Origin: Planctomycetota bacterium
GTDB taxonomy: Bacteria; Planctomycetota; Planctomycetia; Gemmatales; Gemmataceae
DNA: 64,000 nt
NCBI GenBank assembly: GCA_029777335.1
Contig: JAKOSN010000221.1
Location: 1-64,000, forward strand
Direction of reading: 5' to 3'
Positions within the stretch are counted from its first letter, which is position 1; each line of letters starts with the position of its first letter. This document shows, piece by piece, positions 1 through 64,000 of this stretch. The position numbers were made by a program, and so were the translations under genes. The notes below the pieces were generated by a model. That model was not told the origin of the DNA and searched no databases. It saw only the letters and a program-made list of their open reading frames with translations.

Positions 1-1425
1 CCCCTGCGCGGTGAAGTTCACATCGCCGCCAAAATTGCCGCGTCCCGCCGAAAGGAGGGTTGCCATCCGGTTGCCGCGGGCGACCGAGATGGTTTGCCGT
101 TCCTGCGAGAAAAGCGCCACCTTGGGAATCGTCACCGTGGTGGTGGCCTGAACCGGCGTAAATTCGATGCGATAGCTGTACGTGGGTCCGCCCTTCCCCA
201 GATGGTCGGCGATGCTGATCACGTATTCCTTGTCTTCCGGGAAGGTGATGCGGAAATAACTATCTGGCCCGCCCGAGTCATCATTGGAGGCGATCGCTCC
301 AGCGCCCGCCACCGAGAGCACCATCACCGGGTCGAGCGGAGAGCCCAGTCGCCGCGCATGGCAGTGAACGTCATAGGTCGTGCCTTTCTTGGCGGCGAAT
401 CGGAAGAGATCGACATCGCCAGGTTTCTCAATCACCCCGTTGAAAGCAAGCGGAAGTTCTGCCTTCGTCGCATTCTGATGCGTATCGTTCGGCTCGACCT
501 CGATCACATTGCCCACCTCGGAGAGACGGAAGGGAATCGCCGACGGAGAAATCCCGTTGGCATCCTGGGCATAAAGGCCAAAGTTGGGATCGCTGACGGT
601 GGGCAACTTGACCTTCTGCTTGATCTCCCCCGCGGGATCACCCAGAAACCGCACCTCGACCTCCTCGCCGAGCTTTCCTCCCAGGGGAAGGACCGCCTGC
701 GGGCGCGGGAACGTCCCGATATGCAGGCGATAGGTGCAGGCGCCGTTGCCGCCATAGGCGCTTTCGCGAATCTGAATGACGTAGGTGCCATCCTCAGGAA
801 CGACGATCGACGCCACAGCATCCTGTTTCAGCAACGGACTGTCGTCGGAGGTCGCCAGTTCGAACCGCTTCATGTTGAGAATGGCAACGAAGGGATCGAA
901 CGTGGTCAACCCCAGGCGCAGCCCCTCGACCTCGGCGGTCAGGCGCTGCCCTTTCTTGGCCTCCACGAGGAAATAATCGACATCCTCGTTCTGGACGATT
1001 CCCTGAACGGTGACATTGAGTGGGATCTTTTGCGGAGTGGAAAAATCGTTGTTCGGTTCTTTCTCTTCCACGGCCGGCAAGGCGCCAACCCAGAAGGTGC
1101 GCAACTCGGAGAGCCCCGTCTTGGTGCGCACGCGCATGGCGTGTTCACCCAGGCGGCAATCAGCGGCAATCTTCACCGTGGCCTTGATCTGGGTATCGTT
1201 GACCACCTCAAGTTTGCTGACGCTGAATCCCGGCGTATAGAAGAGAATTTCCTGGGCATCGCCGAGACGCGCCCCGGAAAAGAAGATCGGCATTTCGGTG
1301 CCGCGCTGTCCGCCTCGTGGGGTGATACCGCCCAGAACCGGCGCGACCGCCTGCGCAGCAGACGCAGTCAACAGCAAGGCAGAGACAAAAAGCAATCCGC
1401 GAGCTATCCATCGTGGCCGATTCAT
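1..1425 (-). CDS. Exported protein with pre-peptidase C-terminal (PPC) domains, 3' end outside window
   Basis: An open frame runs from the ATG at 1425 to the window edge, giving 475 visible residues with no stop; the C-terminus lies beyond base 1. Residues 1-26 form a signal peptide (RGLLFVSALLLTASAAQA). An IPT/TIG-like segment follows (VLGGITPRGGQRG), then two regions with the EPNDT/EPNNDFSTP plus DVDYFLVEAKKGQ or DVDLFRFAAKKG pattern that marks PPC domains. These beta-sandwich domains are common in planctomycete secreted proteins. It lies 114 bp downstream of a DUF1501 gene on the same strand, with a hairpin between them, so partial co-transcription is possible. No catalytic domain is visible in the part present; one could lie in the missing C-terminus. 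Confidence 0.8.
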   Translation of the reverse strand, partial: MNRPRWIARGLLFVSALLLTASAAQAVAPVLGGITPRGGQRGTEMPIFFSGARLGDAQEILFYTPGFSVSKLEVVNDTQIKATVKIAADCRLGEHAMRVRTKTGLSELRTFWVGALPAVEEKEPNNDFSTPQKIPLNVTVQGIVQNEDVDYFLVEAKKGQRLTAEVEGLRLGLTTFDPFVAILNMKRFELATSDDSPLLKQDAVASIVVPEDGTYVIQIRESAYGGNGACTYRLHIGTFPRPQAVLPLGGKLGEEVEVRFLGDPAGEIKQKVKLPTVSDPNFGLYAQDANGISPSAIPFRLSEVGNVIEVEPNDTHQNATKAELPLAFNGVIEKPGDVDLFRFAAKKGTTYDVHCHARRLGSPLDPVMVLSVAGAGAIASNDDSGGPDSYFRITFPEDKEYVISIADHLGKGGPTYSYRIEFTPVQATTTVTIPKVALFSQERQTISVARGNRMATLLSAGRGNFGGDVNFTAQG

Positions 1426-1449
1426 GGTGAATTCCCTCAATCGTGGCGC

Positions 1450-1515
1450 ATTCTGCCAACCACGCCAGCGTTGTCTCTCTCGCCCGGAGGGAGAGAGACA
1501 ACCGGGTGGCAGAAT
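1450..1515 (-). terminator. Nested inverted repeat between DUF1501 and PPC genes
   Basis: A perfect 12-bp stem (1470-1481 with 1491-1502, 9-nt loop) sits inside an outer 9-bp perfect repeat (attctgcca at 1450-1458 with tggcagaat at 1507-1515). It lies after the DUF1501 stop and before the next start on the minus strand. There is no T-run, so it may be an attenuator or an mRNA-stabilising structure instead of a full terminator. Confidence 0.5.
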
Positions 1516-1539
1516 ACAGATCCCGGAGCAGCGGGGGGA

Positions 1540-2880
1540 TTAGCCGATCAGATCCTTGCGGATCTTCGCCTCGCGAACGATGTCGATGGGACGATCGCCG
1601 GGGGCCATCAGCTTCTTCTCATGGTTGATGCCCAGCTGATGGTAGACGGTGGCGGCCAGATCCTCGACCGTGAGCGGATCGTTCTCGGGTTCGGTGGCGG
1701 TGGCATCGGAACTGCCGTACACAAAGCCCTTCTTGATGCCGCCCCCGGCGAGAACCACGCTAAAGACCTTGGGCCAGTGATCGCGGCCCGCGGTGGCGTT
1801 GATCTTGGGAGTCCGGCCAAACTCGGACGAGATCATGATCAGTGTGGAGTCGAGCAGGCCATTGCGATCGAGATCGCGCACCAGGGTGGCAAACCCCTGA
1901 TCAAAGGCAGGCAACTGACTGAGAGTGCCGCCCTTGATGCCAGAGTGAAGATCCCACCCCCCGTAGGTGAGTGACACCAGGCGAACCCCGGCAGCGACGA
2001 GGCGGCGGGCCAGGAGCATGCGCTGACCGGCGGTGTTGCGACCGTACTCATCACGAATGGCCGGCTTCTCGGCATTGATGTTGAACGCCTCGCGCGCCTT
2101 CTCCGAGCTGATCATGCTGTATGCACGCTTGTAGAAGGTATCCATCGCGTCGAGGTTGTCGGATTTCTCCTTCTTGGCGAAGTGCTCGTTGACCGCCTCC
2201 AGCATCGATTGTCGATTGCTGAAGCGCTTGGCATCAACGCCTCCCGGGAGAGTCAGATCCTGAACGGTGAAGCCCGGGTTGGCCGGATCGCTGCCGAGGC
2301 TGAAGGGGGCGAACGCCGAGCTGAGGTAGCCCGAGCCCGCGAAGTTGGTCGGCATGCTGGGAATACAAACGTACGGAGGCAAATTGTTGCGCACACCCAG
2401 TTCATGCGACACCACGCTGCCAAAGCTCGGGTAAGTGAGCGCCGGGCTGGGGCGATAGCCGGTGAACATGTTGTGGGTCCCGCGCTCGTGGGCGGCTTCC
2501 CCGTGTGTCATCGAGCGACAAATAGTGATTTTGTCCGCGATCTGGGCGGTTTGCTTGAGGCATTCGTTGAGATACACCCCTTCCACCTTGGTCTTGATGG
2601 AAGCCATCTCGCCGCGATACTCGATCGGCGCAAACGGTTTGGGGTCGAACGATTCCTGATGCGCCATGCCGCCGGGGAGGAAGATGTGGATCAACGCCTT
2701 GGCAGGCGGTTCCTTCGCCGACGGGGCCTTGGCGTCTGCTGCTCGCGCTTCCAGGCGGAGGAGGTCCGCCAACGTCAGGCCGATTCCGCCGGCGAAGCCC
2801 ACGTGCAGGAACGTGCGGCGGGTCGGCCGACGGAAGTGGGCAGGATCATCATTCCAGGTTCCGGTGATCTTTCGTTCCAT
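1540..2880 (-). CDS. DUF1501 family exported protein
   Basis: 446 residues from the ATG at 2880, which has GGAGAG about 8 bases upstream; the frame stays open further upstream but that part looks non-coding. A twin-arginine-type leader is visible near residues 20-45 (RRPTRRTFLHVG then a hydrophobic stretch). The body carries DUF1501 hallmarks: HIFLPGGMAHQESFDPKP, RSMTHGEAAHERGTHNMFTGY, SSEFGRTPKIN and GRDHWPKVFSVVLAGGG. DUF1501 proteins belong to the alkaline-phosphatase/sulfatase superfamily and in planctomycetes usually accompany DUF1549/DUF1553 proteins; their substrate is unknown. A second DUF1501 gene lies at 6250-7635. The partner downstream here is a PPC-domain protein, not a DUF1553 protein. 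Confidence 0.9.
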   Translation of the reverse strand: MERKITGTWNDDPAHFRRPTRRTFLHVGFAGGIGLTLADLLRLEARAADAKAPSAKEPPAKALIHIFLPGGMAHQESFDPKPFAPIEYRGEMASIKTKVEGVYLNECLKQTAQIADKITICRSMTHGEAAHERGTHNMFTGYRPSPALTYPSFGSVVSHELGVRNNLPPYVCIPSMPTNFAGSGYLSSAFAPFSLGSDPANPGFTVQDLTLPGGVDAKRFSNRQSMLEAVNEHFAKKEKSDNLDAMDTFYKRAYSMISSEKAREAFNINAEKPAIRDEYGRNTAGQRMLLARRLVAAGVRLVSLTYGGWDLHSGIKGGTLSQLPAFDQGFATLVRDLDRNGLLDSTLIMISSEFGRTPKINATAGRDHWPKVFSVVLAGGGIKKGFVYGSSDATATEPENDPLTVEDLAATVYHQLGINHEKKLMAPGDRPIDIVREAKIRKDLIG

Positions 2881-3170
2881 GAGCAAACTCTCCGTGGGGG
2901 ACAGGTTGTCCCTGATGGCTGGTAGGTAAGTGGGAGAGGGCGCGGGGCGGGTGGGTAGTAGATAGTTTCCTCGGAATACTGTCGGCAGCATTGCAGATAG
3001 AGTAAGGAGGCCTGGCGCGGATTGCAAGCGCATTCTGTTTGATCGTTACATCTTTTGCCCGGCGCGAATCTTCTCGACGGGACCGAACCCCTTGTTCCAA
3101 AGGGGTAGCTGCGACCAGCACTTCCGGCAGTGGGGGCAAGAATGAGGGTGAACAAGCACCGGGGGCGAAC

Positions 3171-3707
3171 CTACTTCTTGATCGCGGGCGGACGAATGTT
3201 CCGCTTCCATGCCTCGGCCGCCTCGCGTTTGTGGTGCTCCAGTTCCAGGCCCGCAGCGACCGTGAGCAGGATACCGGCCACGAAGATCAAGAGTGGTTGC
3301 GGATAGGACCAACAGCGCCGGACCATGATCTCCATGGCGTTCATCACGCTGAACCCCTCCGGCATCCCGCCCCACATCACTGGAGCTGCTATCACCGCGG
3401 TGACCACTCCCAGGCAAATGACCCCTATGCCAATGAGCGCCACGGAAGCGGTTGCTTTCTCGGAAGTCAAGCCGTACAGGAACGCAGAGATCCAGATGAC
3501 GGCCGCGACCCCAACGGTGATCCACAAGCCACGCCGAAAGCGAGCCAGCTGGGCGGCAGTTGGGCCGTCGGAAGGCTCCGAAGATTGGTCGGTGCTCGAT
3601 GCGTCGTCGAGATCCTTCACGGGAAGATCACACTCTGCGCACAGGCCGCGCGAGTGTTTTTCGCCTTCCAGGAGACGAACGCCGCACTTCTTGCATCGGT
3701 TCTTCAT
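3171..3707 (-). CDS. Small membrane protein with N-terminal zinc-ribbon-like Cys pairs
   Basis: 178 residues from the ATG at 3707, chosen because the protein then opens directly with the motif CKKC; an in-frame start at 3743 would add 12 residues. The N-terminus holds two Cys pairs (CKKC near residue 4 and CAEC near 23), the pattern of a zinc ribbon. A Ser/Asp-rich linker follows, then two hydrophobic segments (ITVGVAAVIWISAFLYGL and VALIGIGVICLGVVTAVIAA) and a third near the C-terminus (LLIFVAGILLTVAAGL). I do not recognise the family; zinc ribbon plus membrane segments is common in planctomycete hypothetical proteins. A weak 7-bp hairpin at 3087-3106 lies downstream and could end the transcript. 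Confidence 0.65.
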   Translation of the reverse strand: MKNRCKKCGVRLLEGEKHSRGLCAECDLPVKDLDDASSTDQSSEPSDGPTAAQLARFRRGLWITVGVAAVIWISAFLYGLTSEKATASVALIGIGVICLGVVTAVIAAPVMWGGMPEGFSVMNAMEIMVRRCWSYPQPLLIFVAGILLTVAAGLELEHHKREAAEAWKRNIRPPAIKK

Positions 3708-3893
3708 GGCAGATCTCACCACAGGACAGGCCCGTTGCGTCACGATACGGAATTTGCTCTCGTCGAATGGATCGTGGTACCGAAGGGATTGAATCTATTC
3801 TCGAATCCCCCGATTCCTCTGGCCAGTGCAGGTGAGGTCTACTCCTGGAGAAAAAATCGGTGCCAGACTCTGCTCGCCGAGGCAGTTGCATTC

Positions 3894-3922
3894 TTGCAAA
3901 GTCCTGGAAATCCTCTTAGGAT
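3894..3922 (+). promoter_or_regulatory. Putative sigma70-type promoter for the DUF1549/1553 operon
   Basis: TTGCAA at 3894-3899, a 17-bp spacer and TAGGAT at 3917-3922 match the housekeeping consensus reasonably. It lies 57 bp before the start at 3980 in the 272-bp gap between divergent genes. The rest of that gap shows nothing I can name. Confidence 0.4.
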
Positions 3923-3979
3923 AGGATCGTTTCCTTCCGCGCGCTGACGCGGAAGACCACCCTCCTGTGTGAGTCGCGC

Positions 3980-6220
3980 ATGCACCTACCGTTCTCACCC
4001 TGCCGTGGATGGTCGGCTGGCTTGCTCTTCCTTGCCGCGCTGAACCTTTCTCTCCCCTCCCCTTGTGCGGCAGCGCCGGTCAGCTTTCGCAACGAGGTGA
4101 TGGCCGTCCTGTCGCGGGCCGGGTGCAATGCGGGCGCCTGTCATGGCAATCTCAATGGCAAAAACGGGTTCAAACTATCCCTTCGGGGAGAGAATCCCGA
4201 CTTTGACCTGATTGCCATCACGCGTCACACGCAGGGGCGGCGTGTCGATCCCCTTTCCCCAGCCGAGAGTCTCCTGCTCACCAAGGCCACCGGCACGGTC
4301 GCCCACGAGGGCGGAAAACGCTTCTCCCTGGACTCCCCCGAATATCGTCTCCTGCGCGACTGGATCGCTGCCGGGGCTCTCCCCGACGGCCCGAGAACGC
4401 CAACGCTGCGCAAGCTCGAAGTGACTCCCGAACAACAGGTGCTAGTTGCTCCCCGTCGCAGTGTCCGCCTCAAGGTGATGGCGACCTTCTCTGATGGCCA
4501 GCAGCGCGATGTCACCCCACTGGCAGCGTTTGAAGTCTCCAACCCGATCGCCCGAGTCAGCCCCCAGGCCGTTGTCACCGGAGAACGCGATGGGGAGACG
4601 ACGATTCTGGTGCGCTACCTGGAGCAGCAGCTCGCCGTGGCACTGGCCTTTGTGCCAGCGCGCCCCGATTTTGTCTGGCACGATCCACCCGAACATAACT
4701 ACATCGACCAGCAGATTGATGCAAAACTCCGCACCCTGCGCATCGCACCCGCTGGACTATGCACCGATGCGGAGTTCCTCCGTCGCGCCACCCTCGATAC
4801 CCTGGGCCGTATTCCCACGCTGGAAGAAACGCAGCGCTTTCTGGCGGATCGCCGGCCCGATCGCCGCGCTCGGCTGATCGATGCGTTACTGCAACGTCCG
4901 GAGTTCGCCGATTTCTGGGCGATGAAGTGGTCTGATCTGCTCCGCAATGAGGAGAAAGTTCTCGATCGCAAGGGGGTCGAGGTTTTCCATCAGTGGATTC
5001 GCCAGACCATCGCAGACGGGAAGCCTCTGAATGAGTTCGCACGAGAAATCTTGCTCGGTCGTGGCAGCACCTACAGCCATCCGGCCGCCAACTACTATCG
5101 GGCTCTGCGCGATCCACAGACGCGGGCCGAAACGACTGCCCAGGTCTTTCTCGGGGTGCGCCTGCAATGTGCCCGTTGCCACAATCACCCCTTCGATCAC
5201 TGGACTCAGAACGACTATCACACCCTGGCCGCCTTTTTTGCCCGGGTACAGTATCGCATCCTGAGCAACAATCGCCGCGATAAGCTCGACAAGCATGAAT
5301 TTGATGGCGAGCAGATCGTCTGGCAGGATCGCACCAGCGAGGGCAAACACCCGGTGACCGGCGCGGTGCTGAGGCCGCGTCTCCCTGGTCAGGACACCGA
5401 GTGCCATCCGAACGACGATCGTCTGCAGATTCTGGCTGACTGGGTGGCGTCACCGGAGAATCCCTATTTTGCCAGGGCGCAGGCCAATCGCATCTGGTTT
5501 CACCTGATGGGTCGGGGAATCGTGGAACCGAACGACGACTTCCGCGCCTCCAACCCCGCTGTCAATCCTGCGTTGCTGGAAGCGCTGGCGGCGGACCTGG
5601 TTGCGCAGCACTTTGATCTGCGCGCCCTGATTCGCCGGATCATGAATTCACGCACCTATCAGCAATCCGCGATCCCCAACGAAACCAACCGTGAGGATGA
5701 GATCAACTTCTCGCACACCGTGCTTCGCCCCTTGCAGGCCGAGCAACTCCTCGATTCCCTCGCCCAGGTAACGGGGGTGAAGCCGCGGCTCGATCCCAGC
5801 AAACCCCTGCGGCGAGCAGTCCAGATGCCGGCGCCCCCAGCCGTGCGGCGCGGTCGGGGTGCGGCCAGCGAGGGGGAACGCTTTCTTAGCACGTTCGGCA
5901 AACCCGGGCGCTTGCTCAGCTGTGAATGTGAACGCTCCGAGGAAACCACGCTGGCGCAGGCGTTTCAATTGATCACCGGCAAACTCCTCAACGAGATGCT
6001 GAGCGAGGAGGACAACCGACTCGGCAAACTGCTCTCGGCCGGGCGGTCCAATCCTCAGATCGTGGAAGAACTGTACCTGGTTGCTCTGAATCGCCCACCG
6101 AGCGACCAGGAACGGAGTACCGCCCTCGCCTTCGTGGCCCGCGGCAAGGATCGGCGCACGCGCCTGGAAGACCTTCTCTGGGGGCTGGTAAATTCCAAGG
6201 AATTCTTGCTTCGCCATTGA
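3980..6220 (+). CDS. DUF1549/DUF1553 protein with N-terminal cytochrome-like and Ig-like regions
   Basis: 746 residues. A signal peptide (residues 1-31) is followed by a cytochrome-like segment with a C49-x4-C54-H55 motif, an Ig-like/BIG2-type segment (about 135-235), then DUF1549 (about 245-450) and DUF1553 (about 490-740). DUF1549 contains a canonical haem-binding-type CARCH at 397-401 followed by HPFDHW; DUF1553 contains NRIWFHLMGRGIVEPNDDFR. This is the planctomycete-type 'PSCyt1/PSCyt2/PSD1' architecture, an exported protein of unknown substrate, thought to bind haem. It starts an apparent operon with DUF1501 (29 bp downstream) and a CobW-type GTPase, with a promoter-like pair upstream. 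The N-terminal Cys spacing (four residues) differs from the usual CXXCH. Confidence 0.9.
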   Translation: MHLPFSPCRGWSAGLLFLAALNLSLPSPCAAAPVSFRNEVMAVLSRAGCNAGACHGNLNGKNGFKLSLRGENPDFDLIAITRHTQGRRVDPLSPAESLLLTKATGTVAHEGGKRFSLDSPEYRLLRDWIAAGALPDGPRTPTLRKLEVTPEQQVLVAPRRSVRLKVMATFSDGQQRDVTPLAAFEVSNPIARVSPQAVVTGERDGETTILVRYLEQQLAVALAFVPARPDFVWHDPPEHNYIDQQIDAKLRTLRIAPAGLCTDAEFLRRATLDTLGRIPTLEETQRFLADRRPDRRARLIDALLQRPEFADFWAMKWSDLLRNEEKVLDRKGVEVFHQWIRQTIADGKPLNEFAREILLGRGSTYSHPAANYYRALRDPQTRAETTAQVFLGVRLQCARCHNHPFDHWTQNDYHTLAAFFARVQYRILSNNRRDKLDKHEFDGEQIVWQDRTSEGKHPVTGAVLRPRLPGQDTECHPNDDRLQILADWVASPENPYFARAQANRIWFHLMGRGIVEPNDDFRASNPAVNPALLEALAADLVAQHFDLRALIRRIMNSRTYQQSAIPNETNREDEINFSHTVLRPLQAEQLLDSLAQVTGVKPRLDPSKPLRRAVQMPAPPAVRRGRGAASEGERFLSTFGKPGRLLSCECERSEETTLAQAFQLITGKLLNEMLSEEDNRLGKLLSAGRSNPQIVEELYLVALNRPPSDQERSTALAFVARGKDRRTRLEDLLWGLVNSKEFLLRH

Positions 6221-6249
6221 GCGTCGCTGCTTTCGCTGCGAGAACTCCC

Positions 6250-7635
6250 ATGAACGCTGCTTCTCGTTCAACGGCCTGCCCGGATTTTGTGCACACCCGC
6301 TGCACCCGTCGCCATCTGCTGCAAATCGGCGGGGCCAGTCTACTCGGATGGCTGGCGCCCCAGCTGGGGCAGGCTGCCTCGGGGCGCAAGGTGCGCGCAC
6401 GCTCGGTGATCTTTCTTCATCAGTGGGGGGGACCGGGTCAGCAAGAGACGTTCGACATGAAGCCGAACGCTCCTGTTGCCATTCGCGGTGAATTCCGGCC
6501 CCTCGCGACCCGTGTGCCGGGGATGCAGGTGTGCGAATATTTGCCGCGCATGGCGCAGGTGATGCAGAAGTGCACCCTGATTCGCAGCCTGAAACACGAG
6601 ATGAAGAACCACAACTCAGCGGGATATTACAGCCTCACCGGTTATGCTCCGCCGACCGACGATCAGCGCCTGCGCGATAGCCGCGACCTCTTCCCCGCCT
6701 ATGGATCAATCGTTGACGCGCTGGCGCCGGCCAAACCTGGGGTGCCCACCTTCGTTTCCTATCCGCACACGATCAGCGACGGTTCGGTGACACCGGGGCA
6801 GCACGCCAGTTTTCTTGGCAAGGCGCACGATCCGCTCTTCACCCGCCAGGATCCGAACAGCCCCGATTTTCGCCTCCCCGAACTGAGTCTCCCGGCGAGC
6901 ATCTCACCGGAACGGTTGGAGAATCGCCGCGAGGTGTTGCGATTGATCGACAGCCAGGCCCGGTGGCAGGAGCACTCGCTGCGCGCCCGCGGAATCGAGG
7001 AGACCTACGAGCGCGCCCTGAACATGCTCACCAGTCCCTCGGTAAAGAAGGCGTTCGATCTGGCCCAGGAACCGGAGAAGGTGCGCAAAGAGTATGGGCG
7101 AACGACCTATGGCCAGGGATGTTTGCTGGCGCGGCGCCTGGTGGAAGTCGGGGTGCGCTTTGTGAATGTCTACTTCGCCGCGTCAATCGGCGGGCCCACG
7201 GGGGGCTGGGATACCCATTCCTTTGATGGCAAGCCGATGTACCCAATCCTCAAGAACCACCTCCTCCCGCTGACCAATCAAGCCCTGCCAGCGCTGCTCG
7301 AAGACCTGTCCATCCGCGGTCTGCTCGACACGACCCTTGTGGTCTGGGTGGGTGAGTTTGGCCGTACCCCGCGAATCAATTCGAACGGCGGGCGCGATCA
7401 CTGGCCCACCTGTTACACTGCTCTGCTTGCAGGGGGCGGAGTCAAGGGTGGTCATCTTCACGGGGCGTCGGATCGAATCGGAGCCTACCCGGCCAGCGAT
7501 CCGCACCGCCCGGAAGATCTGTCGGCGACGATCTTTCATCTGCTGGGACTCGATCCAAAGACCGAGGTGCGTGATCCGCTGGATCGTCCCCTGCGTCTGA
7601 GCCCCGGTTCCGTTATCGACGATGTCATTGCCTGA
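6250..7635 (+). CDS. DUF1501 family exported protein, operon partner
   Basis: 461 residues from the ATG at 6250; an upstream TTG at 6217 would overlap the previous stop but has no advantage. The N-terminus has a Tat-like leader ([20 protein letters not shown], about residues 17-36). Family motifs are visible: [50 protein letters not shown] and [17 protein letters not shown]. It follows the DUF1549/1553 gene by 29 bp, the standard planctomycete pairing, which suggests that the two exported products act together. Compared with the other DUF1501 protein in the window (1540-2880), it has an insert around [17 protein letters not shown]. Function of the family is not known experimentally to me. Confidence 0.9.
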
Positions 7636-7664
7636 TCGAGCATCAACCTGGAGATCTGCGAGCG

Positions 7665-8771
7665 ATGAAACGACTCCGCTATGTCATGATTGGGGGTTTC
7701 CTGGGCGCCGGCAAGACGACCACTCTGGCGCGTCTCGCTCGCCATTACACGGCACGCGGGCAGAAGGTGGCCCTCGTCACCAACGATCAGGCGCAGAACC
7801 TGGTCGATACCACCAGCCTCCGTTCTCAAGGTTTTCCGGTTGAGGAGATTGCGGGAGCCTGTTTCTGCTGTCGTTTCGATGACCTGGTGGGAAAGGTCAC
7901 AGCGCTGGAGATGCAGGAACGCCCCGATATCATCCTTGCCGAACCTGTCGGCAGCTGCACCGATCTGGTTGCCACCGTCGTCCAGCCGCTCAAGGATCTC
8001 TACGGGCAGCGTTTTGAAATTGCCCCCTACGCGGTCGTCTTCAAACCGAGTCATGGCCTGCGCATACTTAAGAACGAGGCGAACTCGGGGTTCTCTCCCA
8101 AGGCAGCGTACATCTTCCGCAAACAACTGGAAGAGGCCGATGCCATCACCATCAATCGCATCGATGAGCTGGACCGAGAAACGCTCGCCGAGTTGACCGA
8201 ACTGATCGAGAAACAGCACCCGGGCACCCCTGTCCTGCGCATGTCGGCGAAGACTGGCGAAGGATTCGAGACGTTGACCAGCCTGCTCGACCAGGAGGGA
8301 CACTTTGGCCGGAAGATCCTCGATATCGATTATGACGTCTACGCCGAGGGCGAGGCGGAGATGGGCTGGTTGAACAGCAACATTCAGGTTACCAATACAA
8401 CGGCGTTTTCACTCGATAGCTTTCTCCTCGATCTGGTGACGCGTTTGCGTGACAGGCTGGTCGCAGCCGGGATGGAAGTGGCTCATTTGAAGGCAATCGG
8501 ACTGGGTGAGGTTTCGTTCGCCGTCGCCAACCTGGTGAGTAGTGCGTCGAGTCCAGAGTTGTCGTTACCCTCCCGTGGCAATGTCTCGCAGTTCGATCTG
8601 ATTGTCAACGCACGGGTGGCAACCGATCCCGACCTTCTCGAAAAACTGGTGCGTGAGCAGGTCGCCACCACCGGCGAAGCCTTTGGCGCCTCAACCAGAA
8701 TCCTGACCCTGCAGAGCTTCCGTCCCGGCCGGCCGATGCCCACGCATCGATACGCCACCGCAGTGAGCTGA
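7665..8771 (+). CDS. CobW/COG0523-type P-loop GTPase, putative metal chaperone
   Basis: 368 residues. The Walker A motif [10 protein letters not shown] (about 10-19) and the CxCC metal-binding motif CFCC (66-69) identify a G3E GTPase of the CobW/COG0523 group; a guanine-specificity motif of the form NRID follows. Members insert or deliver metals such as zinc, cobalt or iron to target proteins. It follows DUF1501 by 29 bp, with GGAGA about 9 bases upstream of the start, so it is probably the third gene of the operon. The C-terminal part (after residue 220) does not resemble the usual CobW C-terminal domain, so the target cannot be inferred; a role in metallating the exported neighbours is only a guess. 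Confidence 0.8.
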
Positions 8772-8780
8772 GACAACAGA

Positions 8781-8814
8781 AGTGGCGTCCCCTGTCCTGC
8801 GGAGGGACGCCACT
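8781..8814 (+). terminator. Hairpin after the CobW-type gene
   Basis: An 11-bp perfect stem (8781-8791 with 8804-8814, 12-nt loop) starts 9 bp after the stop of the GTPase gene and should end the 3980-8771 operon. No T-run follows. Confidence 0.55.
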
Positions 8815-9087
8815 TGCCTGATCGCTGCAAGGGGAGAGAGCCGTTTCGCGGAACGGCGAGAATTCCTCTCTCGATACTCGGTCGCAGATCGCACGAGGCC
8901 ATGCCATCGTTGCAGCCGGCGCGGTTGGTATCACTTTTGGACGGTAACTCATCGCAACTTGCCGATTTCACCTGGTTTACCACGCTTGCGTTGTTTAGAC
9001 TGCGAGGACGATGTACCAGGACCGACGAGAGTGGACTTCGAGGGGTCCGCTCCGAGGTCTCCTTGAACCCCCACCCCGAGATGAACG
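8815..9087. other. Non-coding gap
   Basis: Between the operon hairpin and the next start I see no convincing gene, RNA or promoter. Short open frames here lack ribosome sites and family motifs. Confidence 0.5.
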
Positions 9088-9900
9088 ATGAGCAAGACGG
9101 TCGCCGAACCGAGCGCAACTGAGGCTCCGAGCAAGAAGGCGCGCAAGAAGCCCGAGGAGAAGGCTGCGCCCGCAGGACCGCAGGCCCGTGTCCAGGTGCG
9201 CTATGCGCGCACCATGCGTCCCCAGCGCGTCCATTCCTTGATTGTGGAGCAGCCGCGTTCGAAAACACCGCCCTCAGGTCCGGTGGTGGTGATTCGTCCA
9301 GTGATCGCTGGTGCCCTGGTCAGTCCCCCCGAACAACGATTCGACCTGTCCCGCAAGGGTGAACGCATCACCTTTCAGGTGACCCCGCAGGCAACCGGGC
9401 CACTCCCTCGCTCCCGGCTTGAGGTCTTCGCACCGGGGCAGCCGCTCCAGGAGATTCCGCTGAAGATGAAGGTGAGCACCGGACGAGCCGCCTGGTGGAT
9501 GTTGCTCGCCACCGTTGTGCTCCCCTGGTTGCTGTACAAGTTCACCATCGGCTCGTGGACGTTGAATGTCCACACCCTCAAGGACACGATGGCGAACGAG
9601 ATGAAGCGGCAATTTCGAGGTATTCCCGTGCTGGGGGAGGAATACAAGGAGATGCCGCTAGGGTTGGAGAAGTTTAACCTGAGCAAGTGGCTCCCCGATA
9701 TCGTCGGGGACTTCTACGCCTACCTCTCCGATGCCATGTCCAACGATCGCATCCTCCTTTATGTCATCCTGGGCCTGCTGATCCTGACCTTTCTCACCTG
9801 GGTGTTGACCAGGAAAACGAAACGCAAGCGCCAGCATGTGGTGATGCTCAGCGCGAATCCCGCGGAGAACACCTCAGCAATTCCTTTGCAACCAATGTAA
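9088..9900 (+). CDS. Hypothetical membrane protein with basic N-terminal tail
   Basis: 270 residues, family not recognised. The first 35 residues are Lys/Glu/Ala-rich (SKKARKKPEEKAAP). A cytoplasmic-type beta-rich stretch follows (about 70-130), then one membrane segment (WWMLLATVVLPWLLYKF, about 133-150), a loop of about 75 residues, and a second membrane segment (ILLYVILGLLILTFLTWVL, about 228-246) ending in a basic RKTKRKRQ stop-transfer sequence. With two membrane spans, the loop would lie outside the cytoplasm and both ends inside. It stands alone between a hairpin and the next gene. I infer an inner-membrane protein and assign no function. Confidence 0.6.
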   Translation: MSKTVAEPSATEAPSKKARKKPEEKAAPAGPQARVQVRYARTMRPQRVHSLIVEQPRSKTPPSGPVVVIRPVIAGALVSPPEQRFDLSRKGERITFQVTPQATGPLPRSRLEVFAPGQPLQEIPLKMKVSTGRAAWWMLLATVVLPWLLYKFTIGSWTLNVHTLKDTMANEMKRQFRGIPVLGEEYKEMPLGLEKFNLSKWLPDIVGDFYAYLSDAMSNDRILLYVILGLLILTFLTWVLTRKTKRKRQHVVMLSANPAENTSAIPLQPM

Positions 9901-9999
9901 AGACAGAATGTTGTGACCACGACAACAGGGAACGACACGGCCCTGATCCGCTCCCTGTTGTCGTCTCCTCCTACAATGGAAGGAAGAGGAGGGATTGCG

Positions 10000-10404
10000 A
10001 TGGGAACAAACACGACCGAGGATTTGTTGCGCCTCAATCAGCGCCTTCTGGTGAGCATCGCCGAGGGCGACTGGGCCACCTACCAGGAATTGTGCGACCC
10101 TACCCTCACCGCCTTCGAGCCCGAAGCGCTCGGACAGCGCGTGGAAGGGTTGGAGTTCCACCACTTCTATTTTTTGCTGGGCGGGCGCGCCGGCAAACAT
10201 CAGTCGACCATGTGCAACCCCCATGTCCGCCTGATCGGGGATGTGGCTGTGGTAACGTACATTCGCCTCAATCAATCCGTGAGCGCCACCGGAGATCCTG
10301 TCAGCAGTGGCAGTCAGGAGACACGCATCTGGCAGAAAAAGGAGGGGCGTTGGTGGCACGTCCACTTCCATCGAACTGCCCTCCCCCAGCCGGGATCAGA
10401 CTGA
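10000..10404 (+). CDS. CaMKII-association-domain/NTF2-like small protein
   Basis: 134 residues from the ATG at 10000, chosen because GGAGGGA lies 6-8 bases upstream; in-frame starts at 9913 and 9976 are possible but lack this. The sequence (LLRLNQRLLVSIAEGDWATYQEL, GLEFHHFYF, RIWQKKEGRWWHVHFHRT) matches the pattern of the calcium/calmodulin-kinase II association domain, a cone-shaped NTF2-like fold found as stand-alone bacterial proteins. Such proteins usually oligomerise; substrate or ligand is unknown. It precedes the deacetylase gene by 40 bp, so the two may be co-transcribed. Confidence 0.75.
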   Translation: MGTNTTEDLLRLNQRLLVSIAEGDWATYQELCDPTLTAFEPEALGQRVEGLEFHHFYFLLGGRAGKHQSTMCNPHVRLIGDVAVVTYIRLNQSVSATGDPVSSGSQETRIWQKKEGRWWHVHFHRTALPQPGSD

Positions 10405-10444
10405 CAGGAGCTTGGCACTCGGTATCCAGTGAAAGGATCTCGAC

Positions 10445-11236
10445 ATGACGGAGCAGGTGAATCCCGGGGAGAGGCTCGATGTGGTGGCCGTCGCTCCGCA
10501 CCCCGATGATCTGGAGATCATCTGTGGCGGAACGCTGGCGAAGCTGGTCAAACAGGGATACCGGGTGGGAATCATCGATCTGACCACCGGCGAGCCGACC
10601 CCGCGGGGACCGGTGGAGGTGCGGGCACAGGAGGCAGAGGCAGCCCGAGTGCGCCTGGGGGTGCAGGTGCGTCTGAATCTTCAGTTGCCCAACCGCGAAC
10701 TGATGGATTGCCCCGCCAATCGCTATGTCCTGGCAACGGCGCTCCGCCGCTATCGACCGAACATTCTCATCGGTGCGGTGGGACGAACGCCCGCGGCCTC
10801 CCCGGATCATAATCAGGGACATTTGCTTATCGAGGCCTCCCGCTTCTACTCGCAACTCACCAAGTGGAACGATCGGTTCGCTCACACCGAACCCTATCGG
10901 GTGCCACACCTGGTCTACGCTCCCTTTCCGTTCGATGCCGAGCAAAGGCATTTTCACAGCACCTTTGTCATCGACATTAGCGATACGTTTGAACAGAAAC
11001 TGGAAGCGGTGGCCTGCTATCATTCCCAGTTTGATGGCGAGCGCCTGGCCAAGGTGAAGCACTTTATCATGGGCTACAATATTTACACAGGTTCTCGCTG
11101 TGGCTTTGCTTACGGCGAGGCGTTTGCTCTCCCGCACCCCATTGGCGCTTCCGATTTGCACACCCTGGTGATGGGCGGCAAGGGAAGCCCTGCCCCCGTG
11201 CAACTCCCCGGCCAATCGCATCTCCCGATGAACTGA
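10445..11236 (+). CDS. PIG-L family N-acetylglucosaminyl deacetylase, BshB1-like
   Basis: 263 residues. The zinc-binding PHPDD motif is at 18-22 (VAPHPDDLEIICGGTLAKL), with HNQGH further on, and the C-terminus carries SRCGFAYGEAF as in BshB-type proteins. These enzymes remove an acetyl group from GlcNAc-containing small molecules; BshB1 acts on GlcNAc-malate in bacillithiol synthesis. AAAGGA lies upstream of the start. No bshA or bshC is present in the window, so the bacillithiol assignment rests on resemblance only and another GlcNAc substrate is possible. Confidence 0.8.
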   Translation: MTEQVNPGERLDVVAVAPHPDDLEIICGGTLAKLVKQGYRVGIIDLTTGEPTPRGPVEVRAQEAEAARVRLGVQVRLNLQLPNRELMDCPANRYVLATALRRYRPNILIGAVGRTPAASPDHNQGHLLIEASRFYSQLTKWNDRFAHTEPYRVPHLVYAPFPFDAEQRHFHSTFVIDISDTFEQKLEAVACYHSQFDGERLAKVKHFIMGYNIYTGSRCGFAYGEAFALPHPIGASDLHTLVMGGKGSPAPVQLPGQSHLPMN

Positions 11237-11460
11237 GCGCTGACAGGTGAAGGTCCTCGGCGACCACCAGGGACTTGCTTTCCACTCTTGCCCTGAGAGC
11301 CTGGGAAACATAGAGAGGAGAGGAAGAAAGAATGTGTGGTGGAATCTCAACAAGATAGATAATTTACAACAACTGGGAAGTTTTCACTTGTCTCAATGAT
11401 CCTCTCATTCTAGAACAGGCACCTTGTACGGCGAGTACCTGGCGTGGGTATGATCGGACG

Positions 11461-11499
11461 TACAGAGGTGTCCTGACCTATGAAGGAGGATCCTGCATG
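11461..11499 (+). repeat. Leader repeat, copy 1, with strong ribosome site
   Basis: The 36 bases before the start at 11497 match those before the start at 12358, beginning at tacaga and ending in the identical stretch tgaaggaggatcctgcatg. It contains an almost ideal GGAGG. The 5' leader was therefore copied along with the gene. Confidence 0.7.
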
Positions 11500-12039
11500 C
11501 ACACCTCGTTTGTGATGGTGGCCCTGGCCGCCCTGACGGCTGCGGACCCGGCACAGCCAACCTGGCTGACCGACTACCGTGCCGCGCAGAAGCAGTGTGC
11601 CACACTGAAAAAGCCCATTGCCGTCGTGCTGGGAACTGGTGCCAAGGGATACGAGAAGTTGGTGCGGGAAGGAACGCTCCCGGCCGAGGTATCGAAAGCG
11701 CTTGCTTCAAACTACGTCTGTGTCTACCTCGACACCAGTAGTTCTGAAGGGAAGCAATGGGCCGAAGCGTTCGAGATGTCCAGCGGGCGTGGGCTTGTGA
11801 TCAGTGATCGGACCGGCGACCTGCAGGCCTTCCGTCACGAAGGGGACCTGAACGCTTCCGATCTGGCCGACTATCTGAAGCGGTATGGAGACCCTTCGTA
11901 TGTGGTGCAACGTACGGACAGCGGTTCGCGCACCTCGACCAGTTACTACAACGGCGGTTCTTCCTCCTCCACCACCGGCTCCCCGTCGAGCTATTATCCG
12001 GCGACAGGAGCCTCGGGCTTCAACAACTGCCCGACCTGA
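11497..12039 (+). CDS. Thioredoxin-fold-like exported protein, first of a tandem pair; frame continues past UGA
   Basis: 180 residues to the TGA at 12037-12039. A short N-terminal hydrophobic segment (MHTSFVMVALAALTAAD) resembles a signal peptide. The body (PTWLTDYRAAQ, KPIAVVLGTGAKGYEKL, NYVCVYLDT, GRGLVISDRTG, LQAFRHEGDL) resembles thioredoxin-fold proteins but lacks the usual CxxC after the first strand. It is a clear paralogue of the next gene, with a Ser/Gly/Tyr-rich tail. After the TGA the same frame stays open for 12 codons (GGGSSGGGRRGR) to a TAA at 12076-12078. In the paralogue the aligned codon is TGC in a closely similar context. The stop is therefore either a recent nonsense change or a recoded codon. 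Alternatives are discussed under findings. Confidence 0.7.
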   Translation: MHTSFVMVALAALTAADPAQPTWLTDYRAAQKQCATLKKPIAVVLGTGAKGYEKLVREGTLPAEVSKALASNYVCVYLDTSSSEGKQWAEAFEMSSGRGLVISDRTGDLQAFRHEGDLNASDLADYLKRYGDPSYVVQRTDSGSRTSTSYYNGGSSSSTTGSPSSYYPATGASGFNNCPT

Positions 12040-12101
12040 GGGGGCGGTTCTTCGGGAGGCGGTCGCCGGGGTCGCTAAGCACCCCTTTATCCCGATGAAT
12101 C

Positions 12102-12143
12102 GGCGGTGAACCGGAACTCTTTCGCGATGTACGGTTCACCGCC
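12102..12143 (+). terminator. Hairpin after the first thioredoxin-fold gene
   Basis: A perfect 12-bp stem (12102-12113 with 12132-12143, 18-nt loop) lies 24 bp after the TAA that closes the extended frame. It would separate transcription of the two paralogues. Between it and the second gene lies about 200 bp containing an AT-rich dyad and the second leader copy. Confidence 0.6.
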
Positions 12144-12239
12144 CACCACTCGCCCCCTTTTTCTTCTCTCTCCTTCCCTCCTCCGGCACGAGTTTCCGAG
12201 GTCGACAGCGCCCGCCCGTTGCCACGATTTACTTTCCTG

Positions 12240-12256
12240 AAGTTAAAATTTAACTT
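12240..12256. promoter_or_regulatory. AT-rich perfect dyad upstream of second paralogue
   Basis: AAGTTAAA and TTTAACTT (12240-12247 and 12249-12256) flank a single A. The 17-bp all-but-AT palindrome stands out in GC-rich DNA, 102 bp before the start at 12358, and is a possible repressor site. The first paralogue has an AT-rich stretch in a similar place but no such dyad. Confidence 0.4.
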
Positions 12257-12319
12257 GTCGCAACAATTGAGAAGACCTACACCAAAAGGATAAGCCCAAC
12301 CTCCACGGATGGGCAAATG

Positions 12320-12360
12320 TACAGAAGGTGTCTCGAACCTTTGAAGGAGGATCCTGCATG
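12320..12360 (+). repeat. Leader repeat, copy 2, with strong ribosome site
   Basis: Second copy of the leader found at 11461-11499, with one or two base insertions in its 5' half and an identical 19-base 3' end including GGAGG and the start codon. Confidence 0.7.
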
Positions 12361-13035
12361 TACACCTCATTTGCCGTGGTCGCTCTTGGTGCCTTTCTGG
12401 CTGCCGAACCGACTGCTCAACCGACCTGGTTGACCGACTATCGCACCGCTCAGCAGCAATCGGCTTCCGCCGGCAAGCCAATCGCCGTGGTGCTGGGAAA
12501 CGGGGCCAAGGGGTATCAGACCCTGGCTCAAGAAGCAACGTTGCCCGGAACGGTCAATCAAACGCTGGCTTCCGGTTACATCTGCGTGTACCTCGACACT
12601 ACCACCCCCGAGGGGAAGAAACTCGCCGACGCGTTCCAGATGCCGAGCGGACGAGGGCTGGTTATCAGTGATCGCACTGGTCAGATGCAGGCGTTTCGCC
12701 ACGAGGGGACGCTTCCTGCCAATGATCTGAACTCTTATCTGCGTCGCTACCAGGACCCCAATCGCGCTCTGACCCGCACGGAGACGGCCCAGACCACCAC
12801 GCGTAGTTTCTATGAGGCGGAAGAGGACAAGAAGCCCGAAGACAAGAAGCCAGGGGACAAGAAGCCCGAGGACAAAAAGCCGGCGCCCAAACCGACCACG
12901 ACCGCGGTCGTGATTGGCTGTTGTGCTCCGGTCACCTGCTGCTCCTCGGTGGTGTACTCCTACACCGGCTGTGGGAAGTCGAGGAAGTGCGGGGGCGGCG
13001 GATGCTCGACCCGAGGCCGTCGTGGCTGCCGTTAA
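12358..13035 (+). CDS. Thioredoxin-fold-like exported protein with charged repeats and Cys-rich tail
   Basis: 225 residues from the ATG at 12358, set by the GGAGG leader. The first 140 residues parallel the upstream paralogue (PTWLTDYRTAQ, KPIAVVLGNGAKGY, YICVYLDT, GRGLVISDRTGQMQAFRHEG). Then come four copies of a KKPEDKKPGD-type pentapeptide repeat (about 158-180), encoded by near-identical 15-bp DNA units, and a tail with eight cysteines (GCCAP, TCCSS, TGCGK, KCGGGGC, GCR). The short hydrophobic N-terminus suggests export. A cysteine-rich C-terminus with a Gly/Arg end could bind metal, form disulfides or anchor the protein. Family not recognised beyond the fold-like pattern. Confidence 0.75.
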   Translation: MYTSFAVVALGAFLAAEPTAQPTWLTDYRTAQQQSASAGKPIAVVLGNGAKGYQTLAQEATLPGTVNQTLASGYICVYLDTTTPEGKKLADAFQMPSGRGLVISDRTGQMQAFRHEGTLPANDLNSYLRRYQDPNRALTRTETAQTTTRSFYEAEEDKKPEDKKPGDKKPEDKKPAPKPTTTAVVIGCCAPVTCCSSVVYSYTGCGKSRKCGGGGCSTRGRRGCR

Positions 13036-13065
13036 CTCCGAGTTTGCTCACCCAGTGATACGAAT

Positions 13066-13095
13066 CGAACGCCGGGGACTCCTTCCCGGCGTTCG
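13066..13095 (+). terminator. Hairpin after the Cys-rich protein gene
   Basis: Perfect 11-bp GC-rich stem (13066-13076 with 13085-13095, 8-nt loop) 30 bp after the stop codon at 13033-13035. A weakly T-rich stretch follows. Confidence 0.65.
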
Positions 13096-13197
13096 CTCAT
13101 TTCCCGTCTCTCCCAGTAAACTCATCTTGGCAAGCAACTGTCCGATCTGGACAATGCGGATGCTTGAACCCTGGACCGATTCGGGAGTGAGTAACTG

Positions 13198-15132
13198 ATG
13201 CGCGGGCAAGAACTGCTGTCCCGACTTCGCGAAGAGATCGTGATTGGTGATGGCGCGCTTGGGACGATGATCAGCGAGCGCGGGATCGGTCGGGAGGTCT
13301 GCTACGAACGCCTCAATCTCACCCATCCGGAATTTATCAAGGATATTCACGCGGCGTACGTTGCGGCCGGCTCGCAGGTGATCGAAACGAATACCTTCGG
13401 CGCCAACCGCACCAAGTTGGCCCTTGGTCCTGGGGCCCACGCCGCAACGCAGTCCGCGCAGGAGGTGAGCGCGATCAACCACGCCGGCGTAGCGCTGGCG
13501 CGAGCGGTCGCCGGGAGCAACGTTTACCTCGCCGGCTCGGTCGGCCCCCTCCAGGAGCGCAGCGGCCCGCATACCTCCCCTCCCCTCACCGACGACGAGA
13601 TTCGCTCCATCTTCAAGGAACAGATTCTCGCGCTGGCCAATGCAGGCGTCGATCTGCTGATGCTGGAGACCTTCAGCGAACTCCCACAGTTGCTGCTTGC
13701 CCTGGAGGTCGCCAAGCAGAACACCGATCTGCCGGTAATCTGCCAGATGGCGTTTCATGAACGCGGCCACACCTACACCGGCGTTCATGTCAACACCGCC
13801 GTCGAAGCGCTGATTCGTGGCGGGGCCGATGTGGTTGGGGCGAACTGCGGTCGCGGCGTCCGTTGTGTCATGGCCGCCGTCGAGGCGATGACGAGCCGGG
13901 GCGAATGGCTGGTGAGCGCCTTCCCCAATGCCGGACTCCCGGAATATGTCGAGGGCCGCTATCTCTTCGGGGCCCCCCTGCCCTATCTGCTGGAGAGCGC
14001 AGCGAAGATGGGGGAGCAGGGGGTGAACCTGATTGGGGGCTGCTGTGGCACCACCCCCGAGTATATCCGGCGCATCTCCGAACGCCTCAAAGGCCGCCAT
14101 CCCGCGCCACGCAGCATTCGCGTCCCGAGCGAGCCTCCCGTGGCAACCCCCCTCCCCGCGCCGCTTGAACTGGAGGCGATTCCGCCTGCCGGGTCGATTC
14201 TCGATCGGCTTTCCGAGCCACCCTCGACAGGTCCCCGTCGGCCCCTGATCGTCGTGGAACTCGATCCGCCTCACGACCTTCGCTACGAACCGATTGTTCG
14301 CCGTGCTCAGCAGCTGCGCGATATGGGGGTCGATGCCATCACCATGGCGGACAACCCGGTGGCGACCCTGCACATGGGCAACATGTCGCTGGCCCAGATC
14401 GTCCAGGCCGAAGCGGATATTCCGGTGATCGTTCATCTCACCTGTCGCGATCACAACTTACTCGGTCTGCAATCGCTGCTGATGTCCGCCCATGTGATGG
14501 GGTTGCACCACCTCCTTGCCCTCACCGGCGATCCGGCCCGCGTGGGAAATCAGCCGGGCGCGACCTCGGTCTACGATCTGAACAGCTTTGGGTTGATCGA
14601 GCTGATTCGCAAGTTCAACCACGGTGTGAATAACGCCGGGCTATCCCTGGGGCGACGCACCCGCTTCACCACCGGCGTCGCGTTCAACCCCAATGGCCGC
14701 AACTTGCTCGGGCAGGTGGCGAAGTTGCGCAAAAAGATTCAGAGCGGGGCGCACTTCGCCATGACCCAGCCAATCTACGATCCGTATCGCTTTGATCAGA
14801 TGCTGGAGGCGACCGCCAGCCTGCGCTCTCTCGATCAACCAGAGCAGCGCTTTCCCATCCTGGTTGGGATCATGCCACTCCTGAGCGAACGGAACGCAGA
14901 ATACCTCCACAACGAGGTGCCCGGGATTGTGCTCAGCGACGAGGTGCGCCAGCGCATGAAGGGGCTGTCGGGGAAAGAGGGCCGACGCATGGGGATCCGG
15001 ATCTCCGAGGAACTTCTGGAGCATATGGGCGAGCGCGCGGATGGTTTCTACTTGATTCCCTCGCAGATTCGCACTGAAATGGCAGTGGAGCTGGTCGCGT
15101 ATTTGAATCAGCGTTTGCCCCGGATGACTTGA
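13198..15132 (+). CDS. Bifunctional homocysteine S-methyltransferase / 5,10-methylenetetrahydrofolate reductase
   Basis: 644 residues. The N-terminal half (about 1-305) is a homocysteine methyltransferase barrel: GDGALGTMISERG, ETNTFGANR, and zinc-binding cysteines in GANCGRG and GGCCGTTPEY. The C-terminal half (about 340-644) is a MetF-type reductase: ITMADNP, LHHLLALTGDPARVG, AMTQPIYDPYRFDQ, LVGIMPLLSERNAEYL. This is the YitJ-type fusion known from Bacillus and others; it would make methyl-THF and use a methyl donor to make methionine, in the cytoplasm. GGGAGTGAG precedes the start. I looked for a SAM riboswitch in the 100 bp upstream and saw none. It is followed by the next gene after 19 bp. 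Confidence 0.9.
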   Translation: MRGQELLSRLREEIVIGDGALGTMISERGIGREVCYERLNLTHPEFIKDIHAAYVAAGSQVIETNTFGANRTKLALGPGAHAATQSAQEVSAINHAGVALARAVAGSNVYLAGSVGPLQERSGPHTSPPLTDDEIRSIFKEQILALANAGVDLLMLETFSELPQLLLALEVAKQNTDLPVICQMAFHERGHTYTGVHVNTAVEALIRGGADVVGANCGRGVRCVMAAVEAMTSRGEWLVSAFPNAGLPEYVEGRYLFGAPLPYLLESAAKMGEQGVNLIGGCCGTTPEYIRRISERLKGRHPAPRSIRVPSEPPVATPLPAPLELEAIPPAGSILDRLSEPPSTGPRRPLIVVELDPPHDLRYEPIVRRAQQLRDMGVDAITMADNPVATLHMGNMSLAQIVQAEADIPVIVHLTCRDHNLLGLQSLLMSAHVMGLHHLLALTGDPARVGNQPGATSVYDLNSFGLIELIRKFNHGVNNAGLSLGRRTRFTTGVAFNPNGRNLLGQVAKLRKKIQSGAHFAMTQPIYDPYRFDQMLEATASLRSLDQPEQRFPILVGIMPLLSERNAEYLHNEVPGIVLSDEVRQRMKGLSGKEGRRMGIRISEELLEHMGERADGFYLIPSQIRTEMAVELVAYLNQRLPRMT

Positions 15133-15151
15133 CACCAGGGATCCCCAACGG

Positions 15152-17011
15152 ATGATGCGAATCGTTCCCCTCGCCATCGTGGTCCTGGGCGGTTTGCTCC
15201 TCTATTGGCAAACCCCAGCGACCGACACCCCACCCTCTGCCCCTGCGCCGTCGCCCCCTGTCCCCGCGCTCCCGGAGTTAACCCGCAGGATTGCTCAACG
15301 CGTCGATCAGGCGGCTACTCAGCTTCCACTCGAGCCCCCCCTGCAGGAACAACTCGATTTCGCCGGCAACCTGACCGCGTGGTTGATCTCCGCCTGTGGA
15401 TTGACTGCCGAGGAGGAGCGCAGCGCCGCGCTGGCCGTACACAAGGAAATACTGGCGACGCACAAAGGACGTCTCAAACAACCCCCTGAAGCGATACAAA
15501 AAGTCTTCGAACGATTGGTCCGGACGATGCCGCCCGCTCTCCGCCCGGAGGTTTTTCGCTTCACCCTGACCATCCTTGACCGCCCCGATCAGGCGGTCTT
15601 CACCAGCGGGGCGGGCCATGTCTACCTGACCCAGGGCTTGCTCGATCAGGTGCACCCCGAGAATCCCCGGGGCGCTGCAATGCTCTCGTTCTTCCTGGCG
15701 CGCGAACTGGGTCATATTGCCCGGGACCATTGCCGCAGAGGCTATCAACTGCAGAAACTCCAGCAGGAGATTGATCGCGGAGTTGCCCTGCATCTGGACC
15801 ATGAGCGGCTCTGTGCCCTGCTCCAAACCTCGCTGGCACCGGTGGGGCAACTGGTCTATTTCCTCTATTCACGCGGCCAACACTACGAGGCGGATCTCTT
15901 TGCTCTGCAATTGTGCCGCAATGCCGGGATCGACGAGAATCGTGCGCTCGATGCCCTTCGCTGGGTCGCGCTTGAACAATATCCCGCCTTGCGCAAGGAA
16001 GGCCAACCGCTCCCTGCTTCCGCCCTCGAACCGAAAGCGCTCCGCTCCTACCTGAGTGGTCAACCCGATCCGCTCCGGCGCTTGCAGCGATTGCAGGAAG
16101 AACGCCTGGGACTGGTGGCCGATCCGAACCTCCATGGCTTGTTTCGCTACGACCGTGCGAGCGGCCAGCTAAGGCGTTGTGAAAAGGGCGAAATCACAGG
16201 AAAAGAGAGGCCGATTCTGTTTGTCCACGGGATGCAGGGAGGGCCGAGGAGTTTCAGCGACTTCCTCACTTTCCTCGGCGAGCAGCAGGCACTCCAGGCG
16301 CGGCCGCTCCTGGTCTTTCTCTACCCCGGGAATGGCAGCCTCACTCGGGGGGGTCGCTTTCTCCAGCGTGAGATCAAACGCGTGCTCGTCGATGCCTCGA
16401 CCACCACGTTTATCTGCCACAGCGCGGGCGGGTTGGTTTTCCGCTTCTATGCCGAGAAACTCGGCGGAGCTTTCTCCCAGGCGTTCCTGCTTGCGACTCC
16501 CCAGGGAGGTTCGCACTGGATTCGCCTGAAATTTCTGCTCGATGCCGCCGAGTTTATCACCCTCCTGAAGCGCGGCTTCCCTGAGGCAATCAGTCTTACG
16601 TTGAGCGAGGGCGCCGGCGATATTGGCCATGATCTCACTCCGGATAGTCTCTTTCTCCGCTATCTGGGGCAGAACAGGCAACTGGCGCGTCGGTATCATC
16701 TTTATTACGGCCGTTGTCTGACTCTCTCGCAGGCGTTGGCGTTAAAAACCGGCCTCGCGCTGGCCAGAACCAGATTGACGACTCACTGTCAGGGCGTGGA
16801 GTCCCCTTTTCTGGCCCGGTGCTATGAACGCCTGCTGAAAGAACTGGTGTTGCCGGATGAGATCCTCGCCGGCGATCTGATCGTGAGCGTGGCCAGTGCC
16901 CAGCTTCCCGGAGCGGGGAGTTTGACCGAGACACGCCACAATCATCAGGAAATCAAGGCGGACGCGGAGGTGATGGAACGAATTGTGGCGCGCCTGATCA
17001 AGCAACCCTGA
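15152..17011 (+). CDS. Degenerate M48 peptidase domain fused to alpha/beta-hydrolase (lipase-like) domain
   Basis: 619 residues with an N-terminal signal or anchor (MMRIVPLAIVVLGGLLLYW) and a Pro-rich linker. Residues about 140-300 resemble a peptidase M48 domain: SGAGHVYLTQGLLD, ARELGHIARDH and HYEADLFALQL. The zinc motif HExxH is altered: R184-E-L-G-H188, so the first zinc ligand is lost while the downstream Glu (E246) remains. Residues about 355-619 form an alpha/beta hydrolase: FVHGMQGGPRSF, nucleophile elbow C-H-S424-A-G-G, probable acid D575 (GDLIVSV) and His in HNH (596-598). A lipase or esterase activity on the outer side of the membrane is plausible; the M48 part may only bind or position substrate. 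It ends 2 bp from the convergent lhr gene. Confidence 0.75.
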   Translation: MMRIVPLAIVVLGGLLLYWQTPATDTPPSAPAPSPPVPALPELTRRIAQRVDQAATQLPLEPPLQEQLDFAGNLTAWLISACGLTAEEERSAALAVHKEILATHKGRLKQPPEAIQKVFERLVRTMPPALRPEVFRFTLTILDRPDQAVFTSGAGHVYLTQGLLDQVHPENPRGAAMLSFFLARELGHIARDHCRRGYQLQKLQQEIDRGVALHLDHERLCALLQTSLAPVGQLVYFLYSRGQHYEADLFALQLCRNAGIDENRALDALRWVALEQYPALRKEGQPLPASALEPKALRSYLSGQPDPLRRLQRLQEERLGLVADPNLHGLFRYDRASGQLRRCEKGEITGKERPILFVHGMQGGPRSFSDFLTFLGEQQALQARPLLVFLYPGNGSLTRGGRFLQREIKRVLVDASTTTFICHSAGGLVFRFYAEKLGGAFSQAFLLATPQGGSHWIRLKFLLDAAEFITLLKRGFPEAISLTLSEGAGDIGHDLTPDSLFLRYLGQNRQLARRYHLYYGRCLTLSQALALKTGLALARTRLTTHCQGVESPFLARCYERLLKELVLPDEILAGDLIVSVASAQLPGAGSLTETRHNHQEIKADAEVMERIVARLIKQP

Positions 17012-17013
17012 GT

Positions 17014-20000
17014 TCAGCGCCAGGCGGCATAAAGAGTCATCCCCTGGTAATCCCGCACAAAGCCGGCCGCTTCCAGCAATTCGCGCCCCTCGGTGGTGGT
17101 CACGGGTTGGCCGTTCCATTCCTCCACCGTCAACTTGTAGCGTGGATTGCGATTCCCCTCACAGAGTCCAGGCAGAGTCTTCACCGCGTCGCGGACCTCC
17201 TCGCGGCTAGCGCTGGGCAACGCGGTCAGGCGTTTTCCCTGCTGTTCGACCAGGAGCACTGGTCTGCCGGCACGCACGACGAGCCACACCCCCACGCGCC
17301 GAACCAGGGGGCGCGTTCCTCCCTCGAGGAGCGGGATGTCCAGCGGCGCCCCCGAGCCGTAGAGATTCGCAGGATCGAGACTGTGCAACAGGATAACGGG
17401 CGCGGTCGCGGTTGAGGGAGCATCCAGTTCCTGCAACATGCGGGCGGCTTCAGGCAAGGCAAATTGTGCTCCCGACAATCCCTCGACAAAATAGCCCCGC
17501 CGTACCTCCCCCGATAACTCCATGCGCGCGAGGACCTCGTAAAGGATGCGCCAGGGCAGCAACCAGGGATCGAGCAGGGCCAGTTCGCGCGCGACAATCC
17601 CATAACGCTGCAATAAACAGGAGGCATGAAAGATCGCCTGAGTCTCTGCATCCGGTTGCCCCCAGGCGATTGTTGCCCACCTTCCTTCGGGTTGAAAGGC
17701 CGCCTGGCGACGCAAGGAACGGAGCGACACCCGCATGACACCTTGCCGCCCCAGTCCGCGCGCATGGTTCGAGGATGTCTGGTCCGTGAGCGCCTCTTGC
17801 GGACCGCGCCGCACCACGTCGAGATGATCGTTGGTCACCAGCGCGCGTTGGAGCAGTTGCCCGAGCGCATCGCGCACCACACTTGGAGCCAATCCGGTGG
17901 CGGTGGCGAGTTCGGTCACGAAGAGCGCTCCCCGCTGACGGAGGGTTGTCCATACCCGCTCCGCTTCAGGAGTGAGGGGTTCGTGGGAGTTGCTCGCCGG
18001 ACAGGAGCGATTTTCCAGATCTTCTCGCTCGATAAAGGACAGCAGTCCGCCCTCAGTCGGATTCCCCTGGGCCACCACCACTCCCAATCCGCCCGCGATC
18101 CACTGCTCCAACCAGCGCGGCTGATAGCCGGGAACGCGGGCCGGCAGGATCACCTGATCCCAAAGCTCCGCCGGCAAGGGAAGGCCACGCAGGCGCACTA
18201 GGGCGTCGCTCACGCCCTCGCTGGTCCCCCGTCGAGTAGCGGGATGCACTCCCTGCCAGCGCAGGACAAAATCGACAAATTGCGGCGCCGAGCAGGTGAT
18301 CACCTCGCGCCGCAGCAATCCCAGACTGGTGCGCTGCACCTGCTCCAGATTCGACGGGGCCGACCAGAGCAGCGGTTCGCCCTCCTCCTGCGGGACGGCC
18401 ACCACACGTCCGCTCTCCGCCCACTGGCGCAGATGGCGTTCGGCCCACTCGGCCTCGAAGGGATAGCGCTCAAGAATATCACGCAACCCAACCAGGGCGT
18501 GCGTGTGCAGAAACCGCTCCAGAATCGTCTCCGCCGCCTGACGCTGCAGCGCGGGCTCGACCTCCCCATCCAGGGCGAACGCCTGGCGATAGAGGGATTC
18601 TTCCTCGGCAAGAATCCACCGACGTGGCTGACGCGTGCGCGGCAATTCCAGCGTGCATGCCAGCTGCTGGGTTTGCAATTGCTCCAGAAAGGCAGCCATT
18701 GGGCCTTCCAGCTCCGACTCGCTCAGATCGCCCAGCCGACGCAACCACTCTGCCATCTCGGGCAGGCTGCGCGGCGGTTGCCCGAGCCCGCGCAGGCGTT
18801 TCTCGACCTGATGCACGGCGCGTGGATCGAGCAGATGGGCGTTTTTTTCGGGTGCCAGCAACTGTTGCAGCAGTGTTTGATCCAGCTTCTGCCCCGACCG
18901 GCCATCGTTCTCCACCTCGTCAGTGCGGTAGAAGTTGGCTGCCTGGAACGAGAAGAGCAACCCCGAGGCAAAGGCGGACGGGATCTCACGACGAGTGACG
19001 ACAATTTCGATCTCTTTTTTCTGAATTGCGTGAAGCAACTCGATCAACCGAGGCACGTCGAGATGATCGTGCAGGCACTCACGCACGGTTTCCACCACCA
19101 CGGGGAAGTCGGGATGTTGGCGGGCGACCTGGAGCAAATCGCGTGCGCGCAGCCGTTGCAACCAGAGTGGTGCCCGCTGCCCCGGTTTACCCCGTGGCAT
19201 CAGCATGGCGCGCGCCGCATTCTGGCGGAAACGCAGAGCAAAAAGCGCGCTCTCGGTCAGTTCCTCCAGAATCAGAGCTTCGGCATTTTCTGGATGGAGC
19301 CCCTCGAAAAGATCGATGAGAGGTTCTTCGCAGTCGGTCAGCCGAAGGAGCAGGCCATCGTCGTGATGGAGGCACTGTGGGCGATAGCCGAGGCGTTGCC
19401 GCAAACGCGCCTCCAGAGCAAATCGCAGGGCGAGATGCACGCGCATCCCGAATGGGCTCAGGAGAATCACCTGCCAGTCGCCGAGTTGATCCCGCGAGGC
19501 CTCGACCACCAGCACACGGTCGGTGGGGAGCACTCCACTGCCATCGAGCTGTCGCTGCACATGAGCACGCAAACTGCGCGCCGCCTGGACATCCAGATGA
19601 TAATCCTTGTGCAGCCAGTCCAGGCAGTCGGTGTGATCCAGCCGGGCAGTCAGCTCCCGAAGAAAGGCGCCGATCGCCAGACCCAGATCCGGACTGCGGC
19701 CAATTCCCTCGCCGCGCCAGAAGGGGATCATCGCGGGCGCCCCTTCTGCGGGAGCAACCGTCACGCGATCCGCGTCAATCTGCACCAGGCGCCAGGCACT
19801 TGTCCCAAGGAGAAAGGCATCCCCCACCCGCCGTTCGTAGATGAATTCCTCGTCCAGTTCGCCCACGCGCACCCCCGAGGTGGTGTAGGCGGCGTATTGC
19901 CCCGTATCCGGGATCGTTCCCCCATTCACGAGAGCGAGTTGGTGCGTCCCGGGAAGCGCATGCAATCGATTGTGGATGCGATCCCAGCTGATGCGCGGCT

Positions 20001-21447
20001 GGAGTGCCTCCATCGTGGCAGGCCGGTTCGTTCCCGGTTGCGGGGCCGCCGGTTGAAACCGATAGCGTCCGCTGACCATCTCCAGCACACTTTCGAAGGC
20101 AGCGGGCGAAAGATCACGATACGGAGAGGCACGGCGAACAAGGGAAAAAAGATCCGTTACCTCCCAGTCATCCATCGCTACCAGCGCCACGATCTGCTGC
20201 GCCAGGACATCCAGACAGTTGGTCGGCACGCGAAGCGCTTCCACACGACCAGCGATCATCTCGCGGGCCAGAACAGCCTGTTCGAGCAGATCGGCTGCCA
20301 TCTTGGGAATCAGCCGTCCCTTGCTTTTCTGGCCGACGAGATGGCCGGCTCGTCCCACACGTTGCAGCGCACGAGCGACATTCCCTGGAGATTCGACCTG
20401 ACAGACCAGATCGACGGCGCCCATGTCAATCCCCATCTCCAGCGAGGCTGTCGCAACGACGGCGGGAAGCCTCCCCTCCTTGAGTGCCTGCTCGGTTTGC
20501 TGTCGAACCTCCAGGGCCACGCTGCCATGATGCGCCCGCGCGAGTTCTCCTTCCTCGTTGAGAAACGCGGTGATGCGCTCCACGGCACGGCGATCATTGG
20601 CGAAAACCAGCGTGGAGCGATGCTCGCGAATGAGATCCCCGAGCAAGCGGTAGATCGAGGGCCAGATCGAGCGTTCAGGGAGTGGGCCAAATTGCTCCAC
20701 AGGGTTGATCACGCGCAGATCGAGATCCTTGCGCAGCCCCGCATCGATAATGCGCACCGGCCGCGGGTGGAGGGTTCCCTCCGCATCCACTTCCAACCCG
20801 CCGAGAAAGCGCGCAACCTCTTCGAGTGGGCGCTGCGTGGCAGAGAGGCCAATCCGCACAAACGGCCGGGTTTGGAGAGCAGCCAGACGTTCCAGCAAGA
20901 GCGAGAGAAAGACTCCTCGCTTGTTGCCGCACAGGGCGTGGATCTCATCCACGATGCAGTGGGTGACGTTGCGCAGCGTATCTCGAGCGCGCGAGGTGAG
21001 CAACAGATGTAGCGATTCGGGAGTGGTGATCAGGATGTGCGGAGGCCGGCGGATCTGGCGTTGCCGTTCCGCCGTGGGAGTGTCTCCAGTGCGCACGCCG
21101 ACCTCGAGCGTGGGCAAAAGAAACGCCAGGCGCTGCGCCGTCTGCGCCACTCCCTCCAGAGGCACCTGCAGGTTGCGTGCGATGTCGTTATTCAGCGCCT
21201 TGAGCGGAGAGATGTACAGAACACGCACCGCGCGTCCCAGCTGTGGTTGTCGCCAGAGGTGGTCGAGACATGCAAGAAAGCTCGCCAGCGTTTTGCCAGA
21301 GCCCGTTGGCGCCAGGATTAACGTGTTTTCCCCGGCCGCGATGGTCGGCCAGCCCAGGCGCTGAGGGGGCGTGGGCTCACCCAGCGCCGCGCGAAACCAC
21401 TGTTGGACCGGGGGCAAAAACAGGCTGAGAGGGTCGGTGGCATCCAT
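17014..21447 (-). CDS. lhr: Large ATP-dependent helicase Lhr
   Basis: 1477 residues, near the length of long-form bacterial Lhr. Helicase motifs are clear: Walker A APTGSGKT (46-53), DEIH (167-170), SAT in GLSATQRP and QRVGRAGH. The C-terminal two-thirds carries the Lhr-specific region with winged-helix repeats (GVRVGELDEEF, TCSAPQFVDFVLRWQGVHP). Lhr is a superfamily-2 3'-5' DNA translocase linked to DNA repair. The start has no Shine-Dalgarno sequence; instead TACAAT lies 6 bases before the ATG, compatible with a leaderless mRNA. The gene is convergent with the M48/hydrolase gene. A very long open frame on the opposite strand inside it is an artefact of GC-rich codon use. Confidence 0.93.
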   Translation of the reverse strand: MDATDPLSLFLPPVQQWFRAALGEPTPPQRLGWPTIAAGENTLILAPTGSGKTLASFLACLDHLWRQPQLGRAVRVLYISPLKALNNDIARNLQVPLEGVAQTAQRLAFLLPTLEVGVRTGDTPTAERQRQIRRPPHILITTPESLHLLLTSRARDTLRNVTHCIVDEIHALCGNKRGVFLSLLLERLAALQTRPFVRIGLSATQRPLEEVARFLGGLEVDAEGTLHPRPVRIIDAGLRKDLDLRVINPVEQFGPLPERSIWPSIYRLLGDLIREHRSTLVFANDRRAVERITAFLNEEGELARAHHGSVALEVRQQTEQALKEGRLPAVVATASLEMGIDMGAVDLVCQVESPGNVARALQRVGRAGHLVGQKSKGRLIPKMAADLLEQAVLAREMIAGRVEALRVPTNCLDVLAQQIVALVAMDDWEVTDLFSLVRRASPYRDLSPAAFESVLEMVSGRYRFQPAAPQPGTNRPATMEALQPRISWDRIHNRLHALPGTHQLALVNGGTIPDTGQYAAYTTSGVRVGELDEEFIYERRVGDAFLLGTSAWRLVQIDADRVTVAPAEGAPAMIPFWRGEGIGRSPDLGLAIGAFLRELTARLDHTDCLDWLHKDYHLDVQAARSLRAHVQRQLDGSGVLPTDRVLVVEASRDQLGDWQVILLSPFGMRVHLALRFALEARLRQRLGYRPQCLHHDDGLLLRLTDCEEPLIDLFEGLHPENAEALILEELTESALFALRFRQNAARAMLMPRGKPGQRAPLWLQRLRARDLLQVARQHPDFPVVVETVRECLHDHLDVPRLIELLHAIQKKEIEIVVTRREIPSAFASGLLFSFQAANFYRTDEVENDGRSGQKLDQTLLQQLLAPEKNAHLLDPRAVHQVEKRLRGLGQPPRSLPEMAEWLRRLGDLSESELEGPMAAFLEQLQTQQLACTLELPRTRQPRRWILAEEESLYRQAFALDGEVEPALQRQAAETILERFLHTHALVGLRDILERYPFEAEWAERHLRQWAESGRVVAVPQEEGEPLLWSAPSNLEQVQRTSLGLLRREVITCSAPQFVDFVLRWQGVHPATRRGTSEGVSDALVRLRGLPLPAELWDQVILPARVPGYQPRWLEQWIAGGLGVVVAQGNPTEGGLLSFIEREDLENRSCPASNSHEPLTPEAERVWTTLRQRGALFVTELATATGLAPSVVRDALGQLLQRALVTNDHLDVVRRGPQEALTDQTSSNHARGLGRQGVMRVSLRSLRRQAAFQPEGRWATIAWGQPDAETQAIFHASCLLQRYGIVARELALLDPWLLPWRILYEVLARMELSGEVRRGYFVEGLSGAQFALPEAARMLQELDAPSTATAPVILLHSLDPANLYGSGAPLDIPLLEGGTRPLVRRVGVWLVVRAGRPVLLVEQQGKRLTALPSASREEVRDAVKTLPGLCEGNRNPRYKLTVEEWNGQPVTTTEGRELLEAAGFVRDYQGMTLYAAWR

Positions 21448-21492
21448 GCGACCATTGTACCGATGTGCGCTGGCCCAGTCTCGTGGTTTTGT

Positions 21493-22043
21493 TCAGGTGT
21501 TCACGTCCCAGATCACCAGCCTGACATCTCCCCCAACGCCAGCCCATCAGGAGAGAACGCGGGGACCTGAATGGAACCAATCCCCAGTTCAGCGCCTGGC
21601 GTTCTTTCTGGGCGGTGACATCCCACCGCCGCACCATGCCGTCGTGGCTCGCCGAGAGGATCGATCTTCCCTCGGTGGAAAAGGTAACGTTGCTCACCAC
21701 CCGGCGATGGCGCCTCAGACTGGCGAGACGCTTTCCCAGGCAGAGATCCCAGAGGACGACTTCCCACCCACTCACGCAGGCCAGGGTTTTCCCATCCGGT
21801 GCGAGGGCAAGATGCTTGACTGGTGTGACGTACTTGAGATCGGGTGGTTTCTTCTTCTGCTTTTCATCCTCACCCAAAGCCCAGATTCGTACGATGCCGT
21901 TGGCGTACAACCCAGCCGCTTGCCGCGTGTCAGATCCCAGAGCGAGACCGCATGGCCGTTCCCTGCTGCCGATGCCAGGATGCTCCCATCTGGGAGAAGA
22001 CGAGTGCGCGAATCCGGCGTCGATGTCCCTTGAGGATGAGCAT
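21493..22043 (-). pseudogene. WD40-repeat gene broken by four frameshifts
   Basis: Reading from an ATG at 22043 (GGAGG 9 bases upstream) to a TGA at 21493-21495, WD40 sequence is found continuously but in changing frames: KGHRRRIRALVFS, then DGSILASAAGNGHAVSLWDL, then ANGIVRIWALGED through HDGMVRRWDVTAQKERQ, then VPAFSPDGLALG, then GDVRLVIWDVNT and stop. Each break falls at or near a place where WD40 sense is kept on both sides (for example the first needs one extra C to read VFSPDG). The intact gene would have encoded about 180 residues. It lies between lhr and the phosphatase gene. Sequencing error is an alternative, but four in 550 bp with none elsewhere is unlikely. Confidence 0.8.
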
Positions 22044-22113
22044 GATGGTCAGCCTCCCCGGTCGGCTCTAGCATAGCACGGATGGGATTGTTCCTCGGTC
22101 GGAGTCCACTCAC

Positions 22114-23826
22114 ATGATACGCATCTTGCTTGCCGTCGTTCTGGGTTGTGTGCTGGTCTCCACGGTGAGGGGACAACCGAGCGCACCGGCAGCGCCCCGG
22201 CCTTCGGTGCGCCTCGCCGTCCTGCTGATGTTTGATCAGTTGCGTGGCGATTACCTTGAACGCTGGGACAAGCTCTTTGGCAAGGAAGGCTTCCACCGAT
22301 TGACACAGGAGGGATTGTGGTTTCAGAACTGCCATTATCCCTATGCGGGCACCTTCACTGGTCCCGGTCATGCCAGCGTGCTCACCGGCTGCTTCCCCTT
22401 TCGCCATGGAATTGTTGCCAATGAATGGTACGATCCGGTGAGCAAGGAATTCATCTACTGTGCTGGCTCTGATCGCTACCAGCGCGTGCCTCCCTTGCAA
22501 AATCCTCCCAAGACCACCAAGAAGGGAAACGGCCAGGGCAACCCCGATCGGTTGCTGGTCCCCACCCTTGGCGACGCTTTGAAAGATGCCACGGCGGGCA
22601 AGGGGCGCGTCTTTGCCTTCTCGTTCAAGGATCGCAGTGCCGTCCTCCCGGCGGGGCACCGACCCGATGGCTGCTACTGGTTCGATACCACGACCGGCGA
22701 GGTGATCACTTCCACCTACTATCGAGATAGTGTTCATCCCTGGGTGCGCGACTTCCAGAAGACCCGTCCCCTGGATCGCTGGTTTGGCAAGGAATGGACT
22801 CGTTTGCGTTCGGATCTGGACTATGCGCAGTTTAGCGGCCCCGATGAAGTTGCAGGCGAGGGAAAGGGCTCGGCACAGGGTCGCACCTTTCCGCACCCCT
22901 TTGGCAAGAAGGCCGAGAAGCCAGAGAAGGAATACTACACCGCCGTGTACAATTCCCCTTTTGGCAATGAGGTGTTGCTCCAACTGGTGAAGAAAGGGAT
23001 CGAAGCGGAGAAGCTGGGCACACGGGATATTCCCGATCTCTTAACCATCAGTTTTTCGAGCAACGATCCCGTGGGCCATTGCTGGGGACCGGATTCGCAG
23101 GAGGTGCTCGATACCACACTGCGTGCCGACCTGATTGTGCGCGATCTGCTCGCCTATCTCGACAAGCAGGTCGGCAAGGAGCATTATGTCCTGGTGTTGA
23201 CCGCCGATCACGGCGTGTGTCCCCTCCCCGAGGTGTCGGCCAAACGAGGGAAGCAGGCGAAACGCATCCCGATCGCTCCGCTGTTGAAGGCTGCGGAAAA
23301 ACATCTGGAGGAAAAGTTCGGCGCTGAACAGGACGAGTCGATCACCTACATCGAGCAGGTGGAGAACAACTGGATCTGGCTGAATCGCAGTTTGCTGAAA
23401 GCACGCAAACTGGAACTCGCTGTTGTGGAGGCCGAGTTGGCGAGATGGCTGCAGAAGCAACCCGGCATCGCACGCACCTACACCGCGACCCAGCTGCGCA
23501 AGGGGCGACCGACCAACGACCGTCTCGCCGAGATGGAATGGCTCTCCTTCCAATCCACGCGCTGCGGCGAGGTCCTGGTTCGACTCGAACCGTTCTACCT
23601 CTTTTCCACCTCGTCGATCACCACGGGCACCACGCATGGCACCCCGTATGAATATGACACCCATGTGCCACTGATCGTCTACGGAGCAGGAGTTCGAACG
23701 GCGGTGCGCAAGGATCGCGTTACACCTCAGGCGGCCGCGCCCATCCTGGCTCATGCCCTGGGAATTCGCCCGCCGCGCACCTGTGAAACGCCCTTGCCCG
23801 CCGAGGTTTTCACTGGTCAGCGCTGA
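22114..23826 (+). CDS. Exported alkaline phosphatase, PafA-like type I phosphodiesterase/phosphatase
   Basis: 570 residues with a signal peptide (MIRILLAVVLGCVLVSTVRG). Metal-site motifs of the alkaline phosphatase superfamily are present: LLMFDQLRGDYL (first Asp), GTFTGPGHASVLTG with the nucleophile Thr, NSPFGNEVLL, ISFSSNDPVGHCWGPDS, TADHGV and TTHGTPYEYDTHVPLIVYG. A Thr nucleophile and the SPFGNE motif are typical of PafA-type calcium-activated phosphatases, which release phosphate from organic monoesters in the periplasm. CGGAG lies 10 bases upstream of the start. It ends 4 bp from a convergent gene. No Pho box was recognised. Confidence 0.88.
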   Translation: MIRILLAVVLGCVLVSTVRGQPSAPAAPRPSVRLAVLLMFDQLRGDYLERWDKLFGKEGFHRLTQEGLWFQNCHYPYAGTFTGPGHASVLTGCFPFRHGIVANEWYDPVSKEFIYCAGSDRYQRVPPLQNPPKTTKKGNGQGNPDRLLVPTLGDALKDATAGKGRVFAFSFKDRSAVLPAGHRPDGCYWFDTTTGEVITSTYYRDSVHPWVRDFQKTRPLDRWFGKEWTRLRSDLDYAQFSGPDEVAGEGKGSAQGRTFPHPFGKKAEKPEKEYYTAVYNSPFGNEVLLQLVKKGIEAEKLGTRDIPDLLTISFSSNDPVGHCWGPDSQEVLDTTLRADLIVRDLLAYLDKQVGKEHYVLVLTADHGVCPLPEVSAKRGKQAKRIPIAPLLKAAEKHLEEKFGAEQDESITYIEQVENNWIWLNRSLLKARKLELAVVEAELARWLQKQPGIARTYTATQLRKGRPTNDRLAEMEWLSFQSTRCGEVLVRLEPFYLFSTSSITTGTTHGTPYEYDTHVPLIVYGAGVRTAVRKDRVTPQAAAPILAHALGIRPPRTCETPLPAEVFTGQR

Positions 23827-23830
23827 GCGC

Positions 23831-24547
23831 TTACTTCCCCAGCTCGGTGACCTTGCCATTCTGGATGTGCTTGATGTAGACGATCTTCTTCAGGTCGGGA
23901 GTGCCGATGTTCACCGTGGAGCCATCCGTGAGCTTGAAGACCATGATGTGAATCCCGCTGCCAATATCGAGCGCGGACGGACCCACCCAGGCCTCGATCT
24001 CGCTCCAGCTGGCCCCCTTCGGGATGGCCCGAAAGGTTTCGAGTTGTCGGGTGAAGTTGGTGCGAGGTGGTTGTTCCAGCGCCTTTTCAATGGTGGTCAG
24101 ATCGAGTTTGCGCGCGAGCGTGGTCAAATCATCCAGGCTGGCATCCTCGCGTCCTTCGAGTTGCACGGACCGATCCGCCGTCAACGGCAAGAGCAGGAGG
24201 CGTCGCTCCCTCTCCTCGATTCCGTAAGCTTTTCGATCTCCCACCTTGATGGTGCGCGGCGAGGGCTTGCGAGGCTGGAGATTCTTGATCGTGGTGGCCA
24301 GCCGCGGATCTCGCCGGAGAGTGAGCGTCACCGTGCGCAACGCCCCGCCCGTCCATTCATACTCCACCGATTGAGAATATTCACGAGGGTTTTTCTCTTT
24401 TTTCACCACGGGTTGTTTGAAACGCCGCTGATAGCCGGGGAATGACGGGAAGACCCCAAACCACCCGGCACAGGGGCTCTCGGCTGCTTGCAACAACGGT
24501 ATCTCCAGCACAATCCACACAACCGCAACCATCAATCGACCTGCCAT
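23831..24547 (-). CDS. Exported hypothetical protein
   Basis: 238 residues from the ATG at 24547, which is preceded by GGGAGAAAAG; the frame is open to 24814 but that part overlaps the divergent gene and looks non-coding. A signal peptide (MAGRLMVAVVWIVLEIPLLQAAES) is followed by a Trp/Phe/Pro-rich stretch, a beta-rich domain (EYEWTGGALRTVTLTLRRDP) and a C-terminal half ending in YIKHIQNGKVTELGK. The last 70 residues, with ASWSEIEAWVGPSALDI, recall the SmpA/OmlA-like 'bam-E' pattern of small exported proteins, but too weakly to name it. Divergent from the ADP-ribosylglycohydrolase by 90 bp and convergent with the phosphatase. Confidence 0.7.
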   Translation of the reverse strand: MAGRLMVAVVWIVLEIPLLQAAESPCAGWFGVFPSFPGYQRRFKQPVVKKEKNPREYSQSVEYEWTGGALRTVTLTLRRDPRLATTIKNLQPRKPSPRTIKVGDRKAYGIEERERRLLLLPLTADRSVQLEGREDASLDDLTTLARKLDLTTIEKALEQPPRTNFTRQLETFRAIPKGASWSEIEAWVGPSALDIGSGIHIMVFKLTDGSTVNIGTPDLKKIVYIKHIQNGKVTELGK

Positions 24548-24637
24548 TACTTTTCTCCCGTCGAGAATCTCTTGCAGAGCGCCCCCGTCACGGGACATTA
24601 TGGCGAGAGCTTTTCCCTGGAGCAATCGGGAACGAGC

Positions 24638-25702
24638 ATGGCTGTTACACACGAACAGGCTCTGATTGGTTGTCTGCTGGGCACGGCGGTGGGCGACGCC
24701 CTTGGCCTGTGTGTGGAGGGGCTCAGTCCGCGGCGCGGTCAGCGGATTTATCAGCCGCGCGATCGCTACCACTTCCTTCTGAATCGTGGCATGTGCTCGG
24801 ACGACACGGAGCACACCTGCCTGGTTGCGGGAGCCCTGGTGGCCTCGGGTGGGGAGGTCGAGCGCTTTCGACGAGATCTCGCCTGGCGGATGCGATGGTG
24901 GCTGCTGGGCTTACCGGCAGGGATTGGTCTGGCCACGTTGCGCGGAATTGTTCGCCTCTGGCTGGGGATCGCGCCGGAGCGAAGCGGCGTGTTCTCTGCC
25001 GGGAATGGTCCCGCGATGCGCAGCGCCTTGCTGGGCGTGTACGCCGGAAGCAATCGCCCACTGCTAAGGCAACTCGTTCGCGCCAGCACCCGTTTGACGC
25101 ACACCGATCCAAAGGCAGAGTATGGTGCCCTGGCAGTGGCCCTGGCCGCTTCATTTGCCAGCCAGCAGGGAAGCCAGAAGGTGGATCCCGCTACCTATCG
25201 GGCGGTGCTGCACGAGATGCTCGCCGGGGAAGGGGCGGAGTTTCTGGGCCGAGTGGATCAGGCGCTGGACAGCGCGGTCCGCGGACAGAGCACTCCCGAA
25301 TTCGCCCTGGATCTCGGGCTGAAACGAGGAGTAACAGGATATGTGTATCACACCGTTCCCGTCGTCCTGCAAGCCTGGCTGCGCCACCGCGATCAGTTCC
25401 GCCCCGCCCTGCTCGCTATCCTGGCTGCCGGCGGAGATACCGACACCACGGCAGCGATTCTCGGGGGAATTGTGGGGGCTGGGGTGGGACGTGCGGGGAT
25501 TCCCGAGGAATGGCTCGCCGGACTGGCGGAGTGGCCGCGGTCGGTAACCTGGATGGAGAACCTGGGGCGCCAGGTGGCCGGCGGCACGGCGACACAGCCC
25601 TTGCCCCTTCCCCTGTTTGCGCTCGCGGTGCTCGGGCGCAATCTGCTGTTCTCGCTCCTGGTTCTGCTACACCTCGGCCGCCGAATGTTGCCTCCTTACT
25701 GA
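24638..25702 (+). CDS. ADP-ribosylglycohydrolase family protein
   Basis: 354 residues from the ATG at 24638; a longer frame upstream has no family features. Motifs of the family are clear: GCLLGTAVGDALGLCVEG (11-28), SDDTEHT (54-60) and GGDTDTTAAILGGIVGA near the C-terminus, which bind the magnesium ions. Family members remove ADP-ribose from arginine (as in DraG) or other sites; the target here is unknown. A hydrophobic C-terminus (LFALAVLGRNLLFSLLVLLHLG) is unusual for the family and may be a membrane tail. It is followed after 16 bp by an HD-type hydrolase gene, so the two are probably co-transcribed. Confidence 0.85.
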   Translation: MAVTHEQALIGCLLGTAVGDALGLCVEGLSPRRGQRIYQPRDRYHFLLNRGMCSDDTEHTCLVAGALVASGGEVERFRRDLAWRMRWWLLGLPAGIGLATLRGIVRLWLGIAPERSGVFSAGNGPAMRSALLGVYAGSNRPLLRQLVRASTRLTHTDPKAEYGALAVALAASFASQQGSQKVDPATYRAVLHEMLAGEGAEFLGRVDQALDSAVRGQSTPEFALDLGLKRGVTGYVYHTVPVVLQAWLRHRDQFRPALLAILAAGGDTDTTAAILGGIVGAGVGRAGIPEEWLAGLAEWPRSVTWMENLGRQVAGGTATQPLPLPLFALAVLGRNLLFSLLVLLHLGRRMLPPY

Positions 25703-25718
25703 AGAGGAAATACCTGCC

Positions 25719-26363
25719 ATGGATCGTGAACCCCTGCGACTTGCACGCTGGCAGAAACTGGGGCAAATGCTCGGGGTTTCCGCGAACGAGTGGACGAACT
25801 CGTACACGAAATTGCTCAAGGCGTGGTCGAGTCCGGGCAGATATTATCACTCGCTGGACCATCTGGACGCGATGCTGGGGCTCCTCGAACGCTTTCAGCA
25901 TCAGGCACACGATTGGCCAGGATTACTCCTTGCGGCATGGTATCACGATGCAATTTACGATCCCCGCGCCAGTGATAACGAAGCACAGAGCGCGCGGTGG
26001 TTTCTGGAAGAGGCGCACTCCTGGAAGCTGGCCAGGGAACAGTGCGAACGCGTCGTCGAGTTGATCCGGTTGACCCAGACTCACACGGCCCACCCAGAGG
26101 ATCAGGATGCTCAGCTGTTGCTCGATGCAGACCTGGCCATTCTGGGCACCTCGCCCGAGGAGTACGCTCGCTATGCTCAGGCGATTCGACAGGAGTATGC
26201 CTGGGTCCCGGAGGATGCCTATCGCAGAGGACGGACACAGGTCCTGGAGCGATTCCTCCAACGCGCCCGGATCTATCAAACGGAGGAGCTGTATCGCGAA
26301 AGAGAGGTGGCGGCTCGGAGTAATTTACGCAAGGAATATGCGAGTTTGACTGGATCTCCTTGA
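25719..26363 (+). CDS. HD-domain predicted metal-dependent hydrolase
   Basis: 214 residues from the ATG at 25719 with GAGG upstream. The sequence has YHSLDHLDAML, AAWYHDAIYDP, DNEAQSARWF and DADLAILG, the pattern of the COG4339-type HD hydrolases related to phosphohydrolases. Metal-binding His and Asp residues are in YHSLDH, WYHDA and LLDADLA. The substrate is unknown. It lies 16 bp after the ADP-ribosylglycohydrolase gene; a shared role in nucleotide or ADP-ribose salvage would be an inference from position only. Confidence 0.8.
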   Translation: MDREPLRLARWQKLGQMLGVSANEWTNSYTKLLKAWSSPGRYYHSLDHLDAMLGLLERFQHQAHDWPGLLLAAWYHDAIYDPRASDNEAQSARWFLEEAHSWKLAREQCERVVELIRLTQTHTAHPEDQDAQLLLDADLAILGTSPEEYARYAQAIRQEYAWVPEDAYRRGRTQVLERFLQRARIYQTEELYREREVAARSNLRKEYASLTGSP

Positions 26364-26551
26364 CAGAAAAGGAGGACAGCGCAAGATGTAGTGAACGGCC
26401 CGGAACAACACCCAAAAAACGAGAAGCGAAGTAGCCGTCGCGCCTTGTCGTGCGCTGGCTGTCTCATATACTTTTGGCATCGTATACCCTGGACGATCGG
26501 AACAGTCTATCTGCCAGGGGGAACTGGAATCAAAGTGAGGACCAGTATTTT

Positions 26552-26734
26552 ATGGTGAGTCACGTAGCGGAGGAACTGGACTTTATCGAGGAGCTGCGTT
26601 TGCGCCGTTGGGCGCGCGAAAACTACGTTCCTCGGGCCGAGCGCGAACTCTCCTGGCACCCGGTCATCCTCGACGAGATGGCTCGCAAGGAGCAGGAGTC
26701 CGGCGCGCTGCAGACACTCCACACGCTGGCTTGA
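26552..26734 (+). CDS. Small conserved-looking planctomycete protein
   Basis: 60 residues from the ATG at 26552, with GAGG 11 bases upstream; an in-frame ATG at 26450 is also possible. The sequence (EELDFIEELRLRRWARENYVP, SWHPVILDEMARKEQE) looks like a short planctomycete protein with a conserved RRWARENYV..WHPV.LDEM core. No signal peptide or membrane segment. Function unknown. A terminator-like hairpin follows. Confidence 0.6.
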   Translation: MVSHVAEELDFIEELRLRRWARENYVPRAERELSWHPVILDEMARKEQESGALQTLHTLA

Positions 26735-26803
26735 CATCCGTCGTTCCCGCCAGGGAACGCCCTGCGAACAACTCTCCTGTTCAGGGCTCGAGGCCCTCAC
26801 AAG

Positions 26804-26849
26804 ACCCAGCCGGGCACCGAGCGTAGCTCGCGACGCCCCGCTGGGTTTT
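26804..26849 (+). terminator. Rho-independent-type terminator
   Basis: A 12-bp stem with one mismatch (26804-26815 with 26835-26846), an inner GAGC/GCTC stem and a TTTT tail at 26846-26849. It ends 30 bp before the next start and would close the 24638-26734 transcript. A smaller hairpin (gttccc/gggaac) lies upstream near 26750. Confidence 0.65.
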
Positions 26850-26879
26850 CCTGTTGATCCGCATGGAGGCCAATTCCTC

Positions 26880-27890
26880 ATGGCGAGCAAACTTGTCCTT
26901 TACCCTCCCCTGGAAGACGAACGGTATCAGGCGATTGTCGCCCTCTCCCCGTCGATGCAGGTTGTCAATGCCCCCGATGAGGAAACGGCAAAGCGCGAGC
27001 TGCGCGACGCGGATGCGTTTTATGGCAAGATCACCCCGGCGATGCTGGCGGAGGCCCGACAGTTACGCTGGGTGCAGTCACCGACGGCGAGTCTGGAGCA
27101 CTATCTTTTTCCCGAACTGATCGAACACCCCTGTGTGCTCACCAACATGCGCGGGCTGTTCTCGGATGTGATCGCCGATCATGTTTTTGCTTACATTCTC
27201 TGCTTTGCGCGCAATCTGCAGCACTACTTCCTTCACCAGCTCGCCCACCATTGGGAACCGATGGGCGGCGAGAAGGCGCGCGTTTCCTTTGCCAGCGGGC
27301 CCGGGGTCGTCAATGACATTGATCGCGCCCACCTCCATCTGAGCGATGCCACGGTTGGCATTGTCGGGCTGGGAGCAATCGGCCGCGAGGTGGCCCGTCG
27401 GGCCAGGGCGTTTTCGATGCGCGTGCTCGCCGTGGATCCCGTGCCGCAAAGTGACCCAGAGGGAGTCGAGCAGTGCTGGCCGCCCGAACAATTGTCGACC
27501 TTACTCGGTCAAAGCGACTTTGTGGTGATCGCCGCACCGCACACTCCGCACACGATCAAGATGTTCCGCCGACCGCAATTTCAACAGATGAAAAAGACCG
27601 CTTATCTTATCAATATCGGTCGCGGGGCCCTGGTGGATCTCGACGATCTGGTGGCTGCGCTTCAGGAGGATGATCTGGCGGGCGCAGCGCTCGACGTGTT
27701 TGAAACCGAACCGCTCCCGAGTGAGCACCCCCTGTGGGACATGCTTGACCGCGTGCTGATCACTCCGCACGTTGCCGGCTACTCGCCGCGCATTGCGGAA
27801 CGGCATCGCGCCTTGCTGCTCGACAACATCCGTCGCTTTGTGCAGGGGGAACCGCTGCGCAACGTGGTCAACAAGGCTCTGTGGTTTTGA
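26880..27890 (+). CDS. D-2-hydroxyacid dehydrogenase (NAD-dependent)
   Basis: 336 residues. The nucleotide-binding motif GLGAIG is at about 163-168 and the catalytic trio is visible: Arg in GRGALVDL (about 248), Glu in DVFETEPLP (about 275-277) and His in PHVAGYS (about 297). An unusual insert-bearing N-terminal domain carries LTNMRGLFSDVIADHVFAYIL. The family oxidises or reduces 2-hydroxyacids such as glyoxylate, hydroxypyruvate or lactate with NAD(P); the exact substrate cannot be read from sequence. Single-gene unit, preceded by a terminator and convergent with the symporter gene. Confidence 0.88.
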   Translation: MASKLVLYPPLEDERYQAIVALSPSMQVVNAPDEETAKRELRDADAFYGKITPAMLAEARQLRWVQSPTASLEHYLFPELIEHPCVLTNMRGLFSDVIADHVFAYILCFARNLQHYFLHQLAHHWEPMGGEKARVSFASGPGVVNDIDRAHLHLSDATVGIVGLGAIGREVARRARAFSMRVLAVDPVPQSDPEGVEQCWPPEQLSTLLGQSDFVVIAAPHTPHTIKMFRRPQFQQMKKTAYLINIGRGALVDLDDLVAALQEDDLAGAALDVFETEPLPSEHPLWDMLDRVLITPHVAGYSPRIAERHRALLLDNIRRFVQGEPLRNVVNKALWF

Positions 27891-27913
27891 CCATGCGTTG
27901 TCAGCAAATCAGT

Positions 27914-29326
27914 TCATGACTCGGGGGAGCCTTCAAGGGCTGGAGCCCCCACCGTTCCAGGAAGAACGGCTCCCTCTGAACGCGCGATGAAGGTAGCACA
28001 GGTGATATCGCCCACCACGTTCAGCGTGGTGCGGCACATGTCGAGGATGCGATCGACGCCAAGGATGATCGCCAGACCTTCCGGGGGCACTCCCACTGAG
28101 GCCATGATCATCATGAGCAAGGGGATCGATCCCCCGGGAACCCCGGCAGCGCCAATCGCCGTCAACACGGAGAGAATTACCACGATCAGTTGCTGGCCCA
28201 GGTCCAGGGGAACATCGTAGATCTGGGCCAGAAAGAGGACCGTAACCCCCTCGAAGAGAGCGGTGCCGTTCATGTTCATGGTGGCGCCCAGGGGGAGCAC
28301 AAACCCGGCGATTTGACGGGGCACTCCCAGCTCTTCCTGGGTGATCTTGATCGAGGTGGGTAAGGTGGCGTTGCTCGAACTCGTCGAGAAGGCAGTCAGA
28401 ATCACCGCGCGCACTTTGCGGAAGAAGAAGAGCGGACTCATCCCTGAGAAGACGCGCACCAGGATGGGAAACACGCCAAACATCTGCAAACCAAGGCCAA
28501 TGATTACCACCACCACATAAAGCCCCAGCGAAATCAGCACGCTGAAGCCCATGGTGAAGGTGACCTTGAAGAGGAATGCGAACACTCCGTAGGGCGCCAG
28601 TTTCATCGCCAGGTCGATGATGAATACCAGCACCTCGTTAAAGCCTTCCAGGGCATCGATCACGGTGCGCGCACGCTCGGGGGGAATGCGTGTCAGGCCA
28701 GCGCCGACCAGCAACGCGAAGAAGATCACGCCGAGCATGTCCATCTCGGCGGCCGACTTGATAGGATTGCGAGTGACAATGTTGACAAAGGTATCCACCC
28801 CAAAAGTCACTTTTTTGCTGGTCAGGTCATTGCGCTCACTCTCGGCCTTGCGCTTGAGGGTGCCGCGCGTCTCCTCATCGATCCGTGCTCCGGGCTGAAC
28901 GGTGTTAACCAGTGACAGACCGATGACCACGCCAACCGCCATCGTACCGACGAAATAGGCGAAGGTCTTGGCGCCCACGCGGCCGAGGCTCCGCAGATCG
29001 CCCAGCTTGGCCACCCCGACGGCGAGGGAGCAGAAGACAAGGGGGATGACCGTCATGATCAACATGTTCAGAAAGATCTTGCCGATCGGATCAAGGAGAT
29101 AGGTAAGCAGATGATCCAACCAGGGCACGCCGCGGCCTGGTTGCATCTCCATCTGCTGCTTCAGGGCAAGGGCCGCGACGCCACCCGCTTCGCCTGCCTG
29201 ACCGAGTTGCTCCTGCTGCACCAGGGTGGCGTAATGGTTGGCGAGCAACCCGAGCGAGGCACCGAGCACCAGGCCAAGGAGGATTTTGGTGTGCAGAGAT
29301 AGCCCGCGTGACGACGCTTCCGACAT
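27914..29326 (-). CDS. Dicarboxylate/amino acid:cation (Na+/H+) symporter, DAACS family
   Basis: 470 residues from the ATG at 29326, with an ideal AAGGAGG upstream. Family hallmarks are the serine-rich loop SSSNATLPTSIK and LPLGATMNMNGTALFEGVTVLFLAQIY in helix 7/hairpin 2, plus AAGVPGGSIPLLMMIMASVGVP and DRILDMCRTTLNVVGD. About eight membrane segments. Such proteins (GltP/GltT/DctA) import glutamate, aspartate or C4-dicarboxylates with Na+ or H+. A ~75-residue insert between early helices (DEETRGTLKRKAESERND) is longer than in GltP. It lies 150 bp after the thioredoxin-fold gene on the same strand. Confidence 0.9.
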   Translation of the reverse strand: MSEASSRGLSLHTKILLGLVLGASLGLLANHYATLVQQEQLGQAGEAGGVAALALKQQMEMQPGRGVPWLDHLLTYLLDPIGKIFLNMLIMTVIPLVFCSLAVGVAKLGDLRSLGRVGAKTFAYFVGTMAVGVVIGLSLVNTVQPGARIDEETRGTLKRKAESERNDLTSKKVTFGVDTFVNIVTRNPIKSAAEMDMLGVIFFALLVGAGLTRIPPERARTVIDALEGFNEVLVFIIDLAMKLAPYGVFAFLFKVTFTMGFSVLISLGLYVVVVIIGLGLQMFGVFPILVRVFSGMSPLFFFRKVRAVILTAFSTSSSNATLPTSIKITQEELGVPRQIAGFVLPLGATMNMNGTALFEGVTVLFLAQIYDVPLDLGQQLIVVILSVLTAIGAAGVPGGSIPLLMMIMASVGVPPEGLAIILGVDRILDMCRTTLNVVGDITCATFIARSEGAVLPGTVGAPALEGSPES

Positions 29327-29476
29327 GACCAAACCTCCTTGTTGTGTCGCTTCGGTGCGCAGTGAGTGGACCCGGAGTGACAGCACGGGGACAGTACCAG
29401 GGAGTGGCGGACCGACCCGCGCATCCCTCCCTGCCACCGCCCCCGTGCGGACTGGCTCACCGAAATCGCTGTCCTG

Positions 29477-31126
29477 TTACTTGGCAGCCTCCAGCTTCAC
29501 CTCAACGGCCTGGAGCACTTCGCGAGTGTTATCGTCCTGCACCAGGGCGACGACGCGCAGGTTCTTGAACTCCATCGGGCGTTCCTTCAACTCGACGCTC
29601 TGTTCCTTGCAGAAGTCGTCCAGATACTTGGTGAGTTCCTTTTTGAGATCGGCAAGGTTGACGGTGACGTTCTGCTTGGCAGTTTTGTCCTTGAGCGCAA
29701 AGCCCTTTGCCCCACCTGGCATGGCACGAACCACGCAGTGATGCGCGGGAAGCCTGTTCCCACCGGTGTAGTCCACCTTCTCCTCAACGAGAACAAAACG
29801 CAAACGCACCGATTCGCCGGTGTCCTTCAGATCGCTCACCTCGGCCTTGATGTCGATCTTGTCGTCCTTGTGGGTGGCGGTCAACTTGATCTGCGCCCGC
29901 GAATCCTTCTCCAGCAATGGCTTGATCACCTCGCAGTACTGGTCGTACTTGTCCTGCGCAGCCGACTTGGGTCCGCCCCCCCCCGCGGTCGGTTCCCCAT
30001 TGAAGATCATCGAGGGAGTCCCGCCCACTGCGCGACCGAATGCTTCCTGGTAGTATTTCATGCGCTCGGCGGTGGTCGCATTCGCCAGCGGATCAGGACC
30101 GGGGATGTGTTCGTGATACTGGAGCAACACCACCTCGGTCGGTTTGAACGTCTTTTCGAGCGCATCGAAGGCCAGGTCCGCGGCCACGCACGGCGGGCAT
30201 TCTGCCCCGGTGAACAGTTCCACCAGAACAACGCGGTTGCTCTTGGAGGTGCGGCCGGCATAGGGTTCGGTGCGCACCGAGAGATCGAGCTTGCCGAGGC
30301 GGGTCTGGACTTCCTTCGCCTCGGCGCCCTTGCCCGCGCGGTCCAGCGCGGCGGCAAGCAGTTCGAGCGTCTTCTGCTGAACGGGGAGGCGATCCTTGGG
30401 AGTCATTAAGCGCTCGGCGCGTCGAGCGTAGGGGAGAGCCACCTGGGCCATGCCGTCCTGGTCATTGAGCAACTCCACCAGGCGGAGCAGCACCTGCCGC
30501 TGCCAGCGCGGGCCATAGGGCTCGGCGGATTTAAGTGCCTTGTCGGTCCAGCTGCGCACTTCCTCGGGTTTGGCCTTCATGAACCCGGCCTTCCCCACCA
30601 GGTTGATCGCCGCCGGCACTACCTCCATGCCATCGGTTCGGGTGGCGACAATCTCCTTGTTGACCTCGAAGCTGTCCAGGCTCGCGAGCATGGTGCGTTC
30701 CATTTGCACCGGCGTCAGGCGACCATTGATCATCGCCGTGCCCAGCAACTTGTTGTTATCGTCGCCAAGGCGAACTTCCATCTCCAGGCGCACCTGTGGC
30801 ATCTTGATGGAGTAGGTAAGCAAGCCATCCTTGACGCGGATACCGGAAATCTTGGCCGCGGAGGCATCGTCCCCCCGCAGGGAGTCGCTACTGGCCAGGA
30901 TCTCGCCTGTCCAGGTGTTGTCCTTTTGCGAGAACTGCGCCAGCCACAACGTGGTGGGGGCGCCTTCCAGAGCCACGTTCACTTTCCATTTGCCAGCCGG
31001 AGCCTTCTCGGCGGTCGCCTTGGGATCGGTGGCCGGCTTGGCGGGTTCCTTGTCGGCAGCGTGGTAAACCGGCGCCAGCAAGCCGAGGACCAGCGCGGCC
31101 AGCAGCGCCCATGATGCTCGAACCAT
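29477..31126 (-). CDS. Exported thioredoxin-fold protein with CPPC active site
   Basis: 549 residues from the ATG at 31126 (AAAGGAACC upstream); a longer frame to 31351 has no signal peptide at its start. Signal peptide MVRASWALLAALVLGLLAPVYHA. Residues about 45-170 form a beta-rich region, then helical (WQRQVLLRLVELLNDQDG), then a thioredoxin-like domain with ELFTGAECPPCVAADLAFDAL, active cysteines C310 and C313, and GGTPSMIFNGEP as the cis-Pro region. The last 150 residues include VEEKVDYTGGNRLPAHHCVVR, resembling Omp28-type outer-membrane thioredoxin proteins. Likely a periplasmic disulfide or redox protein. Confidence 0.75.
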   Translation of the reverse strand: MVRASWALLAALVLGLLAPVYHAADKEPAKPATDPKATAEKAPAGKWKVNVALEGAPTTLWLAQFSQKDNTWTGEILASSDSLRGDDASAAKISGIRVKDGLLTYSIKMPQVRLEMEVRLGDDNNKLLGTAMINGRLTPVQMERTMLASLDSFEVNKEIVATRTDGMEVVPAAINLVGKAGFMKAKPEEVRSWTDKALKSAEPYGPRWQRQVLLRLVELLNDQDGMAQVALPYARRAERLMTPKDRLPVQQKTLELLAAALDRAGKGAEAKEVQTRLGKLDLSVRTEPYAGRTSKSNRVVLVELFTGAECPPCVAADLAFDALEKTFKPTEVVLLQYHEHIPGPDPLANATTAERMKYYQEAFGRAVGGTPSMIFNGEPTAGGGGPKSAAQDKYDQYCEVIKPLLEKDSRAQIKLTATHKDDKIDIKAEVSDLKDTGESVRLRFVLVEEKVDYTGGNRLPAHHCVVRAMPGGAKGFALKDKTAKQNVTVNLADLKKELTKYLDDFCKEQSVELKERPMEFKNLRVVALVQDDNTREVLQAVEVKLEAAK

Positions 31127-31344
31127 TCGCGGTTCCTTTCCCTGACAAGAGTGGCAAGACCCTGTAACGTACTCGATCACTCTATCGCGCCGGGGCAATC
31201 CCTCAAAGTAACTTCTTGCATTCCTGGATCCGCCACGCCACGCTGATGCCTGACCTGAGCGGGTGCCGGTTGCTATCATGCCGATGGCGGGTCGGCGTTC
31301 TTGTCCCCGCGGCCTCTGGCGTGGCTCGAAAGGCGGTGCGTGAC

Positions 31345-33414
31345 GTGACATTCAAGGGACTGCCCACGGTATTTCTTTCTCTCATTCTGGTGATGCCTGT
31401 GCGCGCTGATGAAGGGATGTGGCTGCTCAATGACCCTCCTCGCCAACTGCTCCAGCAGAAGTACGACTTCGAGTTAAGCGATGCCTGGCTGGAACGGGTA
31501 CAGAAGGCATCTATCCGCTTTAACAGCGGAGGGTCGGGAAGTTTTGTTTCGCCGCAGGGGCTGATTGTCACCAACCATCACATCGGTGCCGATGCCCTCG
31601 CAAAGCTCAGCACCAAGGAGCGCGACTATCTGCGCGAGGGGTTTTATGCGCGTACTCCGGCCGAGGAACTGAAATGCCCCGACCTGGAGTTAAACGTGCT
31701 CATGGAGATTGTGGATGTGACCGAACAGGTCAACGCCGCAGTCAAGGCGGAGATGAGCCCCGAGAAAGCGGCCGCCGCGCGACGGTCGATCATGAGCGCC
31801 CTTGAGAAGGAATCGCTGGAAAAGACGAAGTTGCGCAGCGATGTGGTCACCCTGTACCAGGGCGGGCTCTACCACCTCTATCGTTACAAGAAATACACCG
31901 ATGTGCGGTTGGTGTTCGCGCCCGAACAACAAATCGCCTTCTTTGGCGGCGATACCGACAACTTCGAGTACCCCCGCTTTAATCTCGATATCTGCTTCTT
32001 CCGCGCTTATGAGAACGGCCAACCCGTCAAGCCCGAACACTATCTCAAATGGAGTAAAAGGGGGCCAAAGGAGAACGACCTGGTCTTTGTCTCCGGCCAC
32101 CCCGGGACCACCAATCGGCTGGAAACGCTGGCCCGCCTGATCTATCGCCGCGATCACAGCCATCCCTACACGCTTGCTCGTCTGCGGGCCATGGAGGCGT
32201 TGCTGCGTCAATTCGCCGAGCTTGGTCCCGAGCAGGCTCGGATGGCGGCCCACGATCTGCACCGGGTTGCCAATGCACGCAAGGCCTTTAGCGGGCAATA
32301 TCAGGGGTTGCTTGACCCCGCGGTTCTGGCTCGCAAAGAGGCGGAAGAGAAAAAACTACGTGCCCAGTTCGAGAAATCGGGCCGGAAGGACGGCCCAGAT
32401 CCGTGGGTGCAGATCGAGAACACCCAGAAAAAACTGGTCAGCCTGGAACGGCCCTACGCGCTGCTGGAGCGCGGCGACGCCTTCTGGTCGGAACTCTTCG
32501 GGATCGCACGCCACCTGGTGCGCATGACAGGGGAGACGCCCAAGCCCAACGCCGATCGACTGCGCGAATATCGCGATTCCAACCTGGAGTCGCTCCGGTT
32601 TCATCTCTTTTCGCCCGCACCGATCTACCCCGAGCTGGAACGGGCCAAGCTCACGCTCAGCCTCACTTTTCTGGCAGAAACCCTGGGGGGAGCGCATCCC
32701 CTGGTCGTGAAGATCCTGGCGGGCAAGGCTCCCGGTACTCGTGCCGAGGAGTTGATCAATGGGTGCAAGTTGATCGATCCGGCGGAGCGCAAACGCCTGG
32801 CCGAAGGGGGGGTGAAGGCGATTGAGGCCTCGAAGGATTCGATGATACAGCTCGTCCGCCTGATCGATGCTGAATCGTTACGGCTGCGCAAACGGTTTGA
32901 GAACGAGGTCGATGAGGTGGAACGGCAGGCTTATGGGCGGATCGCCGCTGTTCGCTTTGCCACCCTGGGGCGCAGCGTGGCTCCCGACGCCACCTTCACC
33001 CTGCGCCTGGCCTACGGCACGGTCCGTGGTTATCGCCAGGAGGGGATCGAACTCCCTTTTCATACCACCTTTGGCGGGATGTTTGAACGAGCGGAGCGCC
33101 AGCGCTTCCGCGAACCGTTCGATCTCCCGCCGCGCTGGCTCAAGGGAAAGGACAAACTCGATCTGAAAACACCCTTTGATTTTGTCTCCACCGCGGACAC
33201 CATCGGTGGCAACTCGGGGAGCCCAGTGCTGAATCGAGCGGGAGAGCTGGTCGGCATCAACTTTGATCGCAATCGACATGGGTTGGTGCGGAACTTTGTT
33301 TACACCGAGGAGCAAGCGCGGCACATCGCAGTCCATTCGGCAGCGGTGCTGGAAGCGCTGGCGAAACTCTACGACGCAGAAAGTCTGGTCAAAGAACTGA
33401 GTTCCCGCCGTTAA
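31345..33414 (+). CDS. Peptidase S46 family dipeptidyl-peptidase, DPP11-like
   Basis: 689 residues from a GTG at 31345, chosen because AAAGGCGG lies 8 bases upstream and it gives a clean signal peptide (TFKGLPTVFLSLILVMPVRA); GTG 31321 and ATG 31216 are alternatives. S46 catalytic residues: His in TNHHIGADAL (about 78-79), Asp in GGDTDNFEYPR (about 204-206), Ser624 in GGNSGSP. S46 enzymes release dipeptides from N-termini in the periplasm. An Arg at 642 (FDRN), 18 residues after the Ser, is the position that gives DPP11 its preference for Asp/Glu at P1. Divergent from the thioredoxin-fold gene. Confidence 0.88.
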   Translation: MTFKGLPTVFLSLILVMPVRADEGMWLLNDPPRQLLQQKYDFELSDAWLERVQKASIRFNSGGSGSFVSPQGLIVTNHHIGADALAKLSTKERDYLREGFYARTPAEELKCPDLELNVLMEIVDVTEQVNAAVKAEMSPEKAAAARRSIMSALEKESLEKTKLRSDVVTLYQGGLYHLYRYKKYTDVRLVFAPEQQIAFFGGDTDNFEYPRFNLDICFFRAYENGQPVKPEHYLKWSKRGPKENDLVFVSGHPGTTNRLETLARLIYRRDHSHPYTLARLRAMEALLRQFAELGPEQARMAAHDLHRVANARKAFSGQYQGLLDPAVLARKEAEEKKLRAQFEKSGRKDGPDPWVQIENTQKKLVSLERPYALLERGDAFWSELFGIARHLVRMTGETPKPNADRLREYRDSNLESLRFHLFSPAPIYPELERAKLTLSLTFLAETLGGAHPLVVKILAGKAPGTRAEELINGCKLIDPAERKRLAEGGVKAIEASKDSMIQLVRLIDAESLRLRKRFENEVDEVERQAYGRIAAVRFATLGRSVAPDATFTLRLAYGTVRGYRQEGIELPFHTTFGGMFERAERQRFREPFDLPPRWLKGKDKLDLKTPFDFVSTADTIGGNSGSPVLNRAGELVGINFDRNRHGLVRNFVYTEEQARHIAVHSAAVLEALAKLYDAESLVKELSSRR

Positions 33415-33427
33415 GGCGGGAACTCAG
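33397..33427 (+). terminator. Hairpin containing the stop codon of the S46 gene
   Basis: A perfect 13-bp stem (33397-33409 with 33415-33427) with the 5-nt loop gttaa, which holds the TAA stop of the upstream gene. It lies between convergent genes and could act in both directions. No T-run. Confidence 0.65.
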
Positions 33428-33454
33428 CGGGGCTTCGTGATCCCCAGGACAGCC

Positions 33455-34372
33455 TCACGGGTGCTCATTGGAATCACGAAGCTCCGCCTGTGGCTTCTGC
33501 GAATTGGCCTGCTCGTTTGGCTGCAAGCGCCCGCTCAACAGAAGCGCCAGCAGCAGCAGTCCCAGGGCCACACGGTAGACGATAAAAACCAGGGTGGTCC
33601 GGGTGCGCAGGTAGCGCAACAGCAGGGCGATCGAAGCATAGCCGACGAGCCCTGAGACCACGGTCGCAATCAGCAGATTGACCGCATTGGCGGAGGAGGC
33701 AAGCAACTCCTGGCGATCGTGCCACAGTTCATACACCCCTGCGGCAAGAATGGCTGGCAGGGAGAGGAGAAACGAAAAACGCGCTGCGGTTTCGCGATTG
33801 AGATCGAGAAAGAGTCCGGCGGTGATGGTCACTCCCGAGCGCGACACTCCCGGGATCAAGGCGAGCGTCTGAGCAAACCCCACCCCCAGCGCTTCTTTCC
33901 AGCCAAGCTCCTCAAGTTCCTTCAGGTGCTCCCCCTTGTTGATGCGCTGGCGCAGGTGTCGCTCGGCAACGCCCAGCAACACTCCCAGGCCGATCAGAGT
34001 GCCACTGATCACATAAAGTGAACGCAACGGTCCCTTGATGTGATCCTTGAAGAGATAGCCACACACCAGGATGGGAACGGTGGCGAAGATCATCATCCAG
34101 GCCTGGCGGGCATCGAGGGTTTCCATCGGCTTGCCCTTGCGCAGCGCTTGCCAGAAGGCGACCGCAATGCGCGAGATGTCGTGGCGGAAGTAGAAAAAGA
34201 CCGCCACCAGCGTGCCGATCTGAATGACAGCGGTGAACCCCGCCCCCTTGTCGCCCCAACCGAGCAAGGCGGGTATCACGCGGAGATGCGCCGTGCTGCT
34301 GATGGGCAGAAACTCCGTCAGCCCCTGGACCACTCCAAAGACAATTGCCTCCCACACTCCTTGCCAGTCCAT
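33455..34372 (-). CDS. uppP: Undecaprenyl-diphosphatase UppP (BacA)
   Basis: 305 residues with an AAGGGAGAG ribosome site. Signature motifs are VVQGLTEFLPISSTAHL (about 14-30) with the Q..E pair, and LIPGVSRSGVTI. About eight membrane segments. UppP dephosphorylates undecaprenyl diphosphate, recycling the lipid carrier for peptidoglycan and other envelope polymers, and gives bacitracin resistance. The C-terminal tail (RLQPNEQANSQKPQAEL) is a hydrophilic extension. Convergent with the S46 gene. Confidence 0.95.
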   Translation of the reverse strand: MDWQGVWEAIVFGVVQGLTEFLPISSTAHLRVIPALLGWGDKGAGFTAVIQIGTLVAVFFYFRHDISRIAVAFWQALRKGKPMETLDARQAWMMIFATVPILVCGYLFKDHIKGPLRSLYVISGTLIGLGVLLGVAERHLRQRINKGEHLKELEELGWKEALGVGFAQTLALIPGVSRSGVTITAGLFLDLNRETAARFSFLLSLPAILAAGVYELWHDRQELLASSANAVNLLIATVVSGLVGYASIALLLRYLRTRTTLVFIVYRVALGLLLLALLLSGRLQPNEQANSQKPQAELRDSNEHP

Positions 34373-34714
34373 CCAACTCTCCCTTCCTGAGCCTGTTGAG
34401 CCATCCTGTACGATCCGTGGCGCGCGAACGGGGCGGCAGCCAGCAAGCCCGTCGGTGCATCCTGAGAGTTATAGCGGATGGGAAGGCACTCTCCCATGAA
34501 AACGAGGACATCCCTGCAAGGTTCATGCAAGGTAGAGCGCAAGAAGCAGCCGAGCCAGGCGTTCCCTTATGGGCGGAGAGAAGAGAGCGCCCTGACGGCC
34601 AGAGGGGACAGAAGTCCCGTCCCGTTTCTCCTATGAATAACAGAGATCCTCACGTCGCCGACAAACCCTGTCGCGATCAGGCACTCTGACAGATCTCATT
34701 CAGAGGAGACGAGC
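34373..34714. other. Non-coding gap between divergent genes
   Basis: 342 bp with no gene I can support. It holds a small hairpin (gggac/gtccc at 34605-34618) and a tgcaagg..tgcaagg direct repeat near 34520. No clear promoter. Confidence 0.5.
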
Positions 34715-35680
34715 ATGAGCAAGAAAGGGTACGCTCTCACTGTGGGACTGACACTGCTTGCCCTCGGTGTGGCCCTGTTCCCTGTCTATCGGGCGCTGGC
34801 ACGGGGGGGAAAAGAACCCGTTCGTGTCGCTGCCCCAGACAGCGAAGCGAAGTCGGATCTGAAAGGAGAGGAAGCAGCCATCTCCCGAACCTCAGAGGCG
34901 TTTATCCGTGCCTTTGACAGGGGAGATGCCAAGGCCATCGCGGCGCTGTGGACCAGAGACTGCGAGTACGTCGCCGAGGATGGCAGTAGCATTCGTGGCC
35001 GCGATGCGATCGAGAAGGCGTATGCGGAGTTTTTCAAAAACAATCCAAAACGCTCGATCAAGGTGAAGATCGATTCCATCCGGCTGCTGGGCAAGCACAC
35101 CGCCCAGGAAGAAGGCACGTTGACGTTGACCACCTCCAACGCGCCCGAACCAAGTATCACGCACTACAGCGTGTTGCACATTCGCGAGGGCGATGGCTGG
35201 CAGATGGCAGTGGTGCGCGAGTGGGGGGTGGATCCCGCGGAACTGGTGTCGGTCAAGGATGTGGAGTGGCTGCTCGGCGAGTGGGAGGCAAAGACCAGCG
35301 ACGTCGAGGTGCGGAGCACCTACGAATGGGATGAGGCAAAGCGATTTATTCGCGGCCGACACACCATCAAGGAAAACGGCAAGGTGCGCCAGACGTCGCT
35401 GCAGATCATCGGCAAGGATCCTGCGGCCGGGCAACTCCGCTCCTGGATCTTTGATAGCAACGGAGGCATTGGCGAGGCGTACTGGACGTGGGAGGACAAA
35501 CGCTGGGTGCTGGCCGCGACGGGAACGTTGCCAGATGGCAGCACCGTGTCCTCAACAAACCTCATCACTCCACTCGACAAGGATGCGTTTACCTGGCAAT
35601 CCGTAGAGCGCATGCTCGCGGGAATTAATGTGCAGGATACAGCACCAGTGAAAGTGACACGCGTCAAATCGGGACAGTGA
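34715..35680 (+). CDS. Exported SnoaL/SgcJ-type NTF2-like protein with a C-terminal beta domain
   Basis: 321 residues preceded by GAGGAGACG. Signal or anchor at residues 1-27 (YALTVGLTLLALGVALFPVYRAL). Residues about 48-175 match the DUF4440/SgcJ-EcaC NTF2-like pattern (SEAFIRAFDRGDAKAIAALWT, DGSSIRGRDAIEKAYAEFF, HTAQEEGTLTL, GDGWQMAVVREW). Residues about 180-321 form a second beta-rich domain beginning VEWLLGEWEAKTSDVEVRSTYEW, lipocalin-like in pattern. Such two-domain proteins are frequent in planctomycetes; the ligand is unknown. It is followed after 30 bp by the glycine-rich protein gene, possibly co-transcribed. Confidence 0.75.
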   Translation: MSKKGYALTVGLTLLALGVALFPVYRALARGGKEPVRVAAPDSEAKSDLKGEEAAISRTSEAFIRAFDRGDAKAIAALWTRDCEYVAEDGSSIRGRDAIEKAYAEFFKNNPKRSIKVKIDSIRLLGKHTAQEEGTLTLTTSNAPEPSITHYSVLHIREGDGWQMAVVREWGVDPAELVSVKDVEWLLGEWEAKTSDVEVRSTYEWDEAKRFIRGRHTIKENGKVRQTSLQIIGKDPAAGQLRSWIFDSNGGIGEAYWTWEDKRWVLAATGTLPDGSTVSSTNLITPLDKDAFTWQSVERMLAGINVQDTAPVKVTRVKSGQ

Positions 35681-35710
35681 ACGAACAGCCTGGACTTCTG
35701 AACGAGAAAG

Positions 35711-36901
35711 ATGAACAACATGCGTAATTGCATCTGCTGGATTGGGACCCTGGGAGTGGTCCTGTTTGCTGCCACCAGCGCGGTTCAGGCGCGCGGCTTT
35801 GGAGCGCGCGGGGTGGCCGTCGGAGGGGCACGCGGCGGAGCGGTGGTCGGTTCGCATGGCGGGGTGGGATTTGGCGGGGCTCGGGGCGGAGCCGTCTACA
35901 CCCCACGTGGCGCCACGGTGGGCGGAGCGCGGGGAGGAACTTACGTCGGCCCACGCGGAACCACCATTCACGGCGGCTCTGTCGGTGGAGTCCACGTGGG
36001 ACCTCGGGGGGTGACAACCGGAGGAGCGCGGGGAGTAGGCATCACCACTCCGGGCGGGCAAACCATCCGCACCGGCTCGATTGGAGGAGTGCATGTTGGT
36101 CCTGGTGGGGTCGCAGTTGGTGGCGCCCGCGGGGTCGGTGTGACCGGTCCCCGGTTCCCGACGGACGTTGGTGCCTATGCCCGTTACGGGGCGATTCGAC
36201 GCCCGGGTGCTCCGGTCTATTCCACCCGCTATGTCAGCGGTACGGCCCTGCGAAACCAGGGCGTCTATGTGCGCCGGTCCTTCTATGGGCGACCGTACTT
36301 CAATGCTGGGTGGTACAATCTGCACGTGGGGTCCTGGTACCCTCGCCGTTGGACGTATGCCACGGTCTGGACCGTCCCGCTCTGGACCACGCTGGCTCCC
36401 TATTGTGGCTATCCGGTGGCGTATCCGATCTACTATGACTACGGGACGACAATCGTCTACCAGGGAGATCAGGTGTACGACAATGGCACGCCCATCGCCA
36501 CGGCGTCGGCCTATGCCCAGCAGGCTTCCAACATCGCTGCGACTGGTTTGGGCGTGAAACCCGCGGAGAACGCGGAGTGGCAACCTCTGGGTGTGTTCGG
36601 CGTGGTGCAGGGCGACGAGACCACTTCCAACAACATCTTCCAACTCGCGGTGAACAAGGACGGGATCATTCGCGGCAACTACTACAACGCGATCACGGAC
36701 ACGACCGAGCAGGTCTACGGGTCGGTGGACAAAAAGACCCAGCGGGCCGCCTGGACCGTGGGAGACAGGAAGGAACCGGTGTTTGAGACCGGCATTTACA
36801 ACCTGACCAAGAACGAGACTCCCTTGCTGGTCCATTTCGGGAAGAACGGTACGCAACAGTGGACCCTGGTGCGTCTCGAACAGCCGCCGGACGGGAAATA
36901 A
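35711..36901 (+). CDS. Glycine-rich surface protein ('mu-protocadherin-like' of planctomycetes)
   Basis: 396 residues with a signal peptide (NCICWIGTLGVVLFAATSAVQA). Residues about 30-150 are low-complexity GGARGG, GGVHVGPRG-type repeats, rich in Gly, Val and Arg. The rest is Tyr/Trp-rich (YDYGTTIVYQGDQVYDNG) and ends with a beta-rich domain (WQPLGVFGVVQGDETTSNNIFQLAVNKDGIIRGNYYN). Planctomycete genomes contain many proteins with this YDYG.T..YQ..QVY..G segment, often annotated as mu-protocadherin-like surface proteins. Probably exported and structural. An alternative start lies at 35720. Confidence 0.8.
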   Translation: MNNMRNCICWIGTLGVVLFAATSAVQARGFGARGVAVGGARGGAVVGSHGGVGFGGARGGAVYTPRGATVGGARGGTYVGPRGTTIHGGSVGGVHVGPRGVTTGGARGVGITTPGGQTIRTGSIGGVHVGPGGVAVGGARGVGVTGPRFPTDVGAYARYGAIRRPGAPVYSTRYVSGTALRNQGVYVRRSFYGRPYFNAGWYNLHVGSWYPRRWTYATVWTVPLWTTLAPYCGYPVAYPIYYDYGTTIVYQGDQVYDNGTPIATASAYAQQASNIAATGLGVKPAENAEWQPLGVFGVVQGDETTSNNIFQLAVNKDGIIRGNYYNAITDTTEQVYGSVDKKTQRAAWTVGDRKEPVFETGIYNLTKNETPLLVHFGKNGTQQWTLVRLEQPPDGK

Positions 36902-36930
36902 GCGACGGCGCTGATGGTCCGCACCGCCGG

Positions 36931-36965
36931 GGAGGATGTGTGACGCCCTTTGTGACACCTCCTCC
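36931..36965. terminator. Bidirectional hairpin between convergent genes
   Basis: An 11-bp stem with one mismatch (36931-36941 with 36955-36965, 13-nt loop) in the gap between the surface-protein gene and the methyltransferase gene, which converge. Confidence 0.45.
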
Positions 36966-36979
36966 TCGGCGAACGCGTT

Positions 36980-37759
36980 TTACGACCTGGCCAAGCGTTC
37001 CCGGATACGCTCGGCATAGTCAGGGGACAACTCCACGCCAAGATACTTGCGCCCCAGCTTTTTCGCCACCACCAGCGTCGTTCCACTTCCCCCAAAGGGA
37101 TCGAGCACCAGATCCCCTGGATTGCTCGACACCTGAATGATCCGCTCGAGCAGCGCTTCTGGCATCTGGCACGGATGGTCGGTTCGCTCGTGGAAAGTGC
37201 CACAAACGCGGGCCACATACCAGGTATCGCTGTCCGGTGGAAAGCAACGCTCATCTTCCTGGGGTCGAAGGATCCAGGTGTCGTCAGGGAGTTTGCCCAC
37301 TGGATTGGCGCGCCGGTCGGCGTAGGTGGTCTGCCGAGCGGAGGGCACCCGGATCGCCTCGGCATTAAAGGTGAACTGACGGGGATTCATCACATAGTAG
37401 AAGATGTGCGCGTGACTGCGATTGAACTTCCGCTTGCAGTTGACGCCAAAGGTGTAGTGCCAGATGATCCAGTTGCGCATGGTCATCCCCAGGGCATCGA
37501 GACGCACCTTGACCTCGGCGGCGTATTCGTCTCCGATGGCAACATAGAACGACCCTGTGGGGCGTAGCAGCCGGTGGACGGCTTGCAACCACTTCTCGGT
37601 CCACTGCAGATAATCGGCTTTCGATTGTCGATCGTGGTAGACGTCGTATTCATAGCCGATGTTGAAGGGGGGATCCGCAAAGGCGAGATCCACGCTGGCG
37701 GAGGGCAGGTCGTTCAAACAGCGCAAACAGTCACCCGTCAGGATTTCATTGCATCGCAT
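36980..37759 (-). CDS. Orphan DNA methyltransferase, beta-type N6-adenine/N4-cytosine class
   Basis: 259 residues. Motif IV DPPF (29-32) comes before a variable target-recognition region (about 35-200), and motif [10 protein letters not shown] (220-228) lies near the C-terminus; this order defines the beta group, like CcrM. The DPPF form is typical of N6-adenine enzymes. There is no restriction nuclease next to it, so it is probably a solitary regulatory methylase or one remnant of a restriction system. The target sequence cannot be read. Start ATG at 37759 lacks a strong ribosome site. Confidence 0.85.
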
Positions 37760-37893
37760 GGTGAGCCGCTCTCCACACCAGGGGCGTCGATCCCATTTGT
37801 TCGTTTCGACGTTCGCCCATGATCGCTTGAACGATTTGGCGCGTAGAATACTGCAAGACGTTTTTCTTGCCCCGTCGCGAAGGATGAACCGTC

Positions 37894-39381
37894 ATGCAGC
37901 GCACCTTCTTCTTCGTCCTCGGTCTGCTCGGGTTGGTTGCCGGTGGCATCCTTCTCAGTCTAGGCTTCCTCCTCCCCACCTCCAGCGACGTTGATCAGCA
38001 TGCCCATCGCGCGGAGCAGGTGGCCAGTCGCACGGGAGACCAAATCGTGCTGCTGCGCAGGCAGATCGAGACCGCGCGCCGCCCTGAAATGCAGGAGCTG
38101 GCCGAGCGCTTGCATGAACAGTTGCCCCAGCTTACCCAGCTGGTGAAATCACAGGGGATCGACTACGACAACGTCCGCAATGTGAACAAGGCGGTTGGCG
38201 ATCTGGCAGCGGGCCTGGAGGGGATGGCCCAAACGCTCGACCCGGAGAACCTCGGCCAGATGCGCGAGGGGTTGAAAAAAACTGCCTCCTTTCTCGATGA
38301 AAAAGTCATCCCGGCCGCCACAACGGCGTCCGAACGCCTCGATAAAACGACCGCCGACCTTCGCACTGATGCACAGCGCTTGAGCGAATTGCTCAAGGTC
38401 GGATCACCGGATCTCAAGGCGGCCAGGGAGATTCACAACAGCCTGGGCCGCTTCAACGAGGGGCTGGATCAGCTGGCCAACCTGATCAAGCCCGAACGCA
38501 TCGAGGCCATGCGCGAGGGATTCAAGGGGATGGAGTCCTCGCTCACCACCGGGGCCGAACAGGTGGAGAAGCTCTCGGGGTACAACTACCCCGTGGTCAC
38601 CTTCAATGGCCTGAAGCCGAATGTGGAACAGAAGCCGTTCTGGCCCGAGGGGGGCAAGATCGCCGAGGGCTTGCGCAAGGGTGCCAAGGGGCTGTCGGCG
38701 GCGGGCAAGGATCTCGAGGACCTCTTTCGCGATCTTCCCAAGCTCCGCACCGCCCTTCTGGAAAGCCGCAAGGTGGCGGACCAAACTCGCGAGGCGCTGG
38801 GCAAGGCGATCAAGGATCAGGACAAGCTCGAACCGCTGCTGAAAAATATCCCCAAACATAGTGCCCAACTGGCGGCGGAGCTTCCTCTGCTCACCAGTGA
38901 GTTGAGCAAAATCCTGCGTGAGACCAGTCAGCTGCGCGAGGTAGCGACCGCGTTGCGCCAGGCGGGCAAAGGGCTGGACATGGCGGTCGAGAACTGGCCG
39001 CAACTGCGCAAGGCGCTCCTTCAATCGGCGATGCTTCTCAAGAACACTCAGCAGCAACTTGATCGTGCCCTGGAAAATCGCCAGAAGTATGAGCGGACGA
39101 TCAACCAGACTCTCGACACCGCGGATCTCTTCGCCTCCGCCCTGCCCCTGTACACCGCCCAGCTGGAAAATCGCCTGGCCGAGCAGGACCGGAGCCTGAA
39201 CGACCTGGAAAACAGCGTGGGCGAGGTGCGATCCGCCATTCCGGTGATGGCTCAGGGAACTACCCGGATTCTCACCCTGGCGCGCTGGGGGCTCTGGGTG
39301 TTCGCCGCCATCATGCTCCTGCTAGGCAGTTATCTATGCACCCTTGTTCTGTGTCGCAAGTCGCTCTTTGCCAGAGTGTGA
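37894..39381 (+). CDS. Long coiled-coil protein anchored at both ends
   Basis: 495 residues, GAAGGATG upstream. An N-terminal membrane segment (FFFVLGLLGLVAGGILLSLGFLL) and a C-terminal one (WGLWVFAAIMLLLGSYLCTLVLC) flank about 430 residues of heptad-rich helix (LAERLHEQLPQLTQLVKSQG, AQLAAELPLLTSELSKILRE, LENRLAEQDRSLNDLENSV). A short non-helical break sits near 235 (YNYPVVTFNGLKPNVEQKP). The helical part would lie outside the cytoplasm, so the protein could span or tether the periplasm, or arch with both ends in one membrane. Family not recognised. Confidence 0.65.
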   Translation: MQRTFFFVLGLLGLVAGGILLSLGFLLPTSSDVDQHAHRAEQVASRTGDQIVLLRRQIETARRPEMQELAERLHEQLPQLTQLVKSQGIDYDNVRNVNKAVGDLAAGLEGMAQTLDPENLGQMREGLKKTASFLDEKVIPAATTASERLDKTTADLRTDAQRLSELLKVGSPDLKAAREIHNSLGRFNEGLDQLANLIKPERIEAMREGFKGMESSLTTGAEQVEKLSGYNYPVVTFNGLKPNVEQKPFWPEGGKIAEGLRKGAKGLSAAGKDLEDLFRDLPKLRTALLESRKVADQTREALGKAIKDQDKLEPLLKNIPKHSAQLAAELPLLTSELSKILRETSQLREVATALRQAGKGLDMAVENWPQLRKALLQSAMLLKNTQQQLDRALENRQKYERTINQTLDTADLFASALPLYTAQLENRLAEQDRSLNDLENSVGEVRSAIPVMAQGTTRILTLARWGLWVFAAIMLLLGSYLCTLVLCRKSLFARV

Positions 39382-39484
39382 CAGCCTTCTCCTGCTCCGA
39401 TCCACCGCTCTGCCTCTGTTCGCCTGGGCAGACGATTGTAAGAAGGGTTCTGTGTCGCGCACGCTCTGGTTGCGAGAGGATGTG

Positions 39485-40483
39485 ATGACGGAACAGCGAG
39501 AAGCCCCGCCGACCTGGCGCCTGGTGCTCGGCTTTGCAATCATTTACTTTGTGTGGGGATCCACGTACCTGGCCATCAAGTTCGCCGTCCAGACCTTGCC
39601 CCCCTTTCTCATGGCCGGGGTGCGTTTTTTGCTCGCCGGCAGTCTCCTTTATGGTTGGCTGCGCACTCATGGGGTGGCGGCTCCCACGCGTCTGCACTGG
39701 CGCCTGGCGATTGTTACCGGCATATTTCTGCTGCTCGGGGGCAATGGGCTGGTGACCTGGGGACAGCAGACCGTGCCGTCCGGAGTGGCAGCTCTGATCG
39801 TTGCGACCACGCCGTTGTGGATGGCCCTGTGCGAATGGCTTCTCTTCCATGGCCCGAGGCCAAGGGCAGTGGTGGTGGTGGGAATGCTGATCGGCTTTGC
39901 GGGGACCGTGTTGCTGCTGCGGCCTGGCTCGTTTGAAGGTCAGCAAGGCGCCCTCCTCCCGATGCTGGCGATCGCAGCCGCCCCCATTCTGTGGTGCATC
40001 GGCTCGCTCCAGGCTCGTCAGGCTCCCCACGGCTCCTCTGCCCTGTTAACCAGCGCCATGCAGATGATCGTTGGCGGAGCGATGATGCTCCTGGCCGGCA
40101 CCCTGTTCGGCGAATGGGACCGAGTCTCGTTGGCGAACACCTCCGCTCGTTCGGCTGTTGCTTTTCTCTATCTGGTGGTGATCGGCTCGCTGGTGGCCTT
40201 CACCACGTACACCTGGCTCCTTCGGGTTGCATCTCCTGCTTCAGTCTCCACTTATGCCTATGTCAACCCCCTCGTGGCTGTCTTTTTTGGCTGGCTGTTT
40301 GGCGATGAGACGCTCGACAGTCAACTGGCGCTCGCGGGGGTGCTGATCCTGACTGCGGTGGTGATGATCACGCTGTTCCGTCAACGTCCGTCGCGTCCGG
40401 TGGCGGTGTCAGAACCCTCTGAGCCGGAATGGCAGCAACCGGGTGAATTGACTCCGTGCACCAGGGGTGAGACGACCGGGTGA
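39485..40483 (+). CDS. EamA/DMT family transporter
   Basis: 332 residues from the ATG at 39485 with GAGAGGA upstream. Ten membrane segments in two EamA halves: LGFAIIYFVWGSTYLAIKFAVQTLPPF.. in the first and SLVAFTTYTWLLRVASPASVSTYAYVNPLVAVFFGW in the second. The protein resembles YedA-type exporters of the drug/metabolite superfamily; the substrate is unknown. A hydrophilic C-terminal tail follows the last span. It lies 103 bp after the coiled-coil gene. Confidence 0.85.
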   Translation: MTEQREAPPTWRLVLGFAIIYFVWGSTYLAIKFAVQTLPPFLMAGVRFLLAGSLLYGWLRTHGVAAPTRLHWRLAIVTGIFLLLGGNGLVTWGQQTVPSGVAALIVATTPLWMALCEWLLFHGPRPRAVVVVGMLIGFAGTVLLLRPGSFEGQQGALLPMLAIAAAPILWCIGSLQARQAPHGSSALLTSAMQMIVGGAMMLLAGTLFGEWDRVSLANTSARSAVAFLYLVVIGSLVAFTTYTWLLRVASPASVSTYAYVNPLVAVFFGWLFGDETLDSQLALAGVLILTAVVMITLFRQRPSRPVAVSEPSEPEWQQPGELTPCTRGETTG

Positions 40484-40499
40484 GTATTCCTGAGAACGA

Positions 40500-40533
40500 A
40501 GGACCCGGCCAGGGAAGGTCCTTGCCGGGTCCT
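40500..40533. terminator. Hairpin between convergent genes
   Basis: Perfect 10-bp GC-rich stem (40500-40509 with 40524-40533, 14-nt loop) 17 bp after the EamA stop and before the convergent DUF1080 gene. Confidence 0.6.
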
Positions 40534-40570
40534 GCTCAGTCCGTGGTTTGTGAATCAGGCAAGCCGGAAA

Positions 40571-41353
40571 TCACTTCCCCTCGATCCCTTTCTTCCCTGG
40601 CTTACTTACCAGATCCTTGAACTCGCGAATCCAGATATTGCGGAACCGCACCGGGTTGCCATGATACATCAACACCAGCGGCAACTTGTCCGGGTGTTTG
40701 GAGTAAGCCGCGGGTCGATCAAAGAAGGTATTGCCGATGATCTCGGTGTGGTTCTGGACCATCACGCCATTGTGCAGGACCGTCACATAGGCAGGCGTGG
40801 TCACCTTGCCGTCCTTGTCGAAACGAGGCGCGGTGAAGATGATGTCGAACGACTGCCATTCGCCCGGCTTGCGCGAGGCGTTCACCATCGGCGGTTTCTG
40901 GTTGTACACCGATCCACACGATCCCTCGGGATAGGTCTTGTTCTGGTAGGAATCGAGCACCTGGATCTCGTAGCGAGCCCCCATCAGACCGATGCCATTA
41001 TTGCCCCGCCCCTGTCCGCTCCCCTTGACTACCTTGGGAGTGGCAAATTCAAGGTGCAGCTGGCAATCGCCAAACCCCTTCTTGGTCTGGATGGCTCCCT
41101 TGGCGGTGAATGCACCATCCTCGTCGACCTTCCAGTCCTTGGCGCCATCCCAGGCATCGAAGTTCTTGCCATCAAACAGCACGAGGGCGTCGGAGGGAGC
41201 GGAGTGGTTCTCCCCGGGAGTCACCACGGGCGGTTCGGGCCACTCGACGCCGCGCAGATACCGTTGAGCCAGGGCCCGATCATCGATCCCTCCCAATCCC
41301 AGGGCGACCACGAGCCCCAGCAACAGCGTTCGCAATCCAGGTAACTTTCGCAT
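40571..41353 (-). CDS. DUF1080 exported protein (3-keto-disaccharide hydrolase-like)
   Basis: 260 residues with AAGGAGAG upstream and a signal peptide (LRTLLLGLVVALGLGGIDDRALA). The DUF1080 concanavalin-like domain starts at ALVLFDGKNFDAWDGAKDWKV and includes DCQLHLEFATPKVVKGSGQGRGNNGIGLMG, YEIQVLDSYQNKTYPEGSCGSVY and PVRFRNIWIREF. DUF1080 proteins, abundant in planctomycetes, bind or cleave (3-keto) sugars outside the cytoplasm. Stands alone; the MFS gene upstream is 134 bp away on the same strand. Confidence 0.9.
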   Translation of the reverse strand: MRKLPGLRTLLLGLVVALGLGGIDDRALAQRYLRGVEWPEPPVVTPGENHSAPSDALVLFDGKNFDAWDGAKDWKVDEDGAFTAKGAIQTKKGFGDCQLHLEFATPKVVKGSGQGRGNNGIGLMGARYEIQVLDSYQNKTYPEGSCGSVYNQKPPMVNASRKPGEWQSFDIIFTAPRFDKDGKVTTPAYVTVLHNGVMVQNHTEIIGNTFFDRPAAYSKHPDKLPLVLMYHGNPVRFRNIWIREFKDLVSKPGKKGIEGK

Positions 41354-41487
41354 CGCAGCTCTCCTTCCAGACGCAACTCAGGGTGCAAGCGATTCAAGAG
41401 GTTCTCGTATGGGGCAGGCAGCAGCGCTCCAGGCTCTACGTTATCCACGCGCTCCCTCCCTGGCCAGAAAGAGCCAACACAGATCGC

Positions 41488-42837
41488 TTATGCGTCTTTT
41501 GCAACATCGTCTGGCACGGGGGGAAGCAAGGGAAGCGTCGGACGGACAAAGCACCAGCAGGTCATCGTCACCAAAAGAGCACCGGCAGCCAGGAGGAAAA
41601 CGGTGGACCAGTCCTCACGTTTGGCATAACCGCCGATCGTGGAGGCGAAATAGCCCGCCGAGAGATTGCCGCACATGTTGGCGAACCCCAGCACGGTGGC
41701 GACGTGCTTTCCGCCAATGTCCTGGTAGACCGCCCAGAGCGAACCGAGACCGAAGTCCACCAGAAACCCCGCGGAGGCGAAGAGCGCCACCTGGATGATG
41801 ACGTTGTCGGTACTCAGGCTGAGGGCATAGGCCAGGGCGGCTCCGCCATTGGCGATGATCCCCGGAATGCGGCGTCCCCAGGTCAGTCCCACGCGTCGCA
41901 CCAGCCGATCGGTCGCCATTCCCCCCAGCACTCCGCCCACCATCCCCGCCAACCCCGGCAAGGCAGCCAGCCAGCCGATCAAACGCAGATCCAGGTGGTG
42001 AATGTTCGTCAGATAGGTGGGGAGGAAGGTGACCAGAAAGATCCACCCGACATTCACAAACACACCCACGAGCGAAAGCAAGATCACCGTGGGATGCTTG
42101 ATCATCGCCAGCAGCGGAGGCACGTCGGAGTGTCGAGGAGCAGGATCGACCGCGACCGTGTCGCCCCGAATGAGCCGACACTCCGCATCATTGCAACCGG
42201 GATGTTCGAGCGGAGAATCGCGAAACCACCACCAGAAGACGAGCGCCCACACCATTCCCAGCGAGGCGTAGAACGCAAAGACCCCACGCCACTGCCCAGT
42301 CGTCTGGCCGAGCAGCTGTCCGACCAGCACCATCAGATACGGGGTGAGGATGGTGGCGAGGAGATAGCCGGTCCGCCCTCCCGTGGTGGTGACGCTATTG
42401 GCAAACCCACGACTCTGCAGCGGAAACCAATCCCTGAGCAATCCACCAGCGCAGGGATAGGCGCCCGCCTGGGCCAATCCTAACAATCCACGAAAAACAA
42501 CCAACGACCACAACCCGGTGATGCAGCCCATGCCGCCCAGCGCGACCGACCACACCGCGACATAGAGCGCGAGAGTCAGCCGTGCCCCGAACCGTTGCGA
42601 CACCCACCCCGCCGGGACCTGGGCAAGCGCATAGATGTAAAAGAACGCACTTTGCGCATGGCCCATCTGCTGATCATCGAGCAGCAATTCATCGCGCATG
42701 ACGGGTTGTGCCACTGAAAGCGCATAGCGATCGAGATAAAGCAGGATCGACATCGTCGCCGCAAACCCGAGCACCCCCATCCGAACCCGGGTGGGCGCAC
42801 CCTCCCCGGGGAGTTCTGGGCGTGGATCAGCGTTCAT
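41488..42837 (-). CDS. MFS transporter, anion:cation symporter (ACS)-like
   Basis: 449 residues from the ATG at 42837; the frame is open further upstream but without membrane or MFS features. Twelve membrane segments with MFS signals: LLYLDRYALSVAQPVMRDEL, VSQRFGARL, GLLGLAQAGAYPCAGGLLRDWFPLQSRGFANS, FLVTFLPTYLTNIHHL. The pattern (GGLLRDWFP..R) is that of organic-anion (hexuronate, tartrate) symporters. The next gene on the strand is the DUF1080 gene, which would fit sugar or sugar-acid use, although the two are 134 bp apart and may be separate units. Confidence 0.82.
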   Translation of the reverse strand: MNADPRPELPGEGAPTRVRMGVLGFAATMSILLYLDRYALSVAQPVMRDELLLDDQQMGHAQSAFFYIYALAQVPAGWVSQRFGARLTLALYVAVWSVALGGMGCITGLWSLVVFRGLLGLAQAGAYPCAGGLLRDWFPLQSRGFANSVTTTGGRTGYLLATILTPYLMVLVGQLLGQTTGQWRGVFAFYASLGMVWALVFWWWFRDSPLEHPGCNDAECRLIRGDTVAVDPAPRHSDVPPLLAMIKHPTVILLSLVGVFVNVGWIFLVTFLPTYLTNIHHLDLRLIGWLAALPGLAGMVGGVLGGMATDRLVRRVGLTWGRRIPGIIANGGAALAYALSLSTDNVIIQVALFASAGFLVDFGLGSLWAVYQDIGGKHVATVLGFANMCGNLSAGYFASTIGGYAKREDWSTVFLLAAGALLVTMTCWCFVRPTLPLLPPVPDDVAKDA

Positions 42838-43020
42838 GAATTCGTCGGGATACGAGGCCACGATGATTCGGAGGGAGTCCGAAACTCCACACGAGGGAGG
42901 AGATACAGGAAAGCCACCGGCTTTAGAAGATACCGCCCTCCCCGCGCGTGGCAAGACAATTCCCGGCTCGGGGAGAGAATCGAAAAGGATAGTTCAGATG
43001 GAGGTGATGAAAAGCGAGAA

Positions 43021-43051
43021 GGCCCAGACAGAGATGTGCTCTGTCCAGGCC
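43021..43051 (-). terminator. Terminator for tRNA-Val
   Basis: On the minus strand a GACAGAG/CTCTGTC stem, extended by a GGCC pair after a 2x2 internal loop, ends in a T-rich tail (ttctcgctttt). It lies 20 bp after the tRNA 3' end. Confidence 0.7.
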
Positions 43052-43071
43052 TCGATAATCAAGGTCAAGAG

Positions 43072-43144
43072 TGGGCGCTACTGGATTCGAACCAGTGACT
43101 TCCACCGTGTGAGGATGGCACTCTAGCCGCTGAGTTAAGCGCCC
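43072..43144 (-). tRNA. tRNA-Val, anticodon CAC
   Basis: 73-nt cloverleaf: 7-bp acceptor GGGCGCT/AGCGCCC, D arm ACTC/GAGT, anticodon stem CCATC/GGTGG with loop CTCACAC (anticodon CAC, reading GUG), 5-nt variable loop, T arm ACTGG/CCAGT with loop TTCGAAT, discriminator A. CCA is not encoded. Confidence 0.95.
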
Positions 43145-43160
43145 GTTTTTCGTACTTTTC

Positions 43161-43197
43161 AGAGACACCGGACCGTTGCGGTTGGTTCGGTGTCTCT
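43161..43197 (-). terminator. Hairpin between tatA and tRNA-Val
   Basis: A 14-bp stem with one G-T wobble position (43161-43174 with 43184-43197, 9-nt loop) follows the tatA gene on the minus strand and ends 16 bp before the tRNA. No T-run; the 16-bp space leaves no room for a normal tRNA promoter after it. Confidence 0.5.
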
Positions 43198-43217
43198 GCT
43201 GTCCAGCGCCACTCCGC

Positions 43218-43502
43218 TTAGACCTGCGGAGGGTTGGTTTGCTCGAACTTCGGAGCCGTCGCCTTGATCTTCTCCGGGGCGCGGGGTTGATCCAGCGTCA
43301 ACTGTTCCTGACGCGGAGCCGACGCGGTCGAGTCGAGGTCGTCCTCGATCCCCTTGATCCCCTTCTTGAACTCAATGATCCCCTTCCCCAGATAGCGACC
43401 GACATCCGGGAGTTTGCGTCCAAACAGCAGCACGCCGACGATCAGGATCACGATCAGTTCCGGGGTGCCGATCGATCCAATGAAGCCAAACAGTGAAGCC
43501 AT
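43218..43502 (-). CDS. tatA: Sec-independent translocase protein TatA/E
   Basis: 94 residues with AAGGGT upstream. Opens with the TatA hallmark FGFIGSIGTPELIVILIVGVLLFGRKLPDVGRYLGKGIIEFKKG: short N-terminus, single membrane helix, FGRKLP hinge, amphipathic helix. TatA forms the pore-forming part of the twin-arginine export system, which serves the Tat-type leaders seen in the DUF1501 proteins. The acidic C-terminal tail is short. A second, shorter TatA-like gene lies upstream on the strand; no tatC is present in the window. Confidence 0.92.
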   Translation of the reverse strand: MASLFGFIGSIGTPELIVILIVGVLLFGRKLPDVGRYLGKGIIEFKKGIKGIEDDLDSTASAPRQEQLTLDQPRAPEKIKATAPKFEQTNPPQV

Positions 43503-43659
43503 GTCTGTACCCTTGAGTTGTTGGTGTCGTTTGGATGGACTTCAGAGGCTCGACATCACCAACCCTGGATTGCAAGCTCTCTGAAGCACTATAGCAGAAT
43601 CCACTCAGTAGACAAGCACAAAAGGTGGAGAACTCGTTCGCGCAGGCACCACAGAGGGC

Positions 43660-43818
43660 TCAGCGTAGCGTTGGCGAAAGGTCGTCCTCGAATTCTCGGA
43701 TCTCCCGCCGCACATTTCGCACAGTTTGACCGAGCGAACGTGCCATCGTCGGCAGATGACGACCAAACAGAACCAGTCCGATTGCGCCAATCAGAATCAA
43801 TTCGGGTAGTCCAAGCAT
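43660..43818 (-). CDS. Short second TatA-like protein
   Basis: 52 residues from the ATG at 43818; the frame is open upstream to 43959 but that part is not TatA-like. MLGLPELILIGAIGLVLFGRHLPTMARSLGQTVRNVRREIREFEDD carries the TatA transmembrane helix and FGRHLP hinge but ends just after the amphipathic helix. It could be a TatA paralogue with a special partner or a TatB-like helper. It lies 157 bp upstream of the longer tatA on the same strand and 323 bp from the divergent kinase-tubulin gene; a minus-strand promoter is present in that gap. Confidence 0.82.
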   Translation of the reverse strand: MLGLPELILIGAIGLVLFGRHLPTMARSLGQTVRNVRREIREFEDDLSPTLR

Positions 43819-43915
43819 GTGGTATCCCCGCAGCGGGTTGTTCAGGTGGGATCGTTCTGGAGGGACCGGAGCAACGGCGCCCTGCGAGGTATCCAGCAAG
43901 AATGTGGATAAAAGA

Positions 43916-43945
43916 AGTATATCAGTCCAGGCGCAGCACAAGCAA
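43916..43945 (-). promoter_or_regulatory. Putative promoter for the tatA-like genes
   Basis: On the minus strand TTGCTT (43945-43940), an 18-bp spacer and TATACT (43921-43916) lie about 98 bp before the ATG at 43818. The rest of the 322-bp gap to the kinase gene shows a weak plus-strand TTGGAC/TATTCT pair at 44046-44075 and nothing else I can name. Confidence 0.4.
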
Positions 43946-44140
43946 GGAAGAATTCCCAAAGATTTCTCAGCGCGGCGAATCGCTCACGGTGCAGCACCCT
44001 CGTGGATCGGAAGGGTGGGTCGCCTCGGTTCACATTCCCCCCGCATTGGACAATCGTCGCATTGCGACCTATTCTTGGGTGGGCTCTCTGGTCTCCCCTC
44101 ATCCACTCAATCCTCAGATCATGCACCGAGGCGGACAGGT

Positions 44141-47100
44141 ATGAGTGTGCTCCGCGAATGTGGCGCCGAACCAATCCCCGGGTATCGGCTCATCGAACCG
44201 CTCGGTAGCGGCGGCTTCGGCGAAGCCTGGAAATGTGAAGCGCCGGGGGGCATATACAAGGCAATCAAGTTTGTCTTTGGCAATCTCAATTCGCTCGACG
44301 ATGGCGATGCTGCGCGTGCGGAACAGGAACTGCAGGCCCTCCATCGCGTGAAGGAAGTCCGCCATCCCTTTGTCCTGGGGATGGATCGCATCGAGATTCT
44401 CGATGGCGAACTCGTGATCGTCATGGAGCTGGCAGACAAGAATCTCTTCGATGTTTATGTCGAGGCCCAATCGGCAGGGCTGGTGGGTATTCCACGCGAC
44501 CAGCTCATCAGTTTTATCCGCGATTCCGCCGAAGCTCTCGATTACATGTGCGAGAAACACGGTCTGCAACATCTCGATATCAAACCGCGCAATCTCTTTC
44601 TGGTCAGCGACCGCGTCAAGGTGGCCGACTTTGGGCTGGTCAAGCACCTGGAGCGATCGGGGATGAGTGGGATTCTGGGCGGCGTCACGCCGTTATACGC
44701 CTCCCCGGAGACGTTCACCGGAAAGTTTAGCGACCGCTCCGATCAGTACAGCCTGGCGATTGTGTATCAGGAGTTGCTGACTGCCCAGCGCCCGTTTAAC
44801 GGCAAGAACGCGCGCATGCTGGCCCATCAGCACATGAACGAGGCTCCTGAGTTGCGCTCCCTCCCGGAGGCGGAGCGGCCCATCATCGCACGCGCCCTTT
44901 CCAAGGATCCTGCCAAACGCTTTCCGAACTGCCTCTCGTTTGTCCGCGCCCTGTACACGGCTCGCTCGGCTCCCACCCGGCTGCGGGACTCCGAGGAGGG
45001 GCAGAAAGCCAATCGTCCGAAGACCCTCTACGACACGATGGAAGACATCCATCTGGAGCAGATGGTCGGCAAACAGGACGAGCTGGAAGAAGTCGATCTG
45101 GGCGGCAGTCTGGAAGAACTCGACGAGGTGTCGAATCTCGGCTTGACTGCTCATCTCCCGCAGACCGGGGCCCTGCGTCCAGCACTGATCATTGGCCTGG
45201 GGAGTCTGGGACGGCGCGCGTTGATGGAGCTGCGCTGTCGGCTCCTCGATCGCTTTGGCGATCTGGAGCGCGTGCCCATCTTCCGCTTTCTCTACATCGA
45301 TACCGATGCTGATGCGCTGCGCCAGGCCTGTCGCGGAGCCTCGGAAATCGCTTTCAAGCCCGACGAGGTTTACCATCTGCCGCTGCAACCGATCGCCCAT
45401 TATCGCCAGCGTCAGATGGCTCAGCTCAGCGAGTGGTTGCCGCCGCAGAAACTGTACACCCTGCCGCGCAACCTGAAAACGCAGGGGTCGCGCGCCCTGG
45501 GGCGCCTGGCCTTTAGCGACAACTATTTGCGGCTGGTTGCCCGCATCAAACGCGAACTGCAGGCGGTCTCCCACCCCGATGCGCTCTATCGCGCGGTGAA
45601 TGACACCGGGCTGGCACTGCGCGACAATATCCCCTGTGTCTCGGTGATCGCCAGCGCAAGCGGAGGATCGAGCGGTTTCCTTCCCGATCTGGGCTATGCG
45701 CTGAAACGCGTCCTCAAGCAGATGCGCCAACCCGAGGGCCACATCAACAGCTTTCTTTTCTGTGGTGCTCCGGATGACCCCGCCACTCCGCCAGCGGAAC
45801 AGGCCAACCTCTATGCCACCCTCACCGAACTCAACCACTTTGCCGAGGGGATGGCTCCCTTTTCCGCGCAGTATGGCGCCGATGGAGCGCGGATTCGCGA
45901 GGAGGGTCCGGCGTTCGAGGCGACCTACCTCCTCACCCATGCCCAGCGCAGTCCGGGTGCCCGACGTGATGCCGTGGCGCACCTGGGCAGCTATCTCTTC
46001 CACGAGTTGACCACCCCCCTGGGCCTGCAGCTGGAGCGCTGGCGGATCCACACCAACGGGGTCGCCTTTCGCAGCATCGGGACGCACGCAGTGTGGTTCC
46101 CCAGTGGGTTGCTACTGCGACTGGCCGCCCGGCGCGCTCTCAAGACGCTGGTGCAACACTGGACGACCATGCTCGAAGCTCCCACGGGGACCCGCGGAGT
46201 GGGCAACTACTCCGAGGTGGAAGCGGTGTGCGGCCGAATCCTCTCCGATCCGGATCTGCGACCGGAAGCACTCACCACCCAGCTCGAAACGCTCGCTGCC
46301 AACCATCTGGATGAAACCACTCCGTCGGCCGGGCTGGTCCAGTTTCTGAGCCAGCTGGAAGAACAATGCTGGCAGTTTGGCGGACCCGACGATCCCGGCG
46401 TCTGGGCGCGCCAGGCAGTCGGCCGGATGAAGGAATGGCTGGGCGGAGGCGTTCAACAACAGGGAAGCATGAGCGTGGGCTTGCGCAAGAGCCGGATCAC
46501 TCGTGCGCTGGAATCAGCCTATACCACCCTGGCGGAAACGTGGGATAAAAAGCTCGCCGAGGCAGTCCTGCAGCTCATGGATGTCCCCGGCCATCGCATT
46601 GCCATGACCGAGGCCGCCCTGGGCAAATTGATTCAATGGTGCGGCTCCATGACGGAGGCGCAACTGAATCGCGTTCGCGACCTCAATAGCAAGGCGGCTC
46701 AGGCTGAACTCCCGCTTCAGGAAGCGCTCCGCACCTGCATCAACGGCAACTCAGGCTGGAGTTTCTTTACCAACCGCCGCTCCCGTCCGCTTCGCCTCTT
46801 CCTGGATCATCTAGCCACGCACGCCCGCCAGTCGCTCACCGCCGATATCGCCACCGCCCTGCTCCAGTTTTATCACGCGCTCCAGGGGCGGCTGCGCGAT
46901 CAGCTGCGGGATTGCACCTTTGTCCGCCAGCGCTTGCGGGCCGTGGTCGAGGTCCTCGAAATGCCCCCCCTTGAGGACATGGACGACGAGATGAGCTACA
47001 CGCCCGAAATGACGCTCAGCCCCACCCCCCTCGCTTCTACCGAATCGTTCTGGGAGGTGCTCCGCGAATCGACCACCACGCGTGTTGTTCTTCCTGATGG

Positions 47101-47785
47101 CGAAAAAGAACTCGACCGAGCCGCCGGACGCTTTGTTTCCACCCTCACCCCCGAACACTGGGTTCATCTCGACCAGAACCTGCAAGAGTTTGTCTTCTCG
47201 CTCCAGGGCGGGATGAACAAACTCTGTCTGGCGGCCAGCGATGTCCAGCGTCACCTCGCCACCCCGCTCGTTGACCAGGCGGCGCGCTGTCTGCAGCAAT
47301 TCCTCCCGGTGACCGATGTGGCCCAGGTCGAACTTTGCCTGAGCGAGGATGGCCACGAGGATCTGCCGCGCATGATCCAGACCTCCTATGAACGCGCGAT
47401 TCCCCTGATTGCTCCCGAGGCCCCCCAGAAGCGTGATTCCAAGGTGCTGGCTCTGGCGGGACTTTCGCGCGCCTCGCTGCCGGAAATGGCGCTCGAAGGA
47501 GGCCAGCCACGAAACACCCAGACCTGCTTCCTGCTCATCCCGGGGAGTGAACACGGCAAAGTCTACGGCGACGAAGCGCAGAAGGTCATCCACGGCGTGC
47601 ACCTGGTTCGAGTTCCAGGCAAGGCCGATTTGATGTTCTGTCGCGAACAGGGCAACCTCACGCCCGCCGAACTGCGGCGCATGCTCACCCCTTGCCGCGC
47701 CGCCTACGAGGAAGCGCTTTATAACATCAATAACTCTCCGCACGCTCGCTTCGACACGCAGGACTGGGTGCCCCTGGAACCGTAA
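44141..47785 (+). CDS. Ser/Thr protein kinase fused to a tubulin-like domain
   Basis: 1214 residues from the ATG at 44141 (GAGGCGGACAGGT upstream). Residues about 14-285 are a kinase: GSGGFGEAW (22-30), catalytic Lys in YKAIKF, HLDIKPRN (Asp146, with Leu in place of the usual Arg of HRD), DFGLV (163) and LYASPETF. After an acidic linker (285-345), residues about 346-800 show a tubulin/FtsZ-like pattern: ALIIGLGSLGRRALMELRCRL, FLYIDTDADALRQ and SASGGSSGF near 505-513 in place of the tubulin GGGTGSG signature. This matches the 'tubulin-like' Pfam family (Tubulin_2). The last 400 residues are alpha-helical and unassigned. Probably cytoplasmic and a signalling or filament-forming protein. Confidence 0.8.
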   Translation: MSVLRECGAEPIPGYRLIEPLGSGGFGEAWKCEAPGGIYKAIKFVFGNLNSLDDGDAARAEQELQALHRVKEVRHPFVLGMDRIEILDGELVIVMELADKNLFDVYVEAQSAGLVGIPRDQLISFIRDSAEALDYMCEKHGLQHLDIKPRNLFLVSDRVKVADFGLVKHLERSGMSGILGGVTPLYASPETFTGKFSDRSDQYSLAIVYQELLTAQRPFNGKNARMLAHQHMNEAPELRSLPEAERPIIARALSKDPAKRFPNCLSFVRALYTARSAPTRLRDSEEGQKANRPKTLYDTMEDIHLEQMVGKQDELEEVDLGGSLEELDEVSNLGLTAHLPQTGALRPALIIGLGSLGRRALMELRCRLLDRFGDLERVPIFRFLYIDTDADALRQACRGASEIAFKPDEVYHLPLQPIAHYRQRQMAQLSEWLPPQKLYTLPRNLKTQGSRALGRLAFSDNYLRLVARIKRELQAVSHPDALYRAVNDTGLALRDNIPCVSVIASASGGSSGFLPDLGYALKRVLKQMRQPEGHINSFLFCGAPDDPATPPAEQANLYATLTELNHFAEGMAPFSAQYGADGARIREEGPAFEATYLLTHAQRSPGARRDAVAHLGSYLFHELTTPLGLQLERWRIHTNGVAFRSIGTHAVWFPSGLLLRLAARRALKTLVQHWTTMLEAPTGTRGVGNYSEVEAVCGRILSDPDLRPEALTTQLETLAANHLDETTPSAGLVQFLSQLEEQCWQFGGPDDPGVWARQAVGRMKEWLGGGVQQQGSMSVGLRKSRITRALESAYTTLAETWDKKLAEAVLQLMDVPGHRIAMTEAALGKLIQWCGSMTEAQLNRVRDLNSKAAQAELPLQEALRTCINGNSGWSFFTNRRSRPLRLFLDHLATHARQSLTADIATALLQFYHALQGRLRDQLRDCTFVRQRLRAVVEVLEMPPLEDMDDEMSYTPEMTLSPTPLASTESFWEVLRESTTTRVVLPDGEKELDRAAGRFVSTLTPEHWVHLDQNLQEFVFSLQGGMNKLCLAASDVQRHLATPLVDQAARCLQQFLPVTDVAQVELCLSEDGHEDLPRMIQTSYERAIPLIAPEAPQKRDSKVLALAGLSRASLPEMALEGGQPRNTQTCFLLIPGSEHGKVYGDEAQKVIHGVHLVRVPGKADLMFCREQGNLTPAELRRMLTPCRAAYEEALYNINNSPHARFDTQDWVPLEP

Positions 47786-47796
47786 TCTGGCGTCCC

Positions 47797-48207
47797 TCAG
47801 ATGGTCGCGATCACCTTCAACTCGATGGCAATGGGGGTTGGCAAGCGGCTGACCTCCACCGTGGTTCGCGTCGGCTGATTGTCACGGAAATAGTCTGCAT
47901 AGATCTTGTTGAACGTCGCAAAATCGTTCTGCATATCGGTGAGGAAGACCGTGACATCAACAATGCGCTCCCAGCTGGAGCCCGCATCTTCCAGAATGGT
48001 GCGAATGTTGCGGAATACCGAGTGACACTGGGCCGCAATGTCATGCCCTGCCACCTTCCCGGTCTCATCGAGAATCTGTCCAGGGATGCGATCGGTCCCC
48101 GGCTCCCGCGGACCAATTCCACTGAGAAACAGCAGCGAGCCCACCTGGCGCGCGTGGGGATAGGCGCCTACAGGACGCGGGGCGCGGGAACTGATCGTTT
48201 CGCTCAT
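47797..48207 (-). CDS. RidA-family protein, 2-aminomuconate deaminase-like
   Basis: 136 residues from the ATG at 48207, whose first base pairs overlap the stop of the aldehyde dehydrogenase gene (4-bp ATGA-type overlap). RidA features: VGSLLFLSGIGPRE, QCHSVFRNIRTILEDAGSSWERIVDVTVFLTDM and RTTVEVSRLPTPIAIELKVIATI. The long insert (GTDRIPGQILDETGKVAGHDI) and the C-terminus match the 2-aminomuconate deaminases (AmnD/NbaF type) better than general RidA. Those convert 2-aminomuconate to 4-oxalocrotonate. The tight coupling to an aldehyde dehydrogenase supports this; a general imine deaminase is the alternative. Confidence 0.75.
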   Translation of the reverse strand: MSETISSRAPRPVGAYPHARQVGSLLFLSGIGPREPGTDRIPGQILDETGKVAGHDIAAQCHSVFRNIRTILEDAGSSWERIVDVTVFLTDMQNDFATFNKIYADYFRDNQPTRTTVEVSRLPTPIAIELKVIATI

Positions 48208-49667
48208 CTCGGACTTTCCGTGGCATACTTGAGGCAAACGGTTTTTGGCTCGGTGAAAAAGCGGAGTGCCTCGTCTCCGCCTTCGCGCCCGACTCCACTC
48301 TGCTTGGTCCCCCCGAAGGGAGTGCGCAGATCACGCAATAACCAGCAGTTAATCCACACGGTGCCCGCATCCAGCTGCTCCGCCACCCGATGCGCCCGGG
48401 CCAGATCGCCGGTCCACAACGACGCCGACAAGCCGTAGGGAGTGCTGTTCGCCCACTCGATCACCTCGGTTTCGGTGCGAAAGGGCGTCACTGTGACCAC
48501 CGGTCCAAAAATCTCTTCCTGGTTCACGCGGCAATTCACCGGCAGATCGGCGATCACGGTCGGTGCCACATAATATCCCCCCTGGCATCGAGGTGGAAGA
48601 AGCGGGGGAGCACCGCCGCCGCACAGGATGCGCCCCCCTTCCTCAACAGCGAGCCGCAGATAGCCCAGCACCTTCTCCCGATGCGCTGCCGAAATCAAGG
48701 CTCCCTGGTCGGTCGCAGGGTCGAGCGGATCGCCTACCTGCAGCGCCTTTGCACGCTCGACCAGTCGTTCCAGAAAGCGGGGATAGATCGCTTCCTCCAC
48801 GAAGAGCCGCGACCCACACAGACAGATTTCCCCCTGGTTCTCAAAGGCGGCTCGCACACTCCCCGCCAGTGTTTCCTCGAACGTACAATCGGCGAAGACC
48901 ACGTTGGGATTCTTCCCTCCGAGTTCCAGGGTCATCTTCTTGAACAGTGGGGCGGCATTCCGAGCGATGTCGGCGCCGGTTCTCGTTCCCCCTGTGAAGG
49001 ACAACGTGCGCACCGTGGGATGAGTCACCAGCGCTGCGCCCACCTTGCTCCCCAACCCGTGCACCACATTGAGCACCCCGGGTGGAAGACCGACCTGCTG
49101 GCACAATTCGGCCAGCAAGTGGGCAGTCACCGGCGTCAGTTCGGAGGGCTTCGCCACCGCGGTATTCCCCGTCGCCAGCGCTGGAGCAATCTTCCACGTG
49201 AGCAGATAGAGCGGCAGATTCCACGGCGAAATAAGCCCTGCCACTCCGCGCGGCTGACGAAGCACATAGTTGAGCGCCAGTTGATCAGTGCGATAACACT
49301 CGCTCTCGGTGTGGAGGATGGCAGTGGCGAAGTAGCGAAAGTTCGCCGCGGCCCGAGGAATATCCAGGGCACGCGCCAGACGTAGTGGTTTGCCGGTGTC
49401 CACGCACTCCGCCTGGGCGAATCGGTCCAGATTGGCCTCAATCCGCTGCGCAAGATCAAGCAACAACTGCGACCGTTCCGCCGCCGGGGTGCGCGCCCAC
49501 CCCGGAAAGGCCCGTCGGGCCGCTGCAACCGCCTGATCCACATCGCGGCCATCGCTATCCGGTACCTGGGAGTAAACCTCCCCGGTGGCGGGTTCGTGGT
49601 TCGGGAGATACGCGCCTCCAAGCGGCGCACGCCATTCGCCGTCGATGAAGTTGGCCAGGGTGAGCAT
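48204..49667 (-). CDS. Aldehyde dehydrogenase, 2-aminomuconic/2-hydroxymuconic semialdehyde type
   Basis: 487 residues from the ATG at 49667; the open frame extends 159 codons upstream but into the antisense of the next gene. ALDH motifs: ISPWNLPLYLLTWKIAPALATG, FTGGTRTGADI, LELGGKNPNVVFAD (catalytic Glu) and NQGEICLCGSR with catalytic Cys282. The C-terminal GGTKQSGVGREGGDEALRFFTEPKTVCLKY is typical of the 2-hydroxymuconic/2-aminomuconic semialdehyde dehydrogenases. Stop overlaps the RidA-like start, so translation is coupled. Together the pair points to the lower kynurenine (tryptophan) or aminophenol pathway; no other gene of that pathway is in the window. Confidence 0.85.
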   Translation of the reverse strand: MLTLANFIDGEWRAPLGGAYLPNHEPATGEVYSQVPDSDGRDVDQAVAAARRAFPGWARTPAAERSQLLLDLAQRIEANLDRFAQAECVDTGKPLRLARALDIPRAAANFRYFATAILHTESECYRTDQLALNYVLRQPRGVAGLISPWNLPLYLLTWKIAPALATGNTAVAKPSELTPVTAHLLAELCQQVGLPPGVLNVVHGLGSKVGAALVTHPTVRTLSFTGGTRTGADIARNAAPLFKKMTLELGGKNPNVVFADCTFEETLAGSVRAAFENQGEICLCGSRLFVEEAIYPRFLERLVERAKALQVGDPLDPATDQGALISAAHREKVLGYLRLAVEEGGRILCGGGAPPLLPPRCQGGYYVAPTVIADLPVNCRVNQEEIFGPVVTVTPFRTETEVIEWANSTPYGLSASLWTGDLARAHRVAEQLDAGTVWINCWLLRDLRTPFGGTKQSGVGREGGDEALRFFTEPKTVCLKYATESPR

Positions 49668-49744
49668 TGGCAACACTCTCGCTTGAGCCCAGGAGGATGA
49701 CGGAGAGGATCCGATCCCCTGCGCCGCCTCGACAAACAGGCCTT

Positions 49745-51496
49745 CTAGTCGCGTGCAGGCTTCTTCTCCTTGTAGCGCTGCAGGCGTTGCTGATACTCGG
49801 TTTTGCGGAACGGCGCGGCGACCTCGATCGCCCGACTCGCACATTGGACCGCCTCGTCGAACTCGCCCACCTCGGCGTGGGCGGCCGCCAGCGTGTCCAG
49901 AAACTCTCCGTTTCTGGGTTCCCTGGCAACCAGTTCCTTCGCCATGCTGAGCGCCTTCTTCCCGTCGCGGTATTTGTCCTCGGGGCAGGTGGCGAGAAAG
50001 AAGGCATAGTTGTTGCGCAGATAGGGATTTTCTCCATCCAGTTTCTCCGCTTCCTGAAAGGCGGCGGATGCCTGCGCATATTCCTTGCGACTGAAATGCG
50101 TCACTGCCCGCTGAATCGCCTGCGACGCAGGCGAAATCGTCCACGAGGCCGGAGGTGCCAGCGCTGGATACTCGGTGATGCTACTGAAGTCGAACGGCGT
50201 TCCGTATTCGCTCTGCCAGAGCTTCTTTTGCTCCGCATCAAGGAGAGCACCGAGCTTTTCAATCGCTTTCCGATCGAGTTCCATCACTTTTGTGGTGATC
50301 GTCCGCACCATCTCCTCCGTGGGGCTCGCACCTGGGGAGGGAAGAGTGCGGAGAAAAGCGCGGCCTGCCTGCGCGTGGTCGGCCTGGATTGCCAGCAACT
50401 GTTTCTTCTGCTCGGCGGTCCATTTGTACTGAGGCAACTGCAGCAAGACCGTCATCAGCCCGTCGACCCCAACCATTTGCTTCAACAGCTGATTGTAGCG
50501 CTCTCGTTGCTCTGGCTTGAGCACCTCTTTCTCCACCTGGGCGCGTGCTGCCAACCCCATGCGCGACCACAGTTCGATTTCCTTGCGCGCCTGGTCAACC
50601 TGCTGCAGCGCGAGTTGCTCCTGCGTTTTGGCATTGTTGCGATAGGCCTCCATCAGCGCCTTGCGCAGTTGGCTCAGTTGCTCACCCGTCACTTTGAGTT
50701 CCTCACTCACCGCGGCGCCATGCAGCCCGAGTAGCTGCGCCGTGGGCGAAGACAGATCAGCCAGCGGGCCAAGCGGGGGATCGTCCGGCTGGAAAGGAGC
50801 TGCTCCGCGTGGGGCAGTCCAGGGTGCCCCGGTGAGTTGTTGCCACTTTTGCCGCTGCGCCATGCTCAGCAAACCGAGCGCTTGTTCGAAGGTCTTGCGC
50901 ATCAGGGCGCTTTCGGCAGGACCAAAGCGCTTGTTAAATTCCTCGACGTTGCCCTTGCTCTCGGCGGTGATTTTCTGAACCAGGACAAGCTGCTCGTCGA
51001 GCATCTTCTCCGCCAGTTTTTTCAGAGCTTCTCTCTGCTTGTCGCTGAGATTTAACTCCTTTTGCACCGCTCCCAGCTGAAAGGCGTTGATCCCCATCAG
51101 ATGGTACTTGAGCTGACGCAGACGGGCGCTCTGTTCGGGCTTGAGAATCGTACCCGCGGCCTGAAAGACTCCCTGATCGATGGTTTCGGTAAGCCGTTCC
51201 AGCCCTTGATTGATGGTAGCTGCCTGGGCTTCAAGCCTGGCCCGTTCCTCCTTGTACTGGGCGAGAACCGCCGCTGGAATCTTGTCAATGCGTGCGAGCT
51301 GGTCGCGGTCGAGCCTGAGTTCTTGCTGCACACTGCGCGTCAGAAGCAAACGAAACCCCGGTTCATGTTGAATCAGCGGGGAGCCACCCAGCGGCCCCGG
51401 AACTCCGAGGGGCACCATCGCGGGGACCTGGGCCAGGCACAAGGCGGGAAAGCCGAGGGGAAGCAGGAGCAACGCCAGCCACAACGATCGACGCAT
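49745..51496 (-). CDS. Exported helical repeat protein with C-terminal TPR
   Basis: 583 residues from the ATG at 51496, preceded by AAGGAGAGG. Signal peptide MRRSLWLALLLLPLGFPALCLA. Residues about 45-430 consist of repeated helical units with a L-x(3)-Q-x(5)-I/L pattern (ELRLDRDQLARIDKIPAA, ILKPEQSARLRQLKYHLMG, ELNLSDKQREALKKL, KVTGEQLSQLRKALME), like the Spy/CpxP LTxxQ motif found in many planctomycete exported proteins. Residues about 470-583 form tetratricopeptide repeats (HFSRKEYAQASAAFQEAEKLDGENPYLRNNYAFFLA). A role in periplasmic protein binding or stress is inferred from the pattern only. It is 77 bp before the aldehyde dehydrogenase gene. Confidence 0.75.
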   Translation of the reverse strand: MRRSLWLALLLLPLGFPALCLAQVPAMVPLGVPGPLGGSPLIQHEPGFRLLLTRSVQQELRLDRDQLARIDKIPAAVLAQYKEERARLEAQAATINQGLERLTETIDQGVFQAAGTILKPEQSARLRQLKYHLMGINAFQLGAVQKELNLSDKQREALKKLAEKMLDEQLVLVQKITAESKGNVEEFNKRFGPAESALMRKTFEQALGLLSMAQRQKWQQLTGAPWTAPRGAAPFQPDDPPLGPLADLSSPTAQLLGLHGAAVSEELKVTGEQLSQLRKALMEAYRNNAKTQEQLALQQVDQARKEIELWSRMGLAARAQVEKEVLKPEQRERYNQLLKQMVGVDGLMTVLLQLPQYKWTAEQKKQLLAIQADHAQAGRAFLRTLPSPGASPTEEMVRTITTKVMELDRKAIEKLGALLDAEQKKLWQSEYGTPFDFSSITEYPALAPPASWTISPASQAIQRAVTHFSRKEYAQASAAFQEAEKLDGENPYLRNNYAFFLATCPEDKYRDGKKALSMAKELVAREPRNGEFLDTLAAAHAEVGEFDEAVQCASRAIEVAAPFRKTEYQQRLQRYKEKKPARD

Positions 51497-51660
51497 TGGT
51501 TCCTCTCCTTGAACAGCGTGGGCGGAAGTTGCCTGTATCTTGACGAAAGGGAACAACAAGTGCAACAGCGCGCGGGCGAGAGCGCCTCTTGCCATCGACC
51601 GTGCTGGCTGCTTAACTGACTGGTGTTCCGCCACGCGATCCAACACAAGGAGCATTCGTG

Positions 51661-52209
51661 ATGAAGCGAACCTGGTGCCTGGGAATGGGCTTGCTGGCGC
51701 TGGTGGCGTTCAGCGCCTCCGCCGCAGACAAGGGAACTGAGGTCAAGCTGGACGGGGTGAAATCAACCGCGCCGGCAAGCTGGAAGGAAGAAGCGCCAGC
51801 CAACCAGATGCGCCTGATGCAGTTCAAATTGCCTCACGCCAAGGATGACAAGGCCGACGGCGAGGTGGTCATCTTCAGGAACGCCGGCGGAACACCGAAG
51901 GCCAACGTGGAACGCTGGAAGTCGCAGTTCCGTGCGCCGGAAGGGAAAAAGATCGACGACGTGACCAAGGTGAGCGAGATCAAGATCGGCGGACGGCCGG
52001 CCACCATGGTCGAGATCCAGGGCACCTACCTGTTCAAGGCGCGCCCCTTCGATCCGCAGGCGAAAACCGAGGCACGCCCGGATTACACCATGATCGCCAT
52101 CCATTTCGAGGGCGACAAGAATCTCTATCACATCCGTATGGTTGGACCGAGCAAGACGATCGATCAGTACAAGAAGGGATTCGAGGAGTGGCTCAAGGAG
52201 TTCAAATAA
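51661..52209 (+). CDS. Exported hypothetical protein
   Basis: 182 residues from the ATG at 51661, with AAGGAG 8 bases upstream; a GTG three bases earlier is possible. Signal peptide MKRTWCLGMGLLALVAFSASA. The mature part (VKSTAPASWKEEAPANQMRLMQFKLP, GEVVIFRNAGGTPKANVERWKSQFR, VEIQGTYLFKARPFDP, YHIRMVGPSKTIDQYKKGFEEWLKEFK) recalls PsbP-like or 'exported lipoprotein' domains found in planctomycetes. Function unknown. Divergent from the TPR gene; two hairpins follow. Confidence 0.75.
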   Translation: MKRTWCLGMGLLALVAFSASAADKGTEVKLDGVKSTAPASWKEEAPANQMRLMQFKLPHAKDDKADGEVVIFRNAGGTPKANVERWKSQFRAPEGKKIDDVTKVSEIKIGGRPATMVEIQGTYLFKARPFDPQAKTEARPDYTMIAIHFEGDKNLYHIRMVGPSKTIDQYKKGFEEWLKEFK

Positions 52210-52238
52210 GAGATCCGCTTTCTCTGCAAAGGATCTCT
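52209..52238 (+). terminator. Hairpin at the end of the exported hypothetical gene
   Basis: 8-bp stem (52209-52216 with 52231-52238, 14-nt loop) starts at the stop codon. Confidence 0.45.
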
Positions 52239-52252
52239 CGGTGATTTGCCGA

Positions 52253-52294
52253 CCGTTGCGCGGAGCGAAGGCAAACCGCTTGCCCGCGCAACGG
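52253..52294 (+). terminator. Second hairpin before queA
   Basis: Perfect 11-bp stem (52253-52263 with 52284-52294) with a small inner AGCG/CGCT stem. It lies 22 bp before the queA start, so it could also act on queA translation. Confidence 0.5.
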
Positions 52295-52316
52295 GCTCTG
52301 AAAGTCATCCCCGTTC

Positions 52317-53345
52317 ATGCGCACCGATCAACTCGATTATGACTTGCCCGCTCATCTGATCGCCCAGCACCCCGCCGCTCGTCGCGATGCCTCGCGTCTG
52401 ATGGTTCTCGCCCGGGCAGACCGGGTCATCACTCACCACCGCTTTGGCGAACTGCCTCAACTGCTGCGCGCCGGAGATCTGCTGATTCTCAACGACACGC
52501 GCGTGTTGCCTGCGCGGTTGCTGGGACAGCGAGCCCGCACGGGTGGACGGTGGGAAGGGCTTTTTCTGCACACCCTGGCCGATGGCAGCTGGGAGTTGCT
52601 CTGCCAGACGCGAGGCCGGCTGGAGGTGGGCGAAACGATCGTTCTCGATCCAGGGCCGTTGACGCTCACCCTGGTTGGCCGCCACGAAGGTCACTGGCTC
52701 GCGCGCCCGGATTCCTCGGAGCATGCGGTGGTTCTGCTGGAACGCCATGGGCAGATTCCCCTGCCGCCCTATATTCGCAAGGGTCATGCCGAGAACGAGG
52801 ATCGCGAAAGGTATCAAACAGTGTACGCGCGCCAGGAAGGGAGCGTGGCGGCACCGACCGCCGGTCTCCACTTCACCCCCGAAATCTTCACGCGCCTGGA
52901 GGAATCTGGGATCGAACGGGCTTTTGTCACTCTCCACGTGGGCGTGGGCACCTTTCAGCCCATCAAGGTCGAGGAGATCGAACAGCACCGGATGCATCGC
53001 GAATGGGGACAGTTGCCCGCCGAAACGGTTGCCGCCATGCAACGCTGCCGTGCACGCGGCGGGCGCATCGTCGCCGTTGGCACCACCAGCGTGCGCGTGC
53101 TGGAAACAGCGGCGCGACACGCTTCGCTCCAACCCTGGTCGGGAGAAACCGATCTGTTTATCTATCCGCCCTATTCCTTTCAGGTGATCGACGGGTTGCT
53201 CACCAACTTTCATCTGCCGCGTTCGACGCTTCTGCTCCTGGTCGGCGCCTTGGCTGGCCTCGATTTTCTCTTTCAGGCGTATCAGGTCGCCATTGCCCAG
53301 GAATACCGCTTTTTCAGCTATGGAGACGCGATGCTGATCGTGTAA
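52317..53345 (+). CDS. queA: tRNA preQ1(34) S-adenosylmethionine ribosyltransferase-isomerase
   Basis: 342 residues, the usual length. Characteristic segments: YDLPAHLIAQHPAARRDASRLMVL, LILNDTRVLPARL, LPPYIRKGHAE, GSVAAPTAGLHFTPEIF, LHVGVGTFQPIKVEEIEQHRMH and TDLFIYPPYSFQVIDGLLTNFHLP. QueA adds the epoxycyclopentane part of queuosine to the wobble base of GUN tRNAs in the cytoplasm. No strong ribosome site upstream. The next gene starts 6 bp after its stop and is probably coupled. Confidence 0.96.
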   Translation: MRTDQLDYDLPAHLIAQHPAARRDASRLMVLARADRVITHHRFGELPQLLRAGDLLILNDTRVLPARLLGQRARTGGRWEGLFLHTLADGSWELLCQTRGRLEVGETIVLDPGPLTLTLVGRHEGHWLARPDSSEHAVVLLERHGQIPLPPYIRKGHAENEDRERYQTVYARQEGSVAAPTAGLHFTPEIFTRLEESGIERAFVTLHVGVGTFQPIKVEEIEQHRMHREWGQLPAETVAAMQRCRARGGRIVAVGTTSVRVLETAARHASLQPWSGETDLFIYPPYSFQVIDGLLTNFHLPRSTLLLLVGALAGLDFLFQAYQVAIAQEYRFFSYGDAMLIV

Positions 53346-53351
53346 TCGACC

Positions 53352-54164
53352 ATGAACAACCGCATTGCCTCCGTCGTTCTCGACAATCGATCGCTGCACC
53401 CTGCCTCGGCGGAGATCTGGGTCGCAGTCCGCCCCGAACGACTCACGCCAAGCACCGAACTACGCGGGCGCCTGATGGGTCCGCGCTGTCCCTATGCCAA
53501 CACCATCGAAGTCGCCTATCATTTGCGGCCCTTGCCCCGCGAGGAGGACCAACCCCCGGAGTTCCTGCACGCGCGCGTGGTGATCCCGGAGGCCAGCTTG
53601 TGGGACCCGCAAAGTCCTTTTCTTTATCAGGGCCCGCTCGAACTGTGGCAGGAGGGGGAACGCTGCGATCGTACCGTCATCTGCCACGGCCTGCGACAAA
53701 TCACGTTGACGCCGAAGGGGCTCTGCATCAACGGCAAGTCTACCTCGCTTCGCGGAGTTCGCTGTGCCAGGACTCCCGACGACGAGGAATTGCTCGCCCT
53801 TCGCGCCCGGGGAGTGAACCTCCTGTTCGCTCCCGTGGTTGCAGCGCTCCTCTCCCTGTGGGAAAAGGCGGACCGGCTGGGCTTTCTCGTCCTTGGTGCA
53901 CTCCCCGATACGGAGGACGCAACGCTGGCTCAGGTGCGTCTTCTTACCCAACGGCCCTCCACCCTGGGCTGGGTTCTGGACGAGAACCGGTTGGTGCATT
54001 GCAACCCGACCGTCTTCTCTGGGGCTCTCCTGGGGATCGAAACCAGACGAGGAGAGGCCCCGGCAGAATCTTCACCCGTGCAGTTGCTCATTCAGGAGGA
54101 AACGCTGAGCGCTCGCAACGGAAACGTTCTTGGAGAGCTGCTCGTGGCAAACGATCATCTCTGA
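53352..54164 (+). CDS. Truncated glycoside-hydrolase-2-like protein
   Basis: 270 residues, 6 bp after queA. The first 115 residues form a beta-sandwich-like region with ARVVIPEASLWDPQSPFLYQG, typical of the Ig-like domain before GH2 barrels (W.P..P.LY). Next come GLRQITLTPKGLCINGKSTSLRGVRC, the GH2 junction 'GfR.i....g..lNGk...lrGv', and ARGVNLLFAPV, VAALLSLWEKADRLGFLVLGAL, like the first barrel strands. The catalytic NE motif and the rest of the barrel are absent; the protein ends about where a real GH2 would place its acid/base residue. It may be a non-catalytic remnant or a binding protein. No signal peptide. Confidence 0.6.
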   Translation: MNNRIASVVLDNRSLHPASAEIWVAVRPERLTPSTELRGRLMGPRCPYANTIEVAYHLRPLPREEDQPPEFLHARVVIPEASLWDPQSPFLYQGPLELWQEGERCDRTVICHGLRQITLTPKGLCINGKSTSLRGVRCARTPDDEELLALRARGVNLLFAPVVAALLSLWEKADRLGFLVLGALPDTEDATLAQVRLLTQRPSTLGWVLDENRLVHCNPTVFSGALLGIETRRGEAPAESSPVQLLIQEETLSARNGNVLGELLVANDHL

Positions 54165-54233
54165 AGAAAAAGTGTGCCGCGCTGCGCTGATCCCTCCATG
54201 GAGTAATAGTCGTCCTTTCTTCCAGGGGGAACC

Positions 54234-56087
54234 ATGAAGGCGCGCCAGTTAAGCAGTGTCGTGACCTATCTGCAGCGAACGCAGGGGAGGCTACAGTCGC
54301 TTTCGGATCGCCTCCTGCTGGAGCGATTTGCAAATGACCGTGACGAGGCAGCCTTTGAAACGTTGATGCACCGGCACGCTCAGCTGGTGCTGAACGTCTG
54401 CTGGCGTCTTCTCCAACACTCTCACGATGCCGAGGATGCATTCCAGGCAACCTTCCTGGTGCTGGCTCGCAAGGCAAAAACAGTCGCCTGGCGAGAGTCG
54501 ATTGCTGGCTGGCTGCACGAGGTCGCCTGTCGCGTGGCGGCCGAGGCACGAACGCGGGTGGGGAGACAACGCATGCGCGAACATCCACTGAATTCGCTCC
54601 CTGACTTACCGGGGGCATCCAGCTCGGAACCTTCCGAAATACCGACGCTTCTGGATGAGGAACTTCGCCGGCTCCCCGAGAAATACCGTGCCCCGCTCGT
54701 CCTCTGCTGTCTGGAGGGATTATCGCGCGATGAGGCAGCCCAACAACTGGGGTGGACCGTGGGAGCTGTCAAGGGTCGCCTGGAACGAGGGCGACTCTTG
54801 TTGGCCCGCCGACTCGCTCGCAAGGGCATCACTCTGGCCGCGGTGTTGACCCCTGCCTTGCTCCCCTCGCTCACCCGGGCCGCTGTGTCGCCAGCCCTGG
54901 TGCGCAACACCCTTCAGCTCGCCTCTTCCTTCGTGGCCAATAGTCCCAACCTGGCTAATTCCTCCGCTGTCACGCTCGCCGTCCAGGTATTGCAACGTCT
55001 TTCCCCTCCTCGTCTGACTCTCTTGCTAATGACCACTTTTCTGGCCCTCGCAGCGGCGGGATCCGCTTCGGCCTTTCTCACCTCGTCGCCGATTTCGCCC
55101 CTGGAGCCAGCCTCCCCGTTCAGGGGCGAGGTGCCTGTCTTCGTCCCCGTGCCGGAGAAGACCACGGTCCCGGGCGCTCCGCGTCTGCTCTTCACGCTTC
55201 GGCACAACGATGTCATCCGGCGCGCGGTCCTCACCCCCGACGGAAAGATCGCCGCGACGGCCAGTTTCGACGGCACGGTCCGCACCTGGGATGTCGGTAC
55301 CGGAAAACCGCTCAGCACCTGGATCGTGGCCAAACCCAACGAGCGGAATCTCCTCACCAGTACGAACAGCGCGCTCGCCTGCTCTACGAATGGCAAGGTT
55401 CTTTTCGTTGGGACTGCCCAGGGCGAACTGGCTGCCTGGGAGATGGCAACCCAGAAAGTGCTGTTCAGAACGCTTACCAAACAGCGGAACGTCTACGATC
55501 TCGCGGTTTCCCCCAATGGGAAGGTTCTCGCAACCGCCAATCACCTGGGGAGCGTATCCCTGTGGGATGCCCAGACCGGAAAGTTGATTCGCGAATGGAG
55601 TGCCCATCCCCGCCGTGTCTGGTCGGTCGCCTTCGCTCCCGATGGAAAAGCGGTTGCGTCGGCAGGGGAAGACGGAATGTTGTGCGTCTGGGACACCGCC
55701 ACCGGGAAGCAGAAGGTGCAAATGCGAGCCCATCGTGACTACACCGCAGGCGTTGCCTTCAACCCCGATGGCAAGATGCTCGCGTCTCTCGGTTACGATG
55801 ATCGTCTCTGTCTGTGGAACGCGACCACCGGGAAATTGATGCGTTCAGGCGAGGCGCCCAGCGGGGCCACGGTTCTCTTCTTTCACGATGGAAAAACGCT
55901 CCTTACCACCGACCGCGTGGGAGGCTTCCATCTGTGGGACGTCAAAACCCTCGACCGCCTGCACAGCAGTATGGACCATGAGGGCCCGGTGCACCATGCC
56001 GCCCTCAGCGTCGATCAGCAACGGGTTATCACGGCAAGCGAGGATCACGCGGCCCGGATCTACGATGTATCGCCTCGCCCCAAATGA
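54234..56087 (+). CDS. ECF sigma factor fused to WD40 repeats, membrane-anchored
   Basis: 617 residues, AGGGGG upstream. Residues about 25-95 are sigma region 2 (LLERFANDRDEAAFETLMHRH, DAEDAFQATFLVLARKA) and 135-195 region 4 (LRRLPEKYRAPLVLCCLEGLSRDEAAQQLGWTVGAVKGRLERGR). A membrane segment at 261-282 (LTLLLMTTFLALAAAGSASAFL) is followed by a linker and about seven WD40 blades (318-617: TPDGKIAATASFDGTVRTWDV and so on). This is the planctomycete ECF-Gob type. The blades would lie outside the cytoplasm and may sense a signal while the sigma part stays inside; release would need cleavage or another trigger. No partner anti-sigma gene is adjacent. Confidence 0.9.
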   Translation: MKARQLSSVVTYLQRTQGRLQSLSDRLLLERFANDRDEAAFETLMHRHAQLVLNVCWRLLQHSHDAEDAFQATFLVLARKAKTVAWRESIAGWLHEVACRVAAEARTRVGRQRMREHPLNSLPDLPGASSSEPSEIPTLLDEELRRLPEKYRAPLVLCCLEGLSRDEAAQQLGWTVGAVKGRLERGRLLLARRLARKGITLAAVLTPALLPSLTRAAVSPALVRNTLQLASSFVANSPNLANSSAVTLAVQVLQRLSPPRLTLLLMTTFLALAAAGSASAFLTSSPISPLEPASPFRGEVPVFVPVPEKTTVPGAPRLLFTLRHNDVIRRAVLTPDGKIAATASFDGTVRTWDVGTGKPLSTWIVAKPNERNLLTSTNSALACSTNGKVLFVGTAQGELAAWEMATQKVLFRTLTKQRNVYDLAVSPNGKVLATANHLGSVSLWDAQTGKLIREWSAHPRRVWSVAFAPDGKAVASAGEDGMLCVWDTATGKQKVQMRAHRDYTAGVAFNPDGKMLASLGYDDRLCLWNATTGKLMRSGEAPSGATVLFFHDGKTLLTTDRVGGFHLWDVKTLDRLHSSMDHEGPVHHAALSVDQQRVITASEDHAARIYDVSPRPK

Positions 56088-56127
56088 CAGGATAATGTCA
56101 CCTCAGGATTTGCACTGAGAATCAGCC

Positions 56128-56186
56128 GGTTCAGTGGCAGCCCCAGCGACCAGGTGTTTCGGAAAGGCTGGAACTGCCACTGAACC
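56128..56186 (+). terminator. Long hairpin after the ECF-WD40 gene
   Basis: Perfect 13-bp outer stem (56128-56140 with 56174-56186), a 2x2 internal loop and a 5-bp inner stem (ccagc/gctgg). It starts 41 bp after the stop. The remaining 215 bp to the next gene shows no gene or clear promoter. Confidence 0.6.
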
Positions 56187-56401
56187 CCCGCATCCAGGCG
56201 CCTTCTCGCTTCTCTCACCACCTCCCCGTGGCAGACGGGTTCCTCAGCTGGTACAGTGGCTGCATCTGCTCGGTGTAACATCCATCACAGGGACGACGTC
56301 TTTTTCTCGGCAGAGGGCGTCGCGATCCCTCTCGGTTCTGGGCGATTCGCCGCAGGACTTCCGGCCAAGTGCGCACCCTGTGCCGAGTGCAGGAGGGAAG
56401 G

Positions 56402-56989
56402 ATGAGCCGCCCGGACTCCCATGAACTGGAACCGCTGCTCCAACGAGCGCTGGCAGGCGATTTGCAGGCGCGTGAAGCGTTACTGGCGCGCCTGCGCCCG
56501 TACTTTCATGTACTGGTGCGCAAACACCTCGGTATCGATCCCGGCGACGACATGCTTCGTTCTGATCTGGTCCAGAGCAGCATGCGCCGCGTGTGGGAAC
56601 ATTTCGACGACCTGCACGAACCCCACGTCCCGCAACTGCTGGGCTGGCTCGGACGGATTGTCCGCAATCGCTGTTACGATGAGCGCAGACGGCAGCAACG
56701 TCATCCGGTGGGGATGCTTCCCGCCGAGGTCGAGGCGCAGTTGTCGGAACGCCTCCCCTGGGAGCAGGTGCTGGAACGCGATCGGCGCGCACTCTGGGTG
56801 GCGTCCGCCCTGGAACAATTGCCGTTGCGCAAACGCCAGGTGGTCGAGATGTTCTTCCTCGACCGTCTTTCCGATGCCGAGATCTGTCAGCGCATTGGCG
56901 GTTCCCAAAAAGCCATTCGCGTCCTGCGCCACCGGGCGTTGAAGGACCTGCGCCAGTTGATGGAGGCTGACCATGTCGATCAACGCTGA
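56402..56989 (+). CDS. ECF-type sigma factor paired with a Ser/Thr kinase
   Basis: 195 residues from the ATG at 56402 with AGGAGGGAAGG upstream. Region 2 (ALLARLRPYFHVLVRKHLG, MLRSDLVQSSMRRVWEHFDDL, LLGWLGRIVRNRCYDERRRQQRH) and region 4 (ALEQLPLRKRQVVEMFFLDRLSDAEICQRIGGSQKAIRVLRHRALKDLRQLME) are visible. It overlaps the kinase gene by 17 bp, so translation is coupled. In planctomycetes such sigma factors are usually encoded next to their kinase, which is thought to control them by phosphorylation in place of an anti-sigma factor. Confidence 0.88.
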   Translation: MSRPDSHELEPLLQRALAGDLQAREALLARLRPYFHVLVRKHLGIDPGDDMLRSDLVQSSMRRVWEHFDDLHEPHVPQLLGWLGRIVRNRCYDERRRQQRHPVGMLPAEVEAQLSERLPWEQVLERDRRALWVASALEQLPLRKRQVVEMFFLDRLSDAEICQRIGGSQKAIRVLRHRALKDLRQLMEADHVDQR

Positions 56990-58628
56990 CCTGGCTCGCT
57001 GGAATGAACCCCCCGCCACCGTCGAGGAAGAAGTGCTGGCCGATCTGGTCGATGCGCTCCTGGCGCAACAGCGGCGCGGCGAGGCCCTCAACCTCGTCGA
57101 ATTGCTTCAGAGACATCCAGAGTGTGTACGCGCCGGTCAGGATCTGCTGACGGTGGTTGACTGCCTCCATCAGTTCGCGGCCAGCGTGCTGGAGTATTCA
57201 GAGTTGCCCGAAGACCAAACCTCGCGCCAGGGTACGGCGACGACCTCCTGGGAAGATCCCGCGCTTCCTCAGCCGTTCCCCGGGGAGTATCATGTGCAGC
57301 AATTGCTCGGCGAAGGTGGCTTCAGCAAGGTATGGCTGGCGCAGGATTGTCATCTGGCGATCCCGGTCGCGCTGAAAACCCTGCTGCTCCAGGGCGACGC
57401 ACAGCGCCAGCGAACTGCCCTCGCGGCCCTGCAAAACGAGGCTCGGGTGCTCGCCCGGCTGGACCATCCGCACATCGTCCGCGTCTTCGCCCTGCGCCCC
57501 GCGAACAACGATTACTACCTGATTCTGCAATATGTCGCGGGAGGCTCCCTCGACCAGCGTGTGCGCCGCAGCGGTCCGCTTACCTGGGAACAAGGAGCGC
57601 GCTACGTCGCCGATGTGGGAGAAGCGCTCCTGGCGGTCCATCGCCAGGGATTGCTCCACCGCGACATCAAACCGGCGAATATCCTCTGGGATCCGCTCAA
57701 GGACGAGGCCTTGCTTACGGATTTCGGACTGGCGGCCCGTCTGAGCGACGATCCTACCAGCGCCGGCACCCCTCTGTTCATGGCTCTGGAAGCCTTCCAC
57801 GGTCAGGGCGGCGCCCCGGCGGATGTCTATGGACTGGCTGCGACGCTCTTCTTTCTGCTGACCGGGCAACCGCCCTTTGCCGCTCCATCACGACGGGCCT
57901 TGCAACAGAAGATCGCGCAGGGGTTGCCTGCATCGGACCCGCGTTGTGCATCCCTCCCGGAAGCGCTGGAGCGCCTGCTGCGAGCGGGGCTGGCCGTGCA
58001 GCCCGAGGATCGTCCTCCGCTGGAGGTGTTTCTCGCCACGCTGCGCGGCTTGCTCAATCAGTTGCTTGCTGACACCCTGATGTCACGAACCACCAGCGGA
58101 CGGGCAGCGATCACCCTGCGGCTGCTCGTAAGCCGACAGGAAGCGACCCAGCGATTTGTCCCTGTTGCCACAACCCATCCTCAACAGGGGCAAACGCGCG
58201 ACATGAAGAAGGTTCCCCCCACACCGGAACGCGTTGTCCTGCGCACCGGAGAGCGCGTGCGGATCGAGGTGCTTTCCAGCCATGCGGGGTATCTGAGCGT
58301 GTTCAATGTCGGCCCAACGGGCAATTTACATCTTCTTTATCCTGATTCGGGCACCCCTGGCACCATCGAGGCGGCCCGACCTCTGCCGATCGTCGATGTC
58401 GAGATGACACCCCCCGCTGGTCACGAGCGCCTCTTTGCGTTGTGGAGCGAACGTCCCCTGCCGGTGGAACCCGACCGCTTGTTGCAACTGGCCGCCCCAG
58501 CAACGCAGTCGCGGGAGTATCGGGCAACGCGCTCGCTGGAGCAATTGCAGGACTCCGTGCTTCAGCTGGCGCCCGAGCACTGGCAGGCCGTGGTGCTGGA
58601 ACTGGATCATCAGAACAATCTGCAGTGA
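56973..58628 (+). CDS. Ser/Thr protein kinase with C-terminal DUF4384-like domain
   Basis: 551 residues. An N-terminal helical region (20-85) precedes the kinase (about 105-395): GEGGFSKVW (113-121), Lys135, HRDIKPAN (Asp231), DFGLA (250-254); the usual APE is ALE (271-273). No membrane segment is evident. Residues about 412-551 (LRTGERVRIEVLSSHAGYLSVFNVGPTGNLHLLYPDSG, VDVEMTPPAGHERLFALWSERPLP) match the DUF4384 pattern, a beta domain often attached to caspase-like or kinase proteins. It overlaps the sigma factor gene by 17 bp, the standard planctomycete sigma-kinase pair. Confidence 0.88.
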   Translation: MSINADLARWNEPPATVEEEVLADLVDALLAQQRRGEALNLVELLQRHPECVRAGQDLLTVVDCLHQFAASVLEYSELPEDQTSRQGTATTSWEDPALPQPFPGEYHVQQLLGEGGFSKVWLAQDCHLAIPVALKTLLLQGDAQRQRTALAALQNEARVLARLDHPHIVRVFALRPANNDYYLILQYVAGGSLDQRVRRSGPLTWEQGARYVADVGEALLAVHRQGLLHRDIKPANILWDPLKDEALLTDFGLAARLSDDPTSAGTPLFMALEAFHGQGGAPADVYGLAATLFFLLTGQPPFAAPSRRALQQKIAQGLPASDPRCASLPEALERLLRAGLAVQPEDRPPLEVFLATLRGLLNQLLADTLMSRTTSGRAAITLRLLVSRQEATQRFVPVATTHPQQGQTRDMKKVPPTPERVVLRTGERVRIEVLSSHAGYLSVFNVGPTGNLHLLYPDSGTPGTIEAARPLPIVDVEMTPPAGHERLFALWSERPLPVEPDRLLQLAAPATQSREYRATRSLEQLQDSVLQLAPEHWQAVVLELDHQNNLQ

Positions 58629-58673
58629 CGGTGTGATGTCACCCAAGGATCGGCTCGGCTGACGGAACCGCGC

Positions 58674-59681
58674 TCAGCGTTTGGCAACCGGACGGGCCAG
58701 GCGAAGCACCAGGCGTTCGAGGAGGGTGCGCGGAGGTAAGCCACTTCCGCCCTTGAGCCCGAGATCCACCTCCAGGAGCCAGTCGAAGAGTTTTTCCAGT
58801 CGCGCTCGTCCCAGGTGGCGTAACTGTTGTTCGGCGCTGCGCGCGGCCCACTGATTGAAGCCTGCCTCCTGGAGCGCGGTCGGCAGAGTCGCCCCCTGCC
58901 AGTGCAAACGGGCGGCCTGAGCAAGTTTGCGTAGTTGCCAACCAAAGGCAGCCAGGAGTTTCAACGGCTCCTCACCTTGACTGAGCAGATGATCGAGCAA
59001 CCCCAGGGCGTCTGCCACCTTCCCCGCCCCGATCATCTCGAAGATCTTGAAAGTGTTCTCCGAGCGATTGTTTCCCACCAGCTGATCGACATCCTTGCTC
59101 TCGATCTTGTTCGCCTCGCCGACATACACTGCGAGCTTGGCCAGCTCCTGGTCGAGCAACCCCATATCGCCGCCGACGAGTTCGACGAGCAACTGTGCGG
59201 CCGGGGCGGCCAGTTGTTTTTGATACTGCTCCTTCGCCCACTGGCGACACCATTCGGCCAGTTTGGCTGCGGCGGGCGCCTTGCACACCAGGGTGGCCTG
59301 GTCGCTGACCAACTTCGCCAGTTTGGTGGTGGCTGCCCAGGTCTTCACATCCAGAATCAGCACGCCGGCGGAGGCAGGCTTGCCGACATACTTTTCCAGG
59401 GCCGGTCGGTGCCTGGTCACAAAGGTGTCAGCCTGTTCCACGATCACCACGCGGCGCGAGCTGAGAAAAGGCAAGGTGTGCAGTTCGTCCTGAATCGTCG
59501 CCCAGTCGGCCCGCTCGCCGGGATGAACCGAGAGCCCAAAATCCTCGTTCTCGGGTCCCAGCAGTTCCTGGCGCAGCACGGTCAACACCCGGCGTTTCAG
59601 AAACGCCTCGTCGCCGTGAACGACGAACACCGGGAAGGGTTCAGAACGGCGTGCATTGCCCAGGAAAGTCAAGCTATCCAT
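58674..59681 (-). CDS. holA: DNA polymerase III subunit delta
   Basis: 335 residues, usual length. FPVFVVHGDEAFLKRRVLTVLRQELLG, LHTLPFLSSRRVVIVEQADTF and LVELVGGDMGLLDQELAKLAVYVG followed by NTFKIFEMIGAGKVADALGLLDHLLSQGEEPLKLLAAFGWQLRKLAQ are typical of HolA. The delta subunit opens the sliding clamp as part of the clamp loader. Convergent with the sigma-kinase pair, 46 bp away. No strong ribosome site. Confidence 0.92.
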   Translation of the reverse strand: MDSLTFLGNARRSEPFPVFVVHGDEAFLKRRVLTVLRQELLGPENEDFGLSVHPGERADWATIQDELHTLPFLSSRRVVIVEQADTFVTRHRPALEKYVGKPASAGVLILDVKTWAATTKLAKLVSDQATLVCKAPAAAKLAEWCRQWAKEQYQKQLAAPAAQLLVELVGGDMGLLDQELAKLAVYVGEANKIESKDVDQLVGNNRSENTFKIFEMIGAGKVADALGLLDHLLSQGEEPLKLLAAFGWQLRKLAQAARLHWQGATLPTALQEAGFNQWAARSAEQQLRHLGRARLEKLFDWLLEVDLGLKGGSGLPPRTLLERLVLRLARPVAKR

Positions 59682-59805
59682 GCCGGAAGTCTACCCGAAG
59701 AGGGGGGCTGCTGTCAGCGTGACTTTCACCAGAAAGGAGGGCCGACGCCAGCGCAGGGCTACTGTTGCCCGACAACGACGTCGGCCACCACCCGCACAAC
59801 GGAGA

Positions 59806-60954
59806 TCAACTCTGGGCGGTCAACATCGGGTTGGCCGGCTCTGCCTCCGAAGGCTTCCCATAGAGGATGCCCGGGGCTCGTCGCAATCCCCCGGAGAGGC
59901 GATCCACCAGCGAGTGCATCGTCTCCGCCGGGACAAACGACAGCACCAGAGTCATCATCAATAGACTGAAGGTCGCCAGCCCCATGATCAACCCAATCCC
60001 CGTGTGGAGCAGGACTGCCCCGGCGATCATCAGCCAGCGCGTCTGTTTAACCCAGACGAGCACCGGGAAGTAAATCTCCAGCATGATTGTGAAGAGGCAT
60101 CCCCCGGTGCAGACGAGTTCCCAGAGGATGCGATGCTGACACAGCCAGACCAGGAATGCGTGATAGAAACCCCAGTTCATGGGGGCGAACTCGTAGTTGG
60201 CCATGGTGCCCCACATGGCTGTGTAGTTCCACCACGCCGAGCCCTGTAACTTGGACCACCCAGCCATCATGTAGATAAAGCAAAAATGGATCTGCATCAG
60301 GCGCAAGGTGAAGTTGGCGGACACCGACGGCTCCACGGGGGGCATCTGCTCTCCCCGCCGGCGCGCCCACCAGCACTGCAACCAGCGATCGACCGACAAG
60401 GTGGCGCCACAGGGCGCGATCATCAGGTAGATCATCAGGATGTTCATCATGGTGTCCATTCCAAAGAGCGTCGTGGGAGCCCTCTGGATATAACTCATCA
60501 TCGCAATCCAGCTTACCACCGAGGTCACGCGCGTGGCGAATCCGGCGGTGAAGAGGGCCATCGCCAGCAGGAAGAGCACATGCACCGTGATGATGGCGCT
60601 GGTGTCGGTCAGATGGAAGTAGACAGACCAGGTCTGATACCCCACGGCGTAGGGCTCGTTGCTGGCCTCATACCACCAGTCGGCCTGCGGCGCGGCGAAC
60701 GTGGTATCGAGACGCAGATGATCGATGGTTGCCTTGTCGACCCATCCCTGTGGTCCCATCAACGCCAGCAGGTCGAAGCTGTAAACCAGATGAATGTACA
60801 GGATCAGCAGCCCGGTGCAGATGCGAATGACTCCCAGCGGCAACGGATCTGCGGGGGCAAAGAAGAAGCGATTGCACGCCTGGATAAACCACAGCAGCCC
60901 GGTCGCCTGGGGAGCAGTGGCCACACGGTCGTTATCCGTCAACGGAGTAGTCAT
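59806..60954 (-). CDS. HTTM-domain membrane protein
   Basis: 382 residues from the ATG at 60954 with GAGG upstream; a GTG at 60972 directly follows the stop of the upstream gene and could be used. Several membrane segments with HTTM features: PLGVIRICTGLLILYIHLVYSFDLLALMG, FGMDTMMNILMIYLMIAPCGATLSVDRWL, HFCFIYMMAGWSKLQGSAWWNYTAMWGTM. The HTTM (horizontally transferred transmembrane) domain is related to vitamin-K gamma-carboxylase. Pairs with the next gene upstream in an operon. Confidence 0.85.
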   Translation of the reverse strand: MTTPLTDNDRVATAPQATGLLWFIQACNRFFFAPADPLPLGVIRICTGLLILYIHLVYSFDLLALMGPQGWVDKATIDHLRLDTTFAAPQADWWYEASNEPYAVGYQTWSVYFHLTDTSAIITVHVLFLLAMALFTAGFATRVTSVVSWIAMMSYIQRAPTTLFGMDTMMNILMIYLMIAPCGATLSVDRWLQCWWARRRGEQMPPVEPSVSANFTLRLMQIHFCFIYMMAGWSKLQGSAWWNYTAMWGTMANYEFAPMNWGFYHAFLVWLCQHRILWELVCTGGCLFTIMLEIYFPVLVWVKQTRWLMIAGAVLLHTGIGLIMGLATFSLLMMTLVLSFVPAETMHSLVDRLSGGLRRAPGILYGKPSEAEPANPMLTAQS

Positions 60955-60972
60955 ACTGAGAGCCTCTTCCAC

Positions 60973-62370
60973 TCAGTTTTTCCTGGGGTTGCCGGCGCCA
61001 CCGAACTGTTTGTCTTTCGCGTCACCGCGGAGTTGTTTACGCGGATCGGGGACACCCAGACGCTCATTCAGGTCGTCGGGCAAGGGATCCTGATGGAAGG
61101 TCGGAGGGGCATTCTTCCACTCGGGAACCGGTGAATCCCCCGCGTGCCGCGAGAGACAATCGACCAGTTCCAACTGCACCGTTCCGCCAATCGGGTTGGG
61201 GGACTTCGGACGACGGAACACCGGGATCATCCAGTAGAGATAAGGATCCTGAGTCAACCGCTCGTAGAGAGGATTATCACGATGGTCACGAAGTTGACCG
61301 TCGGGAGTAAACTCGCCCACGAAATACGGATAGTACAGGGCGGGATCGGTCGGTGAGGCGTGATAGGCCAGGTCGCCCGCGCGGATGATGTCATGGGTCA
61401 CGCGGTAGACCTTGATAAACTTGACCGGCGTCTCGGGTTTCTCCAGATGCTTGACCGTCCGGGCGACGTAGCGGGCATAACTCTGCAGATACACCTTGGC
61501 CAGCGGCAATGGCTCGCGATACTGGATGGTGAGATCCGCATCGGGGTAAAGAGGGATGTTATCGACCTCCCCCGCGAGACGACGCGTGTCAGCCAGCGCC
61601 GCGATTTTTTGCATGTTCGTCGGCTGATTCTGATTAATCATCTCGGTCATCGCCAGATAGCGCTGATACTGCAGCCGGCAGGCACAATCCTCGCGGTCAA
61701 TGAGCTTGAGCCAGCGGGCGCTGCCGTCGGCGTACTCCACACGGAACCAGAGCAAATTGGCGGGCCCCGGCTCCGGGGAATAGAAGTGATAGGCGTTGTT
61801 CAGATACATGAAGCAGAGATACGGCCGATAACAGACGGTCCACATGGCCGAGGGAATCCAGGCCGGTTGCCCGCTCGGAACGGGGGCAGAGGTCGAGGCC
61901 ATCCAGATGCCGCCAAAATGAAGGAGCAGGAGGAACAGAATGGCCAGGCGTCGCAGGATGGTGGGCAGGAGCACCAGAACCGCGCCGACGCAGCCCACCA
62001 GGACCATGCCGCGAAAGAGCAAACTGAGCGAACCCCACGCCGAGAAGGCCCAGGCGGAGAGCAGGGCCACCACTGCTCCCAGGAAACAGCACGCCGCGGG
62101 GAAGAGCCGATCGTAGAGGGTATCTCCCACCTTGTGGACCCCCCACCACACTCCTCCCCCTGCCACGAGCAGCCCCAGCACCACCAGACTAATTCCGAGC
62201 GGAATCGGTGACAGGTTCCTTTCGGCGAGAGTCTGACCATACGCGGACTCGCCCAGCTTGATCAACCCCAGCCCGGCCGTGGTCAGCCCCCCCGCGCCGA
62301 GCAACAAGACGAGCGGCCCAAGCACGGTCGTAAGCACTCGACTGGGCTTTGCACGTTCTTCGTCGGTCAT
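60973..62370 (-). CDS. Membrane protein partner of the HTTM protein
   Basis: 465 residues with GGAGGG 8 bases upstream. Four or five membrane segments in the first 180 residues (VLGPLVLLLGAGGLTTAGLGL, ISLVVLGLLVAGGGVWWGV, AACCFLGAVVALLSAWAFSAW, LAILFLLLLHFGGIWMAS), then a large soluble domain with AYHFYSPEPGPANLLWFRVEYADGSARWLKLIDREDC and KVYRVTHDIIRAGDLAYHA. The C-terminus is Pro/Asp-rich. In planctomycetes HTTM genes are often followed or preceded by such a protein with a 'HFYSPEPG' segment. The two gene products probably form a complex; substrate unknown. Confidence 0.75.
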   Translation of the reverse strand: MTDEERAKPSRVLTTVLGPLVLLLGAGGLTTAGLGLIKLGESAYGQTLAERNLSPIPLGISLVVLGLLVAGGGVWWGVHKVGDTLYDRLFPAACCFLGAVVALLSAWAFSAWGSLSLLFRGMVLVGCVGAVLVLLPTILRRLAILFLLLLHFGGIWMASTSAPVPSGQPAWIPSAMWTVCYRPYLCFMYLNNAYHFYSPEPGPANLLWFRVEYADGSARWLKLIDREDCACRLQYQRYLAMTEMINQNQPTNMQKIAALADTRRLAGEVDNIPLYPDADLTIQYREPLPLAKVYLQSYARYVARTVKHLEKPETPVKFIKVYRVTHDIIRAGDLAYHASPTDPALYYPYFVGEFTPDGQLRDHRDNPLYERLTQDPYLYWMIPVFRRPKSPNPIGGTVQLELVDCLSRHAGDSPVPEWKNAPPTFHQDPLPDDLNERLGVPDPRKQLRGDAKDKQFGGAGNPRKN

Positions 62371-62625
62371 TCCACGCCCTCCACTGCGAGAATCACAATG
62401 CCCGTCGCGGCCAGGATGACAGAGGGCTTACCACAAAGCCTCCGTGTGATGGCTGCTCGATAGCCACTGCTGTTGTCAACTTTATCCGATCCGGTCCCGC
62501 AAGACACGAGGTTTGCCCAAAATCATCAGGGGCCTCCCCGAAACGCAGACCCTGGTGCAAGGACAACGCCTGTCGCACGTTTTCTTGCGCCTGCGCCAGC
62601 CGTTCGGTTTTTCCGGACAATTCGA

Positions 62626-62667
62626 TTGACGGTCTCTCTGTAGCAGTGTACTATGCACCTAGTACAC
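62626..62667 (+). promoter_or_regulatory. Sigma70 promoter with overlapping operator dyad
   Basis: TTGACG (62626-62631), a 17-bp spacer and TACTAT (62649-62654) make a near-consensus promoter. The -10 box lies inside a perfect dyad, GTGTACTA and TAGTACAC (62646-62653 and 62660-62667, 6-bp centre), so a dimeric repressor would block RNA polymerase. Start of transcription would fall inside the dyad, about 95 bp before the gene at 62755. The remaining part of the 62371-62754 gap shows nothing else I can name. Confidence 0.65.
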
Positions 62668-62754
62668 AGATCTGACCAGGTAATCTTCCCAACGAATCGG
62701 AAGACGGCTCACGCGCTTGTTTCTACTCAACCCCTCATCTCAGGAGTCTCAACC

Positions 62755-64000
62755 ATGAAGTGGCGGTGGCAGAACAGTCTTCTCCTTGTGGGTCTGGCGC
62801 TACTCCTCGGTCTGGCGTTCAGACCCGATTCCCCCCCGGTGGCTGCCGTTGAAGACAGGCCTGCGAAAGCAGCCCCCCTCCCCGCTGACCTCGCTGCCAT
62901 CCCCGGCGAGGGGCTCTTCCTCGCCTCGTTTCGCGTGGCCGAGCTGTGGCAGAGCCCCCAGGGCGCGACCATCCGCACCACGGTGGGGAAGGAACTCGAG
63001 CCAGCCTTGAAGGAGATCAAGGGGGTGTTTGGGATTGGGCCGGAGCAGATGGAACGCCTCACCATCTACTTTGCCGACCCGCAGCGCAGCACCGAACCAC
63101 TCGTTTTTATCGGCACCACCAAGGCCTTCGAGACCAAAGAGCTTATCGACGTTGCCATGCCTCGGCACAAGACGGAGCAGAGCAATGGTAGGACTCTGTA
63201 CGTTGAGACTGCCCGGAGTGGTTCGCGACCCAAGACGATCCTGGTGCTCAGCGAGCGCGCCTACGTCCTGGGGAACAAGGGCGACCTCGCAGCCTACCTT
63301 GAGCGCGGTGTGGGCAAGAAGGGCGCACTGGACTCGGTGCGCACCCTGGCCGCGGGTAAACACCACTTCACCGGAGGATTTCACGTGGCCGGTCTGGCCC
63401 GTATCGTCGGCGAGCGCATTCCTCCCGAGATCGAGCCCTTCACCCCTCTGCTGAAAGGCGAGCTCGCCGTTGCCACCGCGAGTCTTGACAAGGGCCTGTC
63501 AGGCGAAATCAAGGTCACTTTTGGCAATGAGAAGGACGCGGCCGCGGGGCGCAAGAGCGCGCAGATGCTGGTGGATCTCCTGCAGAACCAGCTCGGCCAG
63601 GTCAAGAAGGCATTGCAGGCCGACCTCAAGTTGAAGGACGGCGCACTGAGCAAAATCGTGAAGGACCTTGATGCCGGTCTCCAGAAGGCCGCCCCGGCCC
63701 AGAACGGCACGGTAGTGAGCATGTCGCTCAACGTTCCCGTCGATGCCGCGGCTTTCACCCAGGCCACCATCGAGGCCACGATCAAGGTGCGCCAGGCCGC
63801 CGCGCGCATGCAAAGCGCGAATAATCTGAAGCAGCTTGGCCTCGCCATGCACAACTATCTCAGTGCCTATGGGTCATTTCCCCCGGCCGCCATTTACAAC
63901 AAGAATGGCAAACCCCTCCTGAGCTGGCGCGTGCTCATTCTCCCGTTCGTCGAGCAGGAACAGCTCTACAAGGAGTTCAAGCTCGACGAACCCTGGGATA
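62755..64000 (+). CDS. DUF1559-containing exported protein, 3' end outside window
   Basis: 415 visible residues from the ATG at 62755 with AGGAG upstream; the frame is open at the right edge. A signal or anchor (NSLLLVGLALLLGLAF) precedes an N-terminal region of 300 residues with no recognised family (GEGLFLASFRVAELWQSPQG). From about residue 350 the typical DUF1559 segment begins: ARMQSANNLKQLGLAMHNYLSAYGSFPPAAIYN, LLSWRVLILPFVEQEQLYKEF. In planctomycetes DUF1559 usually follows an N-terminal methylation helix of type-IV pilin type; here it follows a long domain instead. Regulated by the promoter/operator at 62626-62667. Confidence 0.85.
   Translation, partial: MKWRWQNSLLLVGLALLLGLAFRPDSPPVAAVEDRPAKAAPLPADLAAIPGEGLFLASFRVAELWQSPQGATIRTTVGKELEPALKEIKGVFGIGPEQMERLTIYFADPQRSTEPLVFIGTTKAFETKELIDVAMPRHKTEQSNGRTLYVETARSGSRPKTILVLSERAYVLGNKGDLAAYLERGVGKKGALDSVRTLAAGKHHFTGGFHVAGLARIVGERIPPEIEPFTPLLKGELAVATASLDKGLSGEIKVTFGNEKDAAAGRKSAQMLVDLLQNQLGQVKKALQADLKLKDGALSKIVKDLDAGLQKAAPAQNGTVVSMSLNVPVDAAAFTQATIEATIKVRQAAARMQSANNLKQLGLAMHNYLSAYGSFPPAAIYNKNGKPLLSWRVLILPFVEQEQLYKEFKLDEPWD

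Follow-up and report, generated by a model that had tools for sequence, protein, structure and literature searches.

A kinase-tubulin fusion protein with a shortened T4-like loop and a full-length-loop sister in a planctomycete genome

The tubulin relative FtsZl1 was described in 2010 by Makarova and Koonin, and four of the proteins that they assigned to it were planctomycete fusions with a kinase at the N-terminus (PMC2875224); the description of kinase-FtsZl1 proteins was later repeated (PMC9871819), and FtsZl1 is also listed for Gemmata massiliana (PMC4672568). Most, not all, FtsZl1 genes stand in an operon with genes for a vWA protein, a P-loop GTPase and an OmpA-type protein, and no counterparts of the T6-H7 elements, which help to form FtsZ filaments, could be identified in the family at that time (PMC2875224). 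According to a 2024 survey, planctomycete kinases that are exclusively cytoplasmic carry a tubulin-like domain more often than any other partner (PMC11032199). The gene analyzed in this study lies in a stretch of 64,000 nucleotides (contig JAKOSN010000221.1, positions 1 to 64,000; hereafter the window). An earlier note on this DNA had expected a system new to the lineage, an expectation that fails, since the fusion has been in the literature since 2010 and occurs widely in the lineage. Thus, the kinase-tubulin architecture is already known, and what appears to be new is a loop deletion on the branch of this gene together with an intact sister in the same cell. In the literature covered by our incomplete search, we found no report of the two paralogue groups described below, of the loop deletion on the group A branch, of the single non-RD kinase clade or of group B genes next to scpA, nor a relevant report linking ScpA, tubulin-like proteins and planctomycetes.

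The fusion gene and its surroundings comprise the following features:

43218-43502, minus strand: tatA-like gene with a TatA_B_E match, a neighbour judged to lie outside the system
43660-43959, minus strand: second tatA-like ORF (TatA_B_E), its TatA part starting at ORF residue 49, also a neighbour judged to lie outside the system
44047-44075, plus strand: possible sigma-70-like promoter 5' of the fusion gene, a consensus match only
44141-47785, plus strand: kinase-Tubulin_2 fusion gene (group A), 1214 amino acids, from ORF and Pfam; no predicted transmembrane segment
44183-44923, plus strand: protein kinase domain (Pfam), residues 15-261, with GSGGFG, K43, E63, HLDIKPRN (non-RD) and DFG all conserved in orthologues
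44951-45175, plus strand: acidic linker of variable sequence, residues 271-345, with close orthologues about 22% identical on average
45185-46153, plus strand: Tubulin_2 (FtsZl1) domain, residues 349-671, from Pfam and the fold matches of the model
45653-45679, plus strand: T4-like phosphate loop SASGGSSGF, which is GGGTGSG minus one residue by sequence comparison
46154-47782, plus strand: C-terminal region, residues 672-1214, mostly helical by prediction and ending in the conserved SPHARFDTQDWVPLEP
47797-48237, minus strand: convergent RidA/L-PSP gene; neither neighbour is co-directional with the fusion gene

The fusion of a kinase to a tubulin-superfamily domain, as read in the earlier note, is borne out by a Pfam scan in which both domains lie far above their cut-offs (Pkinase, E 3.5e-29; Tubulin_2, E 2.2e-30), the sole further match being PK_Tyr_Ser-Thr, an overlapping kinase model. 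The score for Tubulin_2 (PF13809) was 106.5 bits at a gathering cut-off of 27, and the same HMM, proposed as a check, matched every homologue scanned. All motifs listed in that note are present in the ORF. The kinase has GSGGFG at residue 22, AIK (Lys43), HLDIKPRN at 144 and DFG at 163; the tubulin part has IIGLGSLGRRAL at 350 (T1-like), FLYIDTDADAL at 383 (T2-like) and SASGGSSGF at 505 (T4 region). The helical end, given there as 400 residues, is indeed mostly helical, the length being closer to 540 residues (672-1214); the structure model predicts long helices across much of residues 690-1050 and, at low confidence, a small beta-alpha-beta unit near the C-terminus. The H, R and D in the SPHARFD part of SPHARFDTQDWVPLEP are kept in groups A and B. 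The annotated start is supported by many orthologues, which also begin 21 residues before the glycine loop. No stretch is hydrophobic enough for a membrane helix, so that the protein is probably cytoplasmic, and an Rfam scan around the gene returned only a tRNA. The match goes beyond chance, since 68 homologues were recovered, most with the same layout; most of them measure about 1140-1270 amino acids and have a complete kinase. Among named relatives, the nearest come from metagenome assemblies of planctomycetes, of which one is labelled Gemmatales; no viral relatives were confirmed.

The catalytic residues of a Hanks-type Ser/Thr kinase (K43, D146, N151, D163) are kept in at least 90% of the sequences of each group. 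An RD-type catalytic loop is not required of such kinases, and non-RD kinases exist; here HLD stands in place of HRD, and this trait, noticed at first in the window protein, is common to the whole fusion clade (HMD once), whereas the other kinases compared from the same genome have HRD where the motif was recognized. In this comparison, which took in 30 of the 157 kinase matches of the genome, the fused kinases all grouped in one clade (support 1.0) and scored 294-584 bits against the window's kinase, as opposed to at most 73 bits for the remaining kinases. This points to one ancestral fusion, shared also by the members that belong to the class's other families. Mean identity within the clade is highest in the kinase (68%), followed by the tubulin part (51-55%) and the tail (33%). 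In the 7.2-Mb genome, protein kinase domains were matched 157 times in all; besides that of the fusion protein, another lies inside the window (57288-58025).

PF00091 (FtsZ/tubulin) has no match in the window protein or in its genome, and matches weakly in four of nine members of the kinase-tubulin family scanned. Among 41 genomes searched, the sole PF00091 match lies inside one fusion protein and no separate FtsZ or tubulin was found; the Tubulin_2 proteins are therefore the only tubulin-superfamily members detected there. An hhalign comparison of the family with E. coli FtsZ covered the T1-T2 segment alone, over 41 columns at 37% identity (E 0.0034, but probability 9.5%), and no credible solved structure related by sequence was found. 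The AlphaFold2 models, for which three sequences were used, have low confidence (mean pLDDT 54 and pTM 0.38 for 880 residues; mean pLDDT 56 and pTM 0.62 for the Tubulin_2 domain). Nevertheless, the low-confidence domain model, on which the tubulin fold was to be checked, retrieved almost only tubulins: nearly all of its top 50 PDB fold matches are alpha-, beta- or gamma-tubulin chains, with probabilities mostly above 0.9 and up to 1.00, at E values of 2e-3 to 4e-2 and thus above 1e-3. This supports rather than proves a tubulin-type Rossmann fold for the modelled domain. The top matches of the whole 880-residue model were long-helix pore-forming toxins, which were rejected as a long-helix artefact (TM about 0.1, rmsd about 40 Å); TubZ and tubulins appear lower in the same list with probability near 1.

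In a tree of the full proteins, 22 sequences including the window gene form group A and 41 form group B, each monophyletic with support 1.0. The two groups are ancient paralogues. Some group B genes stand in tandem, and the first and second genes of these pairs belong to separate clades. The 7.19-Mb genome of the window carries a second kinase-Tubulin_2 fusion gene. Both groups occur together in 22 of the 29 genomes of the order in which Tubulin_2 was found in a first survey, group A only in one (G013) and group B only, with no counterpart detected, in six; several of these genomes are incomplete, so that absences are weak evidence, and a few were assigned by means of gene fragments at the end of a contig. 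Within the order, 89 of 102 genomes have Tubulin_2, compared with only 14 of 294 genomes spread over the phylum. This near-universal presence in the order, as opposed to the patchy occurrence of defence genes, makes it very unlikely that the protein is a defence or conflict component comparable to the GTPase-centric systems that contain tubulin domains or to anti-phage systems consisting of a single kinase. Such a role would agree with the match of PADLOC kinase models to the window protein (PD-T4-6, 4.5e-40) and with the occurrence of tubulin domains in GAP1-N2 conflict systems (PMC7159879), but the PADLOC matches span the kinase domain only and, as detailed below, recurrent partner genes are missing. 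A kinase-less Tubulin_2 protein (E 1.5e-55) of the same order, encoded at L103:5233-8778 and adjoining two ORFs without Pfam match, probably belongs to a separate FtsZl1-type system.

One difference between the paralogues concerns the T4-like loop, which in FtsZ and tubulin holds the GTP phosphates. The window protein lacks the GGGTG(S/T)G loop of Tubulin_2/FtsZl1 proteins, an alteration seen from the start and now recognizable as a one-residue deletion common to the gene's clade: the loop is one residue short in all 17 group A sequences of the gene's own family (ASGGSSGF in the window), and full length, in some cases with substitutions, in group B and in all five group A sequences of the sister family (e.g. 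GGGTGSGM). The paralogue in the same genome has a full-length loop, AGGTGSG. Since the 17 short-loop sequences form one clade (support 0.99), a single deletion explains the pattern. The T1-like GxGxxG and the T2-like D-T-D motif are intact in the window protein, and given the contact of T4 with the GTP phosphates, reduced GTP handling would be expected for the short-loop proteins. We thus place the window protein in Tubulin_2 by descent and HMM score, not as a putatively active GTPase. A divergent homologue, L095:7899-11339, has a kinase without GxGxxG and HxD and a T4 loop that is also degenerate; both of its enzymatic parts may be dead.

The shortened loop, together with the kinase being the best conserved part of the protein and with filament elements (T6-H7) unrecognized in the family (PMC2875224), would also fit a tubulin part that does not polymerize but serves as a nucleotide-sensing or dimerization module switching the kinase on and off, the group A switch being locked or sensing a signal other than GTP. 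We regard this as only slightly less probable than the explanation preferred below; against it, hundreds of conserved residues in the tubulin part and tail, including the C-terminal motif, seem excessive for a simple switch.

The gene neighbourhood differs between the two groups. In the window, the fusion gene diverges from two TatA-like genes, as had been noticed, with TatA_B_E matches on the minus strand (1.5e-14 and 1.9e-10). Because the tatA-like genes upstream and the RidA-type gene downstream are on the opposite strand, the fusion gene is probably its own transcription unit. The two divergent genes directly upstream are also what could suggest that the protein works with TatA proteins at the membrane, but among the matches listed tatA stands beside the fusion gene in the window's genome only, and similar tandem pairs in relatives lie away from any listed fusion gene. 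This absence of synteny across genomes largely refutes a TatA partnership, and the functional link once considered is scarcely credible. Around group A in general, no gene cluster recurs beyond close relatives, and no Pfam family among those listed occurs in more than two of 58 neighbours; the vWA, phosphatase and tatA genes that a survey of orthologues might have revealed are not recurrent, and no conserved partner gene emerged from these neighbours. A PP2C phosphatase and an FtsH-type protease were each seen in two of the 58, too few for a pattern. This neighbourhood also argues against group A being part of the membrane-remodelling machine proposed for FtsZl1 in 2010, with its vWA protein, P-loop GTPase and OmpA-type protein, even if a single vWA gene could be missed among the families listed. 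Extensive internal membranes are a known feature of the planctomycetes in this group and would suit such a machine. So would the membership in the same tubulin family (PMC2875224); with the window protein devoid of a transmembrane segment, we consider this role unlikely. Elsewhere in the window, sigma-70 region 4 is fused to a WD40 beta-propeller (54234-56087), and a weak, sub-threshold BAR-domain match (37894-39381, E 1.4e-4) is perhaps only a coiled coil.

For group B, a gene with an SMC_ScpA match follows directly downstream and in the same direction in ten genomes of ten genera (loci L037, L039, L042, L060, L065, L075 and L081, and genomes G333, G357 and G373). In the seven loci examined, the two genes either lie 18-70 nt apart or have overlapping reading frames. 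This adjacency suggests a link to chromosome segregation. Group A shows no scpA linkage, nor does any fusion gene in the genome of the window. Upstream of group B, two genes recur on the other strand, which we take from reading their sequences to be MfnB-like and ASCH-like.

The explanation we prefer, at a probability of roughly 35%, is that the window protein, a kinase-bearing subunit with impaired GTPase function, joins a sister tubulin that binds GTP in an assembly regulated by phosphorylation. Group A proteins would oligomerize or co-assemble with GTP-binding group B proteins; assembly would bring the kinase domains together, and these would phosphorylate the assembly itself or bound partners and thereby set its stability or report its state. 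Because group B genes directly precede scpA in ten genera, chromosome or nucleoid organization, in bacteria that divide without FtsZ, would be the most likely setting. The data establish the architecture, ancestry and co-occurrence of these proteins, while polymerization, nucleotide use, control by phosphorylation and the link to segregation are inferred. The more specific proposal that intact-loop B and disabled-loop A proteins form a self-phosphorylating cytoskeleton acting with condensin (ScpA) in nucleoid segregation of FtsZ-less, Gemmatales-type planctomycetes is quite unlikely as it stands. Several observations speak against the preferred explanation: the T6-H7 counterparts not identified in 2010 (PMC2875224), the missing scpA linkage of group A and of the window's genome, group A without detectable B in G013 and B without detectable A in six genomes, several of them incomplete, and structure models that are weak because only three sequences were usable.

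How planctomycetes without FtsZ divide and segregate their DNA is an open question on which the kinase-tubulins may bear. The loop difference between the groups and the linkage of group B to scpA lead to predictions, namely a GTP-binding paralogue, an interaction between A and B, and a contact with condensin. Moreover, a tubulin relative with a built-in kinase would be a cytoskeletal element that brings its regulator along, which is unusual.

With FtsZ the window protein shares the T1-like GxGxxG and the T2-like (N/D)TDxxAL; it differs in having no PF00091 match, no FtsZ_C and a shortened T4, and in its added kinase and long helical tail. BtubA/BtubB and alpha/beta tubulin are likewise pairs of paralogues within the same cell, of which one may handle nucleotides differently; this is an analogy only, the families being distant and a heterodimer or filament of the kinase-tubulins hypothetical. 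The closest described relatives are the planctomycete FtsZl1 proteins (PMC2875224), with which the window protein shares the N-terminal kinase, the tubulin-like PF13809 domain, the long helical C-terminus and the domain order, within the same phylum; in contrast to these, its clade has no intact GGGTG(S/T)G, and vWA, GTPase and OmpA genes do not recur beside group A. Finally, the protein belongs to the class counted as tubulin-like cytoplasmic kinases in the 2024 survey (PMC11032199), to which the present analysis adds the paralogue groups, the loop deletion and the gene neighbourhood, subjects not treated in the portion of the survey considered here.
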